Positions 1 through 64,000 of a stretch of DNA of 64,000 nt are shown here, one piece after another. Position 1 is the first letter of the stretch. Each line of letters begins with the position of its first letter. The position numbers and the translations under genes were made by a program. Source of the stretch: Geodermatophilus sp. TF02-6 (GTDB taxonomy: Bacteria; Actinomycetota; Actinomycetes; Mycobacteriales; Geodermatophilaceae); NCBI RefSeq assembly GCF_003319115.1, contig NZ_QOHF01000001.1:248001-312000 (forward strand), given 5' to 3'. Below the pieces are notes generated by a model. The model did no database searches and had not been told where the DNA came from. It saw only the letters and a list, made by a program, of their open reading frames with translations.

Positions 1-233
1 ACCTGCGGGCCTTCGCGGACGCCGGCTACCCGCACGGGTGGCGCCGGCTGGTCGCGAGCGGTCCCCCGAGGGACGACCCGGCCGCCCTGGTGGTGCGCCA
101 CGAGCACGACGGCCGGGTGTTCGCGACGGTGTTCGGCGAGCTCATCGAGGCCCGGCCGGGCCGGCTGCGCCTGGAGTACAGCCGGCAGCCGTGGACGGGA
201 GCACCGTGGCGCACGCTCGCGGTCGGTCGGTGA
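1..233 (+). CDS. C-terminal fragment of an unidentified protein
   Basis: An open frame enters from the left edge and stops at the TGA at 231-233, leaving about 76 residues. The translation is soluble-looking and mixed, with a run of alternating beta-type residues and a C-terminus ending TLAVGR. I do not recognise the family; the beta-rich tail could be the end of a hydrolase or NRDE-type protein, but nothing visible decides it. The codon pattern (G/C third positions) matches neighbouring genes, so the frame is probably real. The next gene starts 61 bases downstream on the same strand. Confidence 0.55.
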   Translation, partial: LRAFADAGYPHGWRRLVASGPPRDDPAALVVRHEHDGRVFATVFGELIEARPGRLRLEYSRQPWTGAPWRTLAVGR

Positions 234-294
234 GGGCCGCGGGCAGTACCGTGGCCCATCGGCGGACGGCGGGTGGGGCCATGCGGGTGGGATC

Positions 295-1275
295 GTGGAC
301 GTTCGCGTCGTGACGCCGGACGGCGTCGAGCACCACGGACCCGACGACCTCCCGGACCTGCTCGCGCGGGACGACGGCGTGCTCTGGGTCGACGTCCCGC
401 AGGGTGACCCCGACGCGGTGAAGGTGCTCGAGCGGGTCTTCGGCTTCCACGCCCGGGCGGTGCAGGACTGCCTGCAGCGCAACCCCGTCCCCAAGGTGCA
501 CGTCTACCCCGGCAGCGTCTTCGTCGTCCTGCACGGCCCCGAGCTGGGGCAGCGCGGCCACGTGCACTACGTGGAGCTCGACCAGTTCGTCGGGCCCCGC
601 TTCCTGGTCACCGTCCACGGCCCGGTCAACCCGGCCGTCGACCCGGCGGCCGCGCACCGGGAGACCGACGCGGTCGCCGCGCGCGTGGACAGCGGCCGCT
701 TCCGACCGGCGTCGGGCGCCGAGCTGTCCACGGCCGTCGTCTCCGCGCTGGCCGTGCGGATGCGTGACCACCTCAGCCGGCAGACCACCGACGTCTGGCG
801 CTACGAGCAGCAGGTGACCGCCGGCGAGCTCGGGGACCCGGAGCGCTTCCTCGACGGCATGTTCCGGGTGCGGCACGGCCTGCTGGCCGTGCGGACCATG
901 GCCTCCCTGAACGGCGAGGTGTACGGCCGGATGCACGCGTTGGCCGCCTTCGGCCCGGACGGGCAGCCGCTGCTGGAGAACAGCGCCGACCAGTTCCACC
1001 GGCTGGCGACGATGGGGCAGACCCAGGAGGACTACCTGCGCGGGGTGATCGAGTTCTACCAGGCCCGCACCAACACCAAGATGACGATCGCGGCCGAGCG
1101 GCTGGCGGTCATCGCCGCCGTCACGCTGCCGATCACCGCGCTGTCCGGGGTGCTGGGGATGAACGTCATCGTCAGCTCCACGACCCACCTGGCCTTCCTC
1201 GCCGTGATCGTCGCGGTGATGGTGGCGATGTCGGCCCTGCTGCTGCTCTGGACGAGGCGCCAGGGCTGGTGGTGA
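295..1275 (+). CDS. CorA-family divalent cation (Mg2+) transporter
   Basis: This 326-residue protein has the layout of a CorA channel subunit: a long soluble N-terminal domain (about 1-250), a charged helical stalk, and two C-terminal membrane segments (roughly 265-285 and 298-318). The family signature GMN follows the first membrane segment, in LSGVLGMNVI, and the tail ends in basic residues on the inner side. Family knowledge: homopentameric uptake of Mg2+ or Co2+ down the membrane potential. It starts with GTG and has no strong Shine-Dalgarno. It is convergent with amrB, with only 16 bases between the stops. The residue after GMN is V rather than the more usual F or P, a common variation. 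Confidence 0.88.
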   Translation: MDVRVVTPDGVEHHGPDDLPDLLARDDGVLWVDVPQGDPDAVKVLERVFGFHARAVQDCLQRNPVPKVHVYPGSVFVVLHGPELGQRGHVHYVELDQFVGPRFLVTVHGPVNPAVDPAAAHRETDAVAARVDSGRFRPASGAELSTAVVSALAVRMRDHLSRQTTDVWRYEQQVTAGELGDPERFLDGMFRVRHGLLAVRTMASLNGEVYGRMHALAAFGPDGQPLLENSADQFHRLATMGQTQEDYLRGVIEFYQARTNTKMTIAAERLAVIAAVTLPITALSGVLGMNVIVSSTTHLAFLAVIVAVMVAMSALLLLWTRRQGWW

Positions 1276-1291
1276 GACCCCGGCCCGTCGG

Positions 1292-2143
1292 TCAGGGCGT
1301 GCGCCCGCCGGGTGCCCGCGGACCCGCGTCGGAGAGGAGGAACGCCCCGTAGCCGACCACCCGCCGGGGGTCGGCGCCGCTGTCGGCCGAGGTGGCCAGG
1401 CGCAGCAGCTCGACGTCCAGGTCCCGCTCGGCGGCGGAGTGCAGCAGCCCCCGCAGGGGGTGGTGGCCGCAGGCGTCGGCCGGACCGAGCGCGGCGGCGT
1501 CCCGGGCGAGGACCGCGTCGGCGGTGCGACGGTCCCGCTCCCGGGCCGCCCGGTCGCCCAGGAAGTGGCTGAGGTCGGTGGAGACGACGGCGACCGTGCC
1601 GCCGAGGGGCAGCAGCGCGTCCAGGAGAGCGGCCACCGCCGGTGGCGGCGTCCGGCCGACGAGGACGGGCAGCACCCGCACCGCGGGCCCCAGCGTCCGG
1701 ACCAGGAAGGGCAGCTGGGTCTCGAGGGAGTGCTCACCGACGTGCGGGGCGTCGTCGAGCGCGACGTGCGGGGACGCGGCCGCCGCCGTCCGGGCGTCGG
1801 CGTCGACCTCGACCGGGCCCAGCGGCGTGGCGAAGGCGTCCACGGTCGGCACGGCCATGCCGTCCAGGGGCACCAGGTGCGCCGGGCCCAGCACCACGAC
1901 GCGGCCGACCGCCTCGCGCCGGCAGGCCAGGCAGGCGTGGGCGGCGGCGGCCACCGCACCGGAGTACCGGTAGCCGGCGTGCGGCGCGACCACGGCGACC
2001 GGGCGGGCGGGGCGGACCGCGGGTCGGACCCCGGGGCGGACGTCGAGGTGAACACCGCGCAGCAGCCCGTCCACCAGGTCGGCGAGGGCCGCGGGGTCGG
2101 CAGGGTAGAACCGGCCGGCCACCGCGGCCGGACGGACGCGCAC
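1292..2143 (-). CDS. amrB: AmmeMemoRadiSam system protein B (MEMO1 family)
   Basis: The 283-residue product begins RPAAVAGRFYPADPAAL, the classic MEMO start, and continues with APHAGYRYSG, GPAHLVPLDG, EHSLETQLPFL and STDLSHFLGD, which are the conserved His/Asp/Cys-region blocks of MEMO proteins related to LigB-type dioxygenases. In bacteria this family is encoded with a radical-SAM enzyme and often AMMECR1; the biochemical role is not established. It lies 3 bases downstream of the interrupted amrS on the same strand, so the two were probably cotranscribed, and the inserted element now separates amrB from its native promoter. No AMMECR1 homologue is visible in the window. Confidence 0.9.
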   Translation of the reverse strand: MRVRPAAVAGRFYPADPAALADLVDGLLRGVHLDVRPGVRPAVRPARPVAVVAPHAGYRYSGAVAAAAHACLACRREAVGRVVVLGPAHLVPLDGMAVPTVDAFATPLGPVEVDADARTAAAASPHVALDDAPHVGEHSLETQLPFLVRTLGPAVRVLPVLVGRTPPPAVAALLDALLPLGGTVAVVSTDLSHFLGDRAARERDRRTADAVLARDAAALGPADACGHHPLRGLLHSAAERDLDVELLRLATSADSGADPRRVVGYGAFLLSDAGPRAPGGRTP

Positions 2144-2146
2144 GGC

Positions 2147-2960
2147 TCAGCGGCCCGCAGGGGCGAGCGACACGGGCAGGCGCCGGGCTCCCCAGCGGCC
2201 GACCGGCCCGTCGAAGCGGCCGGGGAGGGCGGTGCCGCAGCCCGTGCAGCGGCCGTCGTCGGTGAGCCGGTAGCCGTTGATGACGTACCAGTCCCGTTCC
2301 ACCACGGCCGCCCCGCAGCCGGGGCAGGGGGTGCGCCCGCCATCGGCGTCGTGGACGTTGCCGGTGTAGACGAACCGCAGGCCGGCGTGCAGGGCGATCC
2401 GGCGGGCACGGGTCAGGGTCGCCGGCGGGGTGGGCGGGACGTCGCGCATCTTGTGGTCGGGGTGGAACGCGGTGAAGTGCAGCGGGACGTCGGGGCCGAG
2501 GTGCTCGGCGATCCAGGTGCACTCGGCGTCGATCTCGGCGTCGGAGTCGTTGTGCCCCGGGATGAGCAGCGTGGTGACCTCGAACCAGACGTCGGTCTCG
2601 TGCCGCAGGTGCACCAGGGTGTCGAGCACCGGCTGCAGACGGGCCGCGGAGACGCGGTGGTAGAACCGGTCGGTGAACGCCTTGAGGTCGACGTTCGCGG
2701 CGTCGACGTGGGAGTACAGCTCCCGGCGGGCGGGATCGGTCACGTAGCCGGCGGTGACCAGGACGGCTGCGATGCCCCGGGCCCGGCAGGCGTCGGCGAC
2801 GTCCACCGCGTACTCGAGGAAGATCGTCGGGTCGTTGTAGGTCATCGCGACGCTGCGGCAGCCGAGCCGCTCGGCGGCCTCGGCGATGCCGTCGGGGGTG
2901 GCCGCGGCGGAGAGCCGGTCGATCTCCCGTGACGTCGAGATGTCCCAGTTCTGGCAGAAC
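2147..2960 (-). pseudogene. amrS: 3' fragment of amrS (radical SAM enzyme), cut by element insertion
   Basis: From the att repeat the frame reads FCQNWDISTS and runs through MTYNDPTIF, a typical AmmeMemoRadiSam radical-SAM body, to a C-terminal zinc-ribbon-like part with CPGC and CTGC pairs and the stop at 2147. It lacks the start and the first two cluster cysteines, which lie in the other half at 11947-12291. Joining 12291-11984 to 2942-2147 gives 1104 nt, exactly 368 codons, so the halves come from one 367-aa gene. An in-frame TAG lies just inside the element (about 3003-3005 on the opposite strand) and no start codon is created at the junction, so this half should not give an active enzyme. 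Confidence 0.9.
2943..2960. repeat. attL, 18-bp direct repeat at left end of the element
   Basis: TCCCAGTTCTGGCAGAAC occurs here and again, identically, at 11984-12001. The flanking bases differ (G before this copy, T before the other). On the minus strand it encodes the FCQNW part of the radical-SAM motif of amrS. An integrase gene begins close by and the chromosomal gene is split exactly at the repeat, as expected for site-specific recombination by a tyrosine recombinase. Confidence 0.9.
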
Positions 2961-2964
2961 AGGT

Positions 2965-2990
2965 AAACGGTCCGCCTAGGCGGACCGTTT
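2965..2990. terminator. Perfect 26-bp palindrome beside attL, probable bidirectional terminator
   Basis: Arms AAACGGTCCGCCT and AGGCGGACCGTTT are exact complements with no loop bases; real RNA would leave a small loop around CTAG. On the plus strand it runs into five T residues (2988-2992), on the minus strand into three. It lies 40 bases past the integrase stop and 4 bases inside attL, so it would stop element transcripts before they read into the amrS fragment, and could also insulate the element from outside. Confidence 0.7.
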
Positions 2991-3007
2991 TTGCTGCTCA
3001 GTGGCTA

Positions 3008-3059
3008 GGGCACCGCCCCGCGCCCGACCGCTAGGGCACAGCCGGGGCACGAAGGGCAC
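3008..3059. repeat. Four GGGCAC repeats, candidate integrase arm sites (left)
   Basis: GGGCAC occurs at 3008-3013, 3034-3039, 3045-3050 and 3054-3059, the first two inside CTAGGGCAC. Two more copies lie near the right end at 11854-11859 and 11865-11870. Clusters of short direct repeats flanking the core are where tyrosine integrases bind with their N-terminal arm domain. The left copies partly overlap the 3' end of the integrase gene. The function is inferred from position and repetition only. Confidence 0.4.
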
Positions 3060-4158
3060 CGGCAGCGTCGGACCACACCCGCTCCAGCGCCTCCAGTGTC
3101 CGGGCCTTCCCATCCGGCATCGGATGGCCGTAGACCTCCTGAACCAACCGGGTGTTGGCGTGGCCGAGGTGTTCGGCGACGTCCACGTCGGGCCGCCCCT
3201 CGGCCAGCAGCACCGACCCCGCGTGGTGACGGAACATGTGCGAGGTGAGGTCCGGCACCCCGACCGCCGTGCACGCCCGGTGGAGCATCTGGTTGTAGTG
3301 GTGCCTGGTGACCGGTCGGCCGGTGGCCCGCCCGTTGCCGAAGATCGCCGCGTCGCGGTCGACGGGGAAGGCCGCCAGGTGCGCGGCCAGCACGTCGCGC
3401 ACCGGCTCCGGCAGCGGCACGGTGCGGCGCGACGTGTCGGACTTGCACCAGTCGACCCGCTGCCGGGTCAGGTGGTCGACCTGCGCGGCGACCGTGACCG
3501 TCGGGGGCCTGCTCAGGAAGTCGACGTCACGGGGCCGCAGCGCCAGCAGCTCGCCGACCCGCAGGCCGGTCGCCGCCTGGACGATCACCAGCGCCCGGTA
3601 GCGCGGCGGCATCGCCTCGGCAATCGCCCGCACCTGCGCGACGGTCGGCGGGGTGACCTTCTCCCGGCGCGGCGCCCTCGGCCGCTTGACCCGGTCGGCC
3701 GGGTTGTAGGGGATGCGGCCGTCGTCCACGGCCGCCGCGAGCAGCTGGCGCAGGCGACCCACGACCTTGGCCAGCGTGGACGGCGCCAGCACCTTGGACC
3801 GGTCGGCCACCCACGCCTGGATCTCCGACGGCCGCAGGTCGACCAGCCGCCGGTCCCCCAGCCGGGTGCCGTCGACGTGCGTTGCGATGACGCTCTCGAT
3901 GCGGGCCCGCGTGGCGTCGCGGACGTCGTACCTGGTGGCCAGCCAGTCCCACGCCCATTCGCTGACCGTGGTGCGGTCGGACCGGTCGACGTAGGTGCCC
4001 CGTCGCACGTCGACCTCTTGGCTCTCGGCGTAGTGCCGGGCCTTGCGTTCGCTGGTGAACGGCTTGCCGTCCGGGCCGCGTGACGCCTTCCGCTGCCGCC
4101 CGTCGCCGTCGCGCCAGCGCGCGAAGATGACCCCCCCGCGCTTCTCGATCGACGCCAC
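3031..4158 (-). CDS. int: Tyrosine-type phage integrase
   Basis: The 375-residue protein has an N-terminal arm-binding region rich in basic residues (1-60), a SAM-like core-binding domain (about 65-170, with LRPSEIQAW) and a catalytic domain (about 180-365). The catalytic set is visible: R in TGLRVGELL, K in WCKSDTSRRT, HxxR in HMFRH, H in HLGHANT and the nucleophile Y in QEVYGH. It should cut and rejoin the 18-bp att core. Translation starts at a GTG one base after the repressor stop (TGACGTG), so it is coupled to the repressor, an arrangement that would let lysogenic transcription also make integrase. The next feature downstream is the palindromic terminator, then attL. Confidence 0.95.
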   Translation of the reverse strand: MASIEKRGGVIFARWRDGDGRQRKASRGPDGKPFTSERKARHYAESQEVDVRRGTYVDRSDRTTVSEWAWDWLATRYDVRDATRARIESVIATHVDGTRLGDRRLVDLRPSEIQAWVADRSKVLAPSTLAKVVGRLRQLLAAAVDDGRIPYNPADRVKRPRAPRREKVTPPTVAQVRAIAEAMPPRYRALVIVQAATGLRVGELLALRPRDVDFLSRPPTVTVAAQVDHLTRQRVDWCKSDTSRRTVPLPEPVRDVLAAHLAAFPVDRDAAIFGNGRATGRPVTRHHYNQMLHRACTAVGVPDLTSHMFRHHAGSVLLAEGRPDVDVAEHLGHANTRLVQEVYGHPMPDGKARTLEALERVWSDAAGALRAPAVP

Positions 4159-4159
4159 G

Positions 4160-4549
4160 TCACACCTCCTCGTCGGGCAGCAGCGCCGCCGCGACCCGCT
4201 CGATCCGCTCTCGCAGCCGGGCGACCTCGGCCGCCGCCTGCTCCGGGGTGAGCACCGGCGGGTCCTGGTGCGGGTCGCCGATGCGCACGTGCACCGCGCC
4301 GGGCTCGATGACCAGCAGCGCGGCCACCTCGATGTCGAGTGCCTGCGCCACGACCGCGGCCTCCGTGGCCTTCAGTGTCCGCTGGGCCTGCTCGGTCTTG
4401 GTGACCGTGTTCGGGCGCCAGCCGAACCCGGCCGCCCGCATCGCCTCGGCCAGCCGTTCCTGTGACCAACCGGCCCCGGTGCGCAGCTCCCTCAGCCGGC
4501 GGCCGAGCTGCGCTTCCCGGTCCTCTGCCTGCGTATCGACACCTGTCAT
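4160..4549 (-). CDS. XRE-family repressor-like regulator
   Basis: A 129-residue protein with an N-terminal Cro/C1-type helix-turn-helix at about residues 15-70 (LRELRTGAGWSQERLAEAMR, then NTVTKTEQ as the recognition part) and a short C-terminal helix (LTPEQAAAEVARLRERIERV) that could form a coiled coil for dimerisation. It is transcribed divergently from the excisionase and coupled to the integrase, the usual place for an immunity repressor. A strong promoter (TTGACA, 18 bases, TACCGT) ends 7 bases before the ATG, implying a leaderless mRNA, and a perfect palindrome covers the start codon, suggesting autoregulation. Confidence 0.85.
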   Translation of the reverse strand: MTGVDTQAEDREAQLGRRLRELRTGAGWSQERLAEAMRAAGFGWRPNTVTKTEQAQRTLKATEAAVVAQALDIEVAALLVIEPGAVHVRIGDPHQDPPVLTPEQAAAEVARLRERIERVAAALLPDEEV

Positions 4550-4585
4550 GACAGAAACGGTAGTACCGAAAGATGACTACTGTCA
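4543..4585 (-). promoter_or_regulatory. Repressor promoter with overlapping palindromic operators
   Basis: Read on the minus strand, TTGACA (4585-4580) and TACCGT (4562-4557) are separated by 17-18 bases, and the repressor ATG follows 7 bases later. CTGTCATGACAG at 4543-4554 is a perfect 12-bp palindrome over the start codon, CGGTAGTACCG at 4558-4568 is an 11-bp inverted repeat over the -10, and CTGTCA recurs at 4579-4584. This spacing fits cooperative repressor binding that controls both the repressor and the divergent excisionase. Binding itself is inferred. Confidence 0.6.
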
Positions 4586-4634
4586 ACGTGTGCCGCCCCG
4601 CGAGGACGGACAGACAGCACCGGAAGGACTCACG

Positions 4635-4838
4635 TTGACGAAGACCAAGACCCCCAGCGACCAGTGGCTGACCCTGGAGGCGATCGCCGACGAGCTGGGC
4701 GTCCCGCTCGGCACCGTCTACAACTGGCGGACCAAGGGCACCGGCCCGGTCGGCTACACCGTCGGCAAGCACGTACGGGTCCGCCGCAGCGACCTCGACG
4801 CGTGGCTGGCGCAGCGCCGGGACGGCGGTGCCGCATGA
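4635..4838 (+). CDS. xis: Excisionase-like helix-turn-helix protein
   Basis: I chose the TTG at 4635 because GGAAGGA lies 6-7 bases upstream; earlier in-frame ATGs lie in the repressor operator. The 67-residue product is a single MerR/excisionase-type DNA-binding domain: LTLEAIADELGVPLGTVYNW, then a wing (YTVGKHVRVRR) and SDLDAWLAQR, the standard end of such domains. Its role would be to bend DNA at the att sites and favour excision, or to control lytic genes. It heads the rightward gene train, its stop overlapping the next start (ATGA). Divergent transcription from the repressor suggests repression in the integrated state. Confidence 0.78.
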   Translation: MTKTKTPSDQWLTLEAIADELGVPLGTVYNWRTKGTGPVGYTVGKHVRVRRSDLDAWLAQRRDGGAA

Positions 4839-4909
4839 GCCCCGCCCCGGTCGACCGCGAGGCGTGGGCCGCCGCCGTCCGCGCCACCCGGGAGGGCCCG
4901 GCGGCATGA
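4835..4909 (+). CDS. 24-residue peptide ORF in the early gene train
   Basis: ATG at 4835 overlaps the excisionase stop (ATGA), and its own TGA overlaps the ATG of the next gene in the same way. The short product (MSPAPVDREAWAAAVRATRE and four more residues) has a helical pattern. It resembles no family I know. The double stop-start overlap argues that ribosomes pass through it, so it may be a true small protein or only a translational bridge. No function can be assigned. Confidence 0.45.
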   Translation: MSPAPVDREAWAAAVRATREGPAA

Positions 4910-5271
4910 CCCCCGACGAGACGGCCCCCGCCGAGCGGCAACTCAGCGGGGGCCCGGGAATCCGCGTGGGTGGGGGTTCCACCGACGAGCGTAGCGCCGC
5001 CCGCCGACAACCGAGGACCGTCACGCCCGCCGACTGGTCCGCCGCCGTCGCGCGGGTCCCCCTCAACCTCGCCGGCCGCACCGTCGCCGGTCAGTTGCTC
5101 GACCGCGCCGGCCGAAGCGGTCGGGTGCGGGCCACCCCCGGCGAGCTGGCCGCGTGCACTTGCCTGCCGGTGACCGGCATCGCCGATGCTCTCGCCGACC
5201 TGGCGTCGCGCGGCTTGATCGCGCAGGAGGGTCGGACGCTCGTCCTCACCCGGCCCGGGTCGGCGCGGTGA
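4906..5271 (+). CDS. Small element protein with winged-helix-like C-terminus
   Basis: A 121-residue protein whose first 45 residues are disordered (Gly, Ser, Arg rich). The rest contains TPADWSAAVARVPLNLAGRT followed by a probable winged helix: VRATPGELAACTCLPVTGIA, ADALADLASRGLI and a beta hairpin EGRTLVLTRPG. The start overlaps the previous stop (ATGA); the next gene starts 3 bases after its stop. A DNA-binding role in replication or regulation of the element is plausible from the fold pattern, but I cannot name the family. Confidence 0.6.
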   Translation: MTPDETAPAERQLSGGPGIRVGGGSTDERSAARRQPRTVTPADWSAAVARVPLNLAGRTVAGQLLDRAGRSGRVRATPGELAACTCLPVTGIADALADLASRGLIAQEGRTLVLTRPGSAR

Positions 5272-5274
5272 CCG

Positions 5275-6183
5275 GTGAGCGCCGAGCCCCAGACCCTCGA
5301 CGGCCCGTACCTCGACCTCATTCGCACCGGCGCCCCCAGCCTCGCCGACGCCTACGGAGCCGAGTACGACCGCCGCGTCTGGCACGCGCTCAACCGCACC
5401 GCCCTCGCCGCGATGCAACACGGCCTCGACTTCGCCCGCTGGACCTACCTCCTCGACGAGTCGATCTCCCACCTCGGCCACCAGGCCCGCCGAGCCGGCG
5501 GCCGCAAGGAACGCACGACCAGCAGCTACCGCAAGCTGCTCATCAAGGTGTGGGAGAACGCCGAGGAGTACGTCAAGGCGCGCCCCCGGCCCACGGCTGA
5601 GCAGGTCGCCGCCGTCATCGCCGAGGCCCGCAGCATCGCCGCCGACCCGTACCGGCTCCCCAACCCGAACGACCGCGCCGTGCTGACCGCCGCCTGCGAC
5701 CTTGCCGACAAGCACGGCAGCGTCCGCCCGGCCCTACCACTGCCCGAGCTGATGACCCGAACCGGACTCACCCGCAAGGCCGTCCGCTGCGCCCTCGCCC
5801 GGCTCGCAGCCGCCGGCGTGATGACCAGAGCCCGCCGCGGCGACGTACGGAAGCGGCTGGCCGCCCTGTACGACCTCCTGCCACCCAACCCGGCCAAGGG
5901 CACATACACCCCCGAAGACAGGACTACGTGCCCCTCCCGCATAGGTCTATGTGCCCCGGCCGCCGAACGCATAGGTCTATGTGCCCCTGAGCCCGACCCC
6001 ACACCCGAGGAAGGACACCCCGTGCCCGCCAACCCCGAACCCCAGACCTCCGACGCGCACGCGGTCGGCGAGGTGAATCGCTGGGACGACCAGCTGTGCG
6101 CCGACCCGGGGCACTACGCCCCCGGGGCACTGCACTGCGGCGACTGCTTCGACTGCCTCGCCGAGCGCGAGGCCGCCCGATGA
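5275..6183 (+). CDS. 302-aa winged-helix protein, possible replication or regulatory protein
   Basis: This is the largest early protein of the element. The N-terminal half (1-120) is alpha-helical (YDRRVWHALNRTALAAMQHG, SISHLGHQARRAGGRKERTT); residues about 140-205 look like a winged helix (LPELMTRTGLTRKAVRCALA, RLAAAGVMTRARRGD). A disordered segment then holds two copies of RIGLCAP, and the C-terminus has a Cys cluster (LCADPGHY, LHCGDCFDCLAERE) that could bind zinc. Position and size suggest a replication initiator or activator, but no HUH or primase motif is visible, so this is a guess. GTG start; the stop overlaps the next ATG. Confidence 0.6.
   Translation: MSAEPQTLDGPYLDLIRTGAPSLADAYGAEYDRRVWHALNRTALAAMQHGLDFARWTYLLDESISHLGHQARRAGGRKERTTSSYRKLLIKVWENAEEYVKARPRPTAEQVAAVIAEARSIAADPYRLPNPNDRAVLTAACDLADKHGSVRPALPLPELMTRTGLTRKAVRCALARLAAAGVMTRARRGDVRKRLAALYDLLPPNPAKGTYTPEDRTTCPSRIGLCAPAAERIGLCAPEPDPTPEEGHPVPANPEPQTSDAHAVGEVNRWDDQLCADPGHYAPGALHCGDCFDCLAEREAAR
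5920..5987. repeat. Iteron-like repeats within the 302-aa gene
   Basis: CGCATAGGTCTATGTGCCCC occurs exactly at 5938-5957 and 5968-5987, 30 bases apart. A degenerate third copy, AGGACTACGTGCCCC, lies at 5920-5934 (13 of 15 matches). Each perfect copy contains the inverted repeat CATAG-GT-CTATG. The 30-base period is close to three helical turns. The repeats encode the RIGLCAP motif, but the identity at third codon positions and the dyad symmetry suggest a protein-binding site such as an origin or operator. Confidence 0.5.
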
Positions 6184-6479
6184 TCACGACCGCTCTGCCG
6201 TTGGCGCCCCCCGCCCGCTGGAGGGACGCGCTCAAGGCGTCCGGCCTGCCACCAACCGCGATCTTGGTCGGGCACCGGCTCACCGACCGCGGCGCCGACG
6301 ACGCGACCGCGGTGCTCATGCCCGCCCTCTGGGAGCTGGCCGACGCCTGCCAGGTCCCGCTCCCGGTCGTCCGCCGCTGCCTCACCGTGTTGACCGCGGC
6401 CGGGTGGATCGCCCCCGCGACCGACGACGACGGCCGCCGCCTGGCCGTCCTCACCGACCCGACAGGAGACCCCGCATGA
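6180..6479 (+). CDS. 99-aa winged-helix-like element protein
   Basis: ATG at 6180 overlaps the previous stop (ATGA). The product begins MITTALPLAPPARWRDALKA, and its second half reads as a winged helix: ALWELADACQVPLPVVRRCL, TVLTAAGWI and the hairpin DDDGRRLAVLT. It resembles the winged-helix parts of the two preceding proteins, so the early region may encode several related DNA-binding proteins made from one transcript. Its stop again overlaps the next ATG. No named family is recognised. Confidence 0.6.
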   Translation: MITTALPLAPPARWRDALKASGLPPTAILVGHRLTDRGADDATAVLMPALWELADACQVPLPVVRRCLTVLTAAGWIAPATDDDGRRLAVLTDPTGDPA

Positions 6480-6778
6480 CCGCATTGCGCGCCCCCAGCG
6501 CTCCGTCCGTCACCGCCCCACGCGCCGCGGGGGTCGAGACATCCGGCGACAGCAGGCCGGCGATCGAACGCCCCGAGACGACCCGCCAGGCCGCGAGATG
6601 GGATGCGGTCGCCTCCGACTACCGCCGGGCCGGGTGGTGCCCACGGTGCGCCGCACAGGCCGCCTGGGGCCACCAGTGCGGGTTCGCCCGGGTGCACCCC
6701 CCCTGCCAACGGTGCCGGGGCCGGGCCCTGCCCGCCCGGCACGACGTCCTCCACGCCCGCCGCTGGTCCCGGTCATGA
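6476..6778 (+). CDS. 100-aa protein with zinc-ribbon-like cysteines
   Basis: The start is coupled to the previous gene by ATGA. The first 45 residues are low-complexity; the core RWDAVASDYRRAGWCPRC is followed by a Cys/His set (WCPRCAAQ, WGHQCGFA, HPPCQRCRG) that could hold one or two zinc ions. Such small zinc-ribbon proteins are common in actinobacterial integrative elements, usually without known role. It ends in a basic ARRWSRS tail. Function unknown; a nucleic-acid or protein adaptor is the likeliest guess. Confidence 0.58.
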   Translation: MTALRAPSAPSVTAPRAAGVETSGDSRPAIERPETTRQAARWDAVASDYRRAGWCPRCAAQAAWGHQCGFARVHPPCQRCRGRALPARHDVLHARRWSRS

Positions 6779-7014
6779 CCGCCGACCTGGACGCCGCCGC
6801 CGCCGAGCTGGGCGGCGCCACCGCCGAGTTGCGCGCCGCCCTGGTCGCCTGCGCCGCGGTGTGCCGGGCCCGCGGCCGTGCCGGCGACGCCCTCGCCGCC
6901 GCCGCCGCCGACCTCGCCGACTCCGCGTTCGACCGGGCGACGGCCGCCCGCACCCTCGCCGCCACCGCGCTCGCCGCCGCCGGCAACCCGGAACCGTCAC
7001 AGGGCCCGCTATGA
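6775..7014 (+). CDS. 79-aa Ala-rich helical protein
   Basis: Coupled by ATGA to the zinc-ribbon gene. The whole product is a helical Ala/Leu/Arg-rich chain (DLDAAAAELGGATAELRAAL and similar), the sort of sequence that forms a coiled coil or helical bundle. It has no catalytic motif. It could be a scaffold-like or regulatory helper for the capsid that follows, but this is only a guess from its place between the early genes and the capsid gene. Confidence 0.5.
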   Translation: MTADLDAAAAELGGATAELRAALVACAAVCRARGRAGDALAAAAADLADSAFDRATAARTLAATALAAAGNPEPSQGPL

Positions 7015-7079
7015 TGGGGGGCAGCACCGAGCGAGCACCGCCCGCCGATGACGCGCAGGAGCGCCGAGGCCGGCGGTGA
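7011..7079 (+). CDS. 22-residue ORF at the end of the early train
   Basis: Two consecutive ATG codons overlap the previous stop (ATGATG), opening a 22-codon frame that ends at 7079 in a charged tail (AQERRGRR). The overlap pattern continues that of the preceding genes, which is the only support. The 137 bases to the capsid start hold no other gene that I can see. It may be spurious. Confidence 0.28.
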   Translation: MMGGSTERAPPADDAQERRGRR

Positions 7080-7216
7080 AGCAAGGGAAGAGAGCCGTAC
7101 CGCGGACGTAAGACGGCCACCGCCGTCGAGACGGCCCCCGGCAGCCGGCCGACCAGCCGTGAGCGCATCCCGCGCCCGGCCTACCCCGCCCTGCCTCTCG
7201 AACGGACGACCCTCCC

Positions 7217-8314
7217 ATGCGCGCTGTGCTGCGCGAGGCCCTCGACCGGGCCGACACCATCATCACCGCCGCCCGCAAGGCCGGCCGCCCCCTCACCGAC
7301 GACGAACGCGAGTACGTCAAGCGGTGCATCGACCAGGCCGACGCCGACCGCGACGCCGCCGCGTTCCGCGACGAGATCGACCGGATGCGCCGCGGCGACC
7401 CGGTCGACGGCTCCCCGCCCGGATGGCAGGGCCCCGGCCTCGGCCAGAAACTCATCCAGGCCGGGTTCCACGCCAAGAGCCGCCCGTCGGTGGAGCTGTC
7501 CGCCTACGCCGCCCTCGGCGCGCACGCCAAGACCGCGACCCTCCCGCCCACGCCGACGATCAACCCCACCGACCCGGCCTGGGTGCCCATCGGCCGCGAC
7601 AGCCGGTTTCTGTGGCCGGCGCTGCCCCGCGCCGACGCCGGCACCAACACCGCCGTAGCCGACTTCCGGCAGACCGCCCGCGCCGTCACCGGCGCCGTCG
7701 AACGCGCCATCGACGCCACCACCACGAAGGCCGAGCTCGACGTCACGCTGACCGCGGTGAGCGAGCCGATGAAGCAGCTCGCCGTGACCATCCGCGACAT
7801 CCCCAACGCGATCCTGGAGGCGGAGTCGCTGCTGCGGCAGTTCCTCAACAGTGAGGGCAGGTTCGTCGTGGAACGGGAGCTGGACGCGCACGTCGAACGG
7901 CAGATCGTCGCCGCCGCGCCACCGTTCGGCAACACCGGCACCGGGCTGGTTGCGCAGGTCCGCAACGGTGTCACCGCGATGCGCGCCGAGGGCGCCAACC
8001 CCTCTGTCTTGGTCGTGAACGCCGCCGACGCCGCCGCCCTGGACCTGACCACCGACGCCGGCGGCTACGTTTTTCCCCTGTCGCAGACCGGCGGCACCGG
8101 CCTGTGGGGCCTGCGGGTCATCGAGAGGCCCGGCACCACCCCGCCGTACCTGATCGACCCGGCCATGCTCGGCATGCTGTACCTCGGCGGGATGCGGTTC
8201 GACGCCGACCCCTACACCGGGTTCACCCGCAACCTGACCACCCTGCGGGTCGAGGTGAACGCGTTGTTCCACGTCCGCGACGCCCGCGGCGCCCGCCGCA
8301 TCGCGGCCACCTGA
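7217..8314 (+). CDS. HK97-fold phage major capsid protein
   Basis: The 365-residue protein opens with a short helical region (1-65: LREALDRADTIITAARKAGR) in place of a long delta domain. It then shows HK97-type features: the N-arm, the long spine-helix stretch (AVTGAVERAIDATTTKAELD, TIRDIPNAILEAESLLRQFL), an A-domain with NPSVLVVNAADAAALDL and GGYVFPLSQTGGT, and a C-terminal strand series ending NLTTLRVEVNALFHVRDA, typical of phage capsid C-termini. It would form the shell. No protease, portal or large terminase gene accompanies it, unlike in complete phages. Start: first ATG of the frame, with no clear Shine-Dalgarno. Confidence 0.8.
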   Translation: MRAVLREALDRADTIITAARKAGRPLTDDEREYVKRCIDQADADRDAAAFRDEIDRMRRGDPVDGSPPGWQGPGLGQKLIQAGFHAKSRPSVELSAYAALGAHAKTATLPPTPTINPTDPAWVPIGRDSRFLWPALPRADAGTNTAVADFRQTARAVTGAVERAIDATTTKAELDVTLTAVSEPMKQLAVTIRDIPNAILEAESLLRQFLNSEGRFVVERELDAHVERQIVAAAPPFGNTGTGLVAQVRNGVTAMRAEGANPSVLVVNAADAAALDLTTDAGGYVFPLSQTGGTGLWGLRVIERPGTTPPYLIDPAMLGMLYLGGMRFDADPYTGFTRNLTTLRVEVNALFHVRDARGARRIAAT

Positions 8315-8547
8315 TGGCCGGCACCGGCAAGCCGCGGGCCGCCGCCCGCCGCGCACCCCAGCCCGACCAGGAGACCCGCGTCGCCGAGGCGGCCCGCGCC
8401 CGCGGCCTGCGCCTGGACCGGGTGAGCGAGGGCCGCTACCGCCTGGTCGACTCCGACACCCACACGCACATCGCCGACGACTGGCCCACCGGGCGGGGCC
8501 TGCCCCTCGACCGGCTGGAGCAGGCCCTCGCAGACTGGGCGCCGTAG
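8314..8547 (+). CDS. 77-aa protein coupled to the capsid gene
   Basis: Its ATG overlaps the capsid stop (TGATG). The first 25 residues are basic and disordered (GKPRAAARRAPQ); the rest has a compact pattern (ETRVAEAARARGLRLDRVSE, YRLVDSDTHTHIADDWPTGR) resembling small phage-associated proteins of unknown role. It is the last gene before the strong hairpin at 8551-8588 and could be a head-decoration or completion protein; there is no direct evidence. Confidence 0.6.
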   Translation: MAGTGKPRAAARRAPQPDQETRVAEAARARGLRLDRVSEGRYRLVDSDTHTHIADDWPTGRGLPLDRLEQALADWAP

Positions 8548-8550
8548 GCC

Positions 8551-8588
8551 CCCGCCGGCCGGTGCCCTCCTTGACGCCGGCCGGCGGG
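8551..8588 (+). terminator. Strong hairpin after the capsid operon
   Basis: Arms CCCGCCGGCCGG (8551-8562) and CCGGCCGGCGGG (8577-8588) are perfect 12-bp complements around a 14-base loop, starting 3 bases after the last stop. No T-run follows, as is common for actinobacterial terminators. A second hairpin (CCTGCCCGCC with GGCGGGCAGG) follows within about 50 bases. Confidence 0.6.
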
Positions 8589-9674
8589 ACCCTGCCCGCC
8601 CCCGCTTCCTGGCAGTTGCCGGAGGCGGGCAGGACCCCACCCCCCACCCGTCCGGTTCTGTGCGGTTCCTGCGGGCGGGGGGTGGGACCCCGGACCCCCC
8701 GAACACACACCCCCCCACCCCCCTACGTCACGTGACGCAACCCCGGGCTGGGGAAGAGGCCACCACCCCGGGGGCAGCAGCCCACCCCCGCCCCGCACAG
8801 CCCCCGCCCGGGCCACCCCCCCGGCGAGGACCGGCCCCCCGGGGCACCCCACCCCCGGCGGCACCCCACCCCCGGCGGCACCCCGGGCGGCAGCACCCGA
8901 CCAGCGACCGGACACGACACCCTGACCGACGAGCCGCGTCCGGCGCCACGGACCAGCAGCACCGTCGACCAGCAGCGCGACAGCGGCGACAGGACAGCGA
9001 CACAGCGGCCAGAGCGGGCACGACGACGACGGCCCCGACGACAAGCGAGCACGAGCGACGGCGAACACGACAGCCGCGGGCAGCGACGGCACGACGAAGA
9101 CGATGGCGACCAGCGGCACGACGGCGAGACAGTCGCGTGCACGACAGCGACGACGACGGGCGGCGCCGGTGACGAGCACGGCGACCAGCGGCACGAGCAG
9201 CGCACCAACAACGAGCAGCACGAGCGGCGGCGCGGCGCCGACGCTGACGACCACCACGACGACGCTGGCCGTCGTCGCTCCGCACAGCCGACGCCGAACC
9301 CGGTCGACCGACCCGCACCCGACGCCGGACCGACCCGCACCCGCACCCGAGCCCGACCCCCGAGGCCGGACTCCGCCCGCGGCCACCGACAACCCGCCCA
9401 GCGGCCCCACCAGCGCCGAACCCGACCCGCCGCACACCCCGGCAACCTCGGCCGCGGCAACCGCCCCCCACCCGCCGACCTCGGCACACCCTCCCGCCGC
9501 TGGTAACACCGACCAGCCCACACCCACACCCACCGCCACCCACCCCCAGGGGAGGGGGCTTCCCCAACCCCACCCCAAGATCATCCAGCCGGTCCGCCGG
9601 TCAGCGGAACTCTCTCCCCGGCCCCCAGAGAAAACCGGCCCCGCCGAGGGGCCCCGACGACAGGAGCAGCACCC
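8589..9674. other. 1.1-kb T-poor stretch without a convincing gene
   Basis: No frame here has normal protein character; all translations are Pro/Thr/Arg or Gly/Val/Cys low-complexity. The plus strand is strikingly poor in T: by hand count 7 T in 8881-9240, and none from 8966 to 9103 or 9171 to 9244, while A stays around a quarter. Ends are C-rich (8690-8900, 9300-9560). A perfect palindrome CGTCACGTGACG lies at 8726-8737. Such strand asymmetry suggests an origin, a structured or R-loop-forming RNA, a packaging region, or a recently expanded simple sequence. Confidence 0.55.
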
Positions 9675-10067
9675 GTGAACGAACGCGCCCCGGCCGGGCT
9701 CAAGACCTCCGGCCGCAAGTTGTGGACCGAGTTGACCAGCACGTTCGACCTGGATGCGCACCGGCTGGTGCTGCTGCGGGAGGCGTGCCGGACCTTGGAC
9801 GCGTGTGATGTCCTGCACGGGCTGGTGGAGGGCGCGGAGGGGGTGGAGAAGCGCCGAATCCTGGCCGAACTACGCGGTCAGCGGGCCCTGTTCGGGCGTC
9901 TGGTGGACCAGGTGATGCCGGAGGACCGGCCGGCGCGGCGGAAGCCGGACCCGGTGGACGGGAAGCTGGCGGAGCTGCGCGCGTTGCACGGGCGGCCCGG
10001 TGGTCGGGTGGATGCTCGGCAGTCCCCCCACCCCGCGTTCCCGGGAGGTGCCCCCGATGAGCGGTGA
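9675..10067 (+). CDS. Phage small terminase-like protein (P27 type)
   Basis: The 130-residue protein starts at GTG with AGGAGC upstream. Its body matches the pattern of P27-family small terminases: GLKTSGRKLWTELTSTFDLD, AHRLVLLREACRTLDACDVL, then a helix with conserved charged residues and a disordered C-terminus. Small terminases recognise the DNA to be packaged and hand it to a large terminase, which is missing here. If real, this would direct a helper phage's packaging machine to the element, the usual trick of satellites. Family assignment is by pattern only. Confidence 0.6.
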   Translation: MNERAPAGLKTSGRKLWTELTSTFDLDAHRLVLLREACRTLDACDVLHGLVEGAEGVEKRRILAELRGQRALFGRLVDQVMPEDRPARRKPDPVDGKLAELRALHGRPGGRVDARQSPHPAFPGGAPDER

Positions 10068-10125
10068 GGACGGGCAGGACCCCGGCGGGCCGCACCGGCG
10101 AGGGCCTGCGAGTCCGGCAGACTGA
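10057..10125 (+). CDS. 22-residue ORF overlapping the terminase gene end
   Basis: ATG at 10057 has GGGAGG 8 bases upstream, lies in another frame over the last codons of the preceding gene and stops at 10125. The product is a Gly/Pro/Arg-rich peptide. The ribosome-binding site is the main support. It leads closely into the next GTG at 10130. It may only serve to couple translation. Confidence 0.3.
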   Translation: MSGEDGQDPGGPHRRGPASPAD

Positions 10126-10129
10126 CCCC

Positions 10130-10315
10130 GTGACCATCAGGTGGTTCACCGACGCCGACCGGCGCGACATGCGCGACGCGGCCGAGGAACGCGCGGTGAC
10201 CGACCAACTGGAGGCCGAGCACGCGACGACCGGCTGCATCCCGATGACCGCCGAACAGGCCCGGCTGATCGACACCCTCGATCTGCGGCCGTGGGACAGG
10301 CTCGGCGACCGCTGA
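10130..10315 (+). CDS. 61-aa acidic element protein
   Basis: Starts with GTG 4 bases after the preceding tiny ORF. The product (MTIRWFTDADRRDMRDAAEE, then helical segments with EQARLIDTLDLRPWDRLGDR at the end) is acidic and probably helical, with no known motif. It is the last rightward gene before a strong hairpin. Cargo or accessory function cannot be told from sequence. Confidence 0.5.
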   Translation: MTIRWFTDADRRDMRDAAEERAVTDQLEAEHATTGCIPMTAEQARLIDTLDLRPWDRLGDR

Positions 10316-10346
10316 CCTGCGGCCGAGAGCCTCACCGTGCAGCACG

Positions 10347-10379
10347 GGGCCCCGCCGTCGTGTGGTGACGGCGGGGCCC
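10347..10379. terminator. Bidirectional terminator hairpin
   Basis: GGGCCCCGCCGTC (10347-10359) and GACGGCGGGGCCC (10367-10379) are 13-bp perfect complements with a 7-base loop. It lies between the end of the rightward genes (10315) and the end of the leftward operon (10437), exactly where convergent transcription must stop. Confidence 0.75.
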
Positions 10380-10436
10380 GGTGCGGGGGGGTGCGGGGGT
10401 CCCGGCCGGCCGGGGGACGGGACCGGCCGGGACGCC

Positions 10437-10790
10437 TCAACCGTCGGCGCGCCGACGGCTGAACGCGGCCCGCGCCGCCGCGCAGAACGGCAGCGCCCAC
10501 CGCCGCCGGCGCTGCGCATCCGCCGCGGTCCCGGGGTCGCCCACCAATCCGCCGGCCCGGGCGGCAGGCAGCAGCAGCCCGTCGGCGCGGGCGGCGGCCA
10601 GCAGCAGCCCGCCGGCCAGCCGCCGCGCCGTCGCCGCGGTCATCGGGTCCTCGGGCACGACGGCGACGACCAGCGGTGGGCCGTCGTCGCCCGCGGCGGG
10701 CCGGACGACGCCGATCTCGGCCGGCTCGCCGTGGGGCAGCGGGACCAGTCCGGTCGTCTCGACCTGGCCGAATTCGCCGGTGGTGCTCAC
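10437..10790 (-). CDS. 117-aa Ala/Leu-rich element protein
   Basis: The start is the GTG at 10790, which overlaps the stop of the upstream gene (GTGA). The first half looks like a folded beta-type domain (ETTGLVPLPHGEPAEIGVV, DDGPPLVVAVVPEDPMT); the second half contains a duplicated helical unit (AARADGLLLPAARAGGLVGD) made by a direct repeat in the DNA. The tail is basic. Last gene of the five-gene leftward operon, before the shared hairpin. No family recognised. Confidence 0.5.
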   Translation of the reverse strand: MSTTGEFGQVETTGLVPLPHGEPAEIGVVRPAAGDDGPPLVVAVVPEDPMTAATARRLAGGLLLAAARADGLLLPAARAGGLVGDPGTAADAQRRRRWALPFCAAARAAFSRRRADG

Positions 10791-11074
10791 TGGTGGACCT
10801 CCCGCCAGTAGGCGTACACGGCTTCTGCCTCCGCGAGATCCTGAGGCAGCTCCCCGGCCTTGACCAGGATCGCCGTCAGGTCCGGCTCGCCGCGTTCGAC
10901 GCACTCGGCGTAGACCGCGCCGAGCACGCGGGTCGCATACCAGCGAGACTGCGCGAACCGGGACAGCTCCCCGTACGGGCACGTCTGGTCGGACGCGGCC
11001 GACACGATCAGCCGGGCCCGCGCGTACTGCGCGAGCTTGGCGTAGTCGCGGGGCGGGTCGGTGGTCACGGTCAC
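10787..11074 (-). CDS. 95-aa helical element protein
   Basis: Starts at GTG 11074 overlapping the stop of the preceding 58-aa gene; a second GTG two codons in, with GAGGAGG at better spacing, may be used instead. The product is all helical (DYAKLAQYARARLIVSAASD, LSRFAQSRWYATRVLGAVYA, LPQDLAEAEAVYAYWREVHQ) and looks like a well-folded small domain. Its good codon pattern makes it the most convincing gene of the operon. No known family; phage-defence or regulatory cargo is possible but unsupported. Confidence 0.62.
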   Translation of the reverse strand: MTVTTDPPRDYAKLAQYARARLIVSAASDQTCPYGELSRFAQSRWYATRVLGAVYAECVERGEPDLTAILVKAGELPQDLAEAEAVYAYWREVHQ

Positions 11075-11247
11075 GGCCTCCTCGGGGTGTTGGTGACGGT
11101 CACCGTGCCGTCGTCGTTGACCCGCAGGCGCCGCCGGTCGCCGCCAGCCAGCGCCAGGGCCTCACGAACGACCGCGCCGGGCACGGTGACCACCGGGGCC
11201 GGTGGCGGGCACGTGGGGGCGTCCACGAGGCGCCTGCGGCGGCTCAC
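11071..11247 (-). CDS. 58-aa basic element protein
   Basis: A short gene beginning at GTG 11247, overlapping the stop of its upstream neighbour, with its own stop overlapping the next GTG. The product starts with a basic patch (MSRRRRLVDAPT) and has a swapped-hairpin-like core: VVTVPGAVVREALALAGGDR, then RRLRVNDDGTVTVTN. That pattern is reminiscent of AbrB-type or small DNA-binding antitoxin domains, without being diagnostic. The double stop-start overlap makes it likely that it is translated. Confidence 0.5.
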   Translation of the reverse strand: MSRRRRLVDAPTCPPPAPVVTVPGAVVREALALAGGDRRRLRVNDDGTVTVTNTPRRP

Positions 11248-11423
11248 CGGCCGCCCGCCCGCTCGGCGGCGCGGGTGCGCTCGACATCGACCCGGCGGGC
11301 GATGACGTCGTACACGGGCCTCGGCAGGACGACCAGGGTGCGCGCGTCGGCGCCGTCCAAGACGTGGCCGTCGACCACGTCGCCGAGCAGCGCCAGCAGG
11401 TCGGCCGCGTCAGGGGCGGTCAC
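11244..11423 (-). CDS. 59-aa element protein
   Basis: The GTG at 11423 overlaps the upstream gene's stop (GTGA), a better start than the longer in-frame option at 11453. The product (MTAPDAADLLALLGDVVDGH, TLVVLPRPVYDVIARRVDVE) mixes a short helix with a strand-helix unit and ends in a charged helix. No family is recognised. Part of the five-gene chain in which every junction is a four-base overlap. Confidence 0.48.
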   Translation of the reverse strand: MTAPDAADLLALLGDVVDGHVLDGADARTLVVLPRPVYDVIARRVDVERTRAAERAGGR

Positions 11424-11656
11424 CGCTCGGCCGCCCGGATCGCGTCGAGCCACAGGTCAGCCCCCCGGCGGGTCAGCGCGCCCAGGATCACCCCGGCCGC
11501 CTCCCGGACCTCGGGGGCGTCGTCGCGCTCGGCGAGGTGTTCGAGCAAGTCCACCAGATCGACGGCGGCCGGGTCGACGTAGAACACCGGCGGGTCGCCG
11601 GGCGTGTTCGGCGTGGAGTCATGACCGGCGCGGGACCCGTAGTCAATGATCGGCAA
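11420..11656 (-). CDS. 78-aa first gene of the leftward element operon
   Basis: I place the start at the TTG at 11656, because GAGGAGG lies 8 bases upstream and the conserved-looking part (MPIIDYGSRAGHD, VFYVDPAAVDLVDLLEHLAE, REAAGVILGALTRRGADLWL) begins there; a longer frame to 11794 would add Arg/Pro-rich filler. The C-terminal half is helical. Unknown family. Transcription probably starts from the 11657-11983 region, which has two TTGACGGAGCCC copies on this strand. Confidence 0.48.
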   Translation of the reverse strand: MPIIDYGSRAGHDSTPNTPGDPPVFYVDPAAVDLVDLLEHLAERDDAPEVREAAGVILGALTRRGADLWLDAIRAAER

Positions 11657-11983
11657 TGGGTCCACCTCCTCTGCTGAGGTGCGACCAAGTCGCCGGGGGT
11701 CGGGTGGCCGCCCGCCCCCGGCGGCGCCTCGGGTGAGACGCGGCCGTGCAGGAACAGTGAGCCGCCCGCCGGGCTCCGTCAAGAGCCGGCTCACCGGCCG
11801 GGCCGCGTGGTGACCGGAGGCCCCCGGTCACCACGCGCCGGGGGCTCCGTCAAGGGCACATGTGGGGCACACACACCCGGAGAAACGCCGGGAAACGACG
11901 GGTGACGTTGGTAAGTGTTGGGAGACGAAATCCGCAGCTCAGAACGCTAGTCGGAGCGTTCACGCAGGTCACGGACCCCCCGT
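11657..11983. other. Right arm of the element: promoter-like repeats and hairpin, no gene
   Basis: On the minus strand TTGACGGAGCCC occurs twice (around 11842-11853 and 11771-11782). The second is followed 17 bases later by CACTGT, a candidate promoter for the leftward operon. CGCGTGGTGACCGG (11804-11817) and its complement at 11824-11837 form a strong 14-bp hairpin between the two copies. GGGCAC repeats at 11854-11859 and 11865-11870 match those near attL and may be integrase arm sites. No coding frame with protein character is seen. Confidence 0.45.
11804..11837. terminator. 14-bp perfect stem hairpin in the right arm
   Basis: Two 14-base arms (CGCGTGGTGACCGG and its complement) flank a 6-base loop. 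It lies between the two TTGACGGAGCCC copies and inside the right end, so it could stop transcripts coming from the interrupted amrS N-terminal half (which reads into the element from the right) or act as a regulatory structure. Confidence 0.45.
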
Positions 11984-12291
11984 TCCCAGTTCTGGCAGAA
12001 CCGGCAGGCCAGGTTGCAGCCGGCGGTGCCGAAGGACAGCACCGCGCTGCCCGGCAGGAAGTGGTTGAGCGGCTTCTTCTCGATCGGGTCCACGCAGAAG
12101 CCGCTCGACCGGCCGTAGGAGGTGAGCACCACCTGGTCGTCCACCCGGCCGCGGACGAAGCACAGGCCGCGCTGCCCCTCGTGCAGCCGGCACTCCCGCG
12201 GGCAGACGTCGCACTGCACGCGACCGTCGTCGAGCCGGTGCCAGAAGCGACCCGGGACCGTGTACCGGTCGTCGAGGCTGATCTCGGTCAT
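11947..12291 (-). pseudogene. amrS: 5' fragment of amrS with element-encoded tail
   Basis: ATG at 12291 begins MTEISLDDRYTVPGRFWHRL, followed by CDVCPRECRLHEGQRGLC and the radical-SAM cluster motif CNLACRFCQNW, all characteristic of the AmmeMemoRadiSam enzyme. After the att core the frame enters the element, adds a dozen foreign residues (ERGVRDLRERSD) and stops at 11947, giving 114 residues instead of 367. All three cluster cysteines are kept but the barrel is lost, so activity is very unlikely while the element is integrated. The native promoter lies in 12292-12375, shared with the divergent STAS gene. Excision would restore the gene exactly. Confidence 0.92.
11984..12001. repeat. attR, 18-bp direct repeat at right end of the element
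   Basis: Identical to attL (2943-2960). It lies within the amrS coding sequence, over the third cluster cysteine and QNW. Beyond it the chromosome continues with the N-terminal part of amrS on the minus strand. Confidence 0.9.
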
Positions 12292-12363
12292 CGCGCCTCC
12301 CGCCCCCACGATAGAACTGCCGGGCCGCAGCGACACGGCTGCGCGGCACCGACGAGGAGGCGG

Positions 12364-12375
12364 CACACTGGGGCG
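12364..12375 (+). promoter_or_regulatory. CACACT -10-like element, leaderless start
   Basis: CACACT is followed by 6 bases and then the GTG start of the STAS gene. The same CACACT-to-start spacing recurs at 19128 and 19920 in this window, and TAGGGT or TACCGT takes its place at 15927 and 4557. This suggests a -10 element with transcription starting at the start codon. Confidence 0.4.
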
Positions 12376-12702
12376 GTGAGCTCGCTGCCGCCTGACGGCC
12401 CGGCCGCGGCGCGCGGGGTGGTCCGTCTGCTCAACACCGCCGACGGGCGGGCGCTGTGCCTGGCCGGGGCGGTCGACGCCACGACCGTCGACGCCTTCCT
12501 GCGCCGCTACGGCCGCGAACCGGTGCGGGTCGACCGCGTCGACGCGGGCTCGGTGACCTCGCTGTCGGCTCCGGCGCTCGAGCTGCTGCGCGACCACCTC
12601 GACGCCGCCGAGCGGGCGGGCCGGCCGGTGGCGCTGCGCCGGTCCCCGGCGGTCGAGCGCCTGCTCGCCGGGCCGGCGCCGGTCGGCGAGCCGGGTCGCT
12701 GA
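12376..12702 (+). CDS. STAS-domain protein (anti-sigma factor antagonist-like)
   Basis: The 108-residue product has the STAS pattern: a strand pair (GVVRLLNTADGRALCLAG), helix 1 (DATTVDAFLRRYG), strand PVRVDRVDAGSVTSLSAP around the position where anti-anti-sigma factors carry the phosphorylated Ser, a helix (LELLRDHLDAAERAGRPVAL) and a terminal helix. The GS-VTSLSAP stretch contains serines near the usual site, but alignment would be needed to say which one. It has no partner anti-sigma kinase here, so its partner must be elsewhere. The start is the GTG at 12376, 6 bases after a CACACT motif. It is divergent from amrS and convergent with lhgO. Confidence 0.7.
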   Translation: MSSLPPDGPAAARGVVRLLNTADGRALCLAGAVDATTVDAFLRRYGREPVRVDRVDAGSVTSLSAPALELLRDHLDAAERAGRPVALRRSPAVERLLAGPAPVGEPGR

Positions 12703-12723
12703 CGCACCGGCCGGCGCCACCGG

Positions 12724-13947
12724 TCAGGCGCCCCGCTCGGTGAGCACCCGGTCGGCCACGTGCTCGCCGATCGCCAGCGCCGAGGTGGCCGCCGGCGACG
12801 GCGCGTTGCGGACGGCGACGACCGGCCCGACGGCGTGGATGCGGAAGTCGTCGACCAGCGTGCCGTCGCGGTCGACGGCCTGCGCGCGGACGCCCGCCGG
12901 TGCCGGCCGGACGTCGTCCTCGGTCAGCGCGGGGACGAACTCCCGGGCCGCGGCGAGGAAGACCCGGCGCGACAGCGAGCCGCGGATCTCCGCGATCCCC
13001 GTGCGCCAGTGCTGCCGCGCCAGCGGGCGCATCCCGGGCCAGCGCACCGTCTCCCAGAACTCGCCGAGCCGGACGTCGCGCCGGCGGTAGCCCTCGCGCG
13101 CCAGGGCCAGCACCGCGTTCGGCCCCACGTCGACGCCGCCGCCCACCCGCCGGGTGAAGTGCACCCCGAGGAACGGGTAGCGCGGGTCGGGCACCGGGTA
13201 GATCAGCCCGCGCACCAGGTGGGTGCGCTCCGGGACCAGCCGGTGGTACTCGCCGCGGAAGGGCACGATCGCCGGCCCCGCCTCGTCGCCGGCCAGCCGG
13301 GACACCCGGTCGGACTGCAGCCCGGCGCACACCACGAGCCGGTCCACCGCCAGGGCCTCCGCGTCGGAGCGCACCACCACTCCCCCGCCCGGCTCCCTGC
13401 GCAGGCCGGTCACCTCGAAGCCCAGCCGGACCTCGTGCCCCTTGCGCCGCAGCTCCTCGGCCATGGCCCGCGCGACGGCGCGGTAGTCGACGACGGCGGT
13501 GCGCGGCGAGTGCAGCGCCGCCTCCCCGACGGCCTCGGGCTCGACCTCCCGCAGCTGCTCGCCGGAGAGCCGGCGCAGGCCGGGCACGCCGTTCGCGGTG
13601 GCCCGGCGCTCGATCTCCGCGAGCGCGGGCAGCTCCTCGGGACGGCGCGCGACGACCAGCTTGCCGCACTCGTCGTAGCCCAGGCCGTGCTCGGCGCAGA
13701 ACTCCCGCAGCAGGCCCCGTCCTCGGGTGCACAGCTGCGCCTTGAGCGAGCCCGGCCGGTAGTAGAGGCCGGCGTGGACGACGCCGCTGTTGTGGCCGGT
13801 CTGGTGGACCGCGACGTCGTCCTCCTTGTCCACCACGGTGATCTGCGCGTCGGGCCGCAGCTGGGCGAGCCGGCGGGCCACCGCGAGACCGACGATGCCG
13901 GCACCGACGACCCCGATGCGACCGCCGTCGGTGTGCCGGCCTGGCAT
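12724..13947 (-). CDS. lhgO: L-2-hydroxyglutarate oxidase
   Basis: A 407-residue FAD-dependent oxidase of the DAO fold. IGVVGAGIVGLAVARRLAQL at residues 11-30 is the dinucleotide-binding GxGxxG; HQTGHNSGVVHAGLYYRPGS is the LhgO signature near the flavin; VCAGLQSDRVSRLAG and VPFRGEYHRLVPE are further family blocks, and the C-terminus has NAPSPAATSALAIGEHVAD. The family oxidises L-2-hydroxyglutarate to 2-oxoglutarate and passes electrons to the quinone pool at the membrane. Length is normal. It starts at ATG 13947, divergent from the SDR gene at 14065; a 117-base shared promoter region lies between. Confidence 0.88.
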   Translation of the reverse strand: MPGRHTDGGRIGVVGAGIVGLAVARRLAQLRPDAQITVVDKEDDVAVHQTGHNSGVVHAGLYYRPGSLKAQLCTRGRGLLREFCAEHGLGYDECGKLVVARRPEELPALAEIERRATANGVPGLRRLSGEQLREVEPEAVGEAALHSPRTAVVDYRAVARAMAEELRRKGHEVRLGFEVTGLRREPGGGVVVRSDAEALAVDRLVVCAGLQSDRVSRLAGDEAGPAIVPFRGEYHRLVPERTHLVRGLIYPVPDPRYPFLGVHFTRRVGGGVDVGPNAVLALAREGYRRRDVRLGEFWETVRWPGMRPLARQHWRTGIAEIRGSLSRRVFLAAAREFVPALTEDDVRPAPAGVRAQAVDRDGTLVDDFRIHAVGPVVAVRNAPSPAATSALAIGEHVADRVLTERGA

Positions 13948-14064
13948 GTCCGGGCACCTCCACTGCTGCGGGTACGAGCGGTCACGGGAGCGCCGAACGG
14001 TCCGCAGCCGCGGCGCCCCGGGACGTAGTGTGACCGCCATCCGAGGCGAGGAACGGGAGGCTCC

Positions 14065-14880
14065 GTGGCGGGTCGGGTCGAGGGCAAGGTCGCGCTCATC
14101 ACCGGAGCGGCGCGCGGGCAGGGTCGGGCGCACGCGGTCCGCCTGGCCGAGGAGGGCGCCGACGTCATCGCCGTCGACGTGTGCGGGCCGCTCCCCGACG
14201 TCAGCTACCCCTCGGCGACCCCCGAGGACCTGCAGGAGACCGTGCGGCAGGTCGAGCAGCGCGACCGGCGGATCGTCGCCGCCACCGTCGACGTCCGCGA
14301 CCTCGACGGGCTGCGCGAGGCCACCGACCGGGGCGTCGCCGAGCTCGGCCGGCTCGACGTCGTCGTGGCCAACGCCGGCATCTGCAGCCCGCGCGCCTGG
14401 GACCAGGTCACCCCCGAGGTCTTCGGCAACACCCTCGACGTGAACGTCACCGGCGTGTGGAACACCGTGATGGTCTGCGCACCGCACCTGGTGCGGGCCG
14501 GCGGCGGCTCGATCGTGCTGATCAGCTCCGCGGCGGGCCTGAAGGTCCAGCCGTTCATGGTCCACTACACGACCAGCAAGTTCGCCGTCCGCGGGATGGC
14601 CAAGGCGTTCGCCGCCGAGCTGGCCCGCCACTCCATCCGGGTCAACTCCGTCCACCCCACCGGCGTCGCCACCCCGATGGGCGAGGGCGACATGCAGGCG
14701 ACCCTCGGCGCCGCGATGGCCACCGACCAGAGGCTCGGTGTCATGTTCATGAACATGCTGCCGGTCGAGGTCACCCGGCCCGAGGACGTCGCCGCCGCGG
14801 TGCTGTTCCTCGCCTCCGACGAGTCGCGCTACGTCACCGCGCACGAGCTGGCCGTGGACGCCGGCGTCACCCAGGTCTAG
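14065..14880 (+). CDS. Mycofactocin-coupled SDR family oxidoreductase
   Basis: A 271-residue short-chain dehydrogenase. The start (GRVEGKVALITGAARGQGRA, then AVRLAEEGADVIAVDVCG) is the signature of the subfamily that holds NAD tightly and uses mycofactocin as external acceptor. Rossmann TGxxxGxG, NAG (VVANAGICS), catalytic Ser in LISSAAG and Tyr/Lys in YTTSK are all present. An insertion after strand 2 (residues about 45-75) is typical of the group. The substrate is some alcohol and cannot be read from sequence. The gene has GTG with GGGAGG upstream and sits 17 bases before an esterase gene in the same direction; no mycofactocin biosynthesis genes are in the window. Confidence 0.82.
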   Translation: MAGRVEGKVALITGAARGQGRAHAVRLAEEGADVIAVDVCGPLPDVSYPSATPEDLQETVRQVEQRDRRIVAATVDVRDLDGLREATDRGVAELGRLDVVVANAGICSPRAWDQVTPEVFGNTLDVNVTGVWNTVMVCAPHLVRAGGGSIVLISSAAGLKVQPFMVHYTTSKFAVRGMAKAFAAELARHSIRVNSVHPTGVATPMGEGDMQATLGAAMATDQRLGVMFMNMLPVEVTRPEDVAAAVLFLASDESRYVTAHELAVDAGVTQV

Positions 14881-14897
14881 CAGAGGGGACGCGCGGG

Positions 14898-15848
14898 ATG
14901 GCGCGCACGGACCTGCGGGTGCGCCTGTTCGGCCGCCTGCTCGCCCGGACGTCGGTCGCCACCATGGACGACGCCCGGCTGCGGAGGGCACAGCAGCGGC
15001 GGATCGGCCACAACCCGCTCACCGACCTGCTGTTCGGCGCGGTCGCCCCGGGCGTGCGCCTGACCGACGGGACGGCGGCGGGCGAGGTCGGTCCCGTGCC
15101 GGTCCGCGTCTACCGGCCCGACCGCGCGGGCGGCGGACCGCTGCCGCTGGTGCTCGGCTTCCACGGCGGGGGCTGGACGCTGGGCTCGCTCGACTCCGGC
15201 GACTGGCTGTGCTCCTCCGTGGCGGCCACCGTCGGCGCCGTCGTCGTCTCGGTCGACTACCGGCTGGCCCCCGGGCACCGCTGGCCGGCGGCGGCCGAGG
15301 ACTGCTACGCGGCCCTCGTCGACGTGGTCGGCCGGGCCGCGGAGCTGGGTGCCGACCCCGAGCGGGTCGCGGTCGTGGGCGACAGCGCGGGCGGCAACCT
15401 GGCGGCGGTGGTGTGCCTGATGGCCCGCGACCGCTCCGGCCCGCGGATCGCCCACCAGGGGCTGGTCCACCCGGCGGTCGACCTGACCATGAGCAGCCCC
15501 TCGATCGAGGAGAACGCCTCCGCGCCGATCCTGACCCGGGCCGACTGCCTGGCGTTCCGCGACCACTACCTGGGCGGTCAGGACCCGCGCCAGCCCTACG
15601 CCTCGCCGCTGTTCGCCGGCGACCTCTCCGGCCTGCCGCCGGCCCTGGTGCAGGTGGCCGAGCACGACCCCATCCGCGACGACGGCCTGCGCTACGCCGC
15701 CGCGCTGCGGGAGGCCGGCGTGCCGGTGCGGCTGACCGAGTACGTCGGGATGCCGCACGGCTACCTGAGCTTCCCGCGGCTGTGCCGGGCCGCTCCCCAG
15801 GCGCTGGCCGAGCTCTGCGCGGAGCAGGCGGCCGTCCTGGCCCGGTGA
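14898..15848 (+). CDS. Alpha/beta hydrolase of the hormone-sensitive lipase family
   Basis: The 316-residue enzyme shows the oxyanion motif HGGGW (about residue 92), nucleophile GDSAGG (about 160), the acid in EHDPIRDDG and the His in GMPHGYL, all in standard order for type IV esterases. It would hydrolyse short acyl or carbamoyl esters in the cytoplasm; no signal peptide is seen. The SDR gene ends 17 bases upstream, so esterase and dehydrogenase may act in sequence: release an alcohol from an ester, then oxidise it. The ATG start at 14898 gives a normal N-terminal cap of about 70 residues. Confidence 0.85.
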   Translation: MARTDLRVRLFGRLLARTSVATMDDARLRRAQQRRIGHNPLTDLLFGAVAPGVRLTDGTAAGEVGPVPVRVYRPDRAGGGPLPLVLGFHGGGWTLGSLDSGDWLCSSVAATVGAVVVSVDYRLAPGHRWPAAAEDCYAALVDVVGRAAELGADPERVAVVGDSAGGNLAAVVCLMARDRSGPRIAHQGLVHPAVDLTMSSPSIEENASAPILTRADCLAFRDHYLGGQDPRQPYASPLFAGDLSGLPPALVQVAEHDPIRDDGLRYAAALREAGVPVRLTEYVGMPHGYLSFPRLCRAAPQALAELCAEQAAVLAR

Positions 15849-15938
15849 CCCGGCGGCCGGTTCGGCCCGGCGCCCGGCACAGGCCCCTCGCTGTGATCCG
15901 GTCCCCGACCGGAGCGGTCCGGGCCCTAGGGTCGCGGG

Positions 15939-16748
15939 ATGCCGAGGGGGGACGACGGGGAGGCGTGGCCGGCGGGCCTGCCGCCGCTGGCCCACGGCAC
16001 GCCGCTCCCCGGTGGCTGGGTCGGGCGGACCCGCCGGGGGCGGCTGGTCGACGGCCGCGAGGTCGTGGTCAAGCAGTCGCCGCACCCCGCCGACGCCGAA
16101 GCCGACAGCCTGCAGGCGCTGGCCGCGGCCGGCGTGCCGGTACCCGGCGTCCTCGGCGTCGCGGCCGGCACCCTGGTCCTCGAGTACGTCACCGGGCGGC
16201 CGAACTGGGCCGGGCTCGGCCACGCGGTCGCCCGCATGCACGGCACCTCCGGTCCGGCGTTCGGCTGGCACCGGGACAACTGCGCCGGCCGCTTCCGCCA
16301 GGACAACGGCTGGCTCGACTCCTGGGGGACCTTCTACGCCGAGCGTCGGGTCCGCACCCACCTGTCCGACCCGACCGTGCCGGCCGATCTGCGCGCCCGC
16401 CTGCACCGCGCCTGCGACGGCCCCCTGCCGCGGCTGCTGCCGCGGTCCACGACACCGGCGTTGACCCACGGCGACCTGTGGGCCGGCAACGTCGTCGACG
16501 GACGCTGGCTGGTCGACCCGGAGGTGAGCTACGCCGACCGGGAGCTCGACCTGGCCTACATGCAGGCCTCCCGCAGCCTGCCGCCGCGGTTCTGGGCCGC
16601 CTACCAGCGCGCCCGGCCGCTCGAGCCGGGCTTCGCCGCGCGGCGGCCCGCCCTGCAGCTGCACCACCTGCTGCTCGAGGTCCGCCACTTCGGGCCGCAG
16701 CCGCACCGCCGGGGCGTCGAGGCGGTGCTCGACCACTACGGCTGGTAG
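15939..16748 (+). CDS. Fructosamine kinase family protein
   Basis: This 269-residue kinase-like protein has the fructosamine/ketosamine 3-kinase pattern: VVVKQSPHPADAEADSLQAL (ATP-binding lysine), the hinge LVLEYVTG, catalytic loop THGDLWAGNVV and the metal-binding DPEVSYADRELDLAYM. Family role: phosphorylating sugar adducts on proteins or free ketosamines so they decompose (deglycation). The start ATG lies 6 bases after TAGGGT, a probable -10 of a leaderless transcript. It is a single gene, convergent with the P450 gene 36 bases away. Confidence 0.85.
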   Translation: MPRGDDGEAWPAGLPPLAHGTPLPGGWVGRTRRGRLVDGREVVVKQSPHPADAEADSLQALAAAGVPVPGVLGVAAGTLVLEYVTGRPNWAGLGHAVARMHGTSGPAFGWHRDNCAGRFRQDNGWLDSWGTFYAERRVRTHLSDPTVPADLRARLHRACDGPLPRLLPRSTTPALTHGDLWAGNVVDGRWLVDPEVSYADRELDLAYMQASRSLPPRFWAAYQRARPLEPGFAARRPALQLHHLLLEVRHFGPQPHRRGVEAVLDHYGW

Positions 16749-16784
16749 CCGGGTCAGGGGGAACGGATCAGGGGTGAGCGCGCC

Positions 16785-18014
16785 TCACCGTCGGCCCAGC
16801 CGGACGCGGACGGGGATGCTCTCCCAGGCCCGCAGGGTGTTGTTGTGGTGCCGCCTCGTCGGGCCGGCGAGCTCGATCCTGTCCACCCGGCGGGCCAGGG
16901 CGGTGAGCAGCGCCTCGGCCTCGAGCCGGGCGACGTGCTGGCCGACGCACTGGTGGATGCCCATGCCGAAGCCCACGTGCCCGGAGGGGTCGCGGGACAG
17001 GTCGAAGGAGTCCGGGTCGGCCCAGCGCCGCGGGTCGCGGTTGGCCGCGCCGAGGAACATCAGGATCTTCCTGCCCTCCGGGACGACGTGCTCGCCGACC
17101 CGGACGTCGCAGGTCGCCGTCCGGAAGAACGTCTGCACCGGCGACTCCCAGCGCACCGCCTCGTCGAAGGCGACCCGCGCCAGCGAGGGCTGCTCGCGCA
17201 GCCGGTCCCACTGCTGCGGGTGGGCGGCGGCGGCGGTGGCGAAGGCGTACAGCACGGCGGACAGGCCGTGCACCGTGGTGTCCACGCCGGCGGTGAGCAG
17301 CGACCGGACGACGAGCGGCGCCTGCTCGGGGGTGATGTCGCCGCGGTCGGACGCCGCCCAGATCTGCGCGCCGAACCCGTCGTCGGTGAGCACGTCGCGG
17401 GCGCACTGGGCGTCGACCCACGCCGAGAGCTCGGCGACCCGGGGAGCGCCCTCGGCGACCAGGTCGTTGCTCGGCCCGAACGCGTTGAAGGCGTGGTCGC
17501 CGTAGGGCAGCAGGTTCTCCCGGCCCTCCTGCGGGATGCCGACCGCGTCGGGGAAGACCCGCAGCGGGAAGGCCTGGGCCAGGGCGCTGACGGCGTCGAA
17601 CTCCTCACCGCCGCCGAGGACCTGCTCGACCAGCTCCTCGGCGTCGGCCAGCCAGCCCTCCCGCAGCCGGCGCAGCGCGCGCGGGCCGAGGACCCGGCTC
17701 AGCACCCGCCGGGGTGCGTCGTGCCGCGGCGGGTCGGCCTCCAGCAGCAGGCTCGGCGGCCGCCACGGCTCCTCGTAGCGGAAGTTGGACAGGCCCACGC
17801 CGGCCGCGGACTGGAAGCCCTGCCAGTCGACGAGCGCGGCGTGCACCTGCTCGTAGCGGGCGAAGGCGTACACGTCGTACCGGGTCAGGTGCACGACCGG
17901 GCCGGCCTCGCGCAGGGCGGCGTGCAGCGGCAGGGGGTCCTCCAGCACCTCGGCGCCGAACGGGTCGGCGTCGTTGGCCGGCAGGGTGGGGGTCGAGTTC
18001 AGCGTGGCGGTCAC
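16785..18014 (-). CDS. Cytochrome P450
   Basis: 409 residues, soluble bacterial class. The I-helix motif AGVDTT, the K-helix ExxR in FDEAVRWESP and the heme loop FGMGIHQCVGQHVAR with the cysteine ligand are all in place. It begins at GTG 18014 behind GGGGAGG; longer upstream frames are not supported. 26 bases upstream on the same strand ends a VanB-type reductase with its own ferredoxin domain, which probably supplies the electrons, making a self-contained two-component monooxygenase. The sequence recalls CYPs acting on aromatic or terpenoid compounds, but the substrate is unknown. The divergent IclR regulator likely controls both. Confidence 0.9.
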   Translation of the reverse strand: MTATLNSTPTLPANDADPFGAEVLEDPLPLHAALREAGPVVHLTRYDVYAFARYEQVHAALVDWQGFQSAAGVGLSNFRYEEPWRPPSLLLEADPPRHDAPRRVLSRVLGPRALRRLREGWLADAEELVEQVLGGGEEFDAVSALAQAFPLRVFPDAVGIPQEGRENLLPYGDHAFNAFGPSNDLVAEGAPRVAELSAWVDAQCARDVLTDDGFGAQIWAASDRGDITPEQAPLVVRSLLTAGVDTTVHGLSAVLYAFATAAAAHPQQWDRLREQPSLARVAFDEAVRWESPVQTFFRTATCDVRVGEHVVPEGRKILMFLGAANRDPRRWADPDSFDLSRDPSGHVGFGMGIHQCVGQHVARLEAEALLTALARRVDRIELAGPTRRHHNNTLRAWESIPVRVRLGRR

Positions 18015-18040
18015 CGGTGTGCCTCCCCGGTCGCGGGTGG

Positions 18041-19033
18041 TCAGAGGTCGAGGACGAGGCGGTCGCTGCGCGCCCGGGACACGCAGATGAACATGCAGTC
18101 GCCCGCCGCCCGCTCCTGGTCGTCCAGCAGGGCGTCGCGGTGGTCGGGTTCCCCGGCGAGGACCGTGGTCTCGCACGTCCCGCAGATGCCCTGCCGGCAG
18201 GAGGACAGCACCTCCACTCCGGCGGCGCCGACCGCGTCGAGGACGGTCGTGTCCGCCGGGACGGTCACCGTGACGCCGGTGCGGGCGAGCTCGACGTCGA
18301 AGGGGGCCTGCCGCACCGGGCCGGTGAGCTCCTCCCCCGCGAACCGTTCGGTGCGCAGCGTGTACGGCGGCCAGTCGGCGCACACGGTCTCCACGGCCGC
18401 CAGCAGCGGGGCCGGACCGCAGGAGTAGACCTTTACGTCCGGGCGGGGCGCACCGAGGAAGGCGGGCAGGTCGAGCAGCCCGAACTCGTCCTGCGGCACC
18501 ACCTGGACGCGCTCCCCGTAGCGGCCCAGCTCGTCGAGGAACGCCATGGACGCGCGGCGGCGGCCGCCGTAGAGGAGGCGCCAGTCGGCGCCGAGCAGGT
18601 CCGCCTGGTGCACCATGGGCAGCAGCGGGGTGATGCCGATGCCGCCGGCGACGAACAGGTAGCGCTCCGACGGGACCAGCGGGAAGTTGTTCCGGGGGCC
18701 GCCCACGCCGACCAGGTCACCGACGTCGAGCTCGCCGTGGACGTAGGCGGAGCCACCGCGGCCGGCCGGCTCGCGCAGCACCCCGACGCGGTAGGTGAAC
18801 GGGTCCCACCGGTCCCCGCAGAGGGAGTACTGCCGGGTCACCCCGTTGGGCAGCACGAGGTCGACGTGCGCGCCGGGTGCCCAGTCCCGCAGCCGGTGTC
18901 CGGTGGGCGAGGCCAGGTCCAGGGTCAGCACGTCTTCGGCCACCAGCCGCTTGCCGGTCACCCGCAGCGTGGCGACGTCCGCGGACACGGCCCCCGCCTC
19001 GGTGCCGACCACCCCGGTCAGTGTGTGCACCAC
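18041..19033 (-). CDS. PDR/VanB-family oxidoreductase (reductase-ferredoxin fusion)
   Basis: 330 residues in three domains: a flavin-binding beta barrel (20-125, with RQYSLCGD), an NAD-binding domain (about 125-230, VAGGIGITPLLPM and CGPAPLLAAV), and a plant-type [2Fe-2S] domain (240-330) with SCRQGICGTC and the last ligand in DCMFIC. Such proteins pass electrons from NAD(P)H through FMN to a partner oxygenase, here almost certainly the P450 26 bases downstream. The start at GTG 19033 has GAGGAGG 5 bases upstream. Its promoter faces the IclR gene, with an inverted repeat between them. Confidence 0.88.
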   Translation of the reverse strand: MVHTLTGVVGTEAGAVSADVATLRVTGKRLVAEDVLTLDLASPTGHRLRDWAPGAHVDLVLPNGVTRQYSLCGDRWDPFTYRVGVLREPAGRGGSAYVHGELDVGDLVGVGGPRNNFPLVPSERYLFVAGGIGITPLLPMVHQADLLGADWRLLYGGRRRASMAFLDELGRYGERVQVVPQDEFGLLDLPAFLGAPRPDVKVYSCGPAPLLAAVETVCADWPPYTLRTERFAGEELTGPVRQAPFDVELARTGVTVTVPADTTVLDAVGAAGVEVLSSCRQGICGTCETTVLAGEPDHRDALLDDQERAAGDCMFICVSRARSDRLVLDL

Positions 19034-19090
19034 CCGGTCCTCCTCGTCGTCTCGGAAAGCGTGGCCCAGGTCGCACCGGTGGCGAAGCGT

Positions 19091-19111
19091 CGTCTCAATG
19101 GACGAGAGACG
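19091..19111. promoter_or_regulatory. Inverted repeat between the PDR and IclR genes
   Basis: CGTCTC (19091-19096) and GAGACG (19106-19111) are complementary with 9 bases between. It lies in the 106-base divergent region, 58 bases from the reductase start and 29 from the IclR start. IclR regulators usually bind imperfect palindromes in such divergent regions, so this is the best operator candidate. Confidence 0.4.
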
Positions 19112-19139
19112 CGTTCTGCCCGCGTGGCACACTGCGGTC

Positions 19140-19901
19140 GTGCCGCGGACCGCCACCGGGGAGTCGTCCATCGCCCGAGCGGTGCGGGTCTTCGCCGCGT
19201 TCACCCCGGACGACACGTCCCTGCGGGTCTCGGAGATCGCGCGGCGGACGGGCCTGCACGTCGCCACGGCGTCGCGGCTGGTCGCCGAGCTCGCCGCCCA
19301 CGGACTGCTCGAGCGGGGACCCGACCGCAGGGTCCGCGTCGGGGTGCGGATGTGGGAGCTGGCGTCCCGGGCCTCCCCCACCCTGTCGCTGCGGGACGCC
19401 GCCATGCCCTACCTCGAGGACCTGCACGCCGTCGTCGGCCACCACGCCCAGCTCGGCGTGCTCGACGGCGACGAGGTGCTGTTCGTCGAGCGGCTGTCCG
19501 CCCGCGACGCCGTCGTCAACTTCTCGCGCATCGCCGGCCGGCTGCCGCCGCACATCTCGTCCTCGGGTCACGTGCTGCTCGCCCACGGCCCGCCCGACCT
19601 GCACGAACGCGTCCTCGGCCGGCCGCTGGAGCGCCGCACCGGCAGCACCATCACCACGCCGGGAGCGCTGCGGGCGGCGCTCGCCGAGACCCGCCGCCGC
19701 GGGTACGCCCTGCTGCCCGGCCACGTGCACGAGGAGGCCGCCGGGGTCGCCGTCCCCGTCCGGGGGCCGCTGGGCGAGGTCGTGGCAGCGCTGTCGGTGA
19801 TCGTCCCCAACGACGGCCGCGCCCAGGCGCAGGTACCGGCCCTGCTGGCCGCCGCCCGCGGCATCAGCCGGGCCCTGGCCGGCAGCCGCCCCGGATCCTG
19901 A
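19140..19901 (+). CDS. IclR-family transcriptional regulator
   Basis: 253 residues. The winged helix spans about 10-70 (SSIARAVRVFAAF, LRVSEIARRTGLHVATASRL, VAELAAHGLLE) and the C-terminal GAF-like effector domain about 80-250 (VVGHHAQLGVLDGDEVLFVE, PPHISSSGHVLLAH, EEAAGVAVPVRGPLGEVVAA). I prefer the GTG at 19140, 6 bases after CACACT, to the ATG at 19098, which lies inside the putative operator. Divergent from the reductase-P450 pair, which it probably controls in response to an aromatic or related effector. The next gene (an esterase) follows 31 bases later with its own CACACT. Confidence 0.86.
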   Translation: MPRTATGESSIARAVRVFAAFTPDDTSLRVSEIARRTGLHVATASRLVAELAAHGLLERGPDRRVRVGVRMWELASRASPTLSLRDAAMPYLEDLHAVVGHHAQLGVLDGDEVLFVERLSARDAVVNFSRIAGRLPPHISSSGHVLLAHGPPDLHERVLGRPLERRTGSTITTPGALRAALAETRRRGYALLPGHVHEEAAGVAVPVRGPLGEVVAALSVIVPNDGRAQAQVPALLAAARGISRALAGSRPGS

Positions 19902-19932
19902 CGACCGAGCAGCGCCCGCCACACTGGCGTCG

Positions 19933-20631
19933 ATGGACGACGACCCGACGACGCCCGGCGCCGTGTTCGTGCACGGGCTGTGGCACGGCGCGTGGTGCTG
20001 GGACGGCGTCCGCGCCGCGCTTCACGAGCGGGGCGTCGGCAGCATCGCCGTCGAGCTGCCGCTGACCGACCTGGCCGCCGACACGCGGGCGACCCGGGAT
20101 GCGCTCGACCGGTTCGGCCGGCCCGCGGTGCTGGTCGGGCACTCCTACGGCGGCGCCGTCGTCACCGGCGCGGGCGCGCACCCGCTGGTCCGCGAGCTGG
20201 TCTACGTCGCGGCGTTCCAGCTCGACGACGGGGAGTCGGTCAGCCGCGTCCTGCCCGGGCGCTCCGTGCCGGAGACGCGGCTGGGCGAGGCGTTGCGCGT
20301 CACCGGCGACGAGGTGGCCCTCGACCCGGTGCTGGGGCCCCGCCTGCTGTACGGCGACGCGCCGCCCGGCGTGGCGGCCGAGGCGGCGGCGCGGCTGCGG
20401 CCGGTGGGACGGCGGGTCTTCCGCGGCGTCCCCTCGGCGGTGGCCTGGCACACCGTGCCGTCGACCTACGTCGTGTGCGCCGCCGACGAGGTGGTGCACC
20501 CGGAGCTGCAGCGGGCCATGGCGCAGCGGGCGACGCGGCGGCTGGAGTGGCCGTGCGGGCACAGCCCCGCAGCCACCCGTCCGGAGGTCGTGGCAGGGCT
20601 CGTCGCCGACCGGGTCGCCGCGGTCGGGTGA
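19933..20631 (+). CDS. Alpha/beta hydrolase (EstC-like)
   Basis: 232 residues. VHGLWHGAWCWDGV at the start holds the oxyanion loop, GHSYGGAVVTGA the nucleophile Ser, and CGHSPAAT at the end the catalytic His; this is the pattern of small EstC/hydroxynitrile-lyase-like hydrolases (salicylate esterase-type family). No signal peptide. The ATG lies 7 bases after CACACT, so it may be transcribed on its own without a leader. Located after the IclR gene, it may hydrolyse the ester form of the substrate used by the P450 system, an inference from position only. Convergent with the SDR at 20684. Confidence 0.8.
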   Translation: MDDDPTTPGAVFVHGLWHGAWCWDGVRAALHERGVGSIAVELPLTDLAADTRATRDALDRFGRPAVLVGHSYGGAVVTGAGAHPLVRELVYVAAFQLDDGESVSRVLPGRSVPETRLGEALRVTGDEVALDPVLGPRLLYGDAPPGVAAEAAARLRPVGRRVFRGVPSAVAWHTVPSTYVVCAADEVVHPELQRAMAQRATRRLEWPCGHSPAATRPEVVAGLVADRVAAVG

Positions 20632-20683
20632 GGGCGCTCCCCGCCGCGCTGACCCCACGGCCCGGCGGGTGCGGCGGTCCGCG

Positions 20684-21499
20684 TCACGGTCGGTCCGGCG
20701 GCGCGGGTGGTGCGCTCCCGGTCGTCGTCCGCACCAGCCGGCGGACGCCGGCCAGCCAGCGGTCGGGGTCGGCGGCCTTCTGCGCCCAGTAGGTGCCCAC
20801 CTCGGGGTGCGGGAGGATGAGGAAGCGCTCCGCGGCCAGCCCCTCGACCACCGACTGCGCGACGTCCTCGGGCGAGATCACCGAGCCCGACGCGGCCACC
20901 ACGGACGCCGCCGAGCGGCCCTCCTCCAGCGGGTCGAGCAGCAGCGGCGTGGCCACCCCGAGCGGGCAGACGGCGCTGACCCCGATCCCCCGGTCGCCGT
21001 AGGTCACCGCGAGCCACTCCGCCAGCGCGACCGCTGCGTGCTTGGTCACCGTGTACGGGGCGTCCCCGGGGGTGGTGAGCAGGCCGGCCGCGGAGGCCAC
21101 GTTGAGCAGGTGGCCGCTGCCCCGCTCGAGCATCGACGGGAGCACCGCGCGGGCGGCGTACACGTGGGCGAGGACGTTGACCGCGAACACCTGCTGCCAG
21201 GTGGCCGGGTCGACCTCGACCCCGCCGCCGGTGAAGACGCCGGCGTTGGAGCAGAACAGGTCGATGCGCCCGTGCGCGGCGAGCGTCCGCTCCACCAGCG
21301 CGGCGACGGCGGCCTCGTCGGTGACGTCGGTGGTGTCCGCCGTCCCGCCGATCCCGTCGGCCACCCGCTGCGCCGAGGCGCCGTCGCGGTCGCTGACCAC
21401 CACGGCCGCGGCCCCCTCGGCGGCGAAGCGGCGGGCCAGCGCGGCCCCGATCCCGCTGCCCGCTCCGGTGACGACGGCGACGGCGTCCCCCAGCTGCAC
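20684..21499 (-). CDS. SDR family oxidoreductase
   Basis: 271 residues, classical short-chain dehydrogenase: TGAGSGIGAALARRF for NAD(P), SDRD after strand 2 favouring NAD, SNAG motif, ASAAGLLTTP with the catalytic Ser, and YTVTK. The region after residue 215 is the variable substrate lid. Start at GTG 21499 with GGGAGG 8 bases upstream. It stands alone, divergent from the F420/PPOX-type gene 103 bases away; perhaps the two share a promoter region. Substrate unknown. Confidence 0.85.
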   Translation of the reverse strand: MQLGDAVAVVTGAGSGIGAALARRFAAEGAAAVVVSDRDGASAQRVADGIGGTADTTDVTDEAAVAALVERTLAAHGRIDLFCSNAGVFTGGGVEVDPATWQQVFAVNVLAHVYAARAVLPSMLERGSGHLLNVASAAGLLTTPGDAPYTVTKHAAVALAEWLAVTYGDRGIGVSAVCPLGVATPLLLDPLEEGRSAASVVAASGSVISPEDVAQSVVEGLAAERFLILPHPEVGTYWAQKAADPDRWLAGVRRLVRTTTGSAPPAPPDRP

Positions 21500-21602
21500 G
21501 CCGACAGCCTCCCGCCCCCGGCGGAGGACCGCACGTCGGCGACGCGGCCGCGGCGGCACCGACCGGCGCGCGCCGGGCGGTCGCCGGTGCCAGGGTGCGG
21601 GC

Positions 21603-22046
21603 ATGACCAGCCTCGAGGACGTGTCGGCCGTCGCCCGCAGCGAGCACCACCTGGCGGTCGTGTCCACCCTGCGGGCCGACTCGACCATCCAGTCGTCCGT
21701 GGTGAACGCCGGGGTGATGCCCCATCCCGCCGGAGGGCACCCGGTCCTCGGCTTCGTGACCTACGGCAGGGTCAAGCTGGCCAACCTCCGCGGCCGGCCG
21801 CAGGTGGCCGTCACCTTCCGGCACGGCTGGCGGTGGGCGACGGTGGAGGGACGCGCCGAGCTGGCCGGCCCCGAGGACCCGCAGCCGTGGCTCGTCGACG
21901 CCGATGGGCTGCGCCTGCTGCTGCGGGAGGTGTTCACCGCGGCCGGCGGCCGGCACGACGACTGGGACGAGTACGACCGGGTCATGGCCGAGCAGCGGCG
22001 CACCGCCGTGCTCGTCGAACCGGTCAGGACCTACGGCAACGGGTGA
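21603..22046 (+). CDS. F420/PPOX-type split-barrel oxidoreductase
   Basis: A 147-residue single-domain protein of the pyridoxamine-phosphate-oxidase fold. HHLAVVSTLRADSTIQSSVV (first strands), GFVTYGRVKLANLRGRPQVA (cofactor-binding region with conserved K and N) and WATVEGRAELAGPEDPQPWL fit the actinobacterial F420-dependent group (FDOR-B) better than FMN enzymes. Likely catalyses F420H2-dependent reduction of a small molecule. Start ATG 21603, just after a GGTGCGGGC stretch with no clear Shine-Dalgarno. Monocistronic. Confidence 0.75.
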   Translation: MTSLEDVSAVARSEHHLAVVSTLRADSTIQSSVVNAGVMPHPAGGHPVLGFVTYGRVKLANLRGRPQVAVTFRHGWRWATVEGRAELAGPEDPQPWLVDADGLRLLLREVFTAAGGRHDDWDEYDRVMAEQRRTAVLVEPVRTYGNG

Positions 22047-22094
22047 CCGCCGCCCCGCTCGGACCGGGAGCGGTGCACGCCCTTCCCGACCGCA

Positions 22095-22117
22095 CGGTCA
22101 CCTCCCTACGGTGACCG
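22095..22117. promoter_or_regulatory. Palindromic operator candidate upstream of the amidohydrolase gene
   Basis: CGGTCACC (22095-22102) and GGTGACCG (22110-22117) are perfect 8-base arms with 7 bases between. The spacer contains CTAC, and TACGGT overlaps the right arm like a -10. It lies 50 bases before the amidohydrolase GTG and is the right size for a dimeric TetR- or GntR-type regulator. Confidence 0.5.
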
Positions 22118-22166
22118 GCGGCACCGCTGTCGGGCCCCTGCCACCCGCGCCGTCCGAGGAGGACCC

Positions 22167-23039
22167 GTGACCGCACTCGACCTCGACGCGCTGGTCGCCA
22201 TCGACGTGCACGTGCACGTCGAGCAGGACCTGCACGGCCACAAGTCGATGGACGACGAGCTGCTCGCCGCGGCGGCGAAGTACTTCAAGGGCGACCCGTA
22301 CCACCCCACCGTGCCCCAGATCGCCGCGGACTACCGCGCGAAGAACATGGCCGCGGTCGTCTTCACCGTCGACGCCGAGCTGGCCACCGGCCACCCCACC
22401 CTGTCCAACGAGGAGATCGCCCAGGCCGCCGCCGAGCACCCCGACGTGCTCATCCCGTTCGCCTCGATCGACCCCGCCCGCGGCGTCGCCGGCGTGCGCG
22501 CCGCCCGCCGGCTGGTCGAGGACCACGGCGTGCGCGGCTTCAAGTTCCACCCCTCCATCCAGGCCTTCTCCCCCAACGACCGCCGCGCCTACCCGCTGTA
22601 CGAGCAGCTGCAGAGCCTGGGGGTGCCGGCGTTGTTCCACACCGGGCAGACCGGCATCGGCTCCGGCCTGCCCGGCGGGCGCGGCATCAAGCTGCGCTAC
22701 TCCGACCCGATGCTGCTAGACGACGTCGCCGCCGACTTCCCGCAGCTGACGATCATCCTGGCCCACCCCTCGGTGCCCTGGCAGGACGCCGCCATCGCCG
22801 TGGCCCAGCACAAGGCCAACGTCTACATCGACCTGTCCGGCTGGTCCCCGAAGTACTTCCCGCCCCAGCTGGTGCGCGCGGCCAACACCCTGCTCAAGAC
22901 CAAGGTGCTGTTCGGCTCGGACTACCCGCTGATCCGCCCGGAGCGGTGGATCGAGGACTTCGACGCCCTCGACATCCGCGACGAGGTCCGCCCCCTGATC
23001 ATGAAGGAGAACGCGATCCGGGCCCTGGGGCTGCGGTGA
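22167..23039 (+). CDS. Amidohydrolase-family (TIM barrel) hydrolase
   Basis: 290 residues of the ACMSD-like amidohydrolase group: metal-binding HVHV near the N-terminus (residues 14-17), FKFHPSIQAFSPND, the third His in LAHPSVPWQDAA and the catalytic Asp in FGSDYPL. Close relatives include the Mn-dependent 4-hydroxyphenyl-beta-ketoacyl-CoA hydrolase of p-coumarate catabolism and decarboxylases of the same fold. The overlapping downstream gene is an acyl-CoA ligase, which supports a CoA-thioester substrate, but other coumarate genes are not here. GTG start behind GAGGAGG; the stop overlaps the ligase start (GTGA). Confidence 0.82.
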   Translation: MTALDLDALVAIDVHVHVEQDLHGHKSMDDELLAAAAKYFKGDPYHPTVPQIAADYRAKNMAAVVFTVDAELATGHPTLSNEEIAQAAAEHPDVLIPFASIDPARGVAGVRAARRLVEDHGVRGFKFHPSIQAFSPNDRRAYPLYEQLQSLGVPALFHTGQTGIGSGLPGGRGIKLRYSDPMLLDDVAADFPQLTIILAHPSVPWQDAAIAVAQHKANVYIDLSGWSPKYFPPQLVRAANTLLKTKVLFGSDYPLIRPERWIEDFDALDIRDEVRPLIMKENAIRALGLR

Positions 23040-24562
23040 GGAACGCCGGGCTGGGCTCGTGGCCGGAGCGGCGGCTGCGCATCTCCCCCGAGCGCGACGC
23101 GATCTGGTTCGAGGGACGGACGACGTCGCACGCCGGCTTCGCCGAGCGGGTCCGCCGCACCGCCGGCGCGCTGGCCGGCCTCGGCGTGCGCGCCGGCGAC
23201 CGGGTCGCCTGGATCAGCGGCAACCACCCCTCGGCGCTGGAGACGCTCTACGCCTGCGGCCAGCTCGGCGCGATCTGGGTGCCGGTCAACGCCCGGCTCA
23301 CCGCCCCGGAGGCGCGGTACGTGCTCGAGCACTCCGGCTCGACGGTGGTGGTGCACGGGCGGGACTCCGGCGTCCTGGCCGACGCCCTGCGCGACGTCGT
23401 CCCCACCTGGGTCGCCGCCGAGCCGCCGACGAGCGGTGGCGCGGACTCGCTGCCCTACGAGCAGCTGCTGGCCGCCGCCCAGCCGGAGCGACGCGACGAG
23501 CCGGTCTCCCTCGACGACCCGTGCCTGGTCATGTACACCTCCGGCACCACCGGCCGGCCCAAGGGCGCGGTGCTCACCCACGGCAACATGACCTGGAACG
23601 CCGCCAACCAGCTGCTCGGCTTCGACTTCACCCCCACCGAGCGCACGCTGGCGCTGGCGCCGCTGTTCCACATCGGCGGCCTGAACGGCACGGTGAACCC
23701 GACCCTGCTGCGGGGCGGCTGTGCGGTCGTCGTGCGCGGGTTCGACCCGGCCGGGACCCTGGCGGTCATCGAGGAGCAGCGGGTCACCAGCTTCTTCGCC
23801 GTCCCCACCGTGCTCGACGCGATGGCCCGCGAGCCGGGCTTCCGCACCCGCGACCTCTCCGCGCTGCGCACCATCGGCGCGGCCGGCGCCCCGCTGCCCC
23901 TGCCGACGCTGCGCACCTGGCTCGACCGCGGGGTGACCGTGCAGCAGGCCTACGGCATGACCGAGGCCGCACCCGGCTGCACCGTGCTCGACTCCGCCGA
24001 CGCCGTGCGCAAGGTCGGCTCGGCCGGCAAGCCGGTGTTCTTCACCGACGTGCAGGTGGTCCGCCCCGACGGCAGCCCGGCCGGCGTCGACGAGGTCGGC
24101 GAGGTGCTCGTCTCCGGGCCCAACGTCATGGCCGGCTACTGGAACGACCCCGAGCAGACCGCCGCCGTGCTGTCCGACGGCTGGTACGCCACCGGGGACG
24201 CCGGCTCGTTCGACGTCGAGGGCTTCCTCTACATCCGCGACCGCTACAAGGACATGATCATCTCCGGTGGGGAGAACGTCTACCCCGCCGAGGTCGAGTC
24301 CGCCCTGCTCGAGCTGCCCGGCGTCCTCGAGGCCGCGGTCATCGGCGTGCCCGACCAGCGGTGGGGCGAGGTCGGCCTGGCCGTCCTCGTCGCCGCCCCC
24401 GACGCCGAGCGCGACCCCGAGGCGGTCCGCACCGCGCTGCGCGAGCGGCTGGCCGGCTTCAAGGTGCCCCGCCACGTCCACTTCGTCGACGAGCTGCCCA
24501 AGACCGCCACCGGCAAGATCCGCAAACCCGACCTGCGGGCCGGCTGCACCGGCCCGAGGTGA
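23036..24562 (+). CDS. Acyl-CoA synthetase (AMP-forming)
   Basis: 508 residues, ANL superfamily. P-loop MYTSGTTGRPKGAVLTHGN at about 162-180, the AMP-binding YGMTEAAP, TGDAGSF and RDRYKDMIISGGENVYPAEV hinge region, and the C-terminal KTATGKIRKPDLR with the catalytic lysine are all intact. It would activate a fatty or aromatic acid to its CoA ester in the cytoplasm. Starts at GTG 23036 overlapping the amidohydrolase stop, so the two are one operon. A hairpin at 24580-24609 closes the operon. Substrate could be long-chain or phenylpropanoid acids; sequence alone does not decide. Confidence 0.88.
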   Translation: MRNAGLGSWPERRLRISPERDAIWFEGRTTSHAGFAERVRRTAGALAGLGVRAGDRVAWISGNHPSALETLYACGQLGAIWVPVNARLTAPEARYVLEHSGSTVVVHGRDSGVLADALRDVVPTWVAAEPPTSGGADSLPYEQLLAAAQPERRDEPVSLDDPCLVMYTSGTTGRPKGAVLTHGNMTWNAANQLLGFDFTPTERTLALAPLFHIGGLNGTVNPTLLRGGCAVVVRGFDPAGTLAVIEEQRVTSFFAVPTVLDAMAREPGFRTRDLSALRTIGAAGAPLPLPTLRTWLDRGVTVQQAYGMTEAAPGCTVLDSADAVRKVGSAGKPVFFTDVQVVRPDGSPAGVDEVGEVLVSGPNVMAGYWNDPEQTAAVLSDGWYATGDAGSFDVEGFLYIRDRYKDMIISGGENVYPAEVESALLELPGVLEAAVIGVPDQRWGEVGLAVLVAAPDAERDPEAVRTALRERLAGFKVPRHVHFVDELPKTATGKIRKPDLRAGCTGPR

Positions 24563-24579
24563 GCACCGCAGCCCTCGCC

Positions 24580-24609
24580 CGGGTGCCGGCCGTCGGCGGG
24601 CGGCACCCG
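24580..24609 (+). terminator. Hairpin after the acyl-CoA ligase gene
   Basis: CGGGTGCCG (24580-24588) pairs with CGGCACCCG (24601-24609) across a 12-base loop, 18 bases after the stop. No T-run. It separates this operon from the ole operon starting at 24745. Confidence 0.55.
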
Positions 24610-24744
24610 GGGTGCTTGCCCGCCCGGGCAGGGACTGCGAGAGGATTGCGCACGGTATGACGGCGGGGAGGCCGGGTAGAGCCCGGCCGACCGCCAGACA
24701 GCGCTCGACAGGCAGGGGCTCGGCCCTCCTGGAGGACTGGACCC

Positions 24745-25776
24745 ATGCACATGACTGACAACGCGACACACCGGTTCGCCAACACGGCCGTCCTGGCCGT
24801 GCAGGGAGCCGACGCCACCCAGGTCGTCACCTCCGACGCCCTCGACGACCTGCTGGTCGACACCTACCGCCGGGTGGGGTTGCGCCCGGGGCTGCTCGAG
24901 CGGCTGGCCGGCATCCGCGAGCGGCGCTGGTGGTCCGACGGGGTGACCTTCGTCGACGGCGCCGCCGAGGCCGGGGCGAAGGCGGTCAGCGAGAGCGGCG
25001 TCGACCCGGCGCGCATCGGCGTGATGATCAACACGTCGGTCAGCCGCCGCTACCTCGAACCGTCGACCGCGGTGGCCGTCCACGCCGCCCTCGGCCTGCC
25101 GCGCTCGTGCCGGAACTTCGACGTCACCAACGCCTGCCTCGGGTTCGTCAACGGCATGGAGCTGGCCGCCGCGATGATCGACGCGGGGGCCGTCGAGTAC
25201 GCCCTGATCGTCAACGGCGAGGACTCCCGACCGGTCCAGGAGCGCACCATCGAGCGGCTGAACCGGCCGCAGGCCGTGGCCCGGGACGTGCTGTCGCAGT
25301 TCGCGACCCTGACCCTGGGCTCGGGGGCGGTGGCCATGGTCCTCGGCCGCGCCGACCGGCACCCCGAGGGCCACCGCATGGTGGGGTCGGTCAGCCGGGC
25401 GGGCACCGAGCACCACGAGCTGTGCGTCGGCGACAACGACGCGATGCACACCGACCTCAAGGGCCTGCTGGACGCCGGGCTGGCGCTCTCGCTGGACATG
25501 TGGCGCGAGGCCGCGGAGGAGTTCGACTGGGCGCGGGGCATGAGCCGGTACGTGATGCACCAGGTGTCCAAGGTGCACACCCAGGCGATGATCGACCGCT
25601 TCTCGGTCGACCCGGCCCTCGTCCCGCGGACGTTCCCGACCAGGGGCAACCTGGGGCCGGCGTCGGTCCCGTTCACCCTCGCCGGCGAGCAGGACTCCCT
25701 CGCGCTCGGCGACCGGGTGCTGCTCATGGGCATCGGCTCGGGGCTCAACGCCTCGTGCGTCGAGATCGCCTGGTGA
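24745..25776 (+). CDS. oleA: OleA, 3-oxoacyl-ACP synthase III family (olefin biosynthesis)
   Basis: 343 residues of the thiolase fold. The nucleophile is in FDVTNACLGFVNG, the His in YVMHQVSKVHT and the Asn in TRGNLGPASVP; the conserved ERRWWSDG and IGVMINTSVSRRYLEPSTA blocks match OleA rather than FabH. Known reaction: non-decarboxylative Claisen condensation of two fatty acyl-CoAs to a 2-alkyl-3-ketoacid. The gene starts with ATG behind TGGAGG, and its stop overlaps the fused oleBC start (GTGA). The order oleA-oleBC-oleD is the known actinobacterial operon. Confidence 0.92.
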   Translation: MHMTDNATHRFANTAVLAVQGADATQVVTSDALDDLLVDTYRRVGLRPGLLERLAGIRERRWWSDGVTFVDGAAEAGAKAVSESGVDPARIGVMINTSVSRRYLEPSTAVAVHAALGLPRSCRNFDVTNACLGFVNGMELAAAMIDAGAVEYALIVNGEDSRPVQERTIERLNRPQAVARDVLSQFATLTLGSGAVAMVLGRADRHPEGHRMVGSVSRAGTEHHELCVGDNDAMHTDLKGLLDAGLALSLDMWREAAEEFDWARGMSRYVMHQVSKVHTQAMIDRFSVDPALVPRTFPTRGNLGPASVPFTLAGEQDSLALGDRVLLMGIGSGLNASCVEIAW

Positions 25777-28328
25777 CGGCGGACGACGCGGCCGTCCCGC
25801 TCCCGGGGCTGGACCCGGCCTGGTCCCGCCGCCTGAGCGTCGCGGACCCCGCCGGGGTGGAGCACGCCTGGCACGTGCTCGACAACGGCGTCCGGGACCC
25901 GGTCGGCACGCTGCTGTGCGTGCACGGCAACCCGACGTGGTCCTACCTGTGGCGCCGGCTGCTCGCCGCCGCCCCGCCCGGCTGGCGGGTGGTCGCCCCC
26001 GACCAGCTGGGCATGGGCTGGTCGCAGCGGCTGGACGAGCCCCGGACGCTGGAGCAGCGGGTGGCCGACCTCGGTGACCTCACCGCCGCGCTCGGCGTCA
26101 CCGGCCCGGTGGTCACCGTCGGGCACGACTGGGGCGGGGTCGTCTCCCTCGGCTGGGCGCTGGCGCACCGCAGCCAGCTGCGCGGCGTGGTCCTGGCCAA
26201 CACCGCGGTCGCCATGCCCGAGGGCGACCGCGGCCCGGCGCTCATCCGGCTGGCCTCCGCGCCCGGGGTGCGCGCCGCCGTCACCGTCGGCACGCCGGTG
26301 TTCGTGCGGGCGGCGACCGCGCTGTCCCGGCCGGCGCTGCCGGCCGACGTCCGCCGGGCCTTCGCCGCCCCCTACCGGTCGGCGGCGCGTCGCCGGTCGG
26401 TCGGGGACTTCGTCGCCGACATCCCCTTCGTCCCGGGGCACCCCTCGCGCCCGGTGCAGGAGGCCGTCGCCGAGGGGATCCGCACGCTCGACGTCCCGGT
26501 GCTGCTGCTGTGGGGGCCCCGTGACCCGGTCTTCGGCGAGCGGTACCTGACCGACCTGCGCGACCGGCTGCCGCAGGCCTCGCTGCACCGCTTCGAGGGC
26601 GCCTCCCACCTGCTCCCCGAGGACGCGCCGCAGTACGCCGACGTCGTCGCCCGGTGGGTGACCGACCTCGACCGCGGGCCGGCCGACCGGGAGCGCCCCG
26701 CGCCGGACGCCGTCCGGCCGCTGGGGGCGGCGCTGGCCGCGCGGGCGGACGACGACTCCCCCGCGATCGTCGAGGTGGGCGGGGCGACCGTGAGCTGGGC
26801 CGACCTGCACGCCCGCGTCGGCGACCTGGCCGCCGGGCTGGCCGCGGCCGGCGTGCGCCCGGGGCACCGCGTCGCGCTGCTCGTGGAGCCCTCGGCCGAC
26901 CTCACCGCCGCGGTGTACGCGGTCTGGCGCGCCGGCGCGGTCGTCGTCGTGGCCGACAAGGGGCTCGGCCTGGCCGGGATGCGCCGCGCCCTGCGCAGCG
27001 CCGGCGTCGACTCCGTCATCGGCGGTCCGCGGGGCCTGGCGGCCGCCCGGCTGATGGGACTGCCCGGCTCCCGCGTCGCCGCCGGCCGCCTCGGCCCGGC
27101 CGCCCGCCGCGCGCTGGGCGACCCGCCGACCCTGGACGGGCTGGCGGCCGCCGGCCGGTCCGCCCCGGCACCGGCCGAGCCGCCGGAGGACGCCGACTGC
27201 GCGGTGCTGTTCACCTCGGGCGCGACCGGGCCGGCCAAGGGCGTGGTCTACACGCGCCGGCAGGCCGCGGCCCAGCTGGAGCTGGTGCGCTCGACCTACG
27301 GCCTCACTCCTGGGGACCGGCTGGTCGCCGCCTTCGCGCCCTTCGCGATCCTCGGCCCCGGGCTGGGGATCGGCTCGGCGGTCCCCGACGTCGACGTCAC
27401 CGCGCCCGGCACGCTTTCCGCGGCGGCCCTGGCCGACGCGGTGCGGGCGCTGGGCGCAACGGTGGTGTTCGCCTCCCCGGCCGCGCTGCGCCGGGTCGTG
27501 GCCACCGCCTCCGACCTGACCGAGGAGCAGCGCGGCGCGCTGGGCGGGGTCCGGCTGGTGGTGTCGGCCGGCGCCCCCGTCCCCGCCTCGCTGCTGCGGG
27601 CCCTGCGGGAGGTCCTGCCGGCCGCCGAGGCCCGCACGCCGTACGGCATGACCGAGGCGCTGCCGGTCACCGACGTGACCGCGGCCGAGGTGGAGGCGGC
27701 CGGCGCGGGGGACGGCGTGTGCGTCGGGCGGCCCCTGGCCGGCGTGGCGGTGCAGGTCAGCCCGCTGGACGCGGCCGGTGCGGCCGACGGGCCGCTGACC
27801 GACGCACCCGGCGTCCTCGGCGAGGTGTGCGTGCGCGCCGCCCACGTCAAGGACCGCTACGACGCGCTGTGGGCCACCGAGCGCGCCGCCTCGCGGAACC
27901 CGGGCTGGCACCGCACCGGGGACCTCGGGTACCTGGACGCGGCCGGCCGGCTGTGGATCAGCGGGCGCCTGGCGCACGTGGTCACCACCGCCCGGGGGCC
28001 GGTCGCCCCGGTCGGCGTCGAGCAGCGGGTGGAGGACCTCGCCGCGGTGAGCGCGGCCGCGGCCGTCGGGGTCGGCCCGGCCGGGGGCCAGGTCGTCGTG
28101 GTGGTCGTCGTTCCCGCCGACGGGTCCGGCCGGCGCCGGCTGGCCGTGGCCGGCGCCGAGCTGGCCGACGCCGTCCGGGCCGTCGCCGGGGTCGACGTCG
28201 CCGCGGTGCTCACCGCGCGGCGGCTGCCCGTCGACGTCCGGCACCAGTCGAAGGTGGACCGCCGCGCGGTGGCCCGGGCGGCGGCGCGGCTGCTGGCCGG
28301 CGTCCGGACGCGGGAGCGGCGGCGGTGA
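25773..28328 (+). CDS. oleBC: OleBC fusion: beta-lactone decarboxylase plus beta-lactone synthetase
   Basis: 851 residues in two enzymes. Residues 1-300 are an alpha/beta hydrolase like haloalkane dehalogenases (HGNPTWSYLWR; nucleophile Asp in VGHDWGG; His in FEGASHLLPED) and correspond to OleB, which decarboxylates the beta-lactone to a cis-olefin. Residues about 320-851 are an AMP-dependent synthetase (P-loop FTSGATGPAKGVVYTR, YGMTEALPVTD, HRTGDLGYLD, late lysine in VRHQSKVDRRA) and correspond to OleC, which closes the beta-hydroxy acid to the lactone. Natural OleBC fusions are known in actinobacteria such as Micrococcus. The link (about 290-320) is Pro/Arg/Asp-rich and flexible. Coupled by GTGA to oleA. 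Confidence 0.92.
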   Translation: MTADDAAVPLPGLDPAWSRRLSVADPAGVEHAWHVLDNGVRDPVGTLLCVHGNPTWSYLWRRLLAAAPPGWRVVAPDQLGMGWSQRLDEPRTLEQRVADLGDLTAALGVTGPVVTVGHDWGGVVSLGWALAHRSQLRGVVLANTAVAMPEGDRGPALIRLASAPGVRAAVTVGTPVFVRAATALSRPALPADVRRAFAAPYRSAARRRSVGDFVADIPFVPGHPSRPVQEAVAEGIRTLDVPVLLLWGPRDPVFGERYLTDLRDRLPQASLHRFEGASHLLPEDAPQYADVVARWVTDLDRGPADRERPAPDAVRPLGAALAARADDDSPAIVEVGGATVSWADLHARVGDLAAGLAAAGVRPGHRVALLVEPSADLTAAVYAVWRAGAVVVVADKGLGLAGMRRALRSAGVDSVIGGPRGLAAARLMGLPGSRVAAGRLGPAARRALGDPPTLDGLAAAGRSAPAPAEPPEDADCAVLFTSGATGPAKGVVYTRRQAAAQLELVRSTYGLTPGDRLVAAFAPFAILGPGLGIGSAVPDVDVTAPGTLSAAALADAVRALGATVVFASPAALRRVVATASDLTEEQRGALGGVRLVVSAGAPVPASLLRALREVLPAAEARTPYGMTEALPVTDVTAAEVEAAGAGDGVCVGRPLAGVAVQVSPLDAAGAADGPLTDAPGVLGEVCVRAAHVKDRYDALWATERAASRNPGWHRTGDLGYLDAAGRLWISGRLAHVVTTARGPVAPVGVEQRVEDLAAVSAAAAVGVGPAGGQVVVVVVVPADGSGRRRLAVAGAELADAVRAVAGVDVAAVLTARRLPVDVRHQSKVDRRAVARAAARLLAGVRTRERRR

Positions 28329-28341
28329 GGGTCCCGGTCCG

Positions 28342-29313
28342 GTGAGGGTGCTGGTCACCGGCGCCAGCGGGATGCTCGGCCGGGCCACGGCCCGTGCGCT
28401 GCTGGCCCGGGGCGACGAGGTGACGGTGCTGCAGCGCCGTCCGTCGGGGCTGCCGTGCCGCGAGGTCCTCGGCGACGTCGCCGACGCGGGCGTCGTGGCA
28501 CGGGCGGCGCAGGGTCGCGACGCCGTCGTGCACCTGGCCGCGAAGGTCGACGTCACCGGCCCCTGGGCCGAGTACGCCCGGGCGAACGTGCAGGGCACCC
28601 GCACGGTCGTCGCCGCCTGCCGGGCCGCGGACGTCAGCCGGCTGGTACACGTCTCCTCGCCGTCCGTGGCGCACGCCGGGGCGGCGCTGGTGGGCGCCGG
28701 CGCCGAGCCCGCCGACCCGGCGCGGGCCCGCGGGCACTACTCCCGCTCCAAGGCCGTGGCCGAGCTCGACGCGCTGACTGCGGACTCGGAGTCGCTGGCC
28801 GTGCTGGCCGTCCGCCCGCACCTGGTGTGGGGGCCCGGCGATCCCCAGCTGGTCGGCCGGATCGTCGAGCGCGCCCGCGCCGGCCGGCTGCCGCTGGTCG
28901 GGTCCGGCGCGGCGCTGGTGGACACGACCTACGTCGACAACGCCGCCGCCGCGCTGCTCGCCGCGGCCGACGCGTGCGGGCCGGTGCACGGCGAGGCGCT
29001 CGTGGTGTCCAACGGCGAGCCGCGCCCGGTCGGCGAGGTGGTCGCCCGGCTGTGCCGCGCGGCCGGCGTCCCCGGGCCCCGCCGCCGGGTGCCGTTCGGG
29101 GTGGCCTGGCTGGCCGGTGGGGTCGCCGAGGGCGTCTGGACGGCGACCGGGCGGCGCTCCACCCCGCCGCTCACCCGCTTCCTCGCCGAGCAGCTGGCCA
29201 CCGCCCACTGGTTCGACCAGACGCGGACGCGGGCCGCCCTGCGCTGGCGGCCGCACGTGGGCCTGGACGAGGGCTTCGCGCGGTTGGGGGCCTGGTACGC
29301 CTCCGGCGGGTGA
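28342..29313 (+). CDS. oleD: OleD, 2-alkyl-3-ketoalkanoate reductase
   Basis: 323-residue extended SDR of the 3-beta-hydroxysteroid dehydrogenase type: LVTGASGMLGRATARALL for NADP, HLAAKVDVTGPWAEY, and catalytic YSRSK. It reduces the OleA product before OleC acts. GTG at 28342, 13 bases after oleBC, with no strong ribosome-binding site of its own. The last eight residues (AWYASGG region) and the stop are part of the first unit of a 26-bp tandem repeat that continues for three more copies; because the stop lies in copy one, copy number changes would not alter the protein. Confidence 0.9.
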   Translation: MRVLVTGASGMLGRATARALLARGDEVTVLQRRPSGLPCREVLGDVADAGVVARAAQGRDAVVHLAAKVDVTGPWAEYARANVQGTRTVVAACRAADVSRLVHVSSPSVAHAGAALVGAGAEPADPARARGHYSRSKAVAELDALTADSESLAVLAVRPHLVWGPGDPQLVGRIVERARAGRLPLVGSGAALVDTTYVDNAAAALLAAADACGPVHGEALVVSNGEPRPVGEVVARLCRAAGVPGPRRRVPFGVAWLAGGVAEGVWTATGRRSTPPLTRFLAEQLATAHWFDQTRTRAALRWRPHVGLDEGFARLGAWYASGG

Positions 29314-29388
29314 GGGCCTGGTACGCCTCCGGCGGGTGAGGGCCTGGTACGCCTCCGGCGGGTGAGGGCCTGGTACGCCTCCGGCGGG
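29288..29388 (+). repeat. 26-bp tandem repeat, 3.9 copies, at the 3' end of oleD
   Basis: Units at 29288-29313, 29314-29339, 29340-29365 and 29366-29388 (partial) are identical; each begins GGGCCTGGTACGCC and ends GGCGGGTGA except the last, which ends GGCGGGGA. The first unit is the end of oleD including its TGA. Units are adjacent with no spacers, so this is a minisatellite, not CRISPR. Because 26 is not a multiple of 3, successive copies shift frame, yet each presents the same AWYASGG-stop in its own frame. Confidence 0.95.
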
Positions 29389-29398
29389 GAACCCGGGG

Positions 29399-30448
29399 TC
29401 ACTCCGCGGAGGCCGCCCTCGTCACCCGGATCGACCGGGGGCTGCGGGTCCTCCGGGTCGGCACGATCTCACCCAGCTCGACCAGCCGCTCGACCGCGGC
29501 GTCCTTGTCGACCTGGGTGCGCACGTTGCCGCCCGACCACTCGCAGTGCAGCTCCCCCGCCGGCCCGGACCGGCCGCGCAGCCGTTCCCGGGCGTACTCC
29601 TTGTGGCGTCGGGCCTCCCCCTCGGCGGCGCGCCACCTGTCGTAGTCCTCGACGGCCTCGACGTAGTCCTCCTCGGTGACCGTCAGCCGCGACTGGCGGG
29701 AGAGGTCGCCCTCCGTCTCCGGGTCCACCGGTGGGCCCCAGCACAGGTCGAGGAACGGGCACCAGTCGCACATGGCGTCCACGCCGGGGCCGAAGCCGTC
29801 CCGGGGGACGGCGTCGACGCCGTCGTCCTCCACGGTGGCGTAGACCTCGGTCAGCCACAGGATCGCCTCGGCGGTCAGCAGCGGGTCGTAGTCGGCCTCG
29901 AAGACGACGTCCTCGCCGGAGTCCCGGGACAGGTAGCGCAGGCGCACCCCCTCGACACCGCACTCGGTCCCGACGGGCAGTCGGCGGTCGTGGGTCTGCC
30001 CGGTGCGCAGCAGCCAGGCGTAGAGGGCGACCTGGAACCAGTGCTTGGCCGGCACCCCGCGGGTGAGGACCCGCTCGAACCCGCCCCGGGAGGTGGTCTT
30101 GAGGTCTTCCACGACGGGGGCGTGCCACCAGTCGCAGCGGCCCTTGACCTGCTCCCCCGCGAGCGCCACCTCGGTCAGCCCGCCGTACTGCCGGCGCAGC
30201 GCGCGCAGCACCCCGCGGTGCAGCTCGGTGCCCAGGAAGGCCGGCAGGCCGGTGCGGGGGTTGGTGGGCCGGCGGCGGGCGATCCGGTAGGCCGCCCGGC
30301 GGCGGCACTCGCCCACCTCCGAGGCGCCGATCATCCGCTGGCGCGAGCGGGCCCGGCGGGCGTCCAGGTCGCGCACGGCGGCGGCCAGGCTGGGGGCGGC
30401 GCGCCGTTCGGCGGCGGTGGGGCGGGTGGGCAGGACGGCGGCGGTCAT
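29399..30448 (-). CDS. PD-(D/E)XK nuclease of the Cas4/RecB-like phage type
   Basis: 349 residues. RMIGASEVGECRRRAAYRIA at about 40-60 gives the first cluster Cys in the Cas4-like pattern; GRCDWWHAPVVEDLKTTS holds the active-site D and EDLK; KHWFQVALYAWLL is the QhxxY-like motif IV; CDWCPFLDLCW supplies three more cysteines, so an Fe-S cluster is likely. It would degrade one strand of DNA for recombination. It starts at ATG 30448 behind GAGGAGC, 98 bases after the end of the ATPase gene on the same strand. The pair resembles exonuclease-annealing modules of actinophages, but no other phage gene lies nearby. Confidence 0.78.
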   Translation of the reverse strand: MTAAVLPTRPTAAERRAAPSLAAAVRDLDARRARSRQRMIGASEVGECRRRAAYRIARRRPTNPRTGLPAFLGTELHRGVLRALRRQYGGLTEVALAGEQVKGRCDWWHAPVVEDLKTTSRGGFERVLTRGVPAKHWFQVALYAWLLRTGQTHDRRLPVGTECGVEGVRLRYLSRDSGEDVVFEADYDPLLTAEAILWLTEVYATVEDDGVDAVPRDGFGPGVDAMCDWCPFLDLCWGPPVDPETEGDLSRQSRLTVTEEDYVEAVEDYDRWRAAEGEARRHKEYARERLRGRSGPAGELHCEWSGGNVRTQVDKDAAVERLVELGEIVPTRRTRSPRSIRVTRAASAE

Positions 30449-30546
30449 GGCGCTCCTCGGGTCGGGGGTGGGCAGCGGGCCGCGGGGGTCGGCCCGGTCG
30501 GCGGGGTCTCGCCGACCGGACCGACCCCCTGCGGCGACCGCGTCGC

Positions 30547-31980
30547 TCAGGCCACGTCCTGTCCGCCGACCTCGATCTCCTGCTGCCCGGCCTCGCCGGA
30601 CCGCTGGGTCGCGATGACCTCGCGCACGAGCGCGGTCAGCCGCTTGGTCGCCACCTGCTCGGTGGGCCGGCCGAACCGGGCGGCGATCTGCTCCCCGGTC
30701 ACGTGGAGGGCCTCCAGGCTGGCGAGCACGCCGCGGCGGGCCGCGTTGGGCCGGCAGGCCTGCGGGTCGTCGGGGGTCGGCGAGGCGTCCAGGAGCGCCG
30801 GGGCCTTGGCGTCCTGGCCGGGAGCCGGCCGGGCAGCCGCGGCGCGGGCGGCCTCGACCACCGCGGCGGGCGTCGTGGGTGCGGCCGGAGCCGCCCGCCG
30901 TCCGGCCGGGTGGGCCTTCACCGACGCCTCGAGGAACTCCTCGTGCCGGGCCTGGATCAGCTCGGCGACGGTGTACTGGCCGGCCGGGGTCTCCACGTCG
31001 GCCTCGAGCAGCGCGCTGCGGTTGGCCTCGGCCCAGACCTCGCGCAGCTCGTCGTCGTCGCTCGCCGCGCGGATCCGCTGGGCCAGGGCGGCGGCCTCGG
31101 ACCTGCCGCGCCCGGTCGGGTTCTGGCCCGCCTGCTCGTGGCCGAGCAGCCCGCCGCCGTGGAAGGGGACCAGGTCGCGCACGTGCGCGGTGCCGGGGTC
31201 GCACTTGAGCGCGTCGAAGACCAGCCACTCCAGCAGCCGGCCGGTGGCCGCCGAGTCGGTGACCTCCTTGGCCGGGTCGGTGTTGGGCTTGATGCCGATG
31301 TGCACGCTGCGCGCGCCGACGATCAGCGGCCGCCGCCCGCGGCGCAGCCGCATCCACACCGTCGCCGCGTAGGGGAACTCCCGGTGGGTCTGCACCGACC
31401 AGGTCTTCTGCCCCTCGACGGGACGACCGTTGGCGTCGACCTCGGTGACCTCCTTGCCGCGGGCGGTCACCACGACGATGCCGGGGAAGGTCAGCAGCTC
31501 GGTCTGCAGCTTGCGCCAGCGGGCGCCGGCGTCGTTCCACAGGTTCTGGCTGATGGTGACCTCGGCGTTGGGGTCGCGCTTGAGCAGCTCGCGGTTGCGG
31601 GCCGACTTCGCGGCGCGCTCGCTGGCCCAGTCCTTGAGGCCGTCCCAGATGGCCGAGCCGGTGTCGATGCCGAGCACCACCGGGGGTTCGCCGGCGTCGG
31701 CCGCACGGCGGGCCTCGGACTTGACCGCCTGCACCGCGGCCAGCACCGCGGCGTAGGAGCCGTCGTGCTCGATGAGCTGGTAGTTCGCGCCGGGGATCGC
31801 GCCGTACTCGTCGCCGGCGCCCTCGTTGAGGTCGATCCAGTACAGCGCGCCGATCCGGTCGCTGGCGCTGAACTGGGCCAGGGCCCACGACTTGCCGGCC
31901 TTCTCCTCACCCTCCAGGAGGATGCAGGGCCAGGGCACTCGACCGGTGGGCTTGCGGGTCTTCAGGCCGGAGACGGCCAT
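30547..31980 (-). CDS. RecA-like AAA ATPase (phage Sak4-like)
   Basis: 477 residues. The Walker A is in LLEGEEKAGKSWALAQF near residue 22-38, Walker B-like VVLGIDTGSAIWDGL at about 100, and a later arginine-rich stretch WMRLRRGRRP could be an Arg finger. This matches phage nucleotide-binding proteins of the Sak4 type, which anneal or load ssDNA during recombination. The C-terminal third (300-477) is a linker rich in Ala/Pro plus a small helical domain (LEALHVTGEQIAARFGRPTE). ATG at 31980 has AAGGAG upstream. TGTCGAC occurs twice 17 bases apart just before the start (31992, 32009), a possible operator. Confidence 0.75.
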   Translation of the reverse strand: MAVSGLKTRKPTGRVPWPCILLEGEEKAGKSWALAQFSASDRIGALYWIDLNEGAGDEYGAIPGANYQLIEHDGSYAAVLAAVQAVKSEARRAADAGEPPVVLGIDTGSAIWDGLKDWASERAAKSARNRELLKRDPNAEVTISQNLWNDAGARWRKLQTELLTFPGIVVVTARGKEVTEVDANGRPVEGQKTWSVQTHREFPYAATVWMRLRRGRRPLIVGARSVHIGIKPNTDPAKEVTDSAATGRLLEWLVFDALKCDPGTAHVRDLVPFHGGGLLGHEQAGQNPTGRGRSEAAALAQRIRAASDDDELREVWAEANRSALLEADVETPAGQYTVAELIQARHEEFLEASVKAHPAGRRAAPAAPTTPAAVVEAARAAAARPAPGQDAKAPALLDASPTPDDPQACRPNAARRGVLASLEALHVTGEQIAARFGRPTEQVATKRLTALVREVIATQRSGEAGQQEIEVGGQDVA

Positions 31981-32343
31981 GGTGAACTCCTTGTCGACAC
32001 GGGGAAGATGTCGACTCCGAAGCTACGGAGAGGGTGTGACAAGTTGACCGCGCGCCGGTCTGCACCCCTCCGGGCCGGCCGTGGCAGAAGTCCAGCTCAG
32101 GGGCTCGTCCCGCACGAGTTCCAGCACACGGGCGCCGGCTGTTCGCTGTTGGCAGAATCCGATGACGACCGCGGGGACGGCGACGGGGTGCCACCGGCAC
32201 TCATCGCCCTGGAGCCACCTGCCCCCCGGGACCGCGACTCCCGCGGTGAGCACCGCCGTCCCCCGGTGGTCACCGCTCCCTCGCCTTCGACGACGACGAC
32301 GACGACGACGCCACCAGCTCGGCGGAGGCGTCGGACGGCACGG
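31981..32343. other. Intergenic region with TGTCGAC pair and (CGA)n tract
   Basis: No frame here looks coding. The ATPase side has TGTCGAC at 31992-31998 and 32009-32015 and a small inverted repeat CTCCG/CGGAG (32015-32030). The permease side has an uninterrupted CGA trinucleotide run of over seven units at 32288-32310. The middle (32040-32280) shows no repeat, tRNA or hairpin that I can support. Confidence 0.5.
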
Positions 32344-33873
32344 TCACTCGTCGAACACGAGGGCAGGGGTGTCGGGCCGCAGCATCTCCCCACGGAAGAA
32401 CTCCGGGTGCCGTCTGCGCCAGAGCAGCATGAGCACCACCCCGGCCAGCAGCAGGCCGCTCCCGATGACGAACACGCTGCCGACCCCGAACACCGACGAG
32501 CCGCTGCCGTAGGCCGGGTCGAGGGTGTCCACCGCCGTCTGCACGAACACCGCGGTGAGCATGAGGGCGCCGAGCAGCGGGAGGACCCCCTTGAACAGCA
32601 GGTCGCGGGCGCTGCGGCGCAGCTCGCGGCGGAAGTGCCAGACGCAGGCGAACGCGGTGAGTCCGTAGTAGAAGCAGATCATCAGCCCCAGCGCGTAGAT
32701 GGTGTCGATGAGGACGTTCTGGCTGATCAGCGTCATGCCCACGTAGAACGCCGCCGTCCCGGCGCCGGCGACGAGCGTCGCGGTCGACGGGGTGAGGAAG
32801 CGAGGGTGCACCTCGGCCAGCCGGCGCGGCAGCGCGCCGTAGGTGGCCATGGCCAGCATCGTGCGGGTCGGCGGCAGGAACGTCGTCTGCAGCGAGGAGG
32901 CCGAGCTGGCGACGACGGCGAGGAACAGCAGGAAGGCCAGCCCGGGGCCCATGACCGGCCCGGCCAGCGCGGCGAAGACGTTGTCCTCGGTCTCGGGGTT
33001 GCCCAGGCCCGTGCCCTCGGTGCCGACCCCGGCGTAGACCTGCACCGCGATCGCGACGCCGAGGTAGGTGACGATGATGACCAGCATCGTGACCAGCGCC
33101 GCGCGGCCGGGCGTCCGGGCGCTGCCGGCGGTCTCCTCGTTGACCGTCAGGCAGGTGTCCCAACCCCAGTAGATGAACAGCGACAGCGACAGGCCGGCGG
33201 TGAAGGCGCTGAACGAGGGAATGGCGGTCGGGTCCAGCCAGGAGACGTCGAAGGAGGTGCTGCCCGCCGCGTCCGGGGCCTTGACCAGCGCGAGGACGGC
33301 GAACAGCGCCAGGACCGCCATCTGGAAGCCGACCAGGACGTACTGCAGCCGCTTGGTGACCTCGACGCCGCGGTAGGTGATCCAGGTGGCCAGCGCGACG
33401 AAGGCCACGCAGGTGAGCACGTTGACCAGGGTGTCGTCCCCGAGCCCGGCCACCCACTCCGAGCCGGTGACCTCACCGAGCAGCAGGTAGAAGAAGGAGA
33501 CCGCGACCCCGGCCAGGTTGGACAGCACGATGATCGTGGCCAGCAGGGCGCCCCAGCCGCACAGCCAGCCGAGGTAGGGGTTGAACGCCTTCGTCGTCCA
33601 GGTGAACGACGTGCCGCAGTCCGGCGCCACCCGGTTGAGCTCCCGGTAGGCGTAGGCGACCAGCAGCATCGGGAGGAACCCGGCGAGGAAGACCGCCGGC
33701 ATCTGCAGGCCGACCTCGGCCACGGTCGGGCCGAGCGTCGCGGTGAGCGCGTAGACCGGCGCGATGCTCGACACGCCGAGGACGACGCTGGCCAGCAGGC
33801 CCACGGAGTTCGTCGACAGGCCCTTGGCCCGGAGATCGGCGTGGCCGGTCGCCGGCCGCTGCTCCACCGTCAT
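32344..33873 (-). CDS. APC-family amino acid/polyamine permease
   Basis: 509 residues with about 12 membrane segments from residue 25 to 485. The N-terminal SSIAPVYALTATLGPTVAEV is the substrate-binding TM1 block, and RELNRVAPDCGTSFTWTTKA and IYWGWDTCLTVNEET are hallmark loops of actinobacterial APC transporters for amines or amino acids. ATG 33873 is preceded by GAGGAGG. It sits opposite the agmatinase and amine oxidase genes, and a second APC permease lies at 39143, so uptake of agmatine, putrescine or an aromatic amine is likely. The 258 bases upstream hold its promoter and the end of a TetR fragment; no operator is obvious. Confidence 0.88.
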   Translation of the reverse strand: MTVEQRPATGHADLRAKGLSTNSVGLLASVVLGVSSIAPVYALTATLGPTVAEVGLQMPAVFLAGFLPMLLVAYAYRELNRVAPDCGTSFTWTTKAFNPYLGWLCGWGALLATIIVLSNLAGVAVSFFYLLLGEVTGSEWVAGLGDDTLVNVLTCVAFVALATWITYRGVEVTKRLQYVLVGFQMAVLALFAVLALVKAPDAAGSTSFDVSWLDPTAIPSFSAFTAGLSLSLFIYWGWDTCLTVNEETAGSARTPGRAALVTMLVIIVTYLGVAIAVQVYAGVGTEGTGLGNPETEDNVFAALAGPVMGPGLAFLLFLAVVASSASSLQTTFLPPTRTMLAMATYGALPRRLAEVHPRFLTPSTATLVAGAGTAAFYVGMTLISQNVLIDTIYALGLMICFYYGLTAFACVWHFRRELRRSARDLLFKGVLPLLGALMLTAVFVQTAVDTLDPAYGSGSSVFGVGSVFVIGSGLLLAGVVLMLLWRRRHPEFFRGEMLRPDTPALVFDE

Positions 33874-34131
33874 GCGGTCCTCCTCGTCGCGCCGCCCGCA
33901 CGGCGCACCCGGTCCCGGCGGTGTGCCGGGTGTCACACGCAGCCAGCCACACGGCCGCCCCTCGGGAAAGAGGCCGTCGTGTACACCCGGCGCTGACGGC
34001 ATCGACACTCCGGCACGGATCCCGGCGCCGACGTCCCGTTCGACGACTGCTTCGTGCGCGTGACGTAGGCGTGCCTGCTCTTTCCACACCTCGACGCCGG
34101 GGTCGGACGGGCCTCCCGGGTGACGAGGGAC

Positions 34132-34530
34132 TCAGTCAGGACGGCCGGGAAGCCGGCTCCGCATGCCCGCGAGGAGCGCCTCCAGGCCGAGCTGGAACGC
34201 CGCGTCGGCCCGGGCCCGCCCACGCGGGGCCGCCCGGAGTGCGGCGTCCAGGACCGGCGTGTCGCCGCGGTCGACCCGCCAGACCTCAGCAGGCGCGGCG
34301 AGGTCGAACGCCGCCCCGAGCGCGTAGCTGTCCAGCACGCTGACCCACAGCATGACCTGGTCCTCGGGGAAACCGGCTCCGCCGAGCAGGGCGGCCACGC
34401 GGTCGTAACCGCGCAGGACCGACCCCGCGGTCATCGTCTGCTCGGTGAGCAGCGGGATGAGGCTCGGGTGCTCGGCGAGCGCCCGCCGGTAGGACCGCAG
34501 CCACGTCGCCACCGCGGAGCCGCCGTCCAC
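34132..34530 (-). pseudogene. TetR-type regulator C-terminal fragment lacking the DNA-binding domain
   Basis: 132 residues resembling the tetracycline-repressor-class C-terminal domain: ATWLRSYRRALAEHPSLIPL, LRGYDRVAALLGGAGF, AFQLGLEALLAGMRSRL. No helix-turn-helix is encoded upstream in any frame; the sequence before it is an 18-bp tandem duplication (34511-34546) and then the promoter of the agmatinase gene. A complete family member would be about 200 residues. The frame keeps good codon bias, so the loss may be recent, or the gene survives as a ligand-binding domain. I treat it as truncated. Confidence 0.6.
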
Positions 34531-34546
34531 CGCGGAGCCGCCGTCC
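34511..34546. repeat. 18-bp tandem duplication at the broken end of the TetR fragment
   Basis: ACCGCGGAGCCGCCGTCC occurs twice back to back. It encodes a doubled GGSAVD on the minus strand at the N-terminal edge of the TetR fragment. Its location at the break suggests slippage or a deletion scar. Confidence 0.8.
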
Positions 34547-34629
34547 GGGGTTGAGCCGACGGCTGCGACGGGTCGACATGCTCACTCGGGCATGGCCGGT
34601 TCCAGCGACGCAGACCCCTGGGCAATCCC

Positions 34630-34675
34630 GATCCCGTCGTCTACAGTGTTCTCGATTACGGATTCCGTCGTCTGC
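34630..34675. promoter_or_regulatory. Operator-like repeats upstream of the agmatinase gene
   Basis: GATCCCGTCGTCTAC (34630-34644) and GATTCCGTCGTCTGC (34661-34675) match at 13 of 15 positions, 31 bases (about three turns) apart. GATTACGGATTCCGTCGTC at 34654-34672 is a loose palindrome that matches the site at 38534-38552 upstream of the Lrp gene (14 of 19). Lrp-type regulators bind such phased sites. Confidence 0.5.
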
Positions 34676-34706
34676 CGCCGACATCTCGAGCAGGTGGATG
34701 GGTGCG

Positions 34707-35846
34707 ATGACCGGATCCCGGGCTCCTGGACAGTCATCCCCGACCCCCTCCGCACGACCGATCGGACCTCGACCGATGACGCGCTACGGCCCCCAGTACG
34801 GGCCCGACATCACCTACCTCGGTATCGACCGCTGCGACCTCGGCGACCCGGGATCCCTCGCCGGAGCGGACGTCGTCGTCCTCGGCGCGCCCTTCGACGG
34901 CGGCACCTCCCACCGCCCGGGCACCCGCTTCGGTCCGCAGGCGATCCGGATGACCGACTACCTGGCGCACGACGGCTCGCGGCCGAGCCTGGCGCTGCGC
35001 ACCGACGGGCTGCGGGACCTGCGCGTCCTCGACGCCGGTGACGTCGAGATGTACTCCGGCGACATCGAGACGGCCCTGCCGGCGCTCGAGGCCGCGGTGG
35101 AGACGGTGGCCCGGGCCGGCGCCATCCCCGTCGTCCTGGGCGGTGACCACTCGATCGCCTTCCCCGACGCCAAGGGTGTGGCCAACGTCCTCGGCCACGG
35201 CCGGGTCTCGATGATCCACTTCGACGCGCACGCCGACACCGGCGACATCGAGTTCGGCTCCCTGTGGGGGCACGGCCAGCCGATGCGCCGGCTGATCGAG
35301 TCCGGGGCGCTGCGCGGCGACCGGTTCCTGCAGATCGGCCTGCGCGGCTACTGGCCCCCGCCCGAGACGCTGGACTGGATGGCCGCCCAGCGGATGCGCT
35401 CGTACGAGATGACCGAGATCGGGCATCGGGGGCTGGAGGAGTGCCTCACCGAGGCCGCACGGATCGCCACCGACGAGTGCGACGGCGTCTTCCTCTCCGT
35501 CGACATCGACGTCTGCGACCCCGGGCACGCGCCCGGCACCGGCACCCCGGAGCCCGGCGGGCTCACCGCCCGCCAGCTGCTGGACTCCGTGCGCCGCATC
35601 TGCCTCGAGCTGCCCGTGGTGGGCGTCGACGTCGTGGAGGTCAGCCCGCCCTACGACCACGCCGACATCACCGCGGCCCTGGCCAACCGGGTCGTCCTCG
35701 AGGCGCTGTCGGCCATCGCCCGCCGCCGCCGCGACGCCCGCGACGGCACCCTGTCCTCTTCCGCCGATCCCGGAACCCCCTCCCGGGCCTGGGACCCCGC
35801 CCTCCCCCTGCTCGCCGACCGACCCGCTCCGGAGGACCAGTCATGA
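34707..35846 (+). CDS. Agmatinase/guanidino-acid ureohydrolase
   Basis: Arginase-fold metalloenzyme of up to 379 residues. Mn ligands are visible in GGDHS, HFDAHADT and SVDIDVCDPGHAPG, in standard order. The family releases urea from agmatine (giving putrescine) or from guanidinobutyrate (giving GABA); the GGTSHRPGTRFGPQAIR block is general to both. The start is uncertain: ATG 34707 has AGGTGG 9 bases upstream, while ATG 34776 (MTRYGPQYGPD) is where clear similarity begins; a 34698 ATG also exists. The amine oxidase start overlaps its stop (ATGA), so the product amine could pass straight to oxidation. Confidence 0.87.
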   Translation: MTGSRAPGQSSPTPSARPIGPRPMTRYGPQYGPDITYLGIDRCDLGDPGSLAGADVVVLGAPFDGGTSHRPGTRFGPQAIRMTDYLAHDGSRPSLALRTDGLRDLRVLDAGDVEMYSGDIETALPALEAAVETVARAGAIPVVLGGDHSIAFPDAKGVANVLGHGRVSMIHFDAHADTGDIEFGSLWGHGQPMRRLIESGALRGDRFLQIGLRGYWPPPETLDWMAAQRMRSYEMTEIGHRGLEECLTEAARIATDECDGVFLSVDIDVCDPGHAPGTGTPEPGGLTARQLLDSVRRICLELPVVGVDVVEVSPPYDHADITAALANRVVLEALSAIARRRRDARDGTLSSSADPGTPSRAWDPALPLLADRPAPEDQS

Positions 35847-37735
35847 CCGCGCACCCGCTCGACCCGCTGTCCGCCGACGAGTTCCGCGCGGCGGCGGCCG
35901 TCCTCCGACGGGACGAGGCCGTCGACGAGCGGTGGCGGTTCGCCTCGATCGAGCTGCGCGAGCCGGCCAAGGACGTCGTCCGCGCCTTCCGGCCCGGGGA
36001 CCCGATCCGCCGCGAGGCCCGGGTCACGTGCTGGAGCCGCGACGAGGGGACGCCGTACAAGGCGGTGGTCTCGCTGACCGACGACGCCGTCCTGTCCTGG
36101 GAGGCGGTCCCGGGCGAGCAGGCCAACATGACCCTCGACGAGTGGCACGAGGCCCACGAGGTGCTGATCGAGCACCCCGACGTGGTCGCCGCGCTGGCGA
36201 AGCGTGGGATCACCGACCTCGACCTGGTGCTCATCGACACCTGGGCCTACGGCCACTCGCTGATCCCCGAGGGCCTGCAGGACCGCCGGGTCGGCTGGAC
36301 CGACGTCTGGGTCCGCTCGGTGCCCGAGGGCAACCCGTACGCCAACCCGGTGAGCGGCCTGCACTTCGTCGTCGACCTCAACACCATGGAGCTGCTCCAG
36401 GTCGAGGACACCCCGCCGCCGGCCCGGCCGGACGTCATGGGCGAGTACGTGCCCGCCCTGGTGCCCGGCCTGCAGCAGCGCAGCGACGTCAAGCCGCTGG
36501 AGATCACCCAGCCCGAGGGTGTCTCGTTCACCCTCGACGGCCACGAGCTGCGCTGGCAGAACTGGACGATGCGGCTGGGCTTCAACCACCGCGAGGGCCT
36601 GGTGCTGCACCGGGTGGGCTACGCCGACGGCGACGAGGTGCGGCCGATCGCCCACCGGCTGTCGTTCGCCGAGATGGTCGTCCCCTACCGCGACCCGAGC
36701 CCCGACCACCACCGGCGGACCGCCTTCGACATCGGCGAGTGGGGCCTGGGCTTCATGACCACGTCGCTGCGGCTGGGGTGCGACTGCCTCGGCGAGATCA
36801 CCTACGTCGACGCCGTCCTGCACGACAGCCGCGGCGAGCCCTACACCATCGAGAACGCCATCTGCCTGCACGAGGAGGACGACGGCGTGCTGTGGAAGCA
36901 CGTCGACGAGCGGGCCGGGGCGGAGGTGCGCCGGTCGCGGCGGATGGTCGTGTCCTTCTCCGCGACCGTGGCCAACTACGAGTACCTGACCTACTGGCGC
37001 TTCTACCAGGACGGCACCATCGAGTGCGAGGTCCGGGCCACCGGCATCATGGTCACCAGCGCGTTCGACGACAGTCCCCCGCCGTACGGCTCGGTGGTCG
37101 ACGAGCGCACCTACGCCCCGTTCCACCAGCACTTCATCGTCGCCCGCATGGACATGGAGGTCGACGGGCCGGAGAACACCGTCGTCGTCTCCGAGAGCGA
37201 GGCCCTCCCCGTCTCCGACGAGAACCCCTACGGGCTGGCCCTGGTGCAGCGCAGCCGCCCGCTGCTCACCGAGTCCGAGGGGAGGCAGGACGTCGACTGG
37301 GCGAGCCAGCGCAGCTGGAAGGTGGTCAACCGCGGCCGGACGAGCCGGCTGGGCACGCCGACCGGGTACAAGCTCGTCCCCTCGGCGTCGATCCCGGCGC
37401 TGGCCGACCCCAGCGCGCCGTTCCTGCAGCGCGCCGAGGCCGTCGAGCACCCCCTGTGGGTCACCCGGTACGCGGAGGACGAGCGCTGGCCCTCCGGCGA
37501 GTTCTGCAACCAGAGCCGCCGGGACGCCGGGCTGCCCGAGTGGATCAAGGCCGACCGGTCGATCGCCGACACCGACATCGTGCTCTGGCACGTGTTCGGC
37601 ATCCACCACATCACCCGGCCCGAGGACTGGCCGGTCATGCCGGTCGACGTGGTGAGCTTCTCGCTCAAGCCGGTCGGGTTCTTCGACCGCAACCCGGCCC
37701 TCGACGTGCCGCCGAGCCCCTCCCGCTGCCATTGA
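35843..37735 (+). CDS. Copper-containing primary amine oxidase
   Basis: 630 residues, the size of the Arthrobacter enzyme. The topaquinone precursor is Tyr379 in SATVANYEYLTYW; the catalytic base Asp296 is in FDIGEWG; copper ligands are His428 and His430 (HQHF) and His589 in IHHITRPEDWP. It converts R-CH2-NH2 to aldehyde, ammonia and hydrogen peroxide. Preferred amine cannot be read directly; phenethylamine/tyramine-type enzymes look alike. No signal peptide, so cytoplasmic. Coupled (ATGA) to the agmatinase gene; a hairpin at 37742-37790 ends the operon. Aldehyde dehydrogenases at 55439 and 57055 could use its product. Confidence 0.92.
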   Translation: MTAHPLDPLSADEFRAAAAVLRRDEAVDERWRFASIELREPAKDVVRAFRPGDPIRREARVTCWSRDEGTPYKAVVSLTDDAVLSWEAVPGEQANMTLDEWHEAHEVLIEHPDVVAALAKRGITDLDLVLIDTWAYGHSLIPEGLQDRRVGWTDVWVRSVPEGNPYANPVSGLHFVVDLNTMELLQVEDTPPPARPDVMGEYVPALVPGLQQRSDVKPLEITQPEGVSFTLDGHELRWQNWTMRLGFNHREGLVLHRVGYADGDEVRPIAHRLSFAEMVVPYRDPSPDHHRRTAFDIGEWGLGFMTTSLRLGCDCLGEITYVDAVLHDSRGEPYTIENAICLHEEDDGVLWKHVDERAGAEVRRSRRMVVSFSATVANYEYLTYWRFYQDGTIECEVRATGIMVTSAFDDSPPPYGSVVDERTYAPFHQHFIVARMDMEVDGPENTVVVSESEALPVSDENPYGLALVQRSRPLLTESEGRQDVDWASQRSWKVVNRGRTSRLGTPTGYKLVPSASIPALADPSAPFLQRAEAVEHPLWVTRYAEDERWPSGEFCNQSRRDAGLPEWIKADRSIADTDIVLWHVFGIHHITRPEDWPVMPVDVVSFSLKPVGFFDRNPALDVPPSPSRCH

Positions 37736-37741
37736 GGAGGA

Positions 37742-37846
37742 CCCCCTCCTCCCCACCCTTCGCACGCTCAGGGCGGGGCCCTGGAGGGGGCCGCCCCTCC
37801 TCGCCACCCCTCCACACGCTCAGGGCGGGGCCCGGGACGGGGTCGC
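37742..37846. terminator. Hairpin plus imperfect ~51-bp direct repeat between convergent genes
   Basis: CCCCCTCC (37742-37749) pairs with GGAGGGGG (37783-37790). The 51-base block starting at 37746 is repeated imperfectly from 37797, both containing CACGCTCAGGGCGGGGCC. It lies between the convergent amine oxidase and Lrp genes. A related block (AGGACCCCCTTGC to GCAAGGGGGCCGC) occurs at 41961-42018, so this may be a dispersed REP-like terminator. Confidence 0.55.
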
Positions 37847-37951
37847 CCTCCACCTCCGGTGGCCGCCTGGCCGAGATGCCGGCCCGGTCCGCGGAGTGGC
37901 GGGGCAGGGACCACCCCCGGTCGACGTGACCGACGGCCGCCGGAGCCGGGC

Positions 37952-38446
37952 TCACCCGCCTGGCAGCGCCGTCGGTCCCTCGGTTCGCGGGGTACCCCAG
38001 GCGTAGGTCTGCTTGCGCAGGCCGAGGTACAGGAACGTATCGGTCGACGTGACCCCCTCGACGGCGCGGATGCGGGCCACCAGGTCGAGCAGCTGGTCGT
38101 CGTCCTCGCACACGACCTCGGCGATGACGTCGATCGACCCGGCGGTGATGACCACGTAGTCGACCTCCGCGAAGTCGGCGAGCCGGTCGGCGACGGCCCG
38201 GGCGTCTGCGCTGGTGCGGACGCCGACCATGGCCTGCCGGGAGAAGCCCAGCTGCAGCGGGTCGGTGACCGCCACGATCTGCATGACGCCGGCGTCCAGC
38301 AGCCGCTGCACGCGCTGGCGGACCGCCGCCTCCGACAGCCCCACCGCCGTGGCGATGCGGGCGTACGGACGGCGCCCGTCCTCCTGGAGCTGTTCGACGA
38401 TGGCGCGCGAGACGTCGTCCAGCACGAACCGCCCCCGGATGGTCAT
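37952..38446 (-). CDS. Lrp/AsnC-family transcriptional regulator
   Basis: 164 residues: winged helix at about 8-60 (LDDVSRAIVEQLQEDGRRPY, ARIATAVGLSEAAVRQRVQR) and a RAM effector domain (VDYVVITAGSIDVIAEVVCE, EGVTSTDTFLYLGLRKQTYA). The start is ATG 38446, where family similarity begins; a longer frame to 38578 is promoter sequence. Such regulators form octamers and respond to amino acids or amines. Location beside agmatinase, amine oxidase and permeases suggests it controls amine use. A palindromic site lies 88 bases upstream (38534), and relatives of that site occur at 34654 and 40700. Confidence 0.87.
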   Translation of the reverse strand: MTIRGRFVLDDVSRAIVEQLQEDGRRPYARIATAVGLSEAAVRQRVQRLLDAGVMQIVAVTDPLQLGFSRQAMVGVRTSADARAVADRLADFAEVDYVVITAGSIDVIAEVVCEDDDQLLDLVARIRAVEGVTSTDTFLYLGLRKQTYAWGTPRTEGPTALPGG

Positions 38447-38533
38447 CCCCGGATCGTATCGACGGGCGCCGCTCACGGGCTCGTCCGTCCGGGTGGCATC
38501 TCGCTGCGGTTCCGCCATCCCAGCAGGCCATCC

Positions 38534-38552
38534 GACGACAGGATCCGTCGTC
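38534..38552. promoter_or_regulatory. GACGAC-N7-GTCGTC palindrome upstream of the Lrp gene
   Basis: GACGACAGGATCCGTCGTC has perfect 6-base arms. It shares 14 of 19 positions with 34654-34672 (agmatinase promoter) and its arms with 40701-40716 (permease/dehydrogenase intergenic). It is a candidate autoregulatory Lrp site. Confidence 0.5.
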
Positions 38553-38720
38553 AGGACCAACACCGAACAGGACGTCACAGCCCCGGTCTCGTCCCCTCAA
38601 CCACCGGAGGCAGCGAGGCGGTGGAGACGGCGGGGAAGGCGGACCGTCGACCATCGGCGGGTGGCGGCGCACACCGGCGTGTCGGGCAGCCACCCGCCGA
38701 TGATCAACGGGGAGGGGAGG

Positions 38721-39146
38721 TCAGTGGTCCTCGCCGCCCACCGGCACGCAGAGGACGGGGCGGTCGGAGAGGTGCAGCATCTTGTGCGACACCGACCCGA
38801 GGAACGCGCCGCGCAGCGGGCTCTCCCCCCGGGTGCCGACGACGATCACCCGCCCGTCGTGCCGGTGGGCGGCGTCGACCAGCGCCTGGGCCGGCTTCTC
38901 CGAGAGCACCTCGACGACCGTCGCGACGCCGGCCTGCTCCGCCTCCCCGACCGCGTGCGCCACCGCCGTCCGGCCCAGCTCGGCCAGCGCCCGCTGGTGG
39001 GCCTGGAACTCCTCCCCCACGCCGCCGGGCGGCTCCACGCCGTAGACGAGGACCAGGGGTTCCTCGTAGCGCTCCGCCAGCGAGATCGCCATCGCCAGGG
39101 CCGGCCGCGACCCCGGCGACTCGTCGTATCCGAGCACGATGCTCAC
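38721..39146 (-). CDS. Universal stress protein UspA family
   Basis: 141 residues, single Usp domain. VSIVLGYDESPGSRPALAMA at the start, VVEVLSEKPAQALVDAAHRH in the middle, and the ATP-binding GTRGESPLRGAFLGSVSHKM followed by the terminal VLCVPVG are all typical. GTG start at 39146 overlaps the permease stop (GTGA), so it is made together with the permease; Usp-transporter pairs often couple transport to energy or nucleotide status. The downstream gap to the Lrp gene start is 274 bases and holds the Lrp promoter. Confidence 0.88.
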   Translation of the reverse strand: MSIVLGYDESPGSRPALAMAISLAERYEEPLVLVYGVEPPGGVGEEFQAHQRALAELGRTAVAHAVGEAEQAGVATVVEVLSEKPAQALVDAAHRHDGRVIVVGTRGESPLRGAFLGSVSHKMLHLSDRPVLCVPVGGEDH

Positions 39147-40639
39147 CGGTCCCCCTCCCGCGCAGCGGCGACGCTCGGCCGCTCCTGCCAGAAGGTCCGG
39201 TCCCGTGCCCGCCACACGAGCATGAGGACGACGCCGACGACGAAGATCCCGACCCCGATGACCAGCGGCGGGCCCACCCCGAGCCAGGCCTGCCCGGTGT
39301 AGGAGTTGGCCGGGTCGGCCAGGTCGCGGATCGACAGCACCAGCAGCCAGACCAGCAGCAGCGACCCCAGCACCGGGCCGACCCCGATGAGCAGGAACGA
39401 CGACACGCTGCGGGTCAGCTGCCGGCGGTGGTAGACGGCGCAGGCGATGCCGGTGAGCGCGTAGTAGAAGGCGATGAGCAGCGACAGCGCGGTGATCGAG
39501 TCGAACAGCGCGTTCTCGCTGAGCTGGCTGAGCGCGACGAACCAGACGGCGGCGATGCCGCCGACCCACCAGGTGGACACGTCGGGGGTGCGGTACCGCG
39601 GCGCGATGGAGCCGAACCGGCGGGGCAGGGCGTGCCGCCGGGCCATGGACAGGCCCGTCCGGGACGCCGGGAGGATCGTCGTCTGGGTCGAGGCCAGGGC
39701 CGCCGTCGCCACCGCGAGCAGCACCACCCAGTCCCAGCCGCCCATGACCTCGGTGGAGAGCAGCGCGAAGATCGCCTCCTCCTCGTCGGCGTTGTCGGCC
39801 AGGTAGTCGGTGCCGGCGAAGGCGAGGACGGCGATGGCCACGCCGAGGTAGGTGGCCAGCAGGACGACGGTGGAGACGATGGCCGCGCGGCCGGGCGTGG
39901 ACGTGGAGTCCCGGGTCTCTTCGGTCAGGTTGACCGCCGACTCCCAGCCCCAGTAGGCGAAGACGCCGAGCAGCAGCCCACCGGTCAGCGCGGCCCCGCC
40001 GGCGCCGAACGGGTTCAGCCAGTCCCAGCTGGGGTCGAGGCCGCCGAGCGGGCTGTCGCCGGTGACGCCGCGGACGATGGCCACCGCCGCGAAGACCAGG
40101 AGCGCGGCGGTCTGCGCGAGGATCAGCCCGTTCTGCAGCCGCGCGGACAGCTCGGTGCCGAGCACGCAGATCCAGGTCATCAGCAGGATGACCACGACGG
40201 TGAGCACGAGGACGACGGCGGTGTTCCCGGCCAGCCCGTCGAGGTCCAGCGTGCGCAGGGTGAAGACCACGCCCACGTTGGCCAGCGAGCCGATGATCAG
40301 GATGCCGGTCATCGCGATGGCCCAGCCGCCGATCCAGCCGAACCACGGCCCCATCGCCCGCGTCACCCAGGAGAACGTCGTCCCGCAGTCGGGGTCGACC
40401 CGGTTGAGCGCGGCGAACGCCGAGGCGATGAGCAGCATCGGCACGAACGACGCCAGCAGCACGCCGGGCGCGTTGACCCCGGTGAGCGCCACCAGCGCGC
40501 CGATGATCGCCGCCAGCGAGTAGGCCGGCGAGGTCGACGCCAGGCCGATGACGAGGGCGTCGAGGAAGCCGATGGCGCCCGGGCGGAGGGTGGGCTCCGT
40601 GCCGGGACGGACGGCAGAGCCCGCCGGGTCCGCACTCAT
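39143..40639 (-). CDS. APC-family permease coupled to a Usp protein
   Basis: 498 residues with about 12 membrane helices. TM1 block ALVIGLASTSPAYSLAAIIG, ALNRVDPDCGTTFSWVTRAM and FAYWGWESAVNLTEETRDST parallel the permease at 32344, so the two are paralogues with probably related amine or amino-acid substrates. ATG 40639, with the first 20 residues cytoplasmic. It is divergent from the saccharopine-dehydrogenase-like gene (40749); the 109-base region between contains the GACGAC/GTCGTC palindrome at 40700-40717, a possible shared Lrp site. Confidence 0.88.
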   Translation of the reverse strand: MSADPAGSAVRPGTEPTLRPGAIGFLDALVIGLASTSPAYSLAAIIGALVALTGVNAPGVLLASFVPMLLIASAFAALNRVDPDCGTTFSWVTRAMGPWFGWIGGWAIAMTGILIIGSLANVGVVFTLRTLDLDGLAGNTAVVLVLTVVVILLMTWICVLGTELSARLQNGLILAQTAALLVFAAVAIVRGVTGDSPLGGLDPSWDWLNPFGAGGAALTGGLLLGVFAYWGWESAVNLTEETRDSTSTPGRAAIVSTVVLLATYLGVAIAVLAFAGTDYLADNADEEEAIFALLSTEVMGGWDWVVLLAVATAALASTQTTILPASRTGLSMARRHALPRRFGSIAPRYRTPDVSTWWVGGIAAVWFVALSQLSENALFDSITALSLLIAFYYALTGIACAVYHRRQLTRSVSSFLLIGVGPVLGSLLLVWLLVLSIRDLADPANSYTGQAWLGVGPPLVIGVGIFVVGVVLMLVWRARDRTFWQERPSVAAAREGDR

Positions 40640-40699
40640 GCGACGGTTATCGCAGCCGGACGGCGTGTCGGCAAGGGTTCGACGGCTGCGACCCTGGTC

Positions 40700-40717
40700 C
40701 GACGACGGAAGTCGTCG
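40700..40717. promoter_or_regulatory. CGACGAC-N4-GTCGTCG palindrome in a divergent promoter region
   Basis: CGACGACGGAAGTCGTCG has perfect 7-base arms around GGAA. TAGGGT follows immediately (40719-40724) as a likely -10 for the rightward gene, so a protein bound here would block that promoter. It resembles the palindromes at 38534 and 34654. Confidence 0.5.
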
Positions 40718-40748
40718 CTAGGGTGACCGCCTCCTGTGGAGGTGGCAG

Positions 40749-41957
40749 ATGCGCATCCTGCTCGTCGGCGCCGGCGGGGTCGGCAGCGCGGTGACCGCGA
40801 TCGCGGCCCGCCGGGGCTTCGTGGAGCGGCTGGTCGTCGGCGACTCCGACCCCGCCCGCGCCGAGAAGGCGGTGGCCGCGACCGGCGACCCGCGGTTCCT
40901 CGCCGCCCGCGTCGACGCGAGCGACGAGGACGCCGTCCGGGCGCTGCTGGTCGAGCACCGCTGCGAGGTGCTGCTCAACGCGACCGACCCGCGCTTCGTC
41001 CTGCCGCTGTTCCGCGCCGCGCTGGCCGCCCGGGTCGACTACCTGGACCTGGCCATGTCGCTGTCCCGACCGCACCCGGAGCGCCCCTACGAGGAACCCG
41101 GTGTCAAGCTCGGCGACGAGCAGTTCGCGCTGGCCGGTGAGTGGGCGGCCGCGGGCCGGCTGGCGCTGGTCGGCATGGGCGTGGAGCCCGGGCTCTCCGA
41201 CGTGTTCGCCCGCTACGCCGCGGACCACCTGTTCGCGGAGATCGACGAGCTCGGCGTCCGGGACGGGTCGGACCTGACGGTGCGCGGCCACGCGTTCGCG
41301 CCGTCCTTCAACATCTGGACCACGATCGAGGAGTGCCTCAACCCGCCGGTGGTGTGGGAGCGCGACCGCGGCTGGTACACGACCGAGCCGTTCAGCGAGC
41401 CGGAGGTGTTCGACTTCCCCGAGGGCATCGGCCCGGTGGAGTGCGTGAACGTGGAGCACGAGGAGGTGCTCCTCATGCCGCGCTGGGTCGACGCCCGGCG
41501 GGTCACCTTCAAGTACGGCCTGGGCTCGCACGTCATCGGCGTCCTGCGGGTGCTGCACGAGGTGGGCCTGGACTCCACCACCCCGGTGCGGGTCGGGGAC
41601 GTCGAGGTCTCCCCGCGCGACGTGGTGGCCGCGGCGCTGCCGGACCCCGCGGGGCTCGGCGAGCTGATGACCGGGAGGACCTGCGCGGGGCTGTGGGTCA
41701 GCGGCACGGGCCCCGCCGGCCGCCCGCGGCAGGTGTACCTGTACCACGTCGTCGACAACGCCTGGTCGATGGCCGAGTACGGGTCCCAGGCGGTGGTCTG
41801 GCAGACCGCGGTGAACCCCGTCGTGGCCCTCGAGCTGCTGGCCACCGGGCGGTGGAGCGGCCGCGGGGTGCTGGGCCCGGAGGCGTTCGACGCGGTGCCG
41901 TTCCTCGACCTGCTGACCGCCTACGGCTCCCCCTGGGGCATGCGCGAGGGCGGCTGA
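40749..41957 (+). CDS. Saccharopine dehydrogenase-like NAD(P)-binding protein
   Basis: 402 residues. ILLVGAGGVGSAVTAIAARR is the Rossmann motif, LLNATDPRFVLPLFRAALAA and VDYLDLAMSLSRP the family core, and GMGVEPGLSDVFARYAADHL the hinge into the second domain. The family includes saccharopine reductases, carboxynorspermidine synthase/dehydrogenase and lysine-pathway enzymes. Here, among polyamine and glutamate genes, an imine reductase or dehydrogenase acting on an amino-acid/aldehyde adduct is likely. Start ATG with GGAGG 8 bases upstream. Convergent with the glutamate dehydrogenase gene, with a hairpin between. Confidence 0.78.
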   Translation: MRILLVGAGGVGSAVTAIAARRGFVERLVVGDSDPARAEKAVAATGDPRFLAARVDASDEDAVRALLVEHRCEVLLNATDPRFVLPLFRAALAARVDYLDLAMSLSRPHPERPYEEPGVKLGDEQFALAGEWAAAGRLALVGMGVEPGLSDVFARYAADHLFAEIDELGVRDGSDLTVRGHAFAPSFNIWTTIEECLNPPVVWERDRGWYTTEPFSEPEVFDFPEGIGPVECVNVEHEEVLLMPRWVDARRVTFKYGLGSHVIGVLRVLHEVGLDSTTPVRVGDVEVSPRDVVAAALPDPAGLGELMTGRTCAGLWVSGTGPAGRPRQVYLYHVVDNAWSMAEYGSQAVVWQTAVNPVVALELLATGRWSGRGVLGPEAFDAVPFLDLLTAYGSPWGMREGG

Positions 41958-41964
41958 GAAAGGA

Positions 41965-42015
41965 CCCCCTTGCCCCCCGCCGCTCGCAAGCTCGCGACGG
42001 GACCCTGCAAGGGGG
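41965..42015. terminator. Hairpin between convergent genes, REP-like
   Basis: CCCCCTTGC (41965-41973) pairs with GCAAGGGGG (42007-42015); the 33-base loop contains further short repeats (CTCGCAAGCTCGC). It starts 8 bases after the dehydrogenase stop and 24 bases before the end of the glutamate dehydrogenase gene. Its AGGACCCCCT...GGGGGCCGC frame resembles the block at 37737-37796. Confidence 0.6.
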
Positions 42016-42038
42016 CCGCTCCCGGCCAGCCGCCCTGG

Positions 42039-45000
42039 TCAGCCGACCGTCTCGACCAGCCGGCGCAGCTCCGCGGTCACCACGCAGCCCCGGGCCACGA
42101 CGTCGTCCCGCGCCGCGCCGGCCTGCTCGCGGACGGCGGCGAAGCGGGCCAACGCTGCGGCGTGCCGGTCGGCGAACGCGCGCACGTCGCCGTCCGCGTC
42201 GCGCAGCAGCGCACCGGCCAGGGCCACCCGCTGCAGGTCGAGCTCGTCGCGCAACGTCCCGCGGGCGGCGAGCACCCAGTGCGAGTCGCCGGGCTGCTCC
42301 GCCGTCCACGCGCGCAGCCGGGAGAGCCCCAGCAGCTCCCCCACCGCGGCGGAGGCCGCCACCGCCGGGCCGATCCCCGTGCCCGTCCCCGTGCCCGTGG
42401 CCCCGGCCAGGGCCGCGAGGTCCACCAGGTCGGCCTGGCACCCGAGGACGGCGACCCGCTCGGCGAGCTCCGGTGCAGCGCCCGCCGCGTCCAGCTCGGC
42501 CCGCAGCGCGCGGGCCCGGTCGCCCTCCGCGCCCGGCCGGGCCAGCCAGGTGGCGGGGTCGATCCCGGCGACCACGGCGGCCAGGCCGGCTGCCGCCGCG
42601 GTCAGCGCCCGGGGGTCGGGGTGGGTCCGCAGCAGTCGCTCCGCGGTGCGCTCGGTCGCCGCCTGCAGCTCGGGCAGCACCAGCCGCTCCACCGCCAGGG
42701 GCACCTCACCGTCGACGAGGCCGTCGACTCCGGCCCACACCGGGTCGAGGTCGAGCACCCGGGTGGCGACGGTGTACGCCCGCGCCGCGACCGGCGCCGG
42801 GACGCCGCAGCGCTCCTCCAGCCGCAGCAGGAAGCCCGGACCGACCCGGTTGACCAGGTCGTTGGCCAGCTGGGTGGCGGTGATCTCCCGGGCCAGCGGG
42901 TGCGCGGCCACCCGGTCGGGCCAGCGCTCCCGCACCGCCCGGGGGAAGTAGGCCGCCAGCACCCCGGCCAGCGACGGGTCGTCGGGCAGGTCGCTCGCCA
43001 GCAGCTCCTCCCGCACCAGGTTCTTCGAGTGGGCCAGCAGCACGGCCGCCTCGGGCCTGGTGAGCCCGGATCCCGCCTGGCGCAGCCGCTCGACCTCCGC
43101 CTCCGTCGGCAGGTGCTCCAGGGCGCGGTCCAGGCCGGCCTGCCGCTCCAGGTCGCCGATGAGCTGCGCGTGCCGGTCCAGCAGGAACGGCGCCTGGGCC
43201 GCGCAGACCGACAGGGCCCGGGCCTGCAGCGCGTTGTCCGCCAGCACCGCCGCGGCCACCTCGTCGGTCACCTCGCGCAGCAGCGCGTCCCGCTCGGCCC
43301 GGGTGGTCTCCCCCACCGCCACCGCGCCCTGCAGCAGGACCTTGAGGTTGACCTCCCGGTCGGAGGTGTCCACGCCGGCGGCGTTGTCGATGAAGTCGGC
43401 GTTCAGCGCGACCCCCGCCCGCGCGGCGGCCACCCGCGCACGCTGGGTCAGGCCCAGGTTGCCGCCCTCGCCGACCACCCGGCAGCGCAGCTCGCCGGCG
43501 GTCACCCGCACGGCGTCGTTGGCGCGGTCGCCGACCTGCGCGTCGGTCTCGTCGGCCGCGCGGACGTAGGTGCCGATCCCGCCGTTCCACAGCAGGTCGA
43601 CCGGTGCCCGCAGCACCGCCCGCACCAGCTCGGCCGGCGACAGCTCCGCGGCGTCCACGCCGAGCCGGGTGCGGACCTGCGGGGACAGCGGCACGCTCTT
43701 GGCGTCCCGGCGGAACACGCCGCCGCCCGGGGACAGGACGCAACGGTCGTAGTCCTCCCACGACGAGCCCGGCAGCTCGAACAGCCGGCGCCGCTCGGCC
43801 GCGGACCGCGCCGGGTCGGGGTCCGGGTCGAGGAACACGTGCCGGTGGTCGAAGGCGGCCACCAGCCGCAGCCGCTCGGACACGAGCATCCCGTTGCCGA
43901 AGACGTCGCCGGACATGTCCCCGACGCCGACGACGGTCAGCGGTCCGTCGGGGTCGACGCCGAGCTCGCGCAGGTGGCGGCGCACCGACACCCAGGCTCC
44001 CCGGGCGGTGATGCCCATGGCCTTGTGGTCGTAGCCGCTCGAGCCGCCGGAGGCGAAGGCGTCGCCCAGCCAGAAGCCGCGGCGCTCGGCCACCTCGTTG
44101 GCCAGGTCGGAGAAGGTCGCCGTCCCCTTGTCGGCGGCCACGACCAGGTAGGGGTCCGGTCCGTCGTGCACCACGGTGCGGGGCGGGTGCACCACGCGGT
44201 CCCCGTCGCGGTCGTCGGTCACGTCCAGCAGTGCGTCGACGAAGGTGCGGTAGGCGTCGGCGACCCGCGCCTGCACCGTGGCGCGGTCGAGGCCGCGCAG
44301 GTCGTCGCGGACGACGAACGCGCCCTTGGCCCCGGCCGGGACGATGACCGCGTTCTTCACCATCTGGGCCTTGACCAGACCCAGCACCTCGGTGCGGAAG
44401 TCCTCCGGGCGCTCCGACCAGCGCAGGCCGCCCCGGGCCACCAGCGCGCCCCGCAGGTGCAGCCCCTCCATCCGCGGCGAGCAGACGAAGGTCTCGACCT
44501 CCGGCCGCGGCGCGGGCAGCAGGTCCAGCTCCGCGGAGGCGATCTTCAGGGCCAGGGCCGGACGCGGGTCCCCGGCGGCGTCGGTCTGGTAGCGGTTGGT
44601 GCGGACGACGGCGGCCAGCACGTCGCGCAGGCCCCGGAGGATGCGGTCGGAGTCCAGGCTCGTCGTCCGGGTGAGCAGCTCGGCGAGGTGCTCGGCGGCC
44701 GAAGCCGCGGCCGCGGGGTCGGCGGCGTCCGGGTCGTGCCGGGCGGCGAAGTGCGCCAGCAGCGCGCGGGCGAACTCCGGGGCGGCGAGCACCGTCTCCT
44801 CGACGTAGCCCCGGGACAGCCCGAGGCCCACCTGGGCGAGGTAGCGGCAGGCCGCGCGGAGGACGGCGACGTCCCGGACCGGCAGCCCGGCCCCGACGGT
44901 CAGCCGGGCGAGGCCGTCGAGCTCGGTCTCCCCGGCCCAGGCCGCGGCCAGGGCCTGCTCCAGCCGGGGCAGCGCCGCGCCGGGCGCGGTGCCGGGTGGC

Positions 45001-45227
45001 AGGAGGAGCTCGAGCCGGGACGCCGGCGCGCCGTCGTCCCCGGGAACGGCGACCGCGTCGGCCACGCGCACCCCGAGCCGGTCGAAGACCGGCACGACGT
45101 CGGCCAGCAGCGGCCGGGCACCGGGCCAGGTGACCAGTGCGGCCACCCGCTCGCCTCCCGTCCGGCCGGTCTCGGGACGCAGGGTCAGCCGGCGGCGCCC
45201 ACCGCCGCCGGCGGCCGGGGCGCTCAC
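42039..45227 (-). CDS. NAD-specific glutamate dehydrogenase, short form
   Basis: 1062 residues of the large NAD-GDH class. The catalytic core is clear: MEGLHLRGALVARGGLRWSE, LVKAQMVKNAVIVPAGAKGA (active-site lysine region), GDMSGDVFGNGMLVS, WNGGIGTYVRAADE and EGGNLGLTQRARV, then a long helical C-terminus. Usual actinobacterial members are about 1600 residues with ACT-like N-terminal domains; roughly 550 residues are missing here. The GTG start at 45227 overlaps the gabT stop (GTGA), so the gene truly begins here rather than being misread. It converts glutamate from GabT to 2-oxoglutarate and ammonia. It may have lost allosteric control. Confidence 0.88.
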   Translation of the reverse strand: MSAPAAGGGGRRRLTLRPETGRTGGERVAALVTWPGARPLLADVVPVFDRLGVRVADAVAVPGDDGAPASRLELLLPPGTAPGAALPRLEQALAAAWAGETELDGLARLTVGAGLPVRDVAVLRAACRYLAQVGLGLSRGYVEETVLAAPEFARALLAHFAARHDPDAADPAAAASAAEHLAELLTRTTSLDSDRILRGLRDVLAAVVRTNRYQTDAAGDPRPALALKIASAELDLLPAPRPEVETFVCSPRMEGLHLRGALVARGGLRWSERPEDFRTEVLGLVKAQMVKNAVIVPAGAKGAFVVRDDLRGLDRATVQARVADAYRTFVDALLDVTDDRDGDRVVHPPRTVVHDGPDPYLVVAADKGTATFSDLANEVAERRGFWLGDAFASGGSSGYDHKAMGITARGAWVSVRRHLRELGVDPDGPLTVVGVGDMSGDVFGNGMLVSERLRLVAAFDHRHVFLDPDPDPARSAAERRRLFELPGSSWEDYDRCVLSPGGGVFRRDAKSVPLSPQVRTRLGVDAAELSPAELVRAVLRAPVDLLWNGGIGTYVRAADETDAQVGDRANDAVRVTAGELRCRVVGEGGNLGLTQRARVAAARAGVALNADFIDNAAGVDTSDREVNLKVLLQGAVAVGETTRAERDALLREVTDEVAAAVLADNALQARALSVCAAQAPFLLDRHAQLIGDLERQAGLDRALEHLPTEAEVERLRQAGSGLTRPEAAVLLAHSKNLVREELLASDLPDDPSLAGVLAAYFPRAVRERWPDRVAAHPLAREITATQLANDLVNRVGPGFLLRLEERCGVPAPVAARAYTVATRVLDLDPVWAGVDGLVDGEVPLAVERLVLPELQAATERTAERLLRTHPDPRALTAAAAGLAAVVAGIDPATWLARPGAEGDRARALRAELDAAGAAPELAERVAVLGCQADLVDLAALAGATGTGTGTGIGPAVAASAAVGELLGLSRLRAWTAEQPGDSHWVLAARGTLRDELDLQRVALAGALLRDADGDVRAFADRHAAALARFAAVREQAGAARDDVVARGCVVTAELRRLVETVG

Positions 45228-46669
45228 CGGACCGGGGCGTGCTGGGCGAAGGCGGCATCGAGGACGTCGAGCGCCTCGGTGAGCAGGTCCTGCCCGATGA
45301 CCAGCGGCGGCAGGAAGCGCAGCACGTTGCTGGAGGTGCCGGCCGTGAGGGTGATGACCCCCTGGGCGTGGCAGGCCTTGGAGATGCGGGCGGTCAGCTC
45401 GGCGTCCGGCTCGGAGGTGCCGGGCCGGACCAGCTCGACGGCGAGCATGGCGCCGCGGCCGCGCACGTCGCCGACCACGCCGGTGCGCTCGGCCAGCGCC
45501 CGCAGCCGCGGCAGCATGGTCGCCTCGATGGCGCGGGCGGCGCCGGCGAGGTCCTGCTCGCGCATGGTGCGGATCGTGGCCAGGGCGGCGGCGCAGGCGA
45601 CCGGGTTGCCGCCGTACGTGCCGCCCAGGCCGCCGGTGTGGACGGCGTCCATCAGCTCGGCCCGGCCGGTGAGCCCGGCCAGCGGCAGCCCGCCGGCGAT
45701 GCCCTTGGCGGTGGTGACCAGGTCGGGCACGACCTGCTCGTGCTCGACGGCGAACCAGGCGCCGGTGCGGCAGAAACCGGTCTGGACCTCGTCGGCGACG
45801 AACACCGCACCCGAGCGCCGGCACCAGTCGGCCAGCGCCGGGAGGAAGCCCGGCGCCGGGACGACGAAGCCGCCCTCGCCCTGGATCGGCTCGATGAGCA
45901 CCGCGGCCACGTTGCCCGCGCCGACCTGGGTCTCGACCAGCGAGATCGCGCGGGCGGCAGCCTGCTCGCCGGTCATCCCCGGCGCGTCGCGGTAGGGGTG
46001 GGACATCGGCACGCGGTGGACCTCGCCGGCGAACGGCCCGAACCCGTGCTTGTACGGCATGTTCTTCGCGGTCAGCGCCATCGTGAGGTTGGTGCGGCCG
46101 TGGTAGGCGTGGTCGAACACGACGACGGCCTGCCGCCCGGTGGCGTGCCGGGCGACCTTGACGGCGTTCTCCACGGCCTCGGCGCCGGAGTTGAACAGCG
46201 CCGAGCGCTTCTCGTGGTCGCCGGGGGTCAGCCGGGCCAGCTCCTCGCACACGGCGACGTAGCCCTCGTAGGGGCCGACCATGAAGCAGGTGTGGGTGAA
46301 GGCGGCCACCTGCTCCTGCACCGCGGCCACGACCTCGGGCGCGGCGTTGCCCACGTTCGTGACGGCGATGCCCGAGCCGAGGTCGATGAAGGAGTTGCCG
46401 TCGACGTCGACGACCACACCGCCGCCGGCCCGCTCGACGTAGACCGGCAGGACGCTGCCCACGGCGGAGGTGACCGCGCTCCCCCGGCGGGCGGCCAGCT
46501 CGCGCGAGCGTGGGCCGGGCACCTCGGTGACCAGCCGCCGCTCCTGGGCGACGGTGCCGGTCGCGGTGAGCACGTCGATCGCCGCGCTCGGGGTCGTCGC
46601 ACTCGGGGTCGCGCTCAGGGTCGTCGCACTCGGGGTCGTCGCGCTCAGGGTCGCCGCGCTCGGGGTCAT
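45224..46669 (-). CDS. gabT: 4-aminobutyrate aminotransferase
   Basis: 481 residues, class-III PLP aminotransferase: RRLVTEVPGPRSRELAARRG, FTHTCFMVGPYEGYVAVCEE, NSGAEAVENAVKVARHATG, EPIQGEGGFVVP, ADEVQTGFCRTG and the PLP lysine in TTAKGIAGGLPLAG. GABA plus 2-oxoglutarate gives succinic semialdehyde and glutamate; the coupled glutamate dehydrogenase then regenerates 2-oxoglutarate. The first 30 residues are a Ser/Ala/Thr low-complexity stretch made by 15-bp DNA repeats and are unlike other GabTs. ATG 46669 has GAGGAGAG in front. Divergent from a PucR-type regulator, as in Corynebacterium, where a PucR protein activates gab genes. Confidence 0.93.
   Translation of the reverse strand: MTPSAATLSATTPSATTLSATPSATTPSAAIDVLTATGTVAQERRLVTEVPGPRSRELAARRGSAVTSAVGSVLPVYVERAGGGVVVDVDGNSFIDLGSGIAVTNVGNAAPEVVAAVQEQVAAFTHTCFMVGPYEGYVAVCEELARLTPGDHEKRSALFNSGAEAVENAVKVARHATGRQAVVVFDHAYHGRTNLTMALTAKNMPYKHGFGPFAGEVHRVPMSHPYRDAPGMTGEQAAARAISLVETQVGAGNVAAVLIEPIQGEGGFVVPAPGFLPALADWCRRSGAVFVADEVQTGFCRTGAWFAVEHEQVVPDLVTTAKGIAGGLPLAGLTGRAELMDAVHTGGLGGTYGGNPVACAAALATIRTMREQDLAGAARAIEATMLPRLRALAERTGVVGDVRGRGAMLAVELVRPGTSEPDAELTARISKACHAQGVITLTAGTSSNVLRFLPPLVIGQDLLTEALDVLDAAFAQHAPVR
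46590..46661. repeat. 15-bp tandem repeats encoding the GabT N-terminal extension
   Basis: Units at 46590-46604, 46605-46616 (12 bases), 46617-46631, 46632-46646 and 46647-46661 follow the pattern RGGGTCGYCGCRCTC. Lengths are multiples of 3, so the frame is kept and copy number would only change the count of Ser-Ala-Thr-Thr-like residues in GabT. Confidence 0.85.
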
Positions 46670-46759
46670 CGTCTCTCCTCGTGGTCCGGACGCCCCCGAC
46701 GGGGGAGGGATCGGCTCCCAGGGTGGGCCGCACGGGCAGGGGCCGATACCGTCCACTCC

Positions 46760-46774
46760 GGCACTGTCAGTGCC
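46760..46774. promoter_or_regulatory. 15-bp palindrome between gabT and pucR
   Basis: GGCACTGTCAGTGCC is a perfect 7+1+7 palindrome, 33 bases before the PucR GTG and 91 bases before the gabT ATG. It is the only strong dyad in the divergent region and is the best candidate for PucR binding. Confidence 0.55.
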
Positions 46775-46806
46775 TCCGGGTGTCCACATCGTCGAGAGGT
46801 CAGCCC

Positions 46807-48318
46807 GTGTCGGTCACCGTCTCGACCCTCCTGGGCACCGCGTCGCTGGAGCTGACGCTGCACACGCGCACCGCCCCGGTGGACCGCCCGGTCTCCTGGG
46901 TGCACGTCAGCGAGCTGACCGACCCCACCCCGTTCCTCGAGGGCGGCGAGCTGCTGCTCACCACCGGGCTGGCCCTCCTGCCCGAGGACCGGGACACCGG
47001 GGACTACGTGCGCCGGCTGGCCGAGGCCGGGGTGGTCGCGCTGGGCATGGGCACCGGCCTGAGCCACCCCCGGGTGCCGGAGGACCTGGTGGCCGCGGCC
47101 GACGCCTCCGGGCTGGCCGTCCTCGAGGTGCCCCGGCAGACGCCGTTCATCGCGATCTCCCGGGCGGTGGCGGACGCCCTGGCCGCGGAGGAGTACGCGG
47201 CGGTCGCCCGGACCTCGGCGGTCCAGCAGGAGCTGACCCGCGCCGCGGTCGCCCCCGGTGCCCCGGCCGGCGTCGTGGACCGGCTCGCCCGGCACCTCGG
47301 CGGCTGGGTGCTGCTGATGGACGCCGCCGGGACGCCGCTGGAGGCCGCACCGCGCAGCGCCCGGGGCCGCACCGGCGAGCTGGCGACGGCGGTCGACCGG
47401 CTGCGCGGGACCCGACCCCCGGCCGGCGCGGCGCTCACCCGGCCCGGCGAGTCGGTGCTCCTCCAGTCGCTGGGCACGGGCTCGCGCACCCGCGGGTTCC
47501 TCGCCGTCGGTCGACCGGGACCCTTCCCCGCCGGTGACCGGCACGTCGTCAACGCGACCGCGCTGCTGCTGACCCTGCGGCTGGAGCAGTCCCGGGCGCT
47601 CGACAGCGCGACCGCGGCGCTGCGGGCGGCGCTGCTGCGCCTGCTGCTGGCCGGCGAGGAGTCCGCGGTGACGCCCGTGGTCGGCGCACTCGGCGAGCGG
47701 CTGCCGGCCGCCCCGGTGCGGCCCCTCGCCGTCCTCGGCAGCGCCGAGCAGCGCGCCGCGGCCGTCGACGTGGCCGCCGACGCCGCGGCGCACGACCGCG
47801 AGCCGGTGTTCCCGGCCGAGCTGGACGACGCCCTCGTCGTCCTGGTGGCCGCCGAGGGCCCCCTGGCCGAGCGGCTCGCGGTCCTCCCCGAGCGGGTGCC
47901 CGGCGCCGTCCTCGGGACGGCGCCGGCGGTGCCGTGGACCCGGCTGGCCGACGGCGTGCGACAGGCCCGGCAGGCCGCCGAGCACGGCCGGGCGGCCGGA
48001 CGGCCGGTGACGGCGTTCGCCGACCTGGCCGGCCGGGGGCTGTCCGCCCTGCTCGACCCCGAGGTGACCACCGCGTTCGCCGAGGCGGCGCTCGCCCCGC
48101 TCGTCGCCGCGGACCGGGCCGGCCCCGGGGACCTCGTCGAGTCGCTGCGGGTGTGGCTGGCCGCCCACGGCCAGTGGGAGCCGGCCGCCGGCCGCCTCGG
48201 CGTCCACCGGCACACCCTGCGCAAGCGCATCCGCCGGGTCGAGGAGCTGCTCGGCCGCGACCTCGACTCCCCCGGCGTCCGGGCCGAGCTCTGGCTCGCG
48301 CTGCACCCGCCGGGCTAG
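46807..48318 (+). CDS. PucR-family transcriptional regulator (GabR-like)
   Basis: 503 residues: the N-terminal PucR domain (about 10-125, with SWVHVSELTDPTPFLEGGEL and LLLTTGL), a central region (140-420) and the C-terminal PucR helix-turn-helix (LVESLRVWLAAHGQWEPAAG, RLGVHRHTLRKRIRRVEELL). The GTG at 46807 fits the family start. It is divergent from gabT, and such regulators respond to GABA or succinic semialdehyde in Corynebacterium glutamicum, so gabT-gdh is its likely target. The palindrome at 46760 is the candidate site. Confidence 0.88.
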   Translation: MSVTVSTLLGTASLELTLHTRTAPVDRPVSWVHVSELTDPTPFLEGGELLLTTGLALLPEDRDTGDYVRRLAEAGVVALGMGTGLSHPRVPEDLVAAADASGLAVLEVPRQTPFIAISRAVADALAAEEYAAVARTSAVQQELTRAAVAPGAPAGVVDRLARHLGGWVLLMDAAGTPLEAAPRSARGRTGELATAVDRLRGTRPPAGAALTRPGESVLLQSLGTGSRTRGFLAVGRPGPFPAGDRHVVNATALLLTLRLEQSRALDSATAALRAALLRLLLAGEESAVTPVVGALGERLPAAPVRPLAVLGSAEQRAAAVDVAADAAAHDREPVFPAELDDALVVLVAAEGPLAERLAVLPERVPGAVLGTAPAVPWTRLADGVRQARQAAEHGRAAGRPVTAFADLAGRGLSALLDPEVTTAFAEAALAPLVAADRAGPGDLVESLRVWLAAHGQWEPAAGRLGVHRHTLRKRIRRVEELLGRDLDSPGVRAELWLALHPPG

Positions 48319-48360
48319 CGGAGTGCGGAAGTGCAGGTCTTCTGCACTCCCAGACTCCGT

Positions 48361-48678
48361 TCAGGCGGAGGCGGGCATGACCTCGTCGCGCAGCAGCCGC
48401 AGCTGCTCCTCCACCGTCGCGACACCGGTCAGCTCGTCGAGGGTGGCGGCCGCCTGCGCGATGAGGGTCGGCTCGCGCAGCGTCACCGACGACACGCTCG
48501 GTCCCATCCGGATCCGGGAGGTCCGTGCGGCCGCGGCGGCGAAGAGCAGCCACAGGTCCTCGTGCCAGGTCTCGGCGGCGGCGTACACCGCGTGGAAGCC
48601 GAGCTCGTCGGCCAGCTCGATCGCCCGCAGCGAATCCTCGAGGGGGTGGTCGGGGAGCATCGCGCAGCTGAACCTCAC
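48361..48678 (-). pseudogene. LLM-class flavin oxidoreductase with large internal deletion
   Basis: 105 residues. The start is a normal luciferase-like N-terminus (FSCAMLPDHPLEDSLRAIEL, ADELGFHAVYAAAETWHEDL, SRIRMGPSVSSVTLREPTLI), reaching ATLDELTG. Instead of the expected SGGR continuation, the frame passes straight to TVEEQLRLLRDEVMPA, which looks like the C-terminal helix of the same family. A normal member has about 300-350 residues, so some 230 are missing in frame. It starts at GTG 48678 overlapping the permease stop. Without the barrel it cannot be active; treated as a deletion relic. Confidence 0.65.
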
Positions 48679-50216
48679 CGGATCTCCTCGCTCACCTGGG
48701 TGCGGGCGTCCCGGCGGATCTGCTGGAGCTGCCGGGCGACCTCGCGGGCGTCGCCCTCGGGGATGTGCGCCGAGTGCCGGTCCGGCCGGGCGAGGAAGAG
48801 GTAGAGCAGCCCGGTCCCGGCGACGATGGCCAGGCCGATGGCCACGATCCAGCGGTCGAGGAAGGTCTCGGTGCCGGGAGCGGGCTTGATCAGCAGGACG
48901 ATGGCGAAGAGGCCGTAGGCCAGCGCCAGGACGTTGACGAGCAGCCCCGCCCCGCCGAGGTTCCACAGGCCCGCCGGCCGCCAGCCCCTCACCCGCTGCC
49001 GGAGGGCGGCCAGCACGACGGCCTGGAAGGCGATGTAGATGCCCAGCACCGCGAAGGCGGTGACGCGGGCCAGGGTGTCGGGCCGCCAGAAGACGAACAG
49101 GGAGATCAGCACCGGCACGACGCACACGACCAGCAGCGCGTTGGTGGGGACGGCGTGCCGGCTCGAGACGTGGGACAGCCAGCCGCTGGCCGGGAGCATG
49201 CGGTCGCGGGCGAACGCGTAGAGCAGCCGGCTGCCGGCCGCCTGCAGCGACAGCACGCAGGAGATGAAGGCGACGACGGTGACGACGAGGAACACCTTGG
49301 AACCGGCGGTCCCCAGCGCGCTCACCAGGATCGTCGGGATGGGGTCGACGTCCTCCCCGGCGACGATGGCCGAGAGCTGCGCGTCGGGCGCGGCCAGGAC
49401 GTAGCCGGCGTAGGACACGAGGCCGGAGACGCCGCCGACGAGGATGGTCAGGATCATCGCCCGCGGGATCCTCCGGGTCGGGTCGGAGACCTCCTCGGCG
49501 ACGTCGCCGCAGGCCTCGAAGCCGTAGAAGAGGAACAGGCCCGACAGGGACGCGGCGAGGAACGTGCCGAGGTAGCCGTCACCGCCGCCGGCGCCGAGGG
49601 TGTCGAAGAAGACCGACAGGGGCTGCTCTCGCCGGAACAGCAGGAGGAACAGCCCCAGGGCGATGACGCCGATGAGCTCGGCGGCCAGGCCGACCTTGGC
49701 GATGCGGGCCAGCATGCGGGTGCCGCTGTAGTTGACCGTGAAGGCCACGACCAGCAGCCCGACGGCGGTCAGCAGGGTGACACCGGGTGTGGCCTCGACA
49801 CCGAACAGCGCCGCGACGAACCCGCCGCCGAACTCGGCGACCGCGGTGACCGTCACGATGATCGCCCAGATGTAGACCCAGGAGACGATCCAGGCGTAGC
49901 GCCGGTTCCACAGCCGTCGGGTCCACGGGTAGATGCCGCCGGCCAGCGGGTACTGGGAGACCACCTCGCCGAAGACCAGCGACACCAGCAGCTGTCCGGC
50001 ACCGACGATGACGATCCACCAGATCGCCGGCGGGCCGCCGATCGACAGGCTGTAGGCGAACAGCGAGTACACGCCCACCAGGGGCGAGAGGTACGTGAAC
50101 CCGAGGGCCATGTTCGCCCACAGGCCCATGCTGCGGTGGAACTCGCCGCTGTAGCCCAGCGCGGCGAGCTGGGCGTCGTCGGCGGTCCGACCGGCGTGTT
50201 CTCCGGGTGGTGTCAC
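48675..50216 (-). CDS. APC-family permease (amino acid/GABA-type)
   Basis: 513 residues, about 12 membrane helices. LGYSGEFHRSMGLWANMALG at the start, VSQYPLAGGIYPWTRRLWNR in the first loop and FYGFEACGDVAEEVSDPTRR are typical of the eukaryotic-like amino acid/choline/GABA permease branch (ACT). GTG start at 50216 behind GAGGAG. It points leftward with the defective LLM gene coupled to its end. Its promoter carries an 18-bp motif (50281-50298) nearly identical to one upstream of the oxidase operon at 51913, so the two are probably co-regulated. Confidence 0.87.
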   Translation of the reverse strand: MTPPGEHAGRTADDAQLAALGYSGEFHRSMGLWANMALGFTYLSPLVGVYSLFAYSLSIGGPPAIWWIVIVGAGQLLVSLVFGEVVSQYPLAGGIYPWTRRLWNRRYAWIVSWVYIWAIIVTVTAVAEFGGGFVAALFGVEATPGVTLLTAVGLLVVAFTVNYSGTRMLARIAKVGLAAELIGVIALGLFLLLFRREQPLSVFFDTLGAGGGDGYLGTFLAASLSGLFLFYGFEACGDVAEEVSDPTRRIPRAMILTILVGGVSGLVSYAGYVLAAPDAQLSAIVAGEDVDPIPTILVSALGTAGSKVFLVVTVVAFISCVLSLQAAGSRLLYAFARDRMLPASGWLSHVSSRHAVPTNALLVVCVVPVLISLFVFWRPDTLARVTAFAVLGIYIAFQAVVLAALRQRVRGWRPAGLWNLGGAGLLVNVLALAYGLFAIVLLIKPAPGTETFLDRWIVAIGLAIVAGTGLLYLFLARPDRHSAHIPEGDAREVARQLQQIRRDARTQVSEEIR

Positions 50217-50280
50217 CGGGTCTCCTCGGCTCGGTGGCGCGGCCTCACCGACGGGCGTCGGTGTGCTCCGGGCCACAAGG

Positions 50281-50298
50281 ACCGGCAGAACCTATAGA
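50281..50298 (-). promoter_or_regulatory. TCTATAGGTT motif upstream of the permease gene
   Basis: On the minus strand TCTATAGGTTCTGCCGGT lies 65 bases before the permease start. It matches 16 of 18 bases of TCTATAGGTTTTGGCGGT at 51913-51930 (plus strand) ahead of the oxidase operon. TATAGG may serve as -10, or the whole may bind the GntR protein encoded between them. Confidence 0.5.
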
Positions 50299-50363
50299 GC
50301 CACAGTTCAAAGGACAAGACACGATCGGATGTTTGCGGTCCGCGTGTCCCGTCCCCGGGACGC

Positions 50364-51077
50364 TCAGGCGCTCAGGAGGCTCCGGTCGTCCACCGGGACC
50401 AGCCGCCACGGGACGCCGGGCACGTCGGTCGCCGGGCCGGCGGCGAGCACATCCGGCGGCAGCAGCCCGCCGACCAGCCACCGCGGTGACGTGGAGAGGA
50501 CGACGCGGTCCTCCTCGTTGACCAGGACGACCGGCGCCGGCAGCGGGCCGAGCTCCCGCAGCAGGTGGGTCTCGAACCGCCGTACCGGGACGTCGGCACC
50601 CGCCACGCCGACGAACTCGCCGTCCACGACGACCGGTTCGGTCAGCGTCAGCAGGTACCGGCCGGTCCCGTGGACGTCGACGTACGGGCCCATCACGTGC
50701 CGCCGTCCGGTTCGCCGCGGGACGTCGAACCACTCGGTGGCCGTGTAGTCGTAATACCCGAGGCTGGTCGGCTTCAGGTCCGGCTCGAGCGTGCGCAACC
50801 GGCCCCCGTCGGGGTCGACCTGCCACCACTCGAGCCGCAGCGGCAGCCCTCGCTCCGGCCGGGGGGCGACGACCAGCCCGAGCCCGACGGCGAGCTGGCC
50901 GGGCCGGAGCAGGAGCTCGCGGACGTCGTCGCCGAGCACCGGCCGGCCCGCCCGCGTCCCGTTCCAGGCGGCCGGCCGCAGGGCCGCGGCGTGCACCTCC
51001 GCGACCGTGGCGAAGACCTGTTCGGCCACCTCCGTGACCGCCGCCGTTCCGCGGGCGACCTCGCGCTCGAGGGTCAC
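50364..51077 (-). CDS. Cache-domain-like cytoplasmic sensor protein
   Basis: 237 residues with a single dCache/PDC-like sensory domain (LEWWQVDPDGGRLRTLEPDL, YYDYTATEWFDVPRRTGRRH, GPYVDVHGTGRYLLTLTEPV, VVVDGEFVGVAGADVPVRRF, then VLVNEEDRVVLSTSPRWL). It lacks membrane helices or an output domain, unlike the receptors where such domains usually occur. The GTG start overlaps the GntR regulator stop (GTGA), so the two are made together; it may bind the same ligand and modulate the regulator. Stand-alone cache proteins next to GntR genes recur in actinobacteria, but their function is unknown to me. Confidence 0.72.
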   Translation of the reverse strand: MTLEREVARGTAAVTEVAEQVFATVAEVHAAALRPAAWNGTRAGRPVLGDDVRELLLRPGQLAVGLGLVVAPRPERGLPLRLEWWQVDPDGGRLRTLEPDLKPTSLGYYDYTATEWFDVPRRTGRRHVMGPYVDVHGTGRYLLTLTEPVVVDGEFVGVAGADVPVRRFETHLLRELGPLPAPVVLVNEEDRVVLSTSPRWLVGGLLPPDVLAAGPATDVPGVPWRLVPVDDRSLLSA

Positions 51078-51847
51078 GACACCTCCCGTCGGGGGACGAG
51101 GCCGCCCTGCCCGGCGCGCAGCCGCAGCTCGATCGACCAGAGGGTGCGGGTCTCGATGTGCCCCTCGGTGAGGGCCCGCGCGGTGCCGGCGTCCCGGGCC
51201 TCGATGGCGTCCACCACCGCCCGGTGGCTGGCGACGATGACGCCGAGCAGCTCAGGGGCGTGCGCCGGCGGCCACGGCAGCTGGCCGAGCTCGAGGTGCA
51301 GGTCCATCTCCTGCATGGTCAGCCGCACCGACTGCGCGCACGCCGCCAGCTCGATGTAGTACCGGCCCTCGGTGCGGCGCTGACCGGTCACCGAGTCCGC
51401 GTGCGCGAGCCGGTCGACGATCTCCCGCAGCCGCGCGGTCTCGGTGCGGGACGCCCGCGTCGCCGCGAGGCGGGCGGCCGCCGCCGCGACCGCACCGTGG
51501 ACGTCGCCGAGCTCGCGCAGGTCGGTGGTGCCCAGCTCGGCCAGCCGGGCGTCGGCCAGCTCTCCGAGGACGTCGTCGCGCGCCCGCACGAAGCTGCCAC
51601 CCCCGCGGCCGCGGCGGGTCTCCACCAGGCCGAGCTTGCGCAGCTCGGCCAGCGCCTCGCGGAGGGTCATCGTGGAGACGTTGAGCATCGTCGCCAGGTC
51701 GGTCTCCGTCGGCAGCTGCTCGCCGTTCCCCAGCAGGCCGAGGGCGATGGCGCTGCCCACCCGGCGCACGACCGCCTCGCTGCGCAGCGCGCCGTCGTCC
51801 AGGGGCGCGAAGACGGCGCGCCGGGCGTCACCGCTGAGCAGTTGCAC
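51074..51847 (-). CDS. GntR-family regulator, FadR/FCD subfamily
   Basis: 257 residues. Winged helix at about 20-90 (GSAIALGLLGNGEQLPTETD, LATMLNVSTMTLREALAELR, KLGLVETRRGRGGGSFV) and an FCD effector domain (VHGAVAAAAARLAATRASRT, YYIELAACAQSVRLTMQEMD, SHRAVVDAIEARDAGTARAL) with metal-ligand type residues. The GTG at 51847 has AGGAGG in front; a longer frame to 51886 is not supported. It is divergent from the GlcF/GlcD-like operon, and FCD regulators commonly control lactate, glycolate or GABA-related oxidases, so that operon and the permease at 48675 are its likely targets. Confidence 0.88.
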   Translation of the reverse strand: MQLLSGDARRAVFAPLDDGALRSEAVVRRVGSAIALGLLGNGEQLPTETDLATMLNVSTMTLREALAELRKLGLVETRRGRGGGSFVRARDDVLGELADARLAELGTTDLRELGDVHGAVAAAAARLAATRASRTETARLREIVDRLAHADSVTGQRRTEGRYYIELAACAQSVRLTMQEMDLHLELGQLPWPPAHAPELLGVIVASHRAVVDAIEARDAGTARALTEGHIETRTLWSIELRLRAGQGGLVPRREVS

Positions 51848-51912
51848 GCTCGCCTCCTGTGACCGGGGTGTCCCACAGTGTCGCACTCGGAACCTCGGCC
51901 TTAACCGTTGAT

Positions 51913-51930
51913 TCTATAGGTTTTGGCGGT
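51913..51930 (+). promoter_or_regulatory. TCTATAGGTT motif and inverted repeat before the oxidase operon
   Basis: TCTATAGGTTTTGGCGGT lies 46 bases before the GTG at 51976. It sits inside a looser inverted repeat TTAACCG (51901-51907) ... CGGTTAG (51927-51933). The matching copy at 50281-50298 precedes the co-regulated permease. It is either a shared -10 region or a GntR operator. Confidence 0.5.
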
Positions 51931-51975
51931 TAGCGTGACGCACGCCCCACCCGCCCCTGTGACGAGGAGCACGCA

Positions 51976-53490
51976 GTGACACAGGTCCAGCCCGACCGGG
52001 CGTCCGAGGAAGACCCTGGGATCAACGCCCTCTCCGAGCCGTTCACGCCGGGGGCCCCCTCCAACCCGCCGGAGCTGGCGGACTACCCGGAGACGCTCGC
52101 CGGCCCGATCCCCCCGCCGCGCCAGGACCCGAAGACGGCCGCCTTCGTCGAGCAGTGGCGCAACACCTCGTACAACTGCTTCTCGTCGGGTCACAAGTTC
52201 TGCCGGGAGGTCTGCCCGGTCACCCAGGTCGAGCGCAACGAGTCGTGGACCCCCACGGCCTTCCACGCCAACGTCGTCGCCATGGAGCGCGGCGAGCTCG
52301 ACATCGCCGACATCGCCGCCGACTACGTGAACTGCACGCAGTGCGGCGCCTGCGAGCTGCGCTGCCCGAACACCCTGTTCACCGGCGACTTCTACCGGTT
52401 CCGCACCCGCACCGTCGACGTCGTCAAGGCGGTGCGCTCGCTGGCCGTGGAGAGCGGTGTCCACCAGCCGAACTGGCAGGTCTGGAACGAGCGCACCGAC
52501 CTGCGCACCCACGAGCCCGTCCTCGGCGAGACCCCGGTCAGCCAGGAGAGGGTGCGCGACTGGGCCGAGGGCCTCTCCATCCCGATCGGCGGCGAGACGG
52601 TCCTGTTCGTCGACTGCGAGGCCGCGTTCTACCGGACGTCGGTGCCCCAGGCGGTGGCCCAGATGCTCCAGCTGGCCGGCTACGAGTTCGGCCTGATGGG
52701 CGAGCAGTGGTGCTGCGGCGGCCCGGCCGCCGAGATGGGCTACGCCGAGCAGGCGCAGCGCTTCGCCCGGCACAACCTGGACGACTGGCGGGCCACGGGC
52801 ACCAAGCGCCTGCTGGTGCTCGACCCGCACGACTACATCAGCTTCACCGAGGACTACCCGAAGTACTTCGGCGAGGAGTTCGACATCGAGGTCGTGCTCG
52901 TGCTCGACCTGCTGGCGCAGCTGCTGCGCGAGGGCCGGCTGACCCCGACGGTGCCGGTGGACCGCGCGATCACCTATCACGACCCGTGCCGGCTCAACAA
53001 GCGCAAGGGCATCTGGGCCGAGCCGCGCGAGCTGCTGCGGGCCATCCCGGGCCTGCGGTTCGAGGACGTCGACCGGGTCACCCAGTGGTCCTACTGCTCC
53101 GGCGGCGGGGGCGGGCTGCCGGTCGAGAAGCCCGAGCTCACCGCGAAGATCAGCGCCGCGCGGCTGGAGCGGGCCGCCGAGCTCGACGTCGACACGCTGG
53201 TCAGCGCCTGCCCGTGGTCGGAGCGGCCGCTGTCGGAGGCCGGCGACGCCGAGGACATCGACGTGGTCGACCTGCACGAGCTGTTCGCCCAGTCGCTGGG
53301 CATCGCCGTCGGCGGGTCGCGCGGCGACGTCGGCGACCGGCGGCTGGCCCAGGAGCGCACCGGCGTGCCCGGCCGGGACCGGCGGACCCGGGGCAGCGGC
53401 CTCGGGGGCTGCGGGGGCGGTGGCTGCGGCGGCGGGTGCGGCAACGACCCCGGCGAGGGGTCCGGCGGCTGCGGGTGCGGAGGGCACTGA
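51976..53490 (+). CDS. Fe-S oxidoreductase (GlcF/LutA-like) with Cys/Gly-rich tail
   Basis: 504 residues. A ferredoxin-type cluster region (NCFSSGHKFCREVCPV at about 63-80, and NCTQCGACELRCPN at about 121-134), then two CCG domains (EQWCCGGPAAEMGY; YHDPCRLNKRKG and YCSGGGGGLP) that bind further clusters in glycolate/lactate oxidases. It would accept electrons from the FAD subunit encoded next and pass them to the quinone pool. The last 30 residues are unusual: GLGGCGGGGCGGGCGNDPG then GGCGCGGH, with five cysteines in a Gly matrix, beyond the normal family end. Start GTG behind a GAGGAG sequence. Confidence 0.82.
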   Translation: MTQVQPDRASEEDPGINALSEPFTPGAPSNPPELADYPETLAGPIPPPRQDPKTAAFVEQWRNTSYNCFSSGHKFCREVCPVTQVERNESWTPTAFHANVVAMERGELDIADIAADYVNCTQCGACELRCPNTLFTGDFYRFRTRTVDVVKAVRSLAVESGVHQPNWQVWNERTDLRTHEPVLGETPVSQERVRDWAEGLSIPIGGETVLFVDCEAAFYRTSVPQAVAQMLQLAGYEFGLMGEQWCCGGPAAEMGYAEQAQRFARHNLDDWRATGTKRLLVLDPHDYISFTEDYPKYFGEEFDIEVVLVLDLLAQLLREGRLTPTVPVDRAITYHDPCRLNKRKGIWAEPRELLRAIPGLRFEDVDRVTQWSYCSGGGGGLPVEKPELTAKISAARLERAAELDVDTLVSACPWSERPLSEAGDAEDIDVVDLHELFAQSLGIAVGGSRGDVGDRRLAQERTGVPGRDRRTRGSGLGGCGGGGCGGGCGNDPGEGSGGCGCGGH

Positions 53491-53492
53491 CC

Positions 53493-55046
53493 ATGACGAT
53501 CACCGAACCGGCTCCCTTCACCCGGGAGCCGCTGGACGACGCGGCCCTGACCACCCTGGTGACGGCGCTGCGGCCGGTGCTGGCCGACGACCAGATCCTG
53601 CAGGCCAAGACCGACCGCTACAACCGCGCCCGGGTGCCGGCCCCCTTCCCGGTGCACCGCTGGTCCGAGCGGGTGCCCGACGTCGTGGTGCTGCCGACCA
53701 CGACCGAGCAGGTCGCGGCCGTCGTGAAGATCGCCAACGACCTGCGCATCCCGGTCGTGCCCCGCGACGGCGGAACCGGGCTGACCGACGGTGCGGTCCC
53801 GCACCGCCGCGGCATCGTCGTCGACGTCAAGCGGATGAACCAGATCCACGAGCTGGACCTGGTCAACCGCACCGTCACGGTGGGCACCGGGATCAGCATG
53901 ATGAAGCTCAACGAGCGGCTGGCCCGGCACGGGCTGTTCTACCCGGACGACCCGGCGTCCTACCCGTGCTCGCTGGTCGGCGGGCGGATCGGCACCAGCG
54001 GCTGGTCGCTGATCGGCTCCCGCTACGGGCACACCCGCGACCTGGTGCTCAGCTTCGACCACGTGCTGCCGACCGGCGAGGTCCTGCACGTCGGCGACGG
54101 CATCGGCCGCAAGATCAGCAAGAGCTCCAGCGGCTACCAGCTCAAGCACCTGTTCATGGGCCACCAGGGCACGCTCGGCATCGCGACCAAGGCGACGCTC
54201 AAGCTCTTCCCCAAGCCCGAGGCCGAGCTGTCCCCGTTCTGGGCGTTCGACGACTACGCGGACGCGCACGCCTGCACCGGGGCGCTGGCCCGCGCCGGGG
54301 TGGCCACCTTCGCCGGCGCCGTCCTCTTCGACGAGCACAAGGTCGCCTACCTGCGCCGGGACGACGAGGCCTACATCCCGCAGCCCTCCGACGTCCGCGC
54401 CCTGGTCTGCGCCGTCGCGTACGGCTACGAGGACGAGGTGCGGGCGGGTGGTCGGCGGCTGTTCCGGATCGCCAAGGAGCACGGCGCCCGCTACCTGGGC
54501 GACGAGATCTCCGAGGGTGACTGGGCCGCCCGGCACGACCGCTACGCCACCCCGCTGCACGGCCGGACCAAGGACGGCCAGGTCATCCCCATGTCCTGGC
54601 ACTGCGAGGACGCGGCGGTCAACTTCTCCGCCGTCCCCGCGGTGAGCCGGGCCTGGCACGAGATCCTCGCCGACCTGCGCCGGAAGACCGACGTCTTCGA
54701 CGACTGGGGCATGTTCGCCTACACCTCGGCGAACACCGGCGTCGACTACCTCACCGAGATCGACGTCGGCATCTGGGAGCAGCGCCTGGACGACGCCGCG
54801 TGGGCGGCGTGGGTGCAGGCCAAGCGGGACATCGCCGCGGTGGCCCTCGCCCACGGCGGGTCGATGAGCGCCTGCCACGGCTCGTGCCGCGAGGGCGAGG
54901 TCGACCTCGTGCCGCAGGAACTGGGCCGCGGGTTCGACGTGATGCTCGACGTCAAGCGGGCGTTGGACCCGAACAACGTCATGAACCCCGGCAAGTACCT
55001 GCTCGACCGGGCCTACGGGAGGGACACCACCGATGAGAACCGATGA
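53493..55046 (+). CDS. FAD-binding oxidoreductase (GlcD-like)
   Basis: 517 residues of the VAO/PCMH fold: VVLPTTTEQVAAVVKIANDL, PRDGGTGLTDGAVPHRRGIV (FAD pyrophosphate site), LFYPDDPASYPCSLVGGRIG and GYQLKHLFMGHQGTLGIATK, ending with RALDPNNVMNPGKYLL as in D-lactate/glycolate dehydrogenases. It forms a two-subunit dehydrogenase with the Fe-S protein whose gene ends 3 bases earlier. Substrate is a 2-hydroxy acid; given the amine/GABA context, 4-hydroxybutyrate or a related acid is possible but unproven. A small unknown gene overlaps its end by 14 bases. Confidence 0.85.
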   Translation: MTITEPAPFTREPLDDAALTTLVTALRPVLADDQILQAKTDRYNRARVPAPFPVHRWSERVPDVVVLPTTTEQVAAVVKIANDLRIPVVPRDGGTGLTDGAVPHRRGIVVDVKRMNQIHELDLVNRTVTVGTGISMMKLNERLARHGLFYPDDPASYPCSLVGGRIGTSGWSLIGSRYGHTRDLVLSFDHVLPTGEVLHVGDGIGRKISKSSSGYQLKHLFMGHQGTLGIATKATLKLFPKPEAELSPFWAFDDYADAHACTGALARAGVATFAGAVLFDEHKVAYLRRDDEAYIPQPSDVRALVCAVAYGYEDEVRAGGRRLFRIAKEHGARYLGDEISEGDWAARHDRYATPLHGRTKDGQVIPMSWHCEDAAVNFSAVPAVSRAWHEILADLRRKTDVFDDWGMFAYTSANTGVDYLTEIDVGIWEQRLDDAAWAAWVQAKRDIAAVALAHGGSMSACHGSCREGEVDLVPQELGRGFDVMLDVKRALDPNNVMNPGKYLLDRAYGRDTTDENR

Positions 55047-55398
55047 GCAACCCGCGGGGCCGTCGGCCGCCGCCCCGTACCGGTTCGCCGAGCAGCACAC
55101 CCCGCCGTCACCGGTGCGGGTCAGCGAGGTGGCGCAGTCGACCTTCGAGCACGTCTACGAGGTCGACCCCCGGCTGATGCAGGAGCACGTGCTCCAGCAG
55201 GTGTTCCCCAACTGGGACACCCTGCGGATCATGCGCAGCCGGCACGACCACCTCGCCTGGATGCACCGGCACTTCGCGGAGAAGGTGGTCACCGGGTCCG
55301 AGCTCCTGGCGGAGGTGACGGCGGGGGCCGCGGGAGTGGGGAATCCGCAGGAATCCGGCCCAGAGGCTGGTTCGATCAGCGGCTCGGTAGCACGATGA
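55033..55398 (+). CDS. 121-aa protein of unknown function in the oxidase operon
   Basis: ATG 55033 overlaps the end of the FAD subunit gene by 14 bases. Residues 30-95 form a compact, well-composed region (VAQSTFEHVYEVDPRLMQEH, VFPNWDTLRIMRSRHDHLAW, MHRHFAEKVVTG) with several His and Trp residues, which could bind metal or a cofactor; the ends are disordered. I do not recognise the family. The tight coupling suggests an accessory subunit or assembly factor for the dehydrogenase. The ALDH gene starts 40 bases downstream, probably in the same operon. Confidence 0.65.
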   Translation: MRTDEQPAGPSAAAPYRFAEQHTPPSPVRVSEVAQSTFEHVYEVDPRLMQEHVLQQVFPNWDTLRIMRSRHDHLAWMHRHFAEKVVTGSELLAEVTAGAAGVGNPQESGPEAGSISGSVAR

Positions 55399-55438
55399 CG
55401 ACCGGATCAGCACCAGAGTCGAACGAGAGGGACCTCCC

Positions 55439-56884
55439 GTGAGCGAGAAGCTCGAGCTGCGCAACTTCGTCGGCGGGGAGCACGTCGACGCCACCGACGG
55501 CCGCCGGATGGACCTGGTCGACCCGGCCACCGGCGAGGTGTTCGCCTCGGCGCCGGTGTCCGGGGCCGAGGACGTCGACCGGGCCTACAGCGCCGCGGCG
55601 GACGCCTTCGAGGGCTGGCGGGACGCGACCCCGTCGGAGCGCTCCCTGGCCCTGTTCCGCATCGCCGACGCGATCGAGGCGCACGCCGAGGAGCTGGTGG
55701 CGCTGGAGAGCCGCAACACCGGCAAGCCGATCGGGCTGACCGCGAGCGAGGAGATCCCGCCGATGGTCGACCAGATCCGCTTCTTCGCCGGTGCGGCGCG
55801 CAACCTCGAGGGCAAGGCCGCGGCCGAGTACATGGCCGGCCACACGTCCTGGATCCGCCGGGAGCCGGTCGGGGTCGTCGGGCAGGTGACGCCGTGGAAC
55901 TACCCGATGATGATGGCGGTCTGGAAGTTCGCCCCGGCGGTCGCGGCGGGCAACGCCGTCGTCCTCAAGCCCAGCGACACCACACCGGCGACCACGCTGC
56001 GGATGGCCGAGCTGGCCGCCGAGTTCCTCCCGCCGGGCGTGCTCAACGTCGTCTGCGGTGACCGCGAGACCGGCCGGGCGCTGGTGGAGCACCGCATCCC
56101 GCAGATGGTCTCCATCACCGGGTCGGTGCGCGCCGGGATGCAGGTCGCCGAGGCCGCCGCCCGCGACGTCAAGCGCGTGCACCTGGAGCTCGGCGGCAAG
56201 GCGCCGGTCGTCGTCTTCGACGACGCCGACCTCGAGGCCGCCGCCGAGGCGATCGCGGTGGCCGGCTACTTCAACGCCGGCCAGGACTGCACCGCGGCCA
56301 CCCGGGTGCTGGCCGGGCCGGGCATCCACGACGACTTCGTCGCCGCCCTCACCGAGCAGGCGAGGAACACCGCCACCACGTACGAGAAGGGGGCCGGTGA
56401 CGAGGACGCCCTCGTGCCGCCGGTCAACAACGCCAACCAGCTGGCCCACGTCACCGGCTTCCTCGACCGCGCCCCCGACCACGCCGACGTCACCGCCGGC
56501 GGACACCGGCTGGGCGACCGGGGCTTCTTCGTCGAGCCGACGGTCGTCGCCGGGCTCCGGCAGGACGACGAGATGGTGCAGAAGGAGATCTTCGGCCCCG
56601 TCATCACCGTGCAGCGGTTCAGCGACGAGCAGCAGGCCCTGGCCTGGGCCAACGGAGTCCAGTACGGCCTGGCCTCCAGCGTCTGGACCAAGGACTTCGG
56701 CCGGGCCATGCGGATGAGCAGGAAGATGGACTTCGGCTGCGTGTGGATCAACACCCACATCCCGCTGGTCGCCGAGATGCCGCACGGCGGGTTCAAGCAC
56801 TCCGGCTACGGCAAGGACCTGTCGCTGTACGGGTTCGAGGACTACACCCGCGTCAAGCACGTGATGGCGAACATCGAGAGCTGA
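55439..56884 (+). CDS. Aldehyde dehydrogenase (gamma-aminobutyraldehyde/betaine-aldehyde type)
   Basis: 481 residues with the ALDH set: VTPWNYPMMMAVWKFAPAVA for NAD, catalytic Glu in LELGGKAP and Cys284 in AGQDCTAATR, and the terminal GGFKHSGYGKDLSLYGFEDY. The motif NAGQDC with an extended GFKHSGYGKDLS end is the pattern of aminobutyraldehyde dehydrogenases. Aminobutyraldehyde from putrescine would give GABA for GabT. GTG start; 40 bases after the small unknown gene, so it is probably the last member of the oxidase operon. A 17-bp inverted repeat follows at 56971. Confidence 0.88.
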   Translation: MSEKLELRNFVGGEHVDATDGRRMDLVDPATGEVFASAPVSGAEDVDRAYSAAADAFEGWRDATPSERSLALFRIADAIEAHAEELVALESRNTGKPIGLTASEEIPPMVDQIRFFAGAARNLEGKAAAEYMAGHTSWIRREPVGVVGQVTPWNYPMMMAVWKFAPAVAAGNAVVLKPSDTTPATTLRMAELAAEFLPPGVLNVVCGDRETGRALVEHRIPQMVSITGSVRAGMQVAEAAARDVKRVHLELGGKAPVVVFDDADLEAAAEAIAVAGYFNAGQDCTAATRVLAGPGIHDDFVAALTEQARNTATTYEKGAGDEDALVPPVNNANQLAHVTGFLDRAPDHADVTAGGHRLGDRGFFVEPTVVAGLRQDDEMVQKEIFGPVITVQRFSDEQQALAWANGVQYGLASSVWTKDFGRAMRMSRKMDFGCVWINTHIPLVAEMPHGGFKHSGYGKDLSLYGFEDYTRVKHVMANIES

Positions 56885-56970
56885 GCCGCGCCGCGGCGCA
56901 CGCGCGGCCCGGTGGGGCTCCACCGGGCCGGGCGTGGGTCCGGGCCGTCCCGGGACCGGCCTCCCGAGTC

Positions 56971-57036
56971 GATCACGGGGTTGTTGCCGGCGACACGCGT
57001 CGGCACGCCGAGGGGATCCGCAACAACCCCGTGATC
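56971..57036. terminator. 17-bp perfect inverted repeat between convergent ALDH genes
   Basis: GATCACGGGGTTGTTGC (56971-56987) and its exact complement (57020-57036) flank a 32-base loop. It lies in the 170-base gap between two convergent genes, where it could stop transcription from both sides. A smaller hairpin (GCCCGGTGGGGCTCCACCGGGC) lies at about 56907-56928. Confidence 0.6.
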
Positions 57037-57054
57037 GCCGGGGGGGGGTGTGCG

Positions 57055-58491
<1,437 letters not shown>

Positions 58492-58844
58492 GTGTCCTCC
58501 TCGGGACGTGCGCAGGGCTTCGCGCCGAATCTGCGGGACGCCCCCCACCCCGGACCAGAGCCGCTCTGTCCACCCGGACCCCCCACGGACGCCGGCCTGG
58601 CACGGTCAGGGCACGGTGACCACGGTCGTGCCCCAGCTGATCGCCTCCGCCGGAGCAGCCGCCGCGGCCAGCCGCCGGTCCCCCACCGCCGCACCCGGGC
58701 GCCGGAGGCCTCCAGTGGTCCGCCGGGAAGTCTCCCGACGTGACGGACACCTGCGGCCGGAACGTCCGGAGGCATCCTGTACGTCATGGCCGGTGGAGCC
58801 CCGATCGCGGCAGTCGGATCCGGGCCGCCCGGGCGAGGTCGCCG
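58492..58844. other. Intergenic region without visible gene
   Basis: Holds the promoter of the ALDH gene on the left and the 3' flank of the CocE-like gene on the right. Translations in all frames are Pro/Arg-rich filler. I see no strong hairpin, repeat or RNA gene. A short GC-rich dyad with TCCGGAGG lies near 58768-58776. Confidence 0.4.
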
Positions 58845-60575
58845 CTACTCCACCGCTGCCTTCCGCGTCGTGAACGGCAGCACGAGCCGGGAGCGGTGGC
58901 GGGCGTCGCGGTAGATCTTGTGGGTGACGGGCCGGCCCACCGGCAGGTGGAAGGCGTCCGGCGGCAGCAGCGCGTTGTGGGCGTCGGCCAGCGGCTCGTC
59001 GTTGGACAGCTCCGCCACCAGACGGTGACCCGGCCGGAACGTGGCCGCGAACGGGTAGAGGCGCAGCACGTACTCCTCGATCTCCCCCGGCTCCACCGGC
59101 ACGGCGCGGGTGTGCGGGTGGTACGGGTTGCCCTCGGTCGTCCGCTCGTCCAGCTCGCGGTGCGACGCCTTCAGGAAGCCGGTGGTGACCAGCTGGCGGC
59201 TCCCGTCCGGGGCGGCGTCCCACAGCCGCAGGATGAAGTTGGTGTCCGGCTGGTCGATCTCGGCGAACAGGTGCGCGGCACCGGTGCCGATCAGCTCGGT
59301 GTCCTCCTCGAACGGCGCGGTGCTCCAGCTGAGGATCTCCACCCGGTCGGTCACCGTCAGCGGCGCCTGGTAGAAGCCGTCCGGCGCGGCGTGCTCGGGG
59401 CCCATCGGCTCGGGTTCCGGGGAGAGCTTGGCGCGCGGGCGCAGGTAGAGCGACCGGTGCTCGACGTCCTTCGGCGGCCACTGCTCGGCGGTGACCACCT
59501 CGCGCGAGCCCTCCACGAAGACGCTCACGGCGGGTTCGTCCATGATCCCGTTGTCGACGCCCTTGAGCCAGTACTCGTACCAGCGGAACATCTCGTCGTG
59601 CTCCTCGACCCAGGGGCGCGACTGCATCGGCGGGTAGGAGCCGATGACCAGCTTCTTGGGGCCTGTGAGCACGTCGAACAGCTCGATGTGGCCGTCCACG
59701 GTCCATCCGCGGCCCTGGTCGATCTGGAGATAGACCGGGATCTCGATGTTCTCGGCCAGGTTGACCGGATTGCGCTCCTCGTACCAGTCGCCGTCGAGCT
59801 CGTTCAGGACGATGTCGAACCAGGCCTCGTGGTGCTTCGGGTAGTGGAGCACGTGGACGAGGTTCGGCCAGGCGGCGACGTCCGGGTCCTGCAGGCGCTC
59901 GGCGACGCGCTTCTCGACCTCCTCCGGTGAGTACGTCTCGAGCATGCGCGACGTGATCCGGTCGGTATAGGCCCACCCGCTGTCGCCACCGCGTCCCTCG
60001 CGGGCGGCGCGCGGCATGAACCACATAACGCCGCCGTGGTAGGTGGTCTCGTAGAAGTCGAAGTGGCCGCCGCTGACGAAGATCGCCTTCAGGTGCGGCG
60101 GGCGCTCGGCCGCGGCCAGCACCTGCATGGACCCGTAGTACGAGATGCCGATCATGCCGACGTTGCCGTCGCACCACGGCTGCTCGGCGACCCACTCGAT
60201 GACGTCGTAGGCGTCCTGGCCGAGGGGCACGCCGCCGGCGTTGTAGTTGCCGATGTGCTCGCCCTCCGACGCCCCGGAGCCGCGCAGGTCGCCGATGACG
60301 TGGACGTAGCCCTCGGCGACCACGCGGGCGATGTCGCCGGCCTCGATGCAGCCGTCCCACATCGGGCTGGGACGTCGCTGGGGCGGGATGGTGAGGGCGA
60401 GCGCCTGCAGCTCCTTGCCGTACGGGCTGAGCGCGACGAGGGCCGGGCGCGGGGTGTCCTCGACGCCGGAGTAGGCGTCGGCGGCCAGGGTGACGCCGTC
60501 GCGCATGGGGATCCGTAGGTCCTTCTGGACGCCGATCGTCTGCCCACCGGCGTCCAGCCGTCGGGTGTCAGCCAT
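58845..60575 (-). CDS. CocE/NonD-family serine hydrolase
   Basis: 576 residues: N-terminal alpha/beta hydrolase (about 15-320; IPMRDGVTLAADAY, VIGDLRGSGASEGEH, nucleophile GISYYGSMQ, WVEEHDEMFRWYEYWLKGVD) followed by a C-terminal jelly-roll (340-576; LYLRPRAKLSPEPEP, TDRVEILSWSTAPF, PFAATFRPGHRLVAELSND). Same architecture as cocaine esterase and X-Pro dipeptidyl peptidases. No signal peptide. It overlaps the end of the metallo-hydrolase gene by 8 bases and is the last gene of the operon, suggesting ester or amide cleavage of the operon's substrate. Confidence 0.85.
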   Translation of the reverse strand: MADTRRLDAGGQTIGVQKDLRIPMRDGVTLAADAYSGVEDTPRPALVALSPYGKELQALALTIPPQRRPSPMWDGCIEAGDIARVVAEGYVHVIGDLRGSGASEGEHIGNYNAGGVPLGQDAYDVIEWVAEQPWCDGNVGMIGISYYGSMQVLAAAERPPHLKAIFVSGGHFDFYETTYHGGVMWFMPRAAREGRGGDSGWAYTDRITSRMLETYSPEEVEKRVAERLQDPDVAAWPNLVHVLHYPKHHEAWFDIVLNELDGDWYEERNPVNLAENIEIPVYLQIDQGRGWTVDGHIELFDVLTGPKKLVIGSYPPMQSRPWVEEHDEMFRWYEYWLKGVDNGIMDEPAVSVFVEGSREVVTAEQWPPKDVEHRSLYLRPRAKLSPEPEPMGPEHAAPDGFYQAPLTVTDRVEILSWSTAPFEEDTELIGTGAAHLFAEIDQPDTNFILRLWDAAPDGSRQLVTTGFLKASHRELDERTTEGNPYHPHTRAVPVEPGEIEEYVLRLYPFAATFRPGHRLVAELSNDEPLADAHNALLPPDAFHLPVGRPVTHKIYRDARHRSRLVLPFTTRKAAVE

Positions 60576-61524
60576 GGCCGCGCAACTCCTCGGTCTCGAA
60601 CTGCACGCGGTAGCCGTGCAGCGTGGTGAAGAAGGGGGACGGTTCGAGCCTGGGGTCCTTGTCGTAGCCGAGTTCCTCGGCGACGCGGGCGAACGGGGAG
60701 TGGGCCGAGCCGGTCTCCTGCAGCCCGTCCCGCAGGTACCGGGAGGCGGCGTCGGCGACGCGGGCCTCGACGTCCAGGCTCTCCTGGAGCGCCCGCTGCG
60801 CCTGCTCGCGGTCGAGCTCGACGCCGTAGGGCACCCCGCCGGCCGTGCGGTACGGGTGCCCGAGGTACAGGTGCTGCGGACGGACGGCGTCGCGCAGGTG
60901 CTCGAGGCTGGCGCGGTACGAGCGCGGGTCCTCGTACCCCGGGAACCCGTTGGCGGCCCCGTGCACCTGTACGGCGTCGCCGACGAACACGTCGTCCTGG
61001 CCGTCGACGACGTATGCGACAGACCCGGCCGTGTGGCCCGGGAGAGCGTGCACCGAGACGGTGACGTCCCCGCCCAGGGACAGCGTCTCGCCGCCGCGGA
61101 CGAGCACGGACGGCTCCATCTCCCCGGAGATGGCGTCGGCCGCCATCGCCGTCTGCCTCTCCACGCCCTCGGGGTCGGACAGGTACTGCGAGCGCACGTC
61201 CACGTACTGCTGGACGTGGGTGCGGCGCGAGCGCAGCAGGTGCGCGTCGGCTTCGGAGATCACGACCTCCGCGCGCCGGCCGGTGAGCTCCCACAGGGCG
61301 TGCGCGCCGCCGACGTGGTCGACGTGGCCGTGGGTCAGCAGGATCCAGCGGACGTCGGCGATGCTGCGCCCCAGGGCCTCGAGCGCGGGAGCCATGCCGT
61401 CGGCGGGAGACGAGGCGATCCCGGTGTCGACGATGGCCGGCTCGGGCGCGTCGAGGAAGAAGCTGTAGAGCCCGAACCGGCCCCAGGGCGAGACCAGGGG
61501 GTGGATCGTCACCATCGCTCTCAC
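60568..61524 (-). CDS. Metallo-beta-lactamase-fold hydrolase
   Basis: 318 residues. The metal motif THGHVDHVGG at about 64-73, the third His in LPGHTAGSVAY, the bridging Asp in FVGDAVQ and a last His in YLGHPYR are all there, so two metal ions are likely. The long C-terminal helical part (AQRALQESLDVEARVADAAS) is typical of the lactonase/RNase-Z-like group. GTG at 61524 overlaps the upstream stop (GTGA); an ATG three codons on (MVTIHP) is an alternative. Could open a lactone or cleave a thioester in the pathway. Confidence 0.83.
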   Translation of the reverse strand: MRAMVTIHPLVSPWGRFGLYSFFLDAPEPAIVDTGIASSPADGMAPALEALGRSIADVRWILLTHGHVDHVGGAHALWELTGRRAEVVISEADAHLLRSRRTHVQQYVDVRSQYLSDPEGVERQTAMAADAISGEMEPSVLVRGGETLSLGGDVTVSVHALPGHTAGSVAYVVDGQDDVFVGDAVQVHGAANGFPGYEDPRSYRASLEHLRDAVRPQHLYLGHPYRTAGGVPYGVELDREQAQRALQESLDVEARVADAASRYLRDGLQETGSAHSPFARVAEELGYDKDPRLEPSPFFTTLHGYRVQFETEELRGHG

Positions 61525-62441
61525 CGCCCCAGGAACTCGGCCGTCTCCCGGAACACCCGGGCGTACTCCGGGATCCAGGAGAAGTTCACGACGAACCCGT
61601 GGTTGGCGCCGGCGTACCGGGTGACCCTCGCGTCCACCCCGGCGTCCGCCAGCCGCTGTCCGTAGCGCTCGCCCTCGTCACGCAGCGGGTCGTGCTCGGC
61701 CGTGACGATCAGAGCCGGTGGCAACCCGGTGAGGTCCGCGCGCTTGATCGGCGAGACCAGGGGGTCGTCCGGGTCCGCGCCGCTGTCGACGTAGAAGGCG
61801 TTGAACGGCTTCAGGCCGGCCGTCTCCAGGCCGTACCCCTCGGCGTTCTCCCGCAGCGAGGGGTAGCGGTCGACGTCGAAGTCCAGGTCCAGGGACGGGT
61901 AGAACAGCACCTGGTGGGTGATGCGGTCGAACCCGTCGTCGGAGGCCATCGCGGCGACGGCGGCGACGAAGCCGCCGCCGGAGCTGTCGCCGGCGATCGC
62001 GAGGGTCCGGCCGTCCCAGTGCAGGCGCTCGCCGTTCTCGACGGCCCCGCGGACGACCGCGTAGCAGTCCTGCAGACCGGCCGGGAACGCGGCCTCGGGC
62101 GCCCGGCGGTAGCCGACGGAGACGACCTTGCACCCGGTCTCCTTGGCCAGGGACCGCGCGACGGAGTCGTGCGTCTCCAGGCTGCCGAGGAAGAAGGCGC
62201 CGCCGTGGAAGTACACCAGCAGTCCGTAGGAGTCGGCCTCGACCGGCGTGTAGATCCGCACCGGCACGTCGCCCGTCGGCGTGTGCGCGGTCGCGTCCTC
62301 CACCGAGTGCAGCGGCAGCCGCTCCTCGACCGGCGGGACCTGCGCCTCCTCTGCGGCGCGCAGAGCTCCCGGGTCGAGCGGCCCCGGGGGGAGCTCGGGC
62401 AGGTTGCCGAGGACCTCGGCGATCTCGGGGTGCAGGGTCAC
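61521..62441 (-). CDS. Alpha/beta hydrolase (hormone-sensitive lipase family)
   Basis: 306 residues: oxyanion FHGGAFFLGS, nucleophile GDSSGGGF, acid EHDPLRDEG and His in YAGANHGFV. The cap region (1-75) is typical of type IV esterases. GTG start at 62441 overlaps the monooxygenase stop (GTGA), and its own stop overlaps the next start. With a flavin monooxygenase immediately before, an attractive but unproven scheme is oxidation followed by ester hydrolysis. Confidence 0.87.
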   Translation of the reverse strand: MTLHPEIAEVLGNLPELPPGPLDPGALRAAEEAQVPPVEERLPLHSVEDATAHTPTGDVPVRIYTPVEADSYGLLVYFHGGAFFLGSLETHDSVARSLAKETGCKVVSVGYRRAPEAAFPAGLQDCYAVVRGAVENGERLHWDGRTLAIAGDSSGGGFVAAVAAMASDDGFDRITHQVLFYPSLDLDFDVDRYPSLRENAEGYGLETAGLKPFNAFYVDSGADPDDPLVSPIKRADLTGLPPALIVTAEHDPLRDEGERYGQRLADAGVDARVTRYAGANHGFVVNFSWIPEYARVFRETAEFLGR

Positions 62442-63607
62442 GGGGCCACCGCATCCGCACCCGTCGAGGCGGGCTGCTCGGTGGCGGGCTTCTGTCCGGC
62501 GGGCTTCTGTCCGGCGGGCTTCTGTCCGGGGAAGACGTCGTCGAGCTCGTCCTCGCTCCACCCCTGGCGCGAGATGCGCTGCAGCTCGTCGGTGACGGGC
62601 TTGCGGGCCGCCTGGTACGAGGCCAGCGCCTCCGGGACGGAGTCCGCCTCCAGCAGGGCGTCGACGAGGGCGCCGGCGTCCATGATCGCCGAGTTCGCGC
62701 CCTGGCCCTGGTGGTGCAGCATCGCGTGGGCTGCGTCGCCCATGAGGACGACGGAGTCCGAGTGCCACGAGTCGACCGGGTCGATGTCGTAGACGGCCTT
62801 GATGTTGACGGCGTCCATGTCGAGGCCGCGCGCGATGGCCACGATCCGCTCGTCGAAGCCCTCCACCGTCGCCACGAGGTCGTCCTTCGTGACCGTCGGC
62901 GTCCAGCTGCCGTCCGGGTTCAGGGCGGTGATGTCGAACGACAACTGGTTGCGATGGCGCAGCGGCAGCAGGTAGACCTTCGTGCCTCTGCCGACGTACA
63001 TCCGGAGGTTGTCGTCGACGACCGTCCCGTGGGCGTCGTCGGTGGGGATCACCGTGCGGTAGGCGTGCTCACCGGAGAACACCGGTCCCTGGTCGCCGAA
63101 CAGCTGTCGGCGCACCGCCGACTTGATGCCGTCGGCACCGATGACCAGGTCGGCCTCGACGGTCGTGCCGTTGGCGCAGGTGATGACGGCGCGGTCGCCC
63201 CGGTCCTCGACGGTCCCCAGCCTGTGGCCGAGGCGCACCATGCCCTCGGGGAGCACGCCCAGGAGGGCGTCGATGAAGTCGCCGCGGTGGATCATGTGGG
63301 TGTGGGTCTTGACCTCGTAGTCCTCCATGCCCGGCCACGAGTCCTTCATGATCGGCTCACCTGTCGCCGTGAGGATCTCGAAGTAGTCGCTCGGCGAGCT
63401 CACCGCAGCGATCGCGTCGAAGACGCCCCACTGGCGGAACCGGTCCATGGTGGAGGGGCGCAGACCGATGCCGGCGCCCACCTCGCGCATCTGGGTCGCC
63501 TGCTCGTAGACGGCGACGTCGGCGCCGTGCACGCTCAGGCCCTTGGCCACCGCGGCGCCGCCGTACCCGGCACCGACGACGGCGATCTTCAGGTTCGTGA
63601 TGTCCAT
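62438..63607 (-). CDS. FAD-dependent monooxygenase (salicylate hydroxylase-like)
   Basis: 389 residues. GxGxxG in VVGAGYGGAAVAKGL, the DG motif in IGADGIKSAVRRQLFG and the GD motif in LMGDAAHAMLHHQGQGANSA mark a class A flavoprotein hydroxylase. Family reaction: NAD(P)H-dependent hydroxylation of an aromatic or related ring. The C-terminus is extended by three GQKPA units from a 15-bp tandem repeat, then a disordered tail. ATG at 63607; the esterase gene overlaps the stop. It is second in the operon, after the PTE-like gene. Confidence 0.86.
   Translation of the reverse strand: MDITNLKIAVVGAGYGGAAVAKGLSVHGADVAVYEQATQMREVGAGIGLRPSTMDRFRQWGVFDAIAAVSSPSDYFEILTATGEPIMKDSWPGMEDYEVKTHTHMIHRGDFIDALLGVLPEGMVRLGHRLGTVEDRGDRAVITCANGTTVEADLVIGADGIKSAVRRQLFGDQGPVFSGEHAYRTVIPTDDAHGTVVDDNLRMYVGRGTKVYLLPLRHRNQLSFDITALNPDGSWTPTVTKDDLVATVEGFDERIVAIARGLDMDAVNIKAVYDIDPVDSWHSDSVVLMGDAAHAMLHHQGQGANSAIMDAGALVDALLEADSVPEALASYQAARKPVTDELQRISRQGWSEDELDDVFPGQKPAGQKPAGQKPATEQPASTGADAVAP
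62483..62527. repeat. 15-bp tandem repeat, three copies, in the monooxygenase C-terminus
   Basis: GGCGGGCTTCTGTCC occurs at 62483-62497, 62498-62512 and 62513-62527. On the minus strand it encodes GQKPA three times, in the disordered tail after the catalytic domain. Copy number changes would keep the frame. Confidence 0.9.
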
Positions 63608-63618
63608 GGTCGTTCCTC

Positions 63619-64000
63619 TCAGGTCCGGATGGTCAGGAAGTCGGCGGGGTTGTCGACGAAGATCGTCGTGATCGTGGCCTCGTCCACCCCGGCCTCGCGC
63701 AGGTCGGGGATGAGGTCCTCGAAGACGTAGTTGACGGTGTGTCCCTTGACACCGGGCCAGCCGAGCGGGCTGCAGTTGGCGTCGGCCGAGGCGAGCACCT
63801 TGTCCAGGTGTCCCTGGCCGATGAAGCGGAGGAAGTGGTCCAGGCGCTCCTTGCGCGGGCGGGCCCAGAACGGCGGGTCCTCGAGCTCGGTCTCGTAGCC
63901 GAAGGTGTCGAAGCCGACGCGACCGCCCTGCTCGGCGATCCAGGTGTCGCGGGTCTTCTCGGCGTTCACGCCGTCGTCCGCGTGCCCGAACAGCACGCGG
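63619..64000 (-). CDS. Phosphotriesterase-family hydrolase, C-terminal part
   Basis: Only the last 127 codons or so lie in the window; the frame is open to the right edge. GHADDGVNAEKTRDTWIAEQ and GGRVGFDTFGYE match the region after the third metal His in phosphotriesterase-like lactonases. LASADANCSPLGWPGVKGH carries the catalytic metal-binding Asp region, and FVDNPADFLTI is the usual end. Members hydrolyse lactones or phosphotriesters. It is the first visible gene of the operon, 11 bases before the monooxygenase ATG. Confidence 0.75.
   Translation of the reverse strand, partial: RVLFGHADDGVNAEKTRDTWIAEQGGRVGFDTFGYETELEDPPFWARPRKERLDHFLRFIGQGHLDKVLASADANCSPLGWPGVKGHTVNYVFEDLIPDLREAGVDEATITTIFVDNPADFLTIRT

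What the first reader, a model, noticed from the sequence alone, without database searches (positions are those of the whole stretch)
2943..12001. Capsid-encoding mini-element integrated in amrS
A 9.06-kb unit between identical 18-bp repeats carries integrase, repressor, excisionase, many small coupled genes, an HK97-type capsid and a small-terminase-like gene, but no portal, large terminase, protease or tail. This is the composition of phiRv1/phiRv2-like remnants or capsid-encoding satellites. If intact and mobile it would be a satellite that builds its own shell and borrows a helper's tail and packaging motor. Except for the integrase, repressor, excisionase and capsid, its genes match no family I recognise.
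Basis: partly seen in the sequence, partly recalled or inferred. Interest (0 to 1): 0.85.

Follow-up and report, generated by a model that had tools for sequence, protein, structure and literature searches.

The report
Phage satellite with its own shell
A 9-kb piece of mobile DNA inserted in a bacterial gene appears to be a phage parasite that brings its own virus-shell protein and packaging label but must borrow the motor, portal and tail from another phage.

Summary
A 9,041-bp unit between identical 18-bp repeats (2943-2960, 11984-12001) splits amrS inside its radical-SAM motif; in the 9 other amrS-bearing genomes of 108 searched the gene runs through an identical site. Genes: tyrosine integrase, divergent repressor and excisionase, lambda-O-like initiator with 20-bp iterons inside its own gene, HK97-type capsid, small terminase (phrog_1496). 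No portal, large terminase, protease or tail gene was found in it, and no portal of two tested families in the genome. It is not a lone wreck: capsid relatives sit in elements elsewhere in other Geodermatophilaceae, and small-terminase relatives lie in 13 of 104 family genomes, self included. Of ten such loci opened, three also carry a capsid and two a tape measure; none matched TerL or portal queries from three phages. The highest-scoring phage match of its TerS is in 11-kb Mycolicibacterium records without annotated TerL or portal. Best reading: a satellite that supplies packaging specificity and its own small shell and borrows motor, portal, protease and tail. It fits mycobacterial 'candidate PICIs', not strict PICIs or cf-PICIs. 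New variant of a known kind; mobility untested.

The parts
2943..2960 (.). attL, 18-bp core TCCCAGTTCTGGCAGAAC
   Evidence: exact repeat; identical in 9 of 9 uninterrupted amrS genes
2965..2994 (.). terminator-like hairpin with T run beside attL
   Evidence: fold z -5.1
3031..4158 (-). tyrosine integrase, 375 aa, catalytic R, HxxR, H, Y motifs present
   Evidence: PF00589, phrog_1, motifs (motif pattern recalled)
4160..4549 (-). HTH repressor, 129 aa, no peptidase domain matched
   Evidence: PF13560
4543..4585 (.). candidate operator region: palindrome CTGTCATGACAG and further CTGTC half sites in the divergent control region
   Evidence: function inferred
4635..4838 (+). excisionase-type HTH_17 protein
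   Evidence: PF12728, phrog_66
4835..4909 (+). 24-aa coupled ORF
   Evidence: 4-bp overlaps on both sides
4906..5271 (+). small wHTH-like protein, 121 aa
   Evidence: sub-threshold PF13545, PF12802
5275..6183 (+). lambda-O-like replication initiator, 302 aa
   Evidence: phrog_391 and phrog_270; homologue in L006 E 5e-42
5899..5987 (.). candidate in-gene origin: iterons TAYGTGCCC, two of them in 20-bp repeats 30 bp apart (5938, 5968)
   Evidence: 0 of 300 codon shuffles reach a 20-bp repeat
6180..6479 (+). wHTH protein, 99 aa
   Evidence: sub-threshold HTH_IclR; homologue in L048 E 3.5e-10
6476..6778 (+). cysteine-rich zinc-ribbon-like protein, 100 aa
   Evidence: CxxC pairs by eye; no family below E 0.01; not called by the codon model
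6775..7014 (+). 79-aa protein linked to the capsid (scaffold or size factor?)
   Evidence: homologues in 4 of 104 family genomes, self included, each upstream of a capsid; none found in L009, L011, L041, L043, L048
7217..8314 (+). HK97-type major capsid protein, 365 aa
   Evidence: PF05065, phrog_10; hhalign 97.3% to the L008 capsid, which matches TIGR01554
8314..8547 (+). 77-aa ORF coupled to capsid
   Evidence: 1-bp overlap; no family
8548..9674 (.). T-poor tract without coding signature, upstream of terS; candidate packaging region
   Evidence: function is speculation
9675..10067 (+). terminase small subunit, 130 aa
   Evidence: phrog_1496 E 6.6e-13; tblastn to annotated actinophage TerS
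10130..10315 (+). 61-aa ORF
   Evidence: called as 10064-10315; no family
10437..11656 (-). five overlapping small genes (10437-10790, 10787-11074, 11071-11247, 11244-11453, 11420-11656), probable accessory operon
   Evidence: overlaps; only weak matches, none above a Pfam or NCBIfam cut-off and none in PADLOC; 11244 gene has a homologue in L048 (E 7e-5)
11984..12001 (.). attR, 18-bp core
   Evidence: exact repeat
11984..12291 (-). 5' half of amrS
   Evidence: TIGR04337 positions 2-90
2147..2960 (-). 3' half of amrS
   Evidence: TIGR04337 positions 85-348

Best explanation
The unit is an integrated phage satellite. Shown: att sites, gene content, no match to portal, TerL, protease or tail genes, and recurrence of this selection in related elements. 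Inferred: in the resident state the repressor silences the divergent operon; it has no recognised self-cleavage domain, so a helper-phage factor rather than DNA damage probably relieves it. Excisionase and integrase release a 9.04-kb circle and restore amrS. The O-like initiator binds iterons inside its own gene and replicates the circle with host enzymes. The element makes its own capsid protein (perhaps with the 79-aa protein as scaffold or size factor), forming a small shell of about 39-43 nm around helper portals, and its TerS directs the helper's large terminase to satellite DNA. Helper tails then finish particles that inject the satellite into new hosts, where the integrase targets the conserved motif of amrS.
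For: Empty site in 9 of 9 other amrS genomes. PICI-like order: int and repressor leftward, xis, replication and packaging genes rightward (against passages). TerS and capsid. Negative tblastn with TerL and portal queries of three actinophages over 18 loci, while MCP and TerS queries of the same phages hit. No PF04860 or PF05133 portal in the genome; between them these two models recognise 3 of 3 actinophage portals tested. Portal PF04860 occurs in 4 of 104 family genomes, none of them in the list of 13 with TerS, which argues against these TerS genes being parts of full prophages with that portal type. The two M. aichiense 11-kb records examined share the TerS type, an HTH initiator gene with in-gene iterons and a capsid, without annotated TerL or portal.
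Against: No direct evidence of excision, replication, particles or a helper. The capsid family is rare (3 of 112 family genomes at E 1e-10, self included; self only of 394 class genomes) and was not found in the phage and IMG/VR scans. L006, L007 and L008 have a capsid but no recognised TerS, so the pair is not universal, and the 79-aa gene was not found in L009, L011, L041, L043 and L048. AlphaFold2 of the capsid failed (pLDDT 41.5), NCBIfam has no match to it, hhalign against the A4 capsids gave no useful match, and pN/pS (0.58-0.82, saturated) is not informative. TerL negatives rest on PF03354, which recognised only 1 of 3 known actinophage TerLs, and on three phages' queries, of which only one TerL pair found each other. 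PF05133 was searched in this genome only, not in the family.
Confidence: 0.74

Rival explanations
1. A decayed prophage that lost portal, terminase and tail by chance and is now immobile.
For: No excision shown; a 1.1-kb stretch without coding signature lies between capsid and terS.
Against: Genes open and mostly overlapping, exact att sites, integrase motifs present. The same genes are missing in independent elements with other integrases and sites; chance decay would not be expected to repeat the selection.
Confidence: 0.17
2. A mobile island whose HK97-fold protein is a domesticated shell, such as an encapsulin-like compartment or an abortive-infection decoy that poisons helper capsids, rather than a packaging shell.
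For: The L008 relative also matches the family 3 encapsulin model (69 bits, below its 180 cut-off). A lone capsid gene could poison helper assembly. L006, L007 and L008 lack a recognised TerS.
Against: The window element also has TerS, an initiator with iterons and an excisionase, as a packaged satellite would; the same L008 protein scores 126 bits with the HK97 capsid model (cut-off 27.5); 11-kb M. aichiense records deposited as phages hold a similar combination.
Confidence: 0.07
3. An actinomycete integrative conjugative or plasmid-like element that picked up phage genes.
For: Integrase, excisionase and initiator occur in such elements too (recalled).
Against: No transfer (FtsK/TraB-like) match among the 18 proteins scanned; TerS and capsid are present; no match in a near search of plasmids.
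Confidence: 0.02

Closest known systems
Candidate PICIs of mycobacteria, including phiRv1 and phiRv2 (Mycobacterium prophage survey, PMC10654092; passages seen)
   Same: [quoted passage not shown] some with terminase, scaffold or replication genes; tyrosine or serine integrases; induction by phages not shown there.
   Different: Different host family; target is a protein-coding gene, not a tRNA gene as for their three tyrosine-integrase examples; capsid with no phage relative found by tblastn; no protease found (a phiRv protease is recalled, not checked here).
Mycolicibacterium aichiense 11-kb 'phages' (JSForest2 OR387116.1 and Alyssa1 OR387110.1 examined, 2 of 12 records sharing the capsid)
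   Same: TerS homologous to the window's (E 8e-12 and 2e-8; JSForest2 TerS is phrog_1496), HTH initiator with in-gene iterons, capsid, integrase; no annotated TerL or portal.
   Different: Serine integrase, head-tail adaptor, stopper and tape measure genes (and a scaffold in JSForest2) that the window element lacks; capsid not matched to the window's. Eight of the 12 records gave no TerS match at E 0.01.
Gram-positive PICIs / SaPIs (PMC6092414 and PMC10690885, passages seen)
   Same: Repressor with int to the left, xis and replication genes to the right; some SaPIs use their own TerS to redirect packaging.
   Different: PICIs lack structural genes and remodel helper capsids; this one encodes a capsid protein.
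Capsid-forming PICIs (as described in the introduction of PMC10690885, passages)
   Same: Own capsid protein, tail from helper.
   Different: cf-PICIs also encode portal, protease, connectors, large terminase and HNH; none found here.
MulchRoom and MiniFlayer satellites of Streptomyces phages (PMC10690885, passages)
   Same: Actinobacterial satellites with own capsid.
   Different: They encode both terminase subunits, portal and scaffold and lack obvious replicases.

Membership tests
[quoted passage not shown]
PICI (PMC6092414) | repressor with int to its left and, divergently, xis and replication genes to its right | tested here: met
   gene order and strands; a second, rightward regulator was not identified apart from xis
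PICI (PMC6092414) | absence of phage structural genes | tested here: not met
   capsid gene
PICI (PMC6092414) | helper-dependent induction and high-frequency packaging | not testable with these tools
   needs phage infection
Capsid-forming PICI | complete head and packaging module incl. portal, protease, TerL | tested here: not met
   family scans and tblastn negative
Intact temperate prophage | TerL, portal and tail genes | tested here: not met
phrog_1496 terminase small subunit | sequence match to the family | tested here: met
   E 6.6e-13 over residues 3-103
HK97-fold major capsid | sequence match to capsid models | tested here: met
   PF05065 above cut-off, phrog_10, hhalign 97.3% to an HK97-model capsid; but no NCBIfam match
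HK97-fold major capsid | predicted fold | tested here: inconclusive
   model too poor to search
Encapsulin | match to encapsulin models | tested here: not met
   window capsid: no NCBIfam hit at E 0.1

The most novel reading that the evidence does not exclude
Actinobacteria of the family Geodermatophilaceae carry a common, mostly undescribed class of small (about 9-11 kb) satellites that keep only those virion genes which set packaging specificity and particle dimensions: TerS (specificity), capsid protein with or without a small partner (head size), and in some a tape measure (tail length). Motor, portal, protease and tail tube are taken from the helper. The T-poor tract upstream of terS would be the packaging site.
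Probability: 0.35. Interest if true: 0.75.

Novelty: new variant of a known kind. Interest (0 to 1): 0.58.

Why it matters
Satellites described in the papers seen either remodel helper capsids or bring a whole head module. An element that brings only the capsid protein and TerS implies that a foreign capsid protein can be assembled on a helper's portal and filled by a helper's motor, a directly testable claim about how interchangeable head parts are. In Geodermatophilaceae TerS genes of this type occur in more genomes than the one portal family searched across the family (13 versus 4 of 104), so such elements may be an important route of phage-borne gene transfer there.

Tried and rejected
Capsid searches in phages and IMG/VR, and initiator and integrase searches in IMG/VR, found nothing; the initiator found no phage; a near search of plasmids found nothing. 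AlphaFold2 of the capsid gave pLDDT 41.5, so no fold search was run. No capsid relative was found in solved structures by sequence. hhalign of A3 against the A4 capsids failed, while against the L008 capsid and a phage capsid it succeeded. pN/pS is saturated. Defence-system scan of ten proteins (eight of the window, two of L006): none. Long open frames on both strands of 8436-9818 were considered as genes and rejected: no codon-position signature, no family for the three frames scanned. PF03354 as a TerL test was downgraded because it recognises only 1 of 3 known actinophage TerLs. An ORF 9103-9678 overlapping terS is possible but unsupported. No convincing direct repeats that would mark att sites were found for L006 or L008 in the stretches compared.
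Full report
What is there. The window lies in a 4.73-Mb, 53-contig genome whose 'same family' relatives G049 and G113 appear to be Blastococcus contigs, so the family is Geodermatophilaceae. The 18-bp repeat TCCCAGTTCTGGCAGAAC is exact at 2943-2960 and 11984-12001, giving a unit of 9,041 bp. Such a repeat alone would not be rare (about 1.5 chance pairs per window). The decisive fact is that the flanks are the two halves of amrS: they match the AmmeMemoRadiSam radical SAM model TIGR04337 at positions 2-90 and 85-348, overlapping by the duplicated FCQNW motif. Of 108 family genomes searched, 10 have amrS at E 1e-30, this one included. In the other 9 the reading frame runs through (374 to 1,243 codons open, against 285 here), and the 18 bp are identical in all 9. 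The integrase therefore aims at a highly conserved stretch of the gene and cuts amrS in two while resident. The neighbouring gene is AmmeMemoRadiSam protein B.

Gene content. Leftward: tyrosine integrase with R, HxxR, H and Y motifs in place, then a 129-aa HTH repressor with no peptidase domain matched. Between repressor and excisionase lies an 85-bp control region; the palindrome CTGTCATGACAG overlaps the repressor start. Rightward: an excisionase-type HTH, a 24-aa ORF, two weakly wHTH-like proteins around the 302-aa initiator (phrog_391 and phrog_270, replication initiation), a cysteine-rich protein, a 79-aa protein, the capsid, a 77-aa ORF, a 1.1-kb T-poor tract, the small terminase and a 61-aa ORF. 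Five overlapping small genes at the right end run the other way and match nothing above a curated cut-off (three of the five were given). Ten of 17 junctions overlap, eight by 4 bp. Gene starts were set by hand from the sequence and agree with a codon-model gene call except at four starts (repressor, 10130, 11071 and 11244 genes); that call also left out the 6476-6778 gene.

Capsid. Pfam PF05065 is above its cut-off and phrog_10 agrees. NCBIfam has no match, AlphaFold2 failed for want of sequences, and hhalign against alignment A4 (three TerS-linked capsids plus L008) found nothing useful. But the capsid of L008 is related to it by BLASTP (E 3e-16) and hhalign (97.3%), and that protein matches the HK97 capsid model TIGR01554 at 126 bits. 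An Arthrobacter phage capsid is also matched by hhalign (87.1% over 101 columns).

Replication. The initiator carries a 20-bp exact repeat, CGCATAGGTCTATGTGCCCC, twice 30 bp apart inside its own gene; 0 of 300 codon shuffles gave as long a repeat. The homologue in L006 (40% identity) has a 13-bp repeat at the same 30-bp spacing, though that alone is not significant (29 of 300). The two M. aichiense records examined have 20- and 22-bp repeats in their HTH gene (0 of 300 each); the JSForest2 one matches the same initiator families. The putative initiator of L007, assigned by eye, has a 14-bp repeat (6 of 300). This looks like the lambda O arrangement, an origin within the initiator gene (recalled), and suggests a self-replicating circle.

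Relatives. The capsid finds 3 of 112 family genomes at E 1e-10, self included, two weaker ones at E 1e-3 (G024 and G020; 4 of 98 genomes with self and G049), one metagenome-assembled genome (L011), and only self of 394 class genomes. L006 (G049, Blastococcus mobilis contig) and L007 (G113) have serine integrases (phmmer to a phage serine integrase) and the capsid but no recognised TerS; L008 (complete genome G024) is similar, its serine integrase assigned by eye. G049 and G024 have an uninterrupted amrS, so their elements sit elsewhere. L009 (G020) has a capsid fused to a protease. The 79-aa gene occurs in 4 of 104 genomes (G000, G024, G049, G113), each time upstream of a capsid related to this one. 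It was not found in L009 or L011, nor in L041, L043 and L048, so it marks one branch of these elements. It is a candidate scaffold or size factor, by position only.

Small terminase. Homologues lie in 13 of 104 family genomes, self included, at 15 places. I opened 10 of the 14 places outside the window. Three have a capsid gene (L041, L043, L048; PF05065), two a tape measure (L045, L047), and five neither in the gene calls of the stretch held (L040, L042, L044, L046, L049; L044 and L049 are short contigs). TerL and portal queries from three actinophages hit none of 18 loci searched (window, 15 bacterial loci, two M. aichiense records), protease queries hit only L009, whereas MCP queries hit L008, L009, L041, L043 and L048 and the TerS query of EmiRose hit six loci. 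In the annotated phages with near capsids or TerS (Madeline, Preamble, EmiRose) TerL, portal and capsid lie together behind a small terminase or, in Preamble, a hypothetical gene in its place, with a protease in Madeline and Preamble. Caution: the three phages' TerL queries found each other only for one pair, so this test misses distant TerLs. A portal search with PF04860 found 4 of 104 family genomes, none in the list of 13 with TerS. PF04860 or PF05133 recognised all 3 phage portals tested, and neither is found in this genome; PF05133 was not searched across the family.

Packaged cousins. The phage match of the TerS with the best E-value is in 11-kb Mycolicibacterium aichiense records with soil as source (4 such records among 14 matched). 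JSForest2 and Alyssa1 carry TerS, adaptor, stopper, serine integrase, HTH initiator, a scaffold (JSForest2) or hypothetical gene (Alyssa1), capsid and tape measure, with no annotated TerL or portal (JSForest2 proteins checked). Twelve records share the capsid at 95% identity or more; I looked at the genes of two, and eight of the twelve showed no TerS match at E 0.01. That records deposited as phages have this gene selection supports packaging, although I did not see how they were isolated beyond the record fields. No held paper contains both the host's name and 'bacteriophage' (broader searches were capped lists).

How it probably works. Integration and gene order are shown. Helper-triggered derepression is inferred from the lack of a recognised self-cleavage domain. 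TerS redirecting the helper's large terminase is inferred by analogy with SaPIs, whose TerS redirects packaging to SaPI pac sites (PMC10690885, passages). A 9.04-kb genome fits a published size model's mean of 8.94 kbp for T about 2.49 (38.8 nm) and lies in the 8.1-17.1 kbp range given for T = 3 (42.8 nm) (PMC7762592, passages). The tract before terS falls to 1.6% T and holds the lowest-T 500-bp window of the terS sense strand in the whole 64-kb window; the lowest-T window lies within 1.5 kb upstream of terS in 4 of 10 loci, this one included (window, L041, L046, L048). L042 was left out because it holds 240 N, and the two M. aichiense records because they have little upstream sequence (P about 0.014 under a uniform-position model, weak and found after the fact).

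Placement. By the mycobacterial definition (integrase plus major capsid gene, PMC10654092, passages) it qualifies as a candidate PICI, the group to which that paper assigns phiRv1 and phiRv2. By the stricter PICI definition (no structural genes, PMC6092414, passages) it does not, and it lacks the full head module of capsid-forming PICIs. So: a new variant of a known kind. Paper searches in which I saw no description of such elements in this family are all hits listed; 10 of 639 listed; none listed holds all three of Geodermatophilaceae, prophage and satellite, and fuller matches rank first; they cover open-licence PubMed Central papers only, and I saw listings and abstract starts. The survey of thousands of satellites (gkad123, PMC10085698) was not held, so its coverage of these elements is unknown to me.

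Noticed in passing
L045:6457-9240, L047:3739-7293, L024:8337-10292, L011:3103-5031: Satellite-like elements with a tape measure gene (927, 1184 and 651 aa by PHROG match; L011 weak) but no tail-tube gene seen in the gene calls; possibly a shortened ruler that makes helper tails shorter.
   Followed up: partly
window 8548-9674; L041, L046, L048 upstream of terS: Strand-asymmetric T-poor tract upstream of terS in 4 of 10 loci; candidate packaging region.
   Followed up: partly
L040:5762-8291: Downstream of a TerS element in a complete genome lie genes that look, by eye, like a restriction endonuclease and a very-short-patch endonuclease: possible defence cargo.
   Followed up: no
L006:1754-11640: The Blastococcus mobilis element appears to interrupt a tadC-like secretion gene (by eye), so several of these elements may split protein-coding genes; its att repeat was not found.
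   Followed up: partly
window 2147-2960 and 11984-12291: amrS is patchy in the family (10 of 108 genomes) and split here while its partner gene amrB matches its model nearly end to end.
   Followed up: no
window 29288-29380: A tandem array with a 26-bp period seen while counting repeated 18-mers.
   Followed up: no
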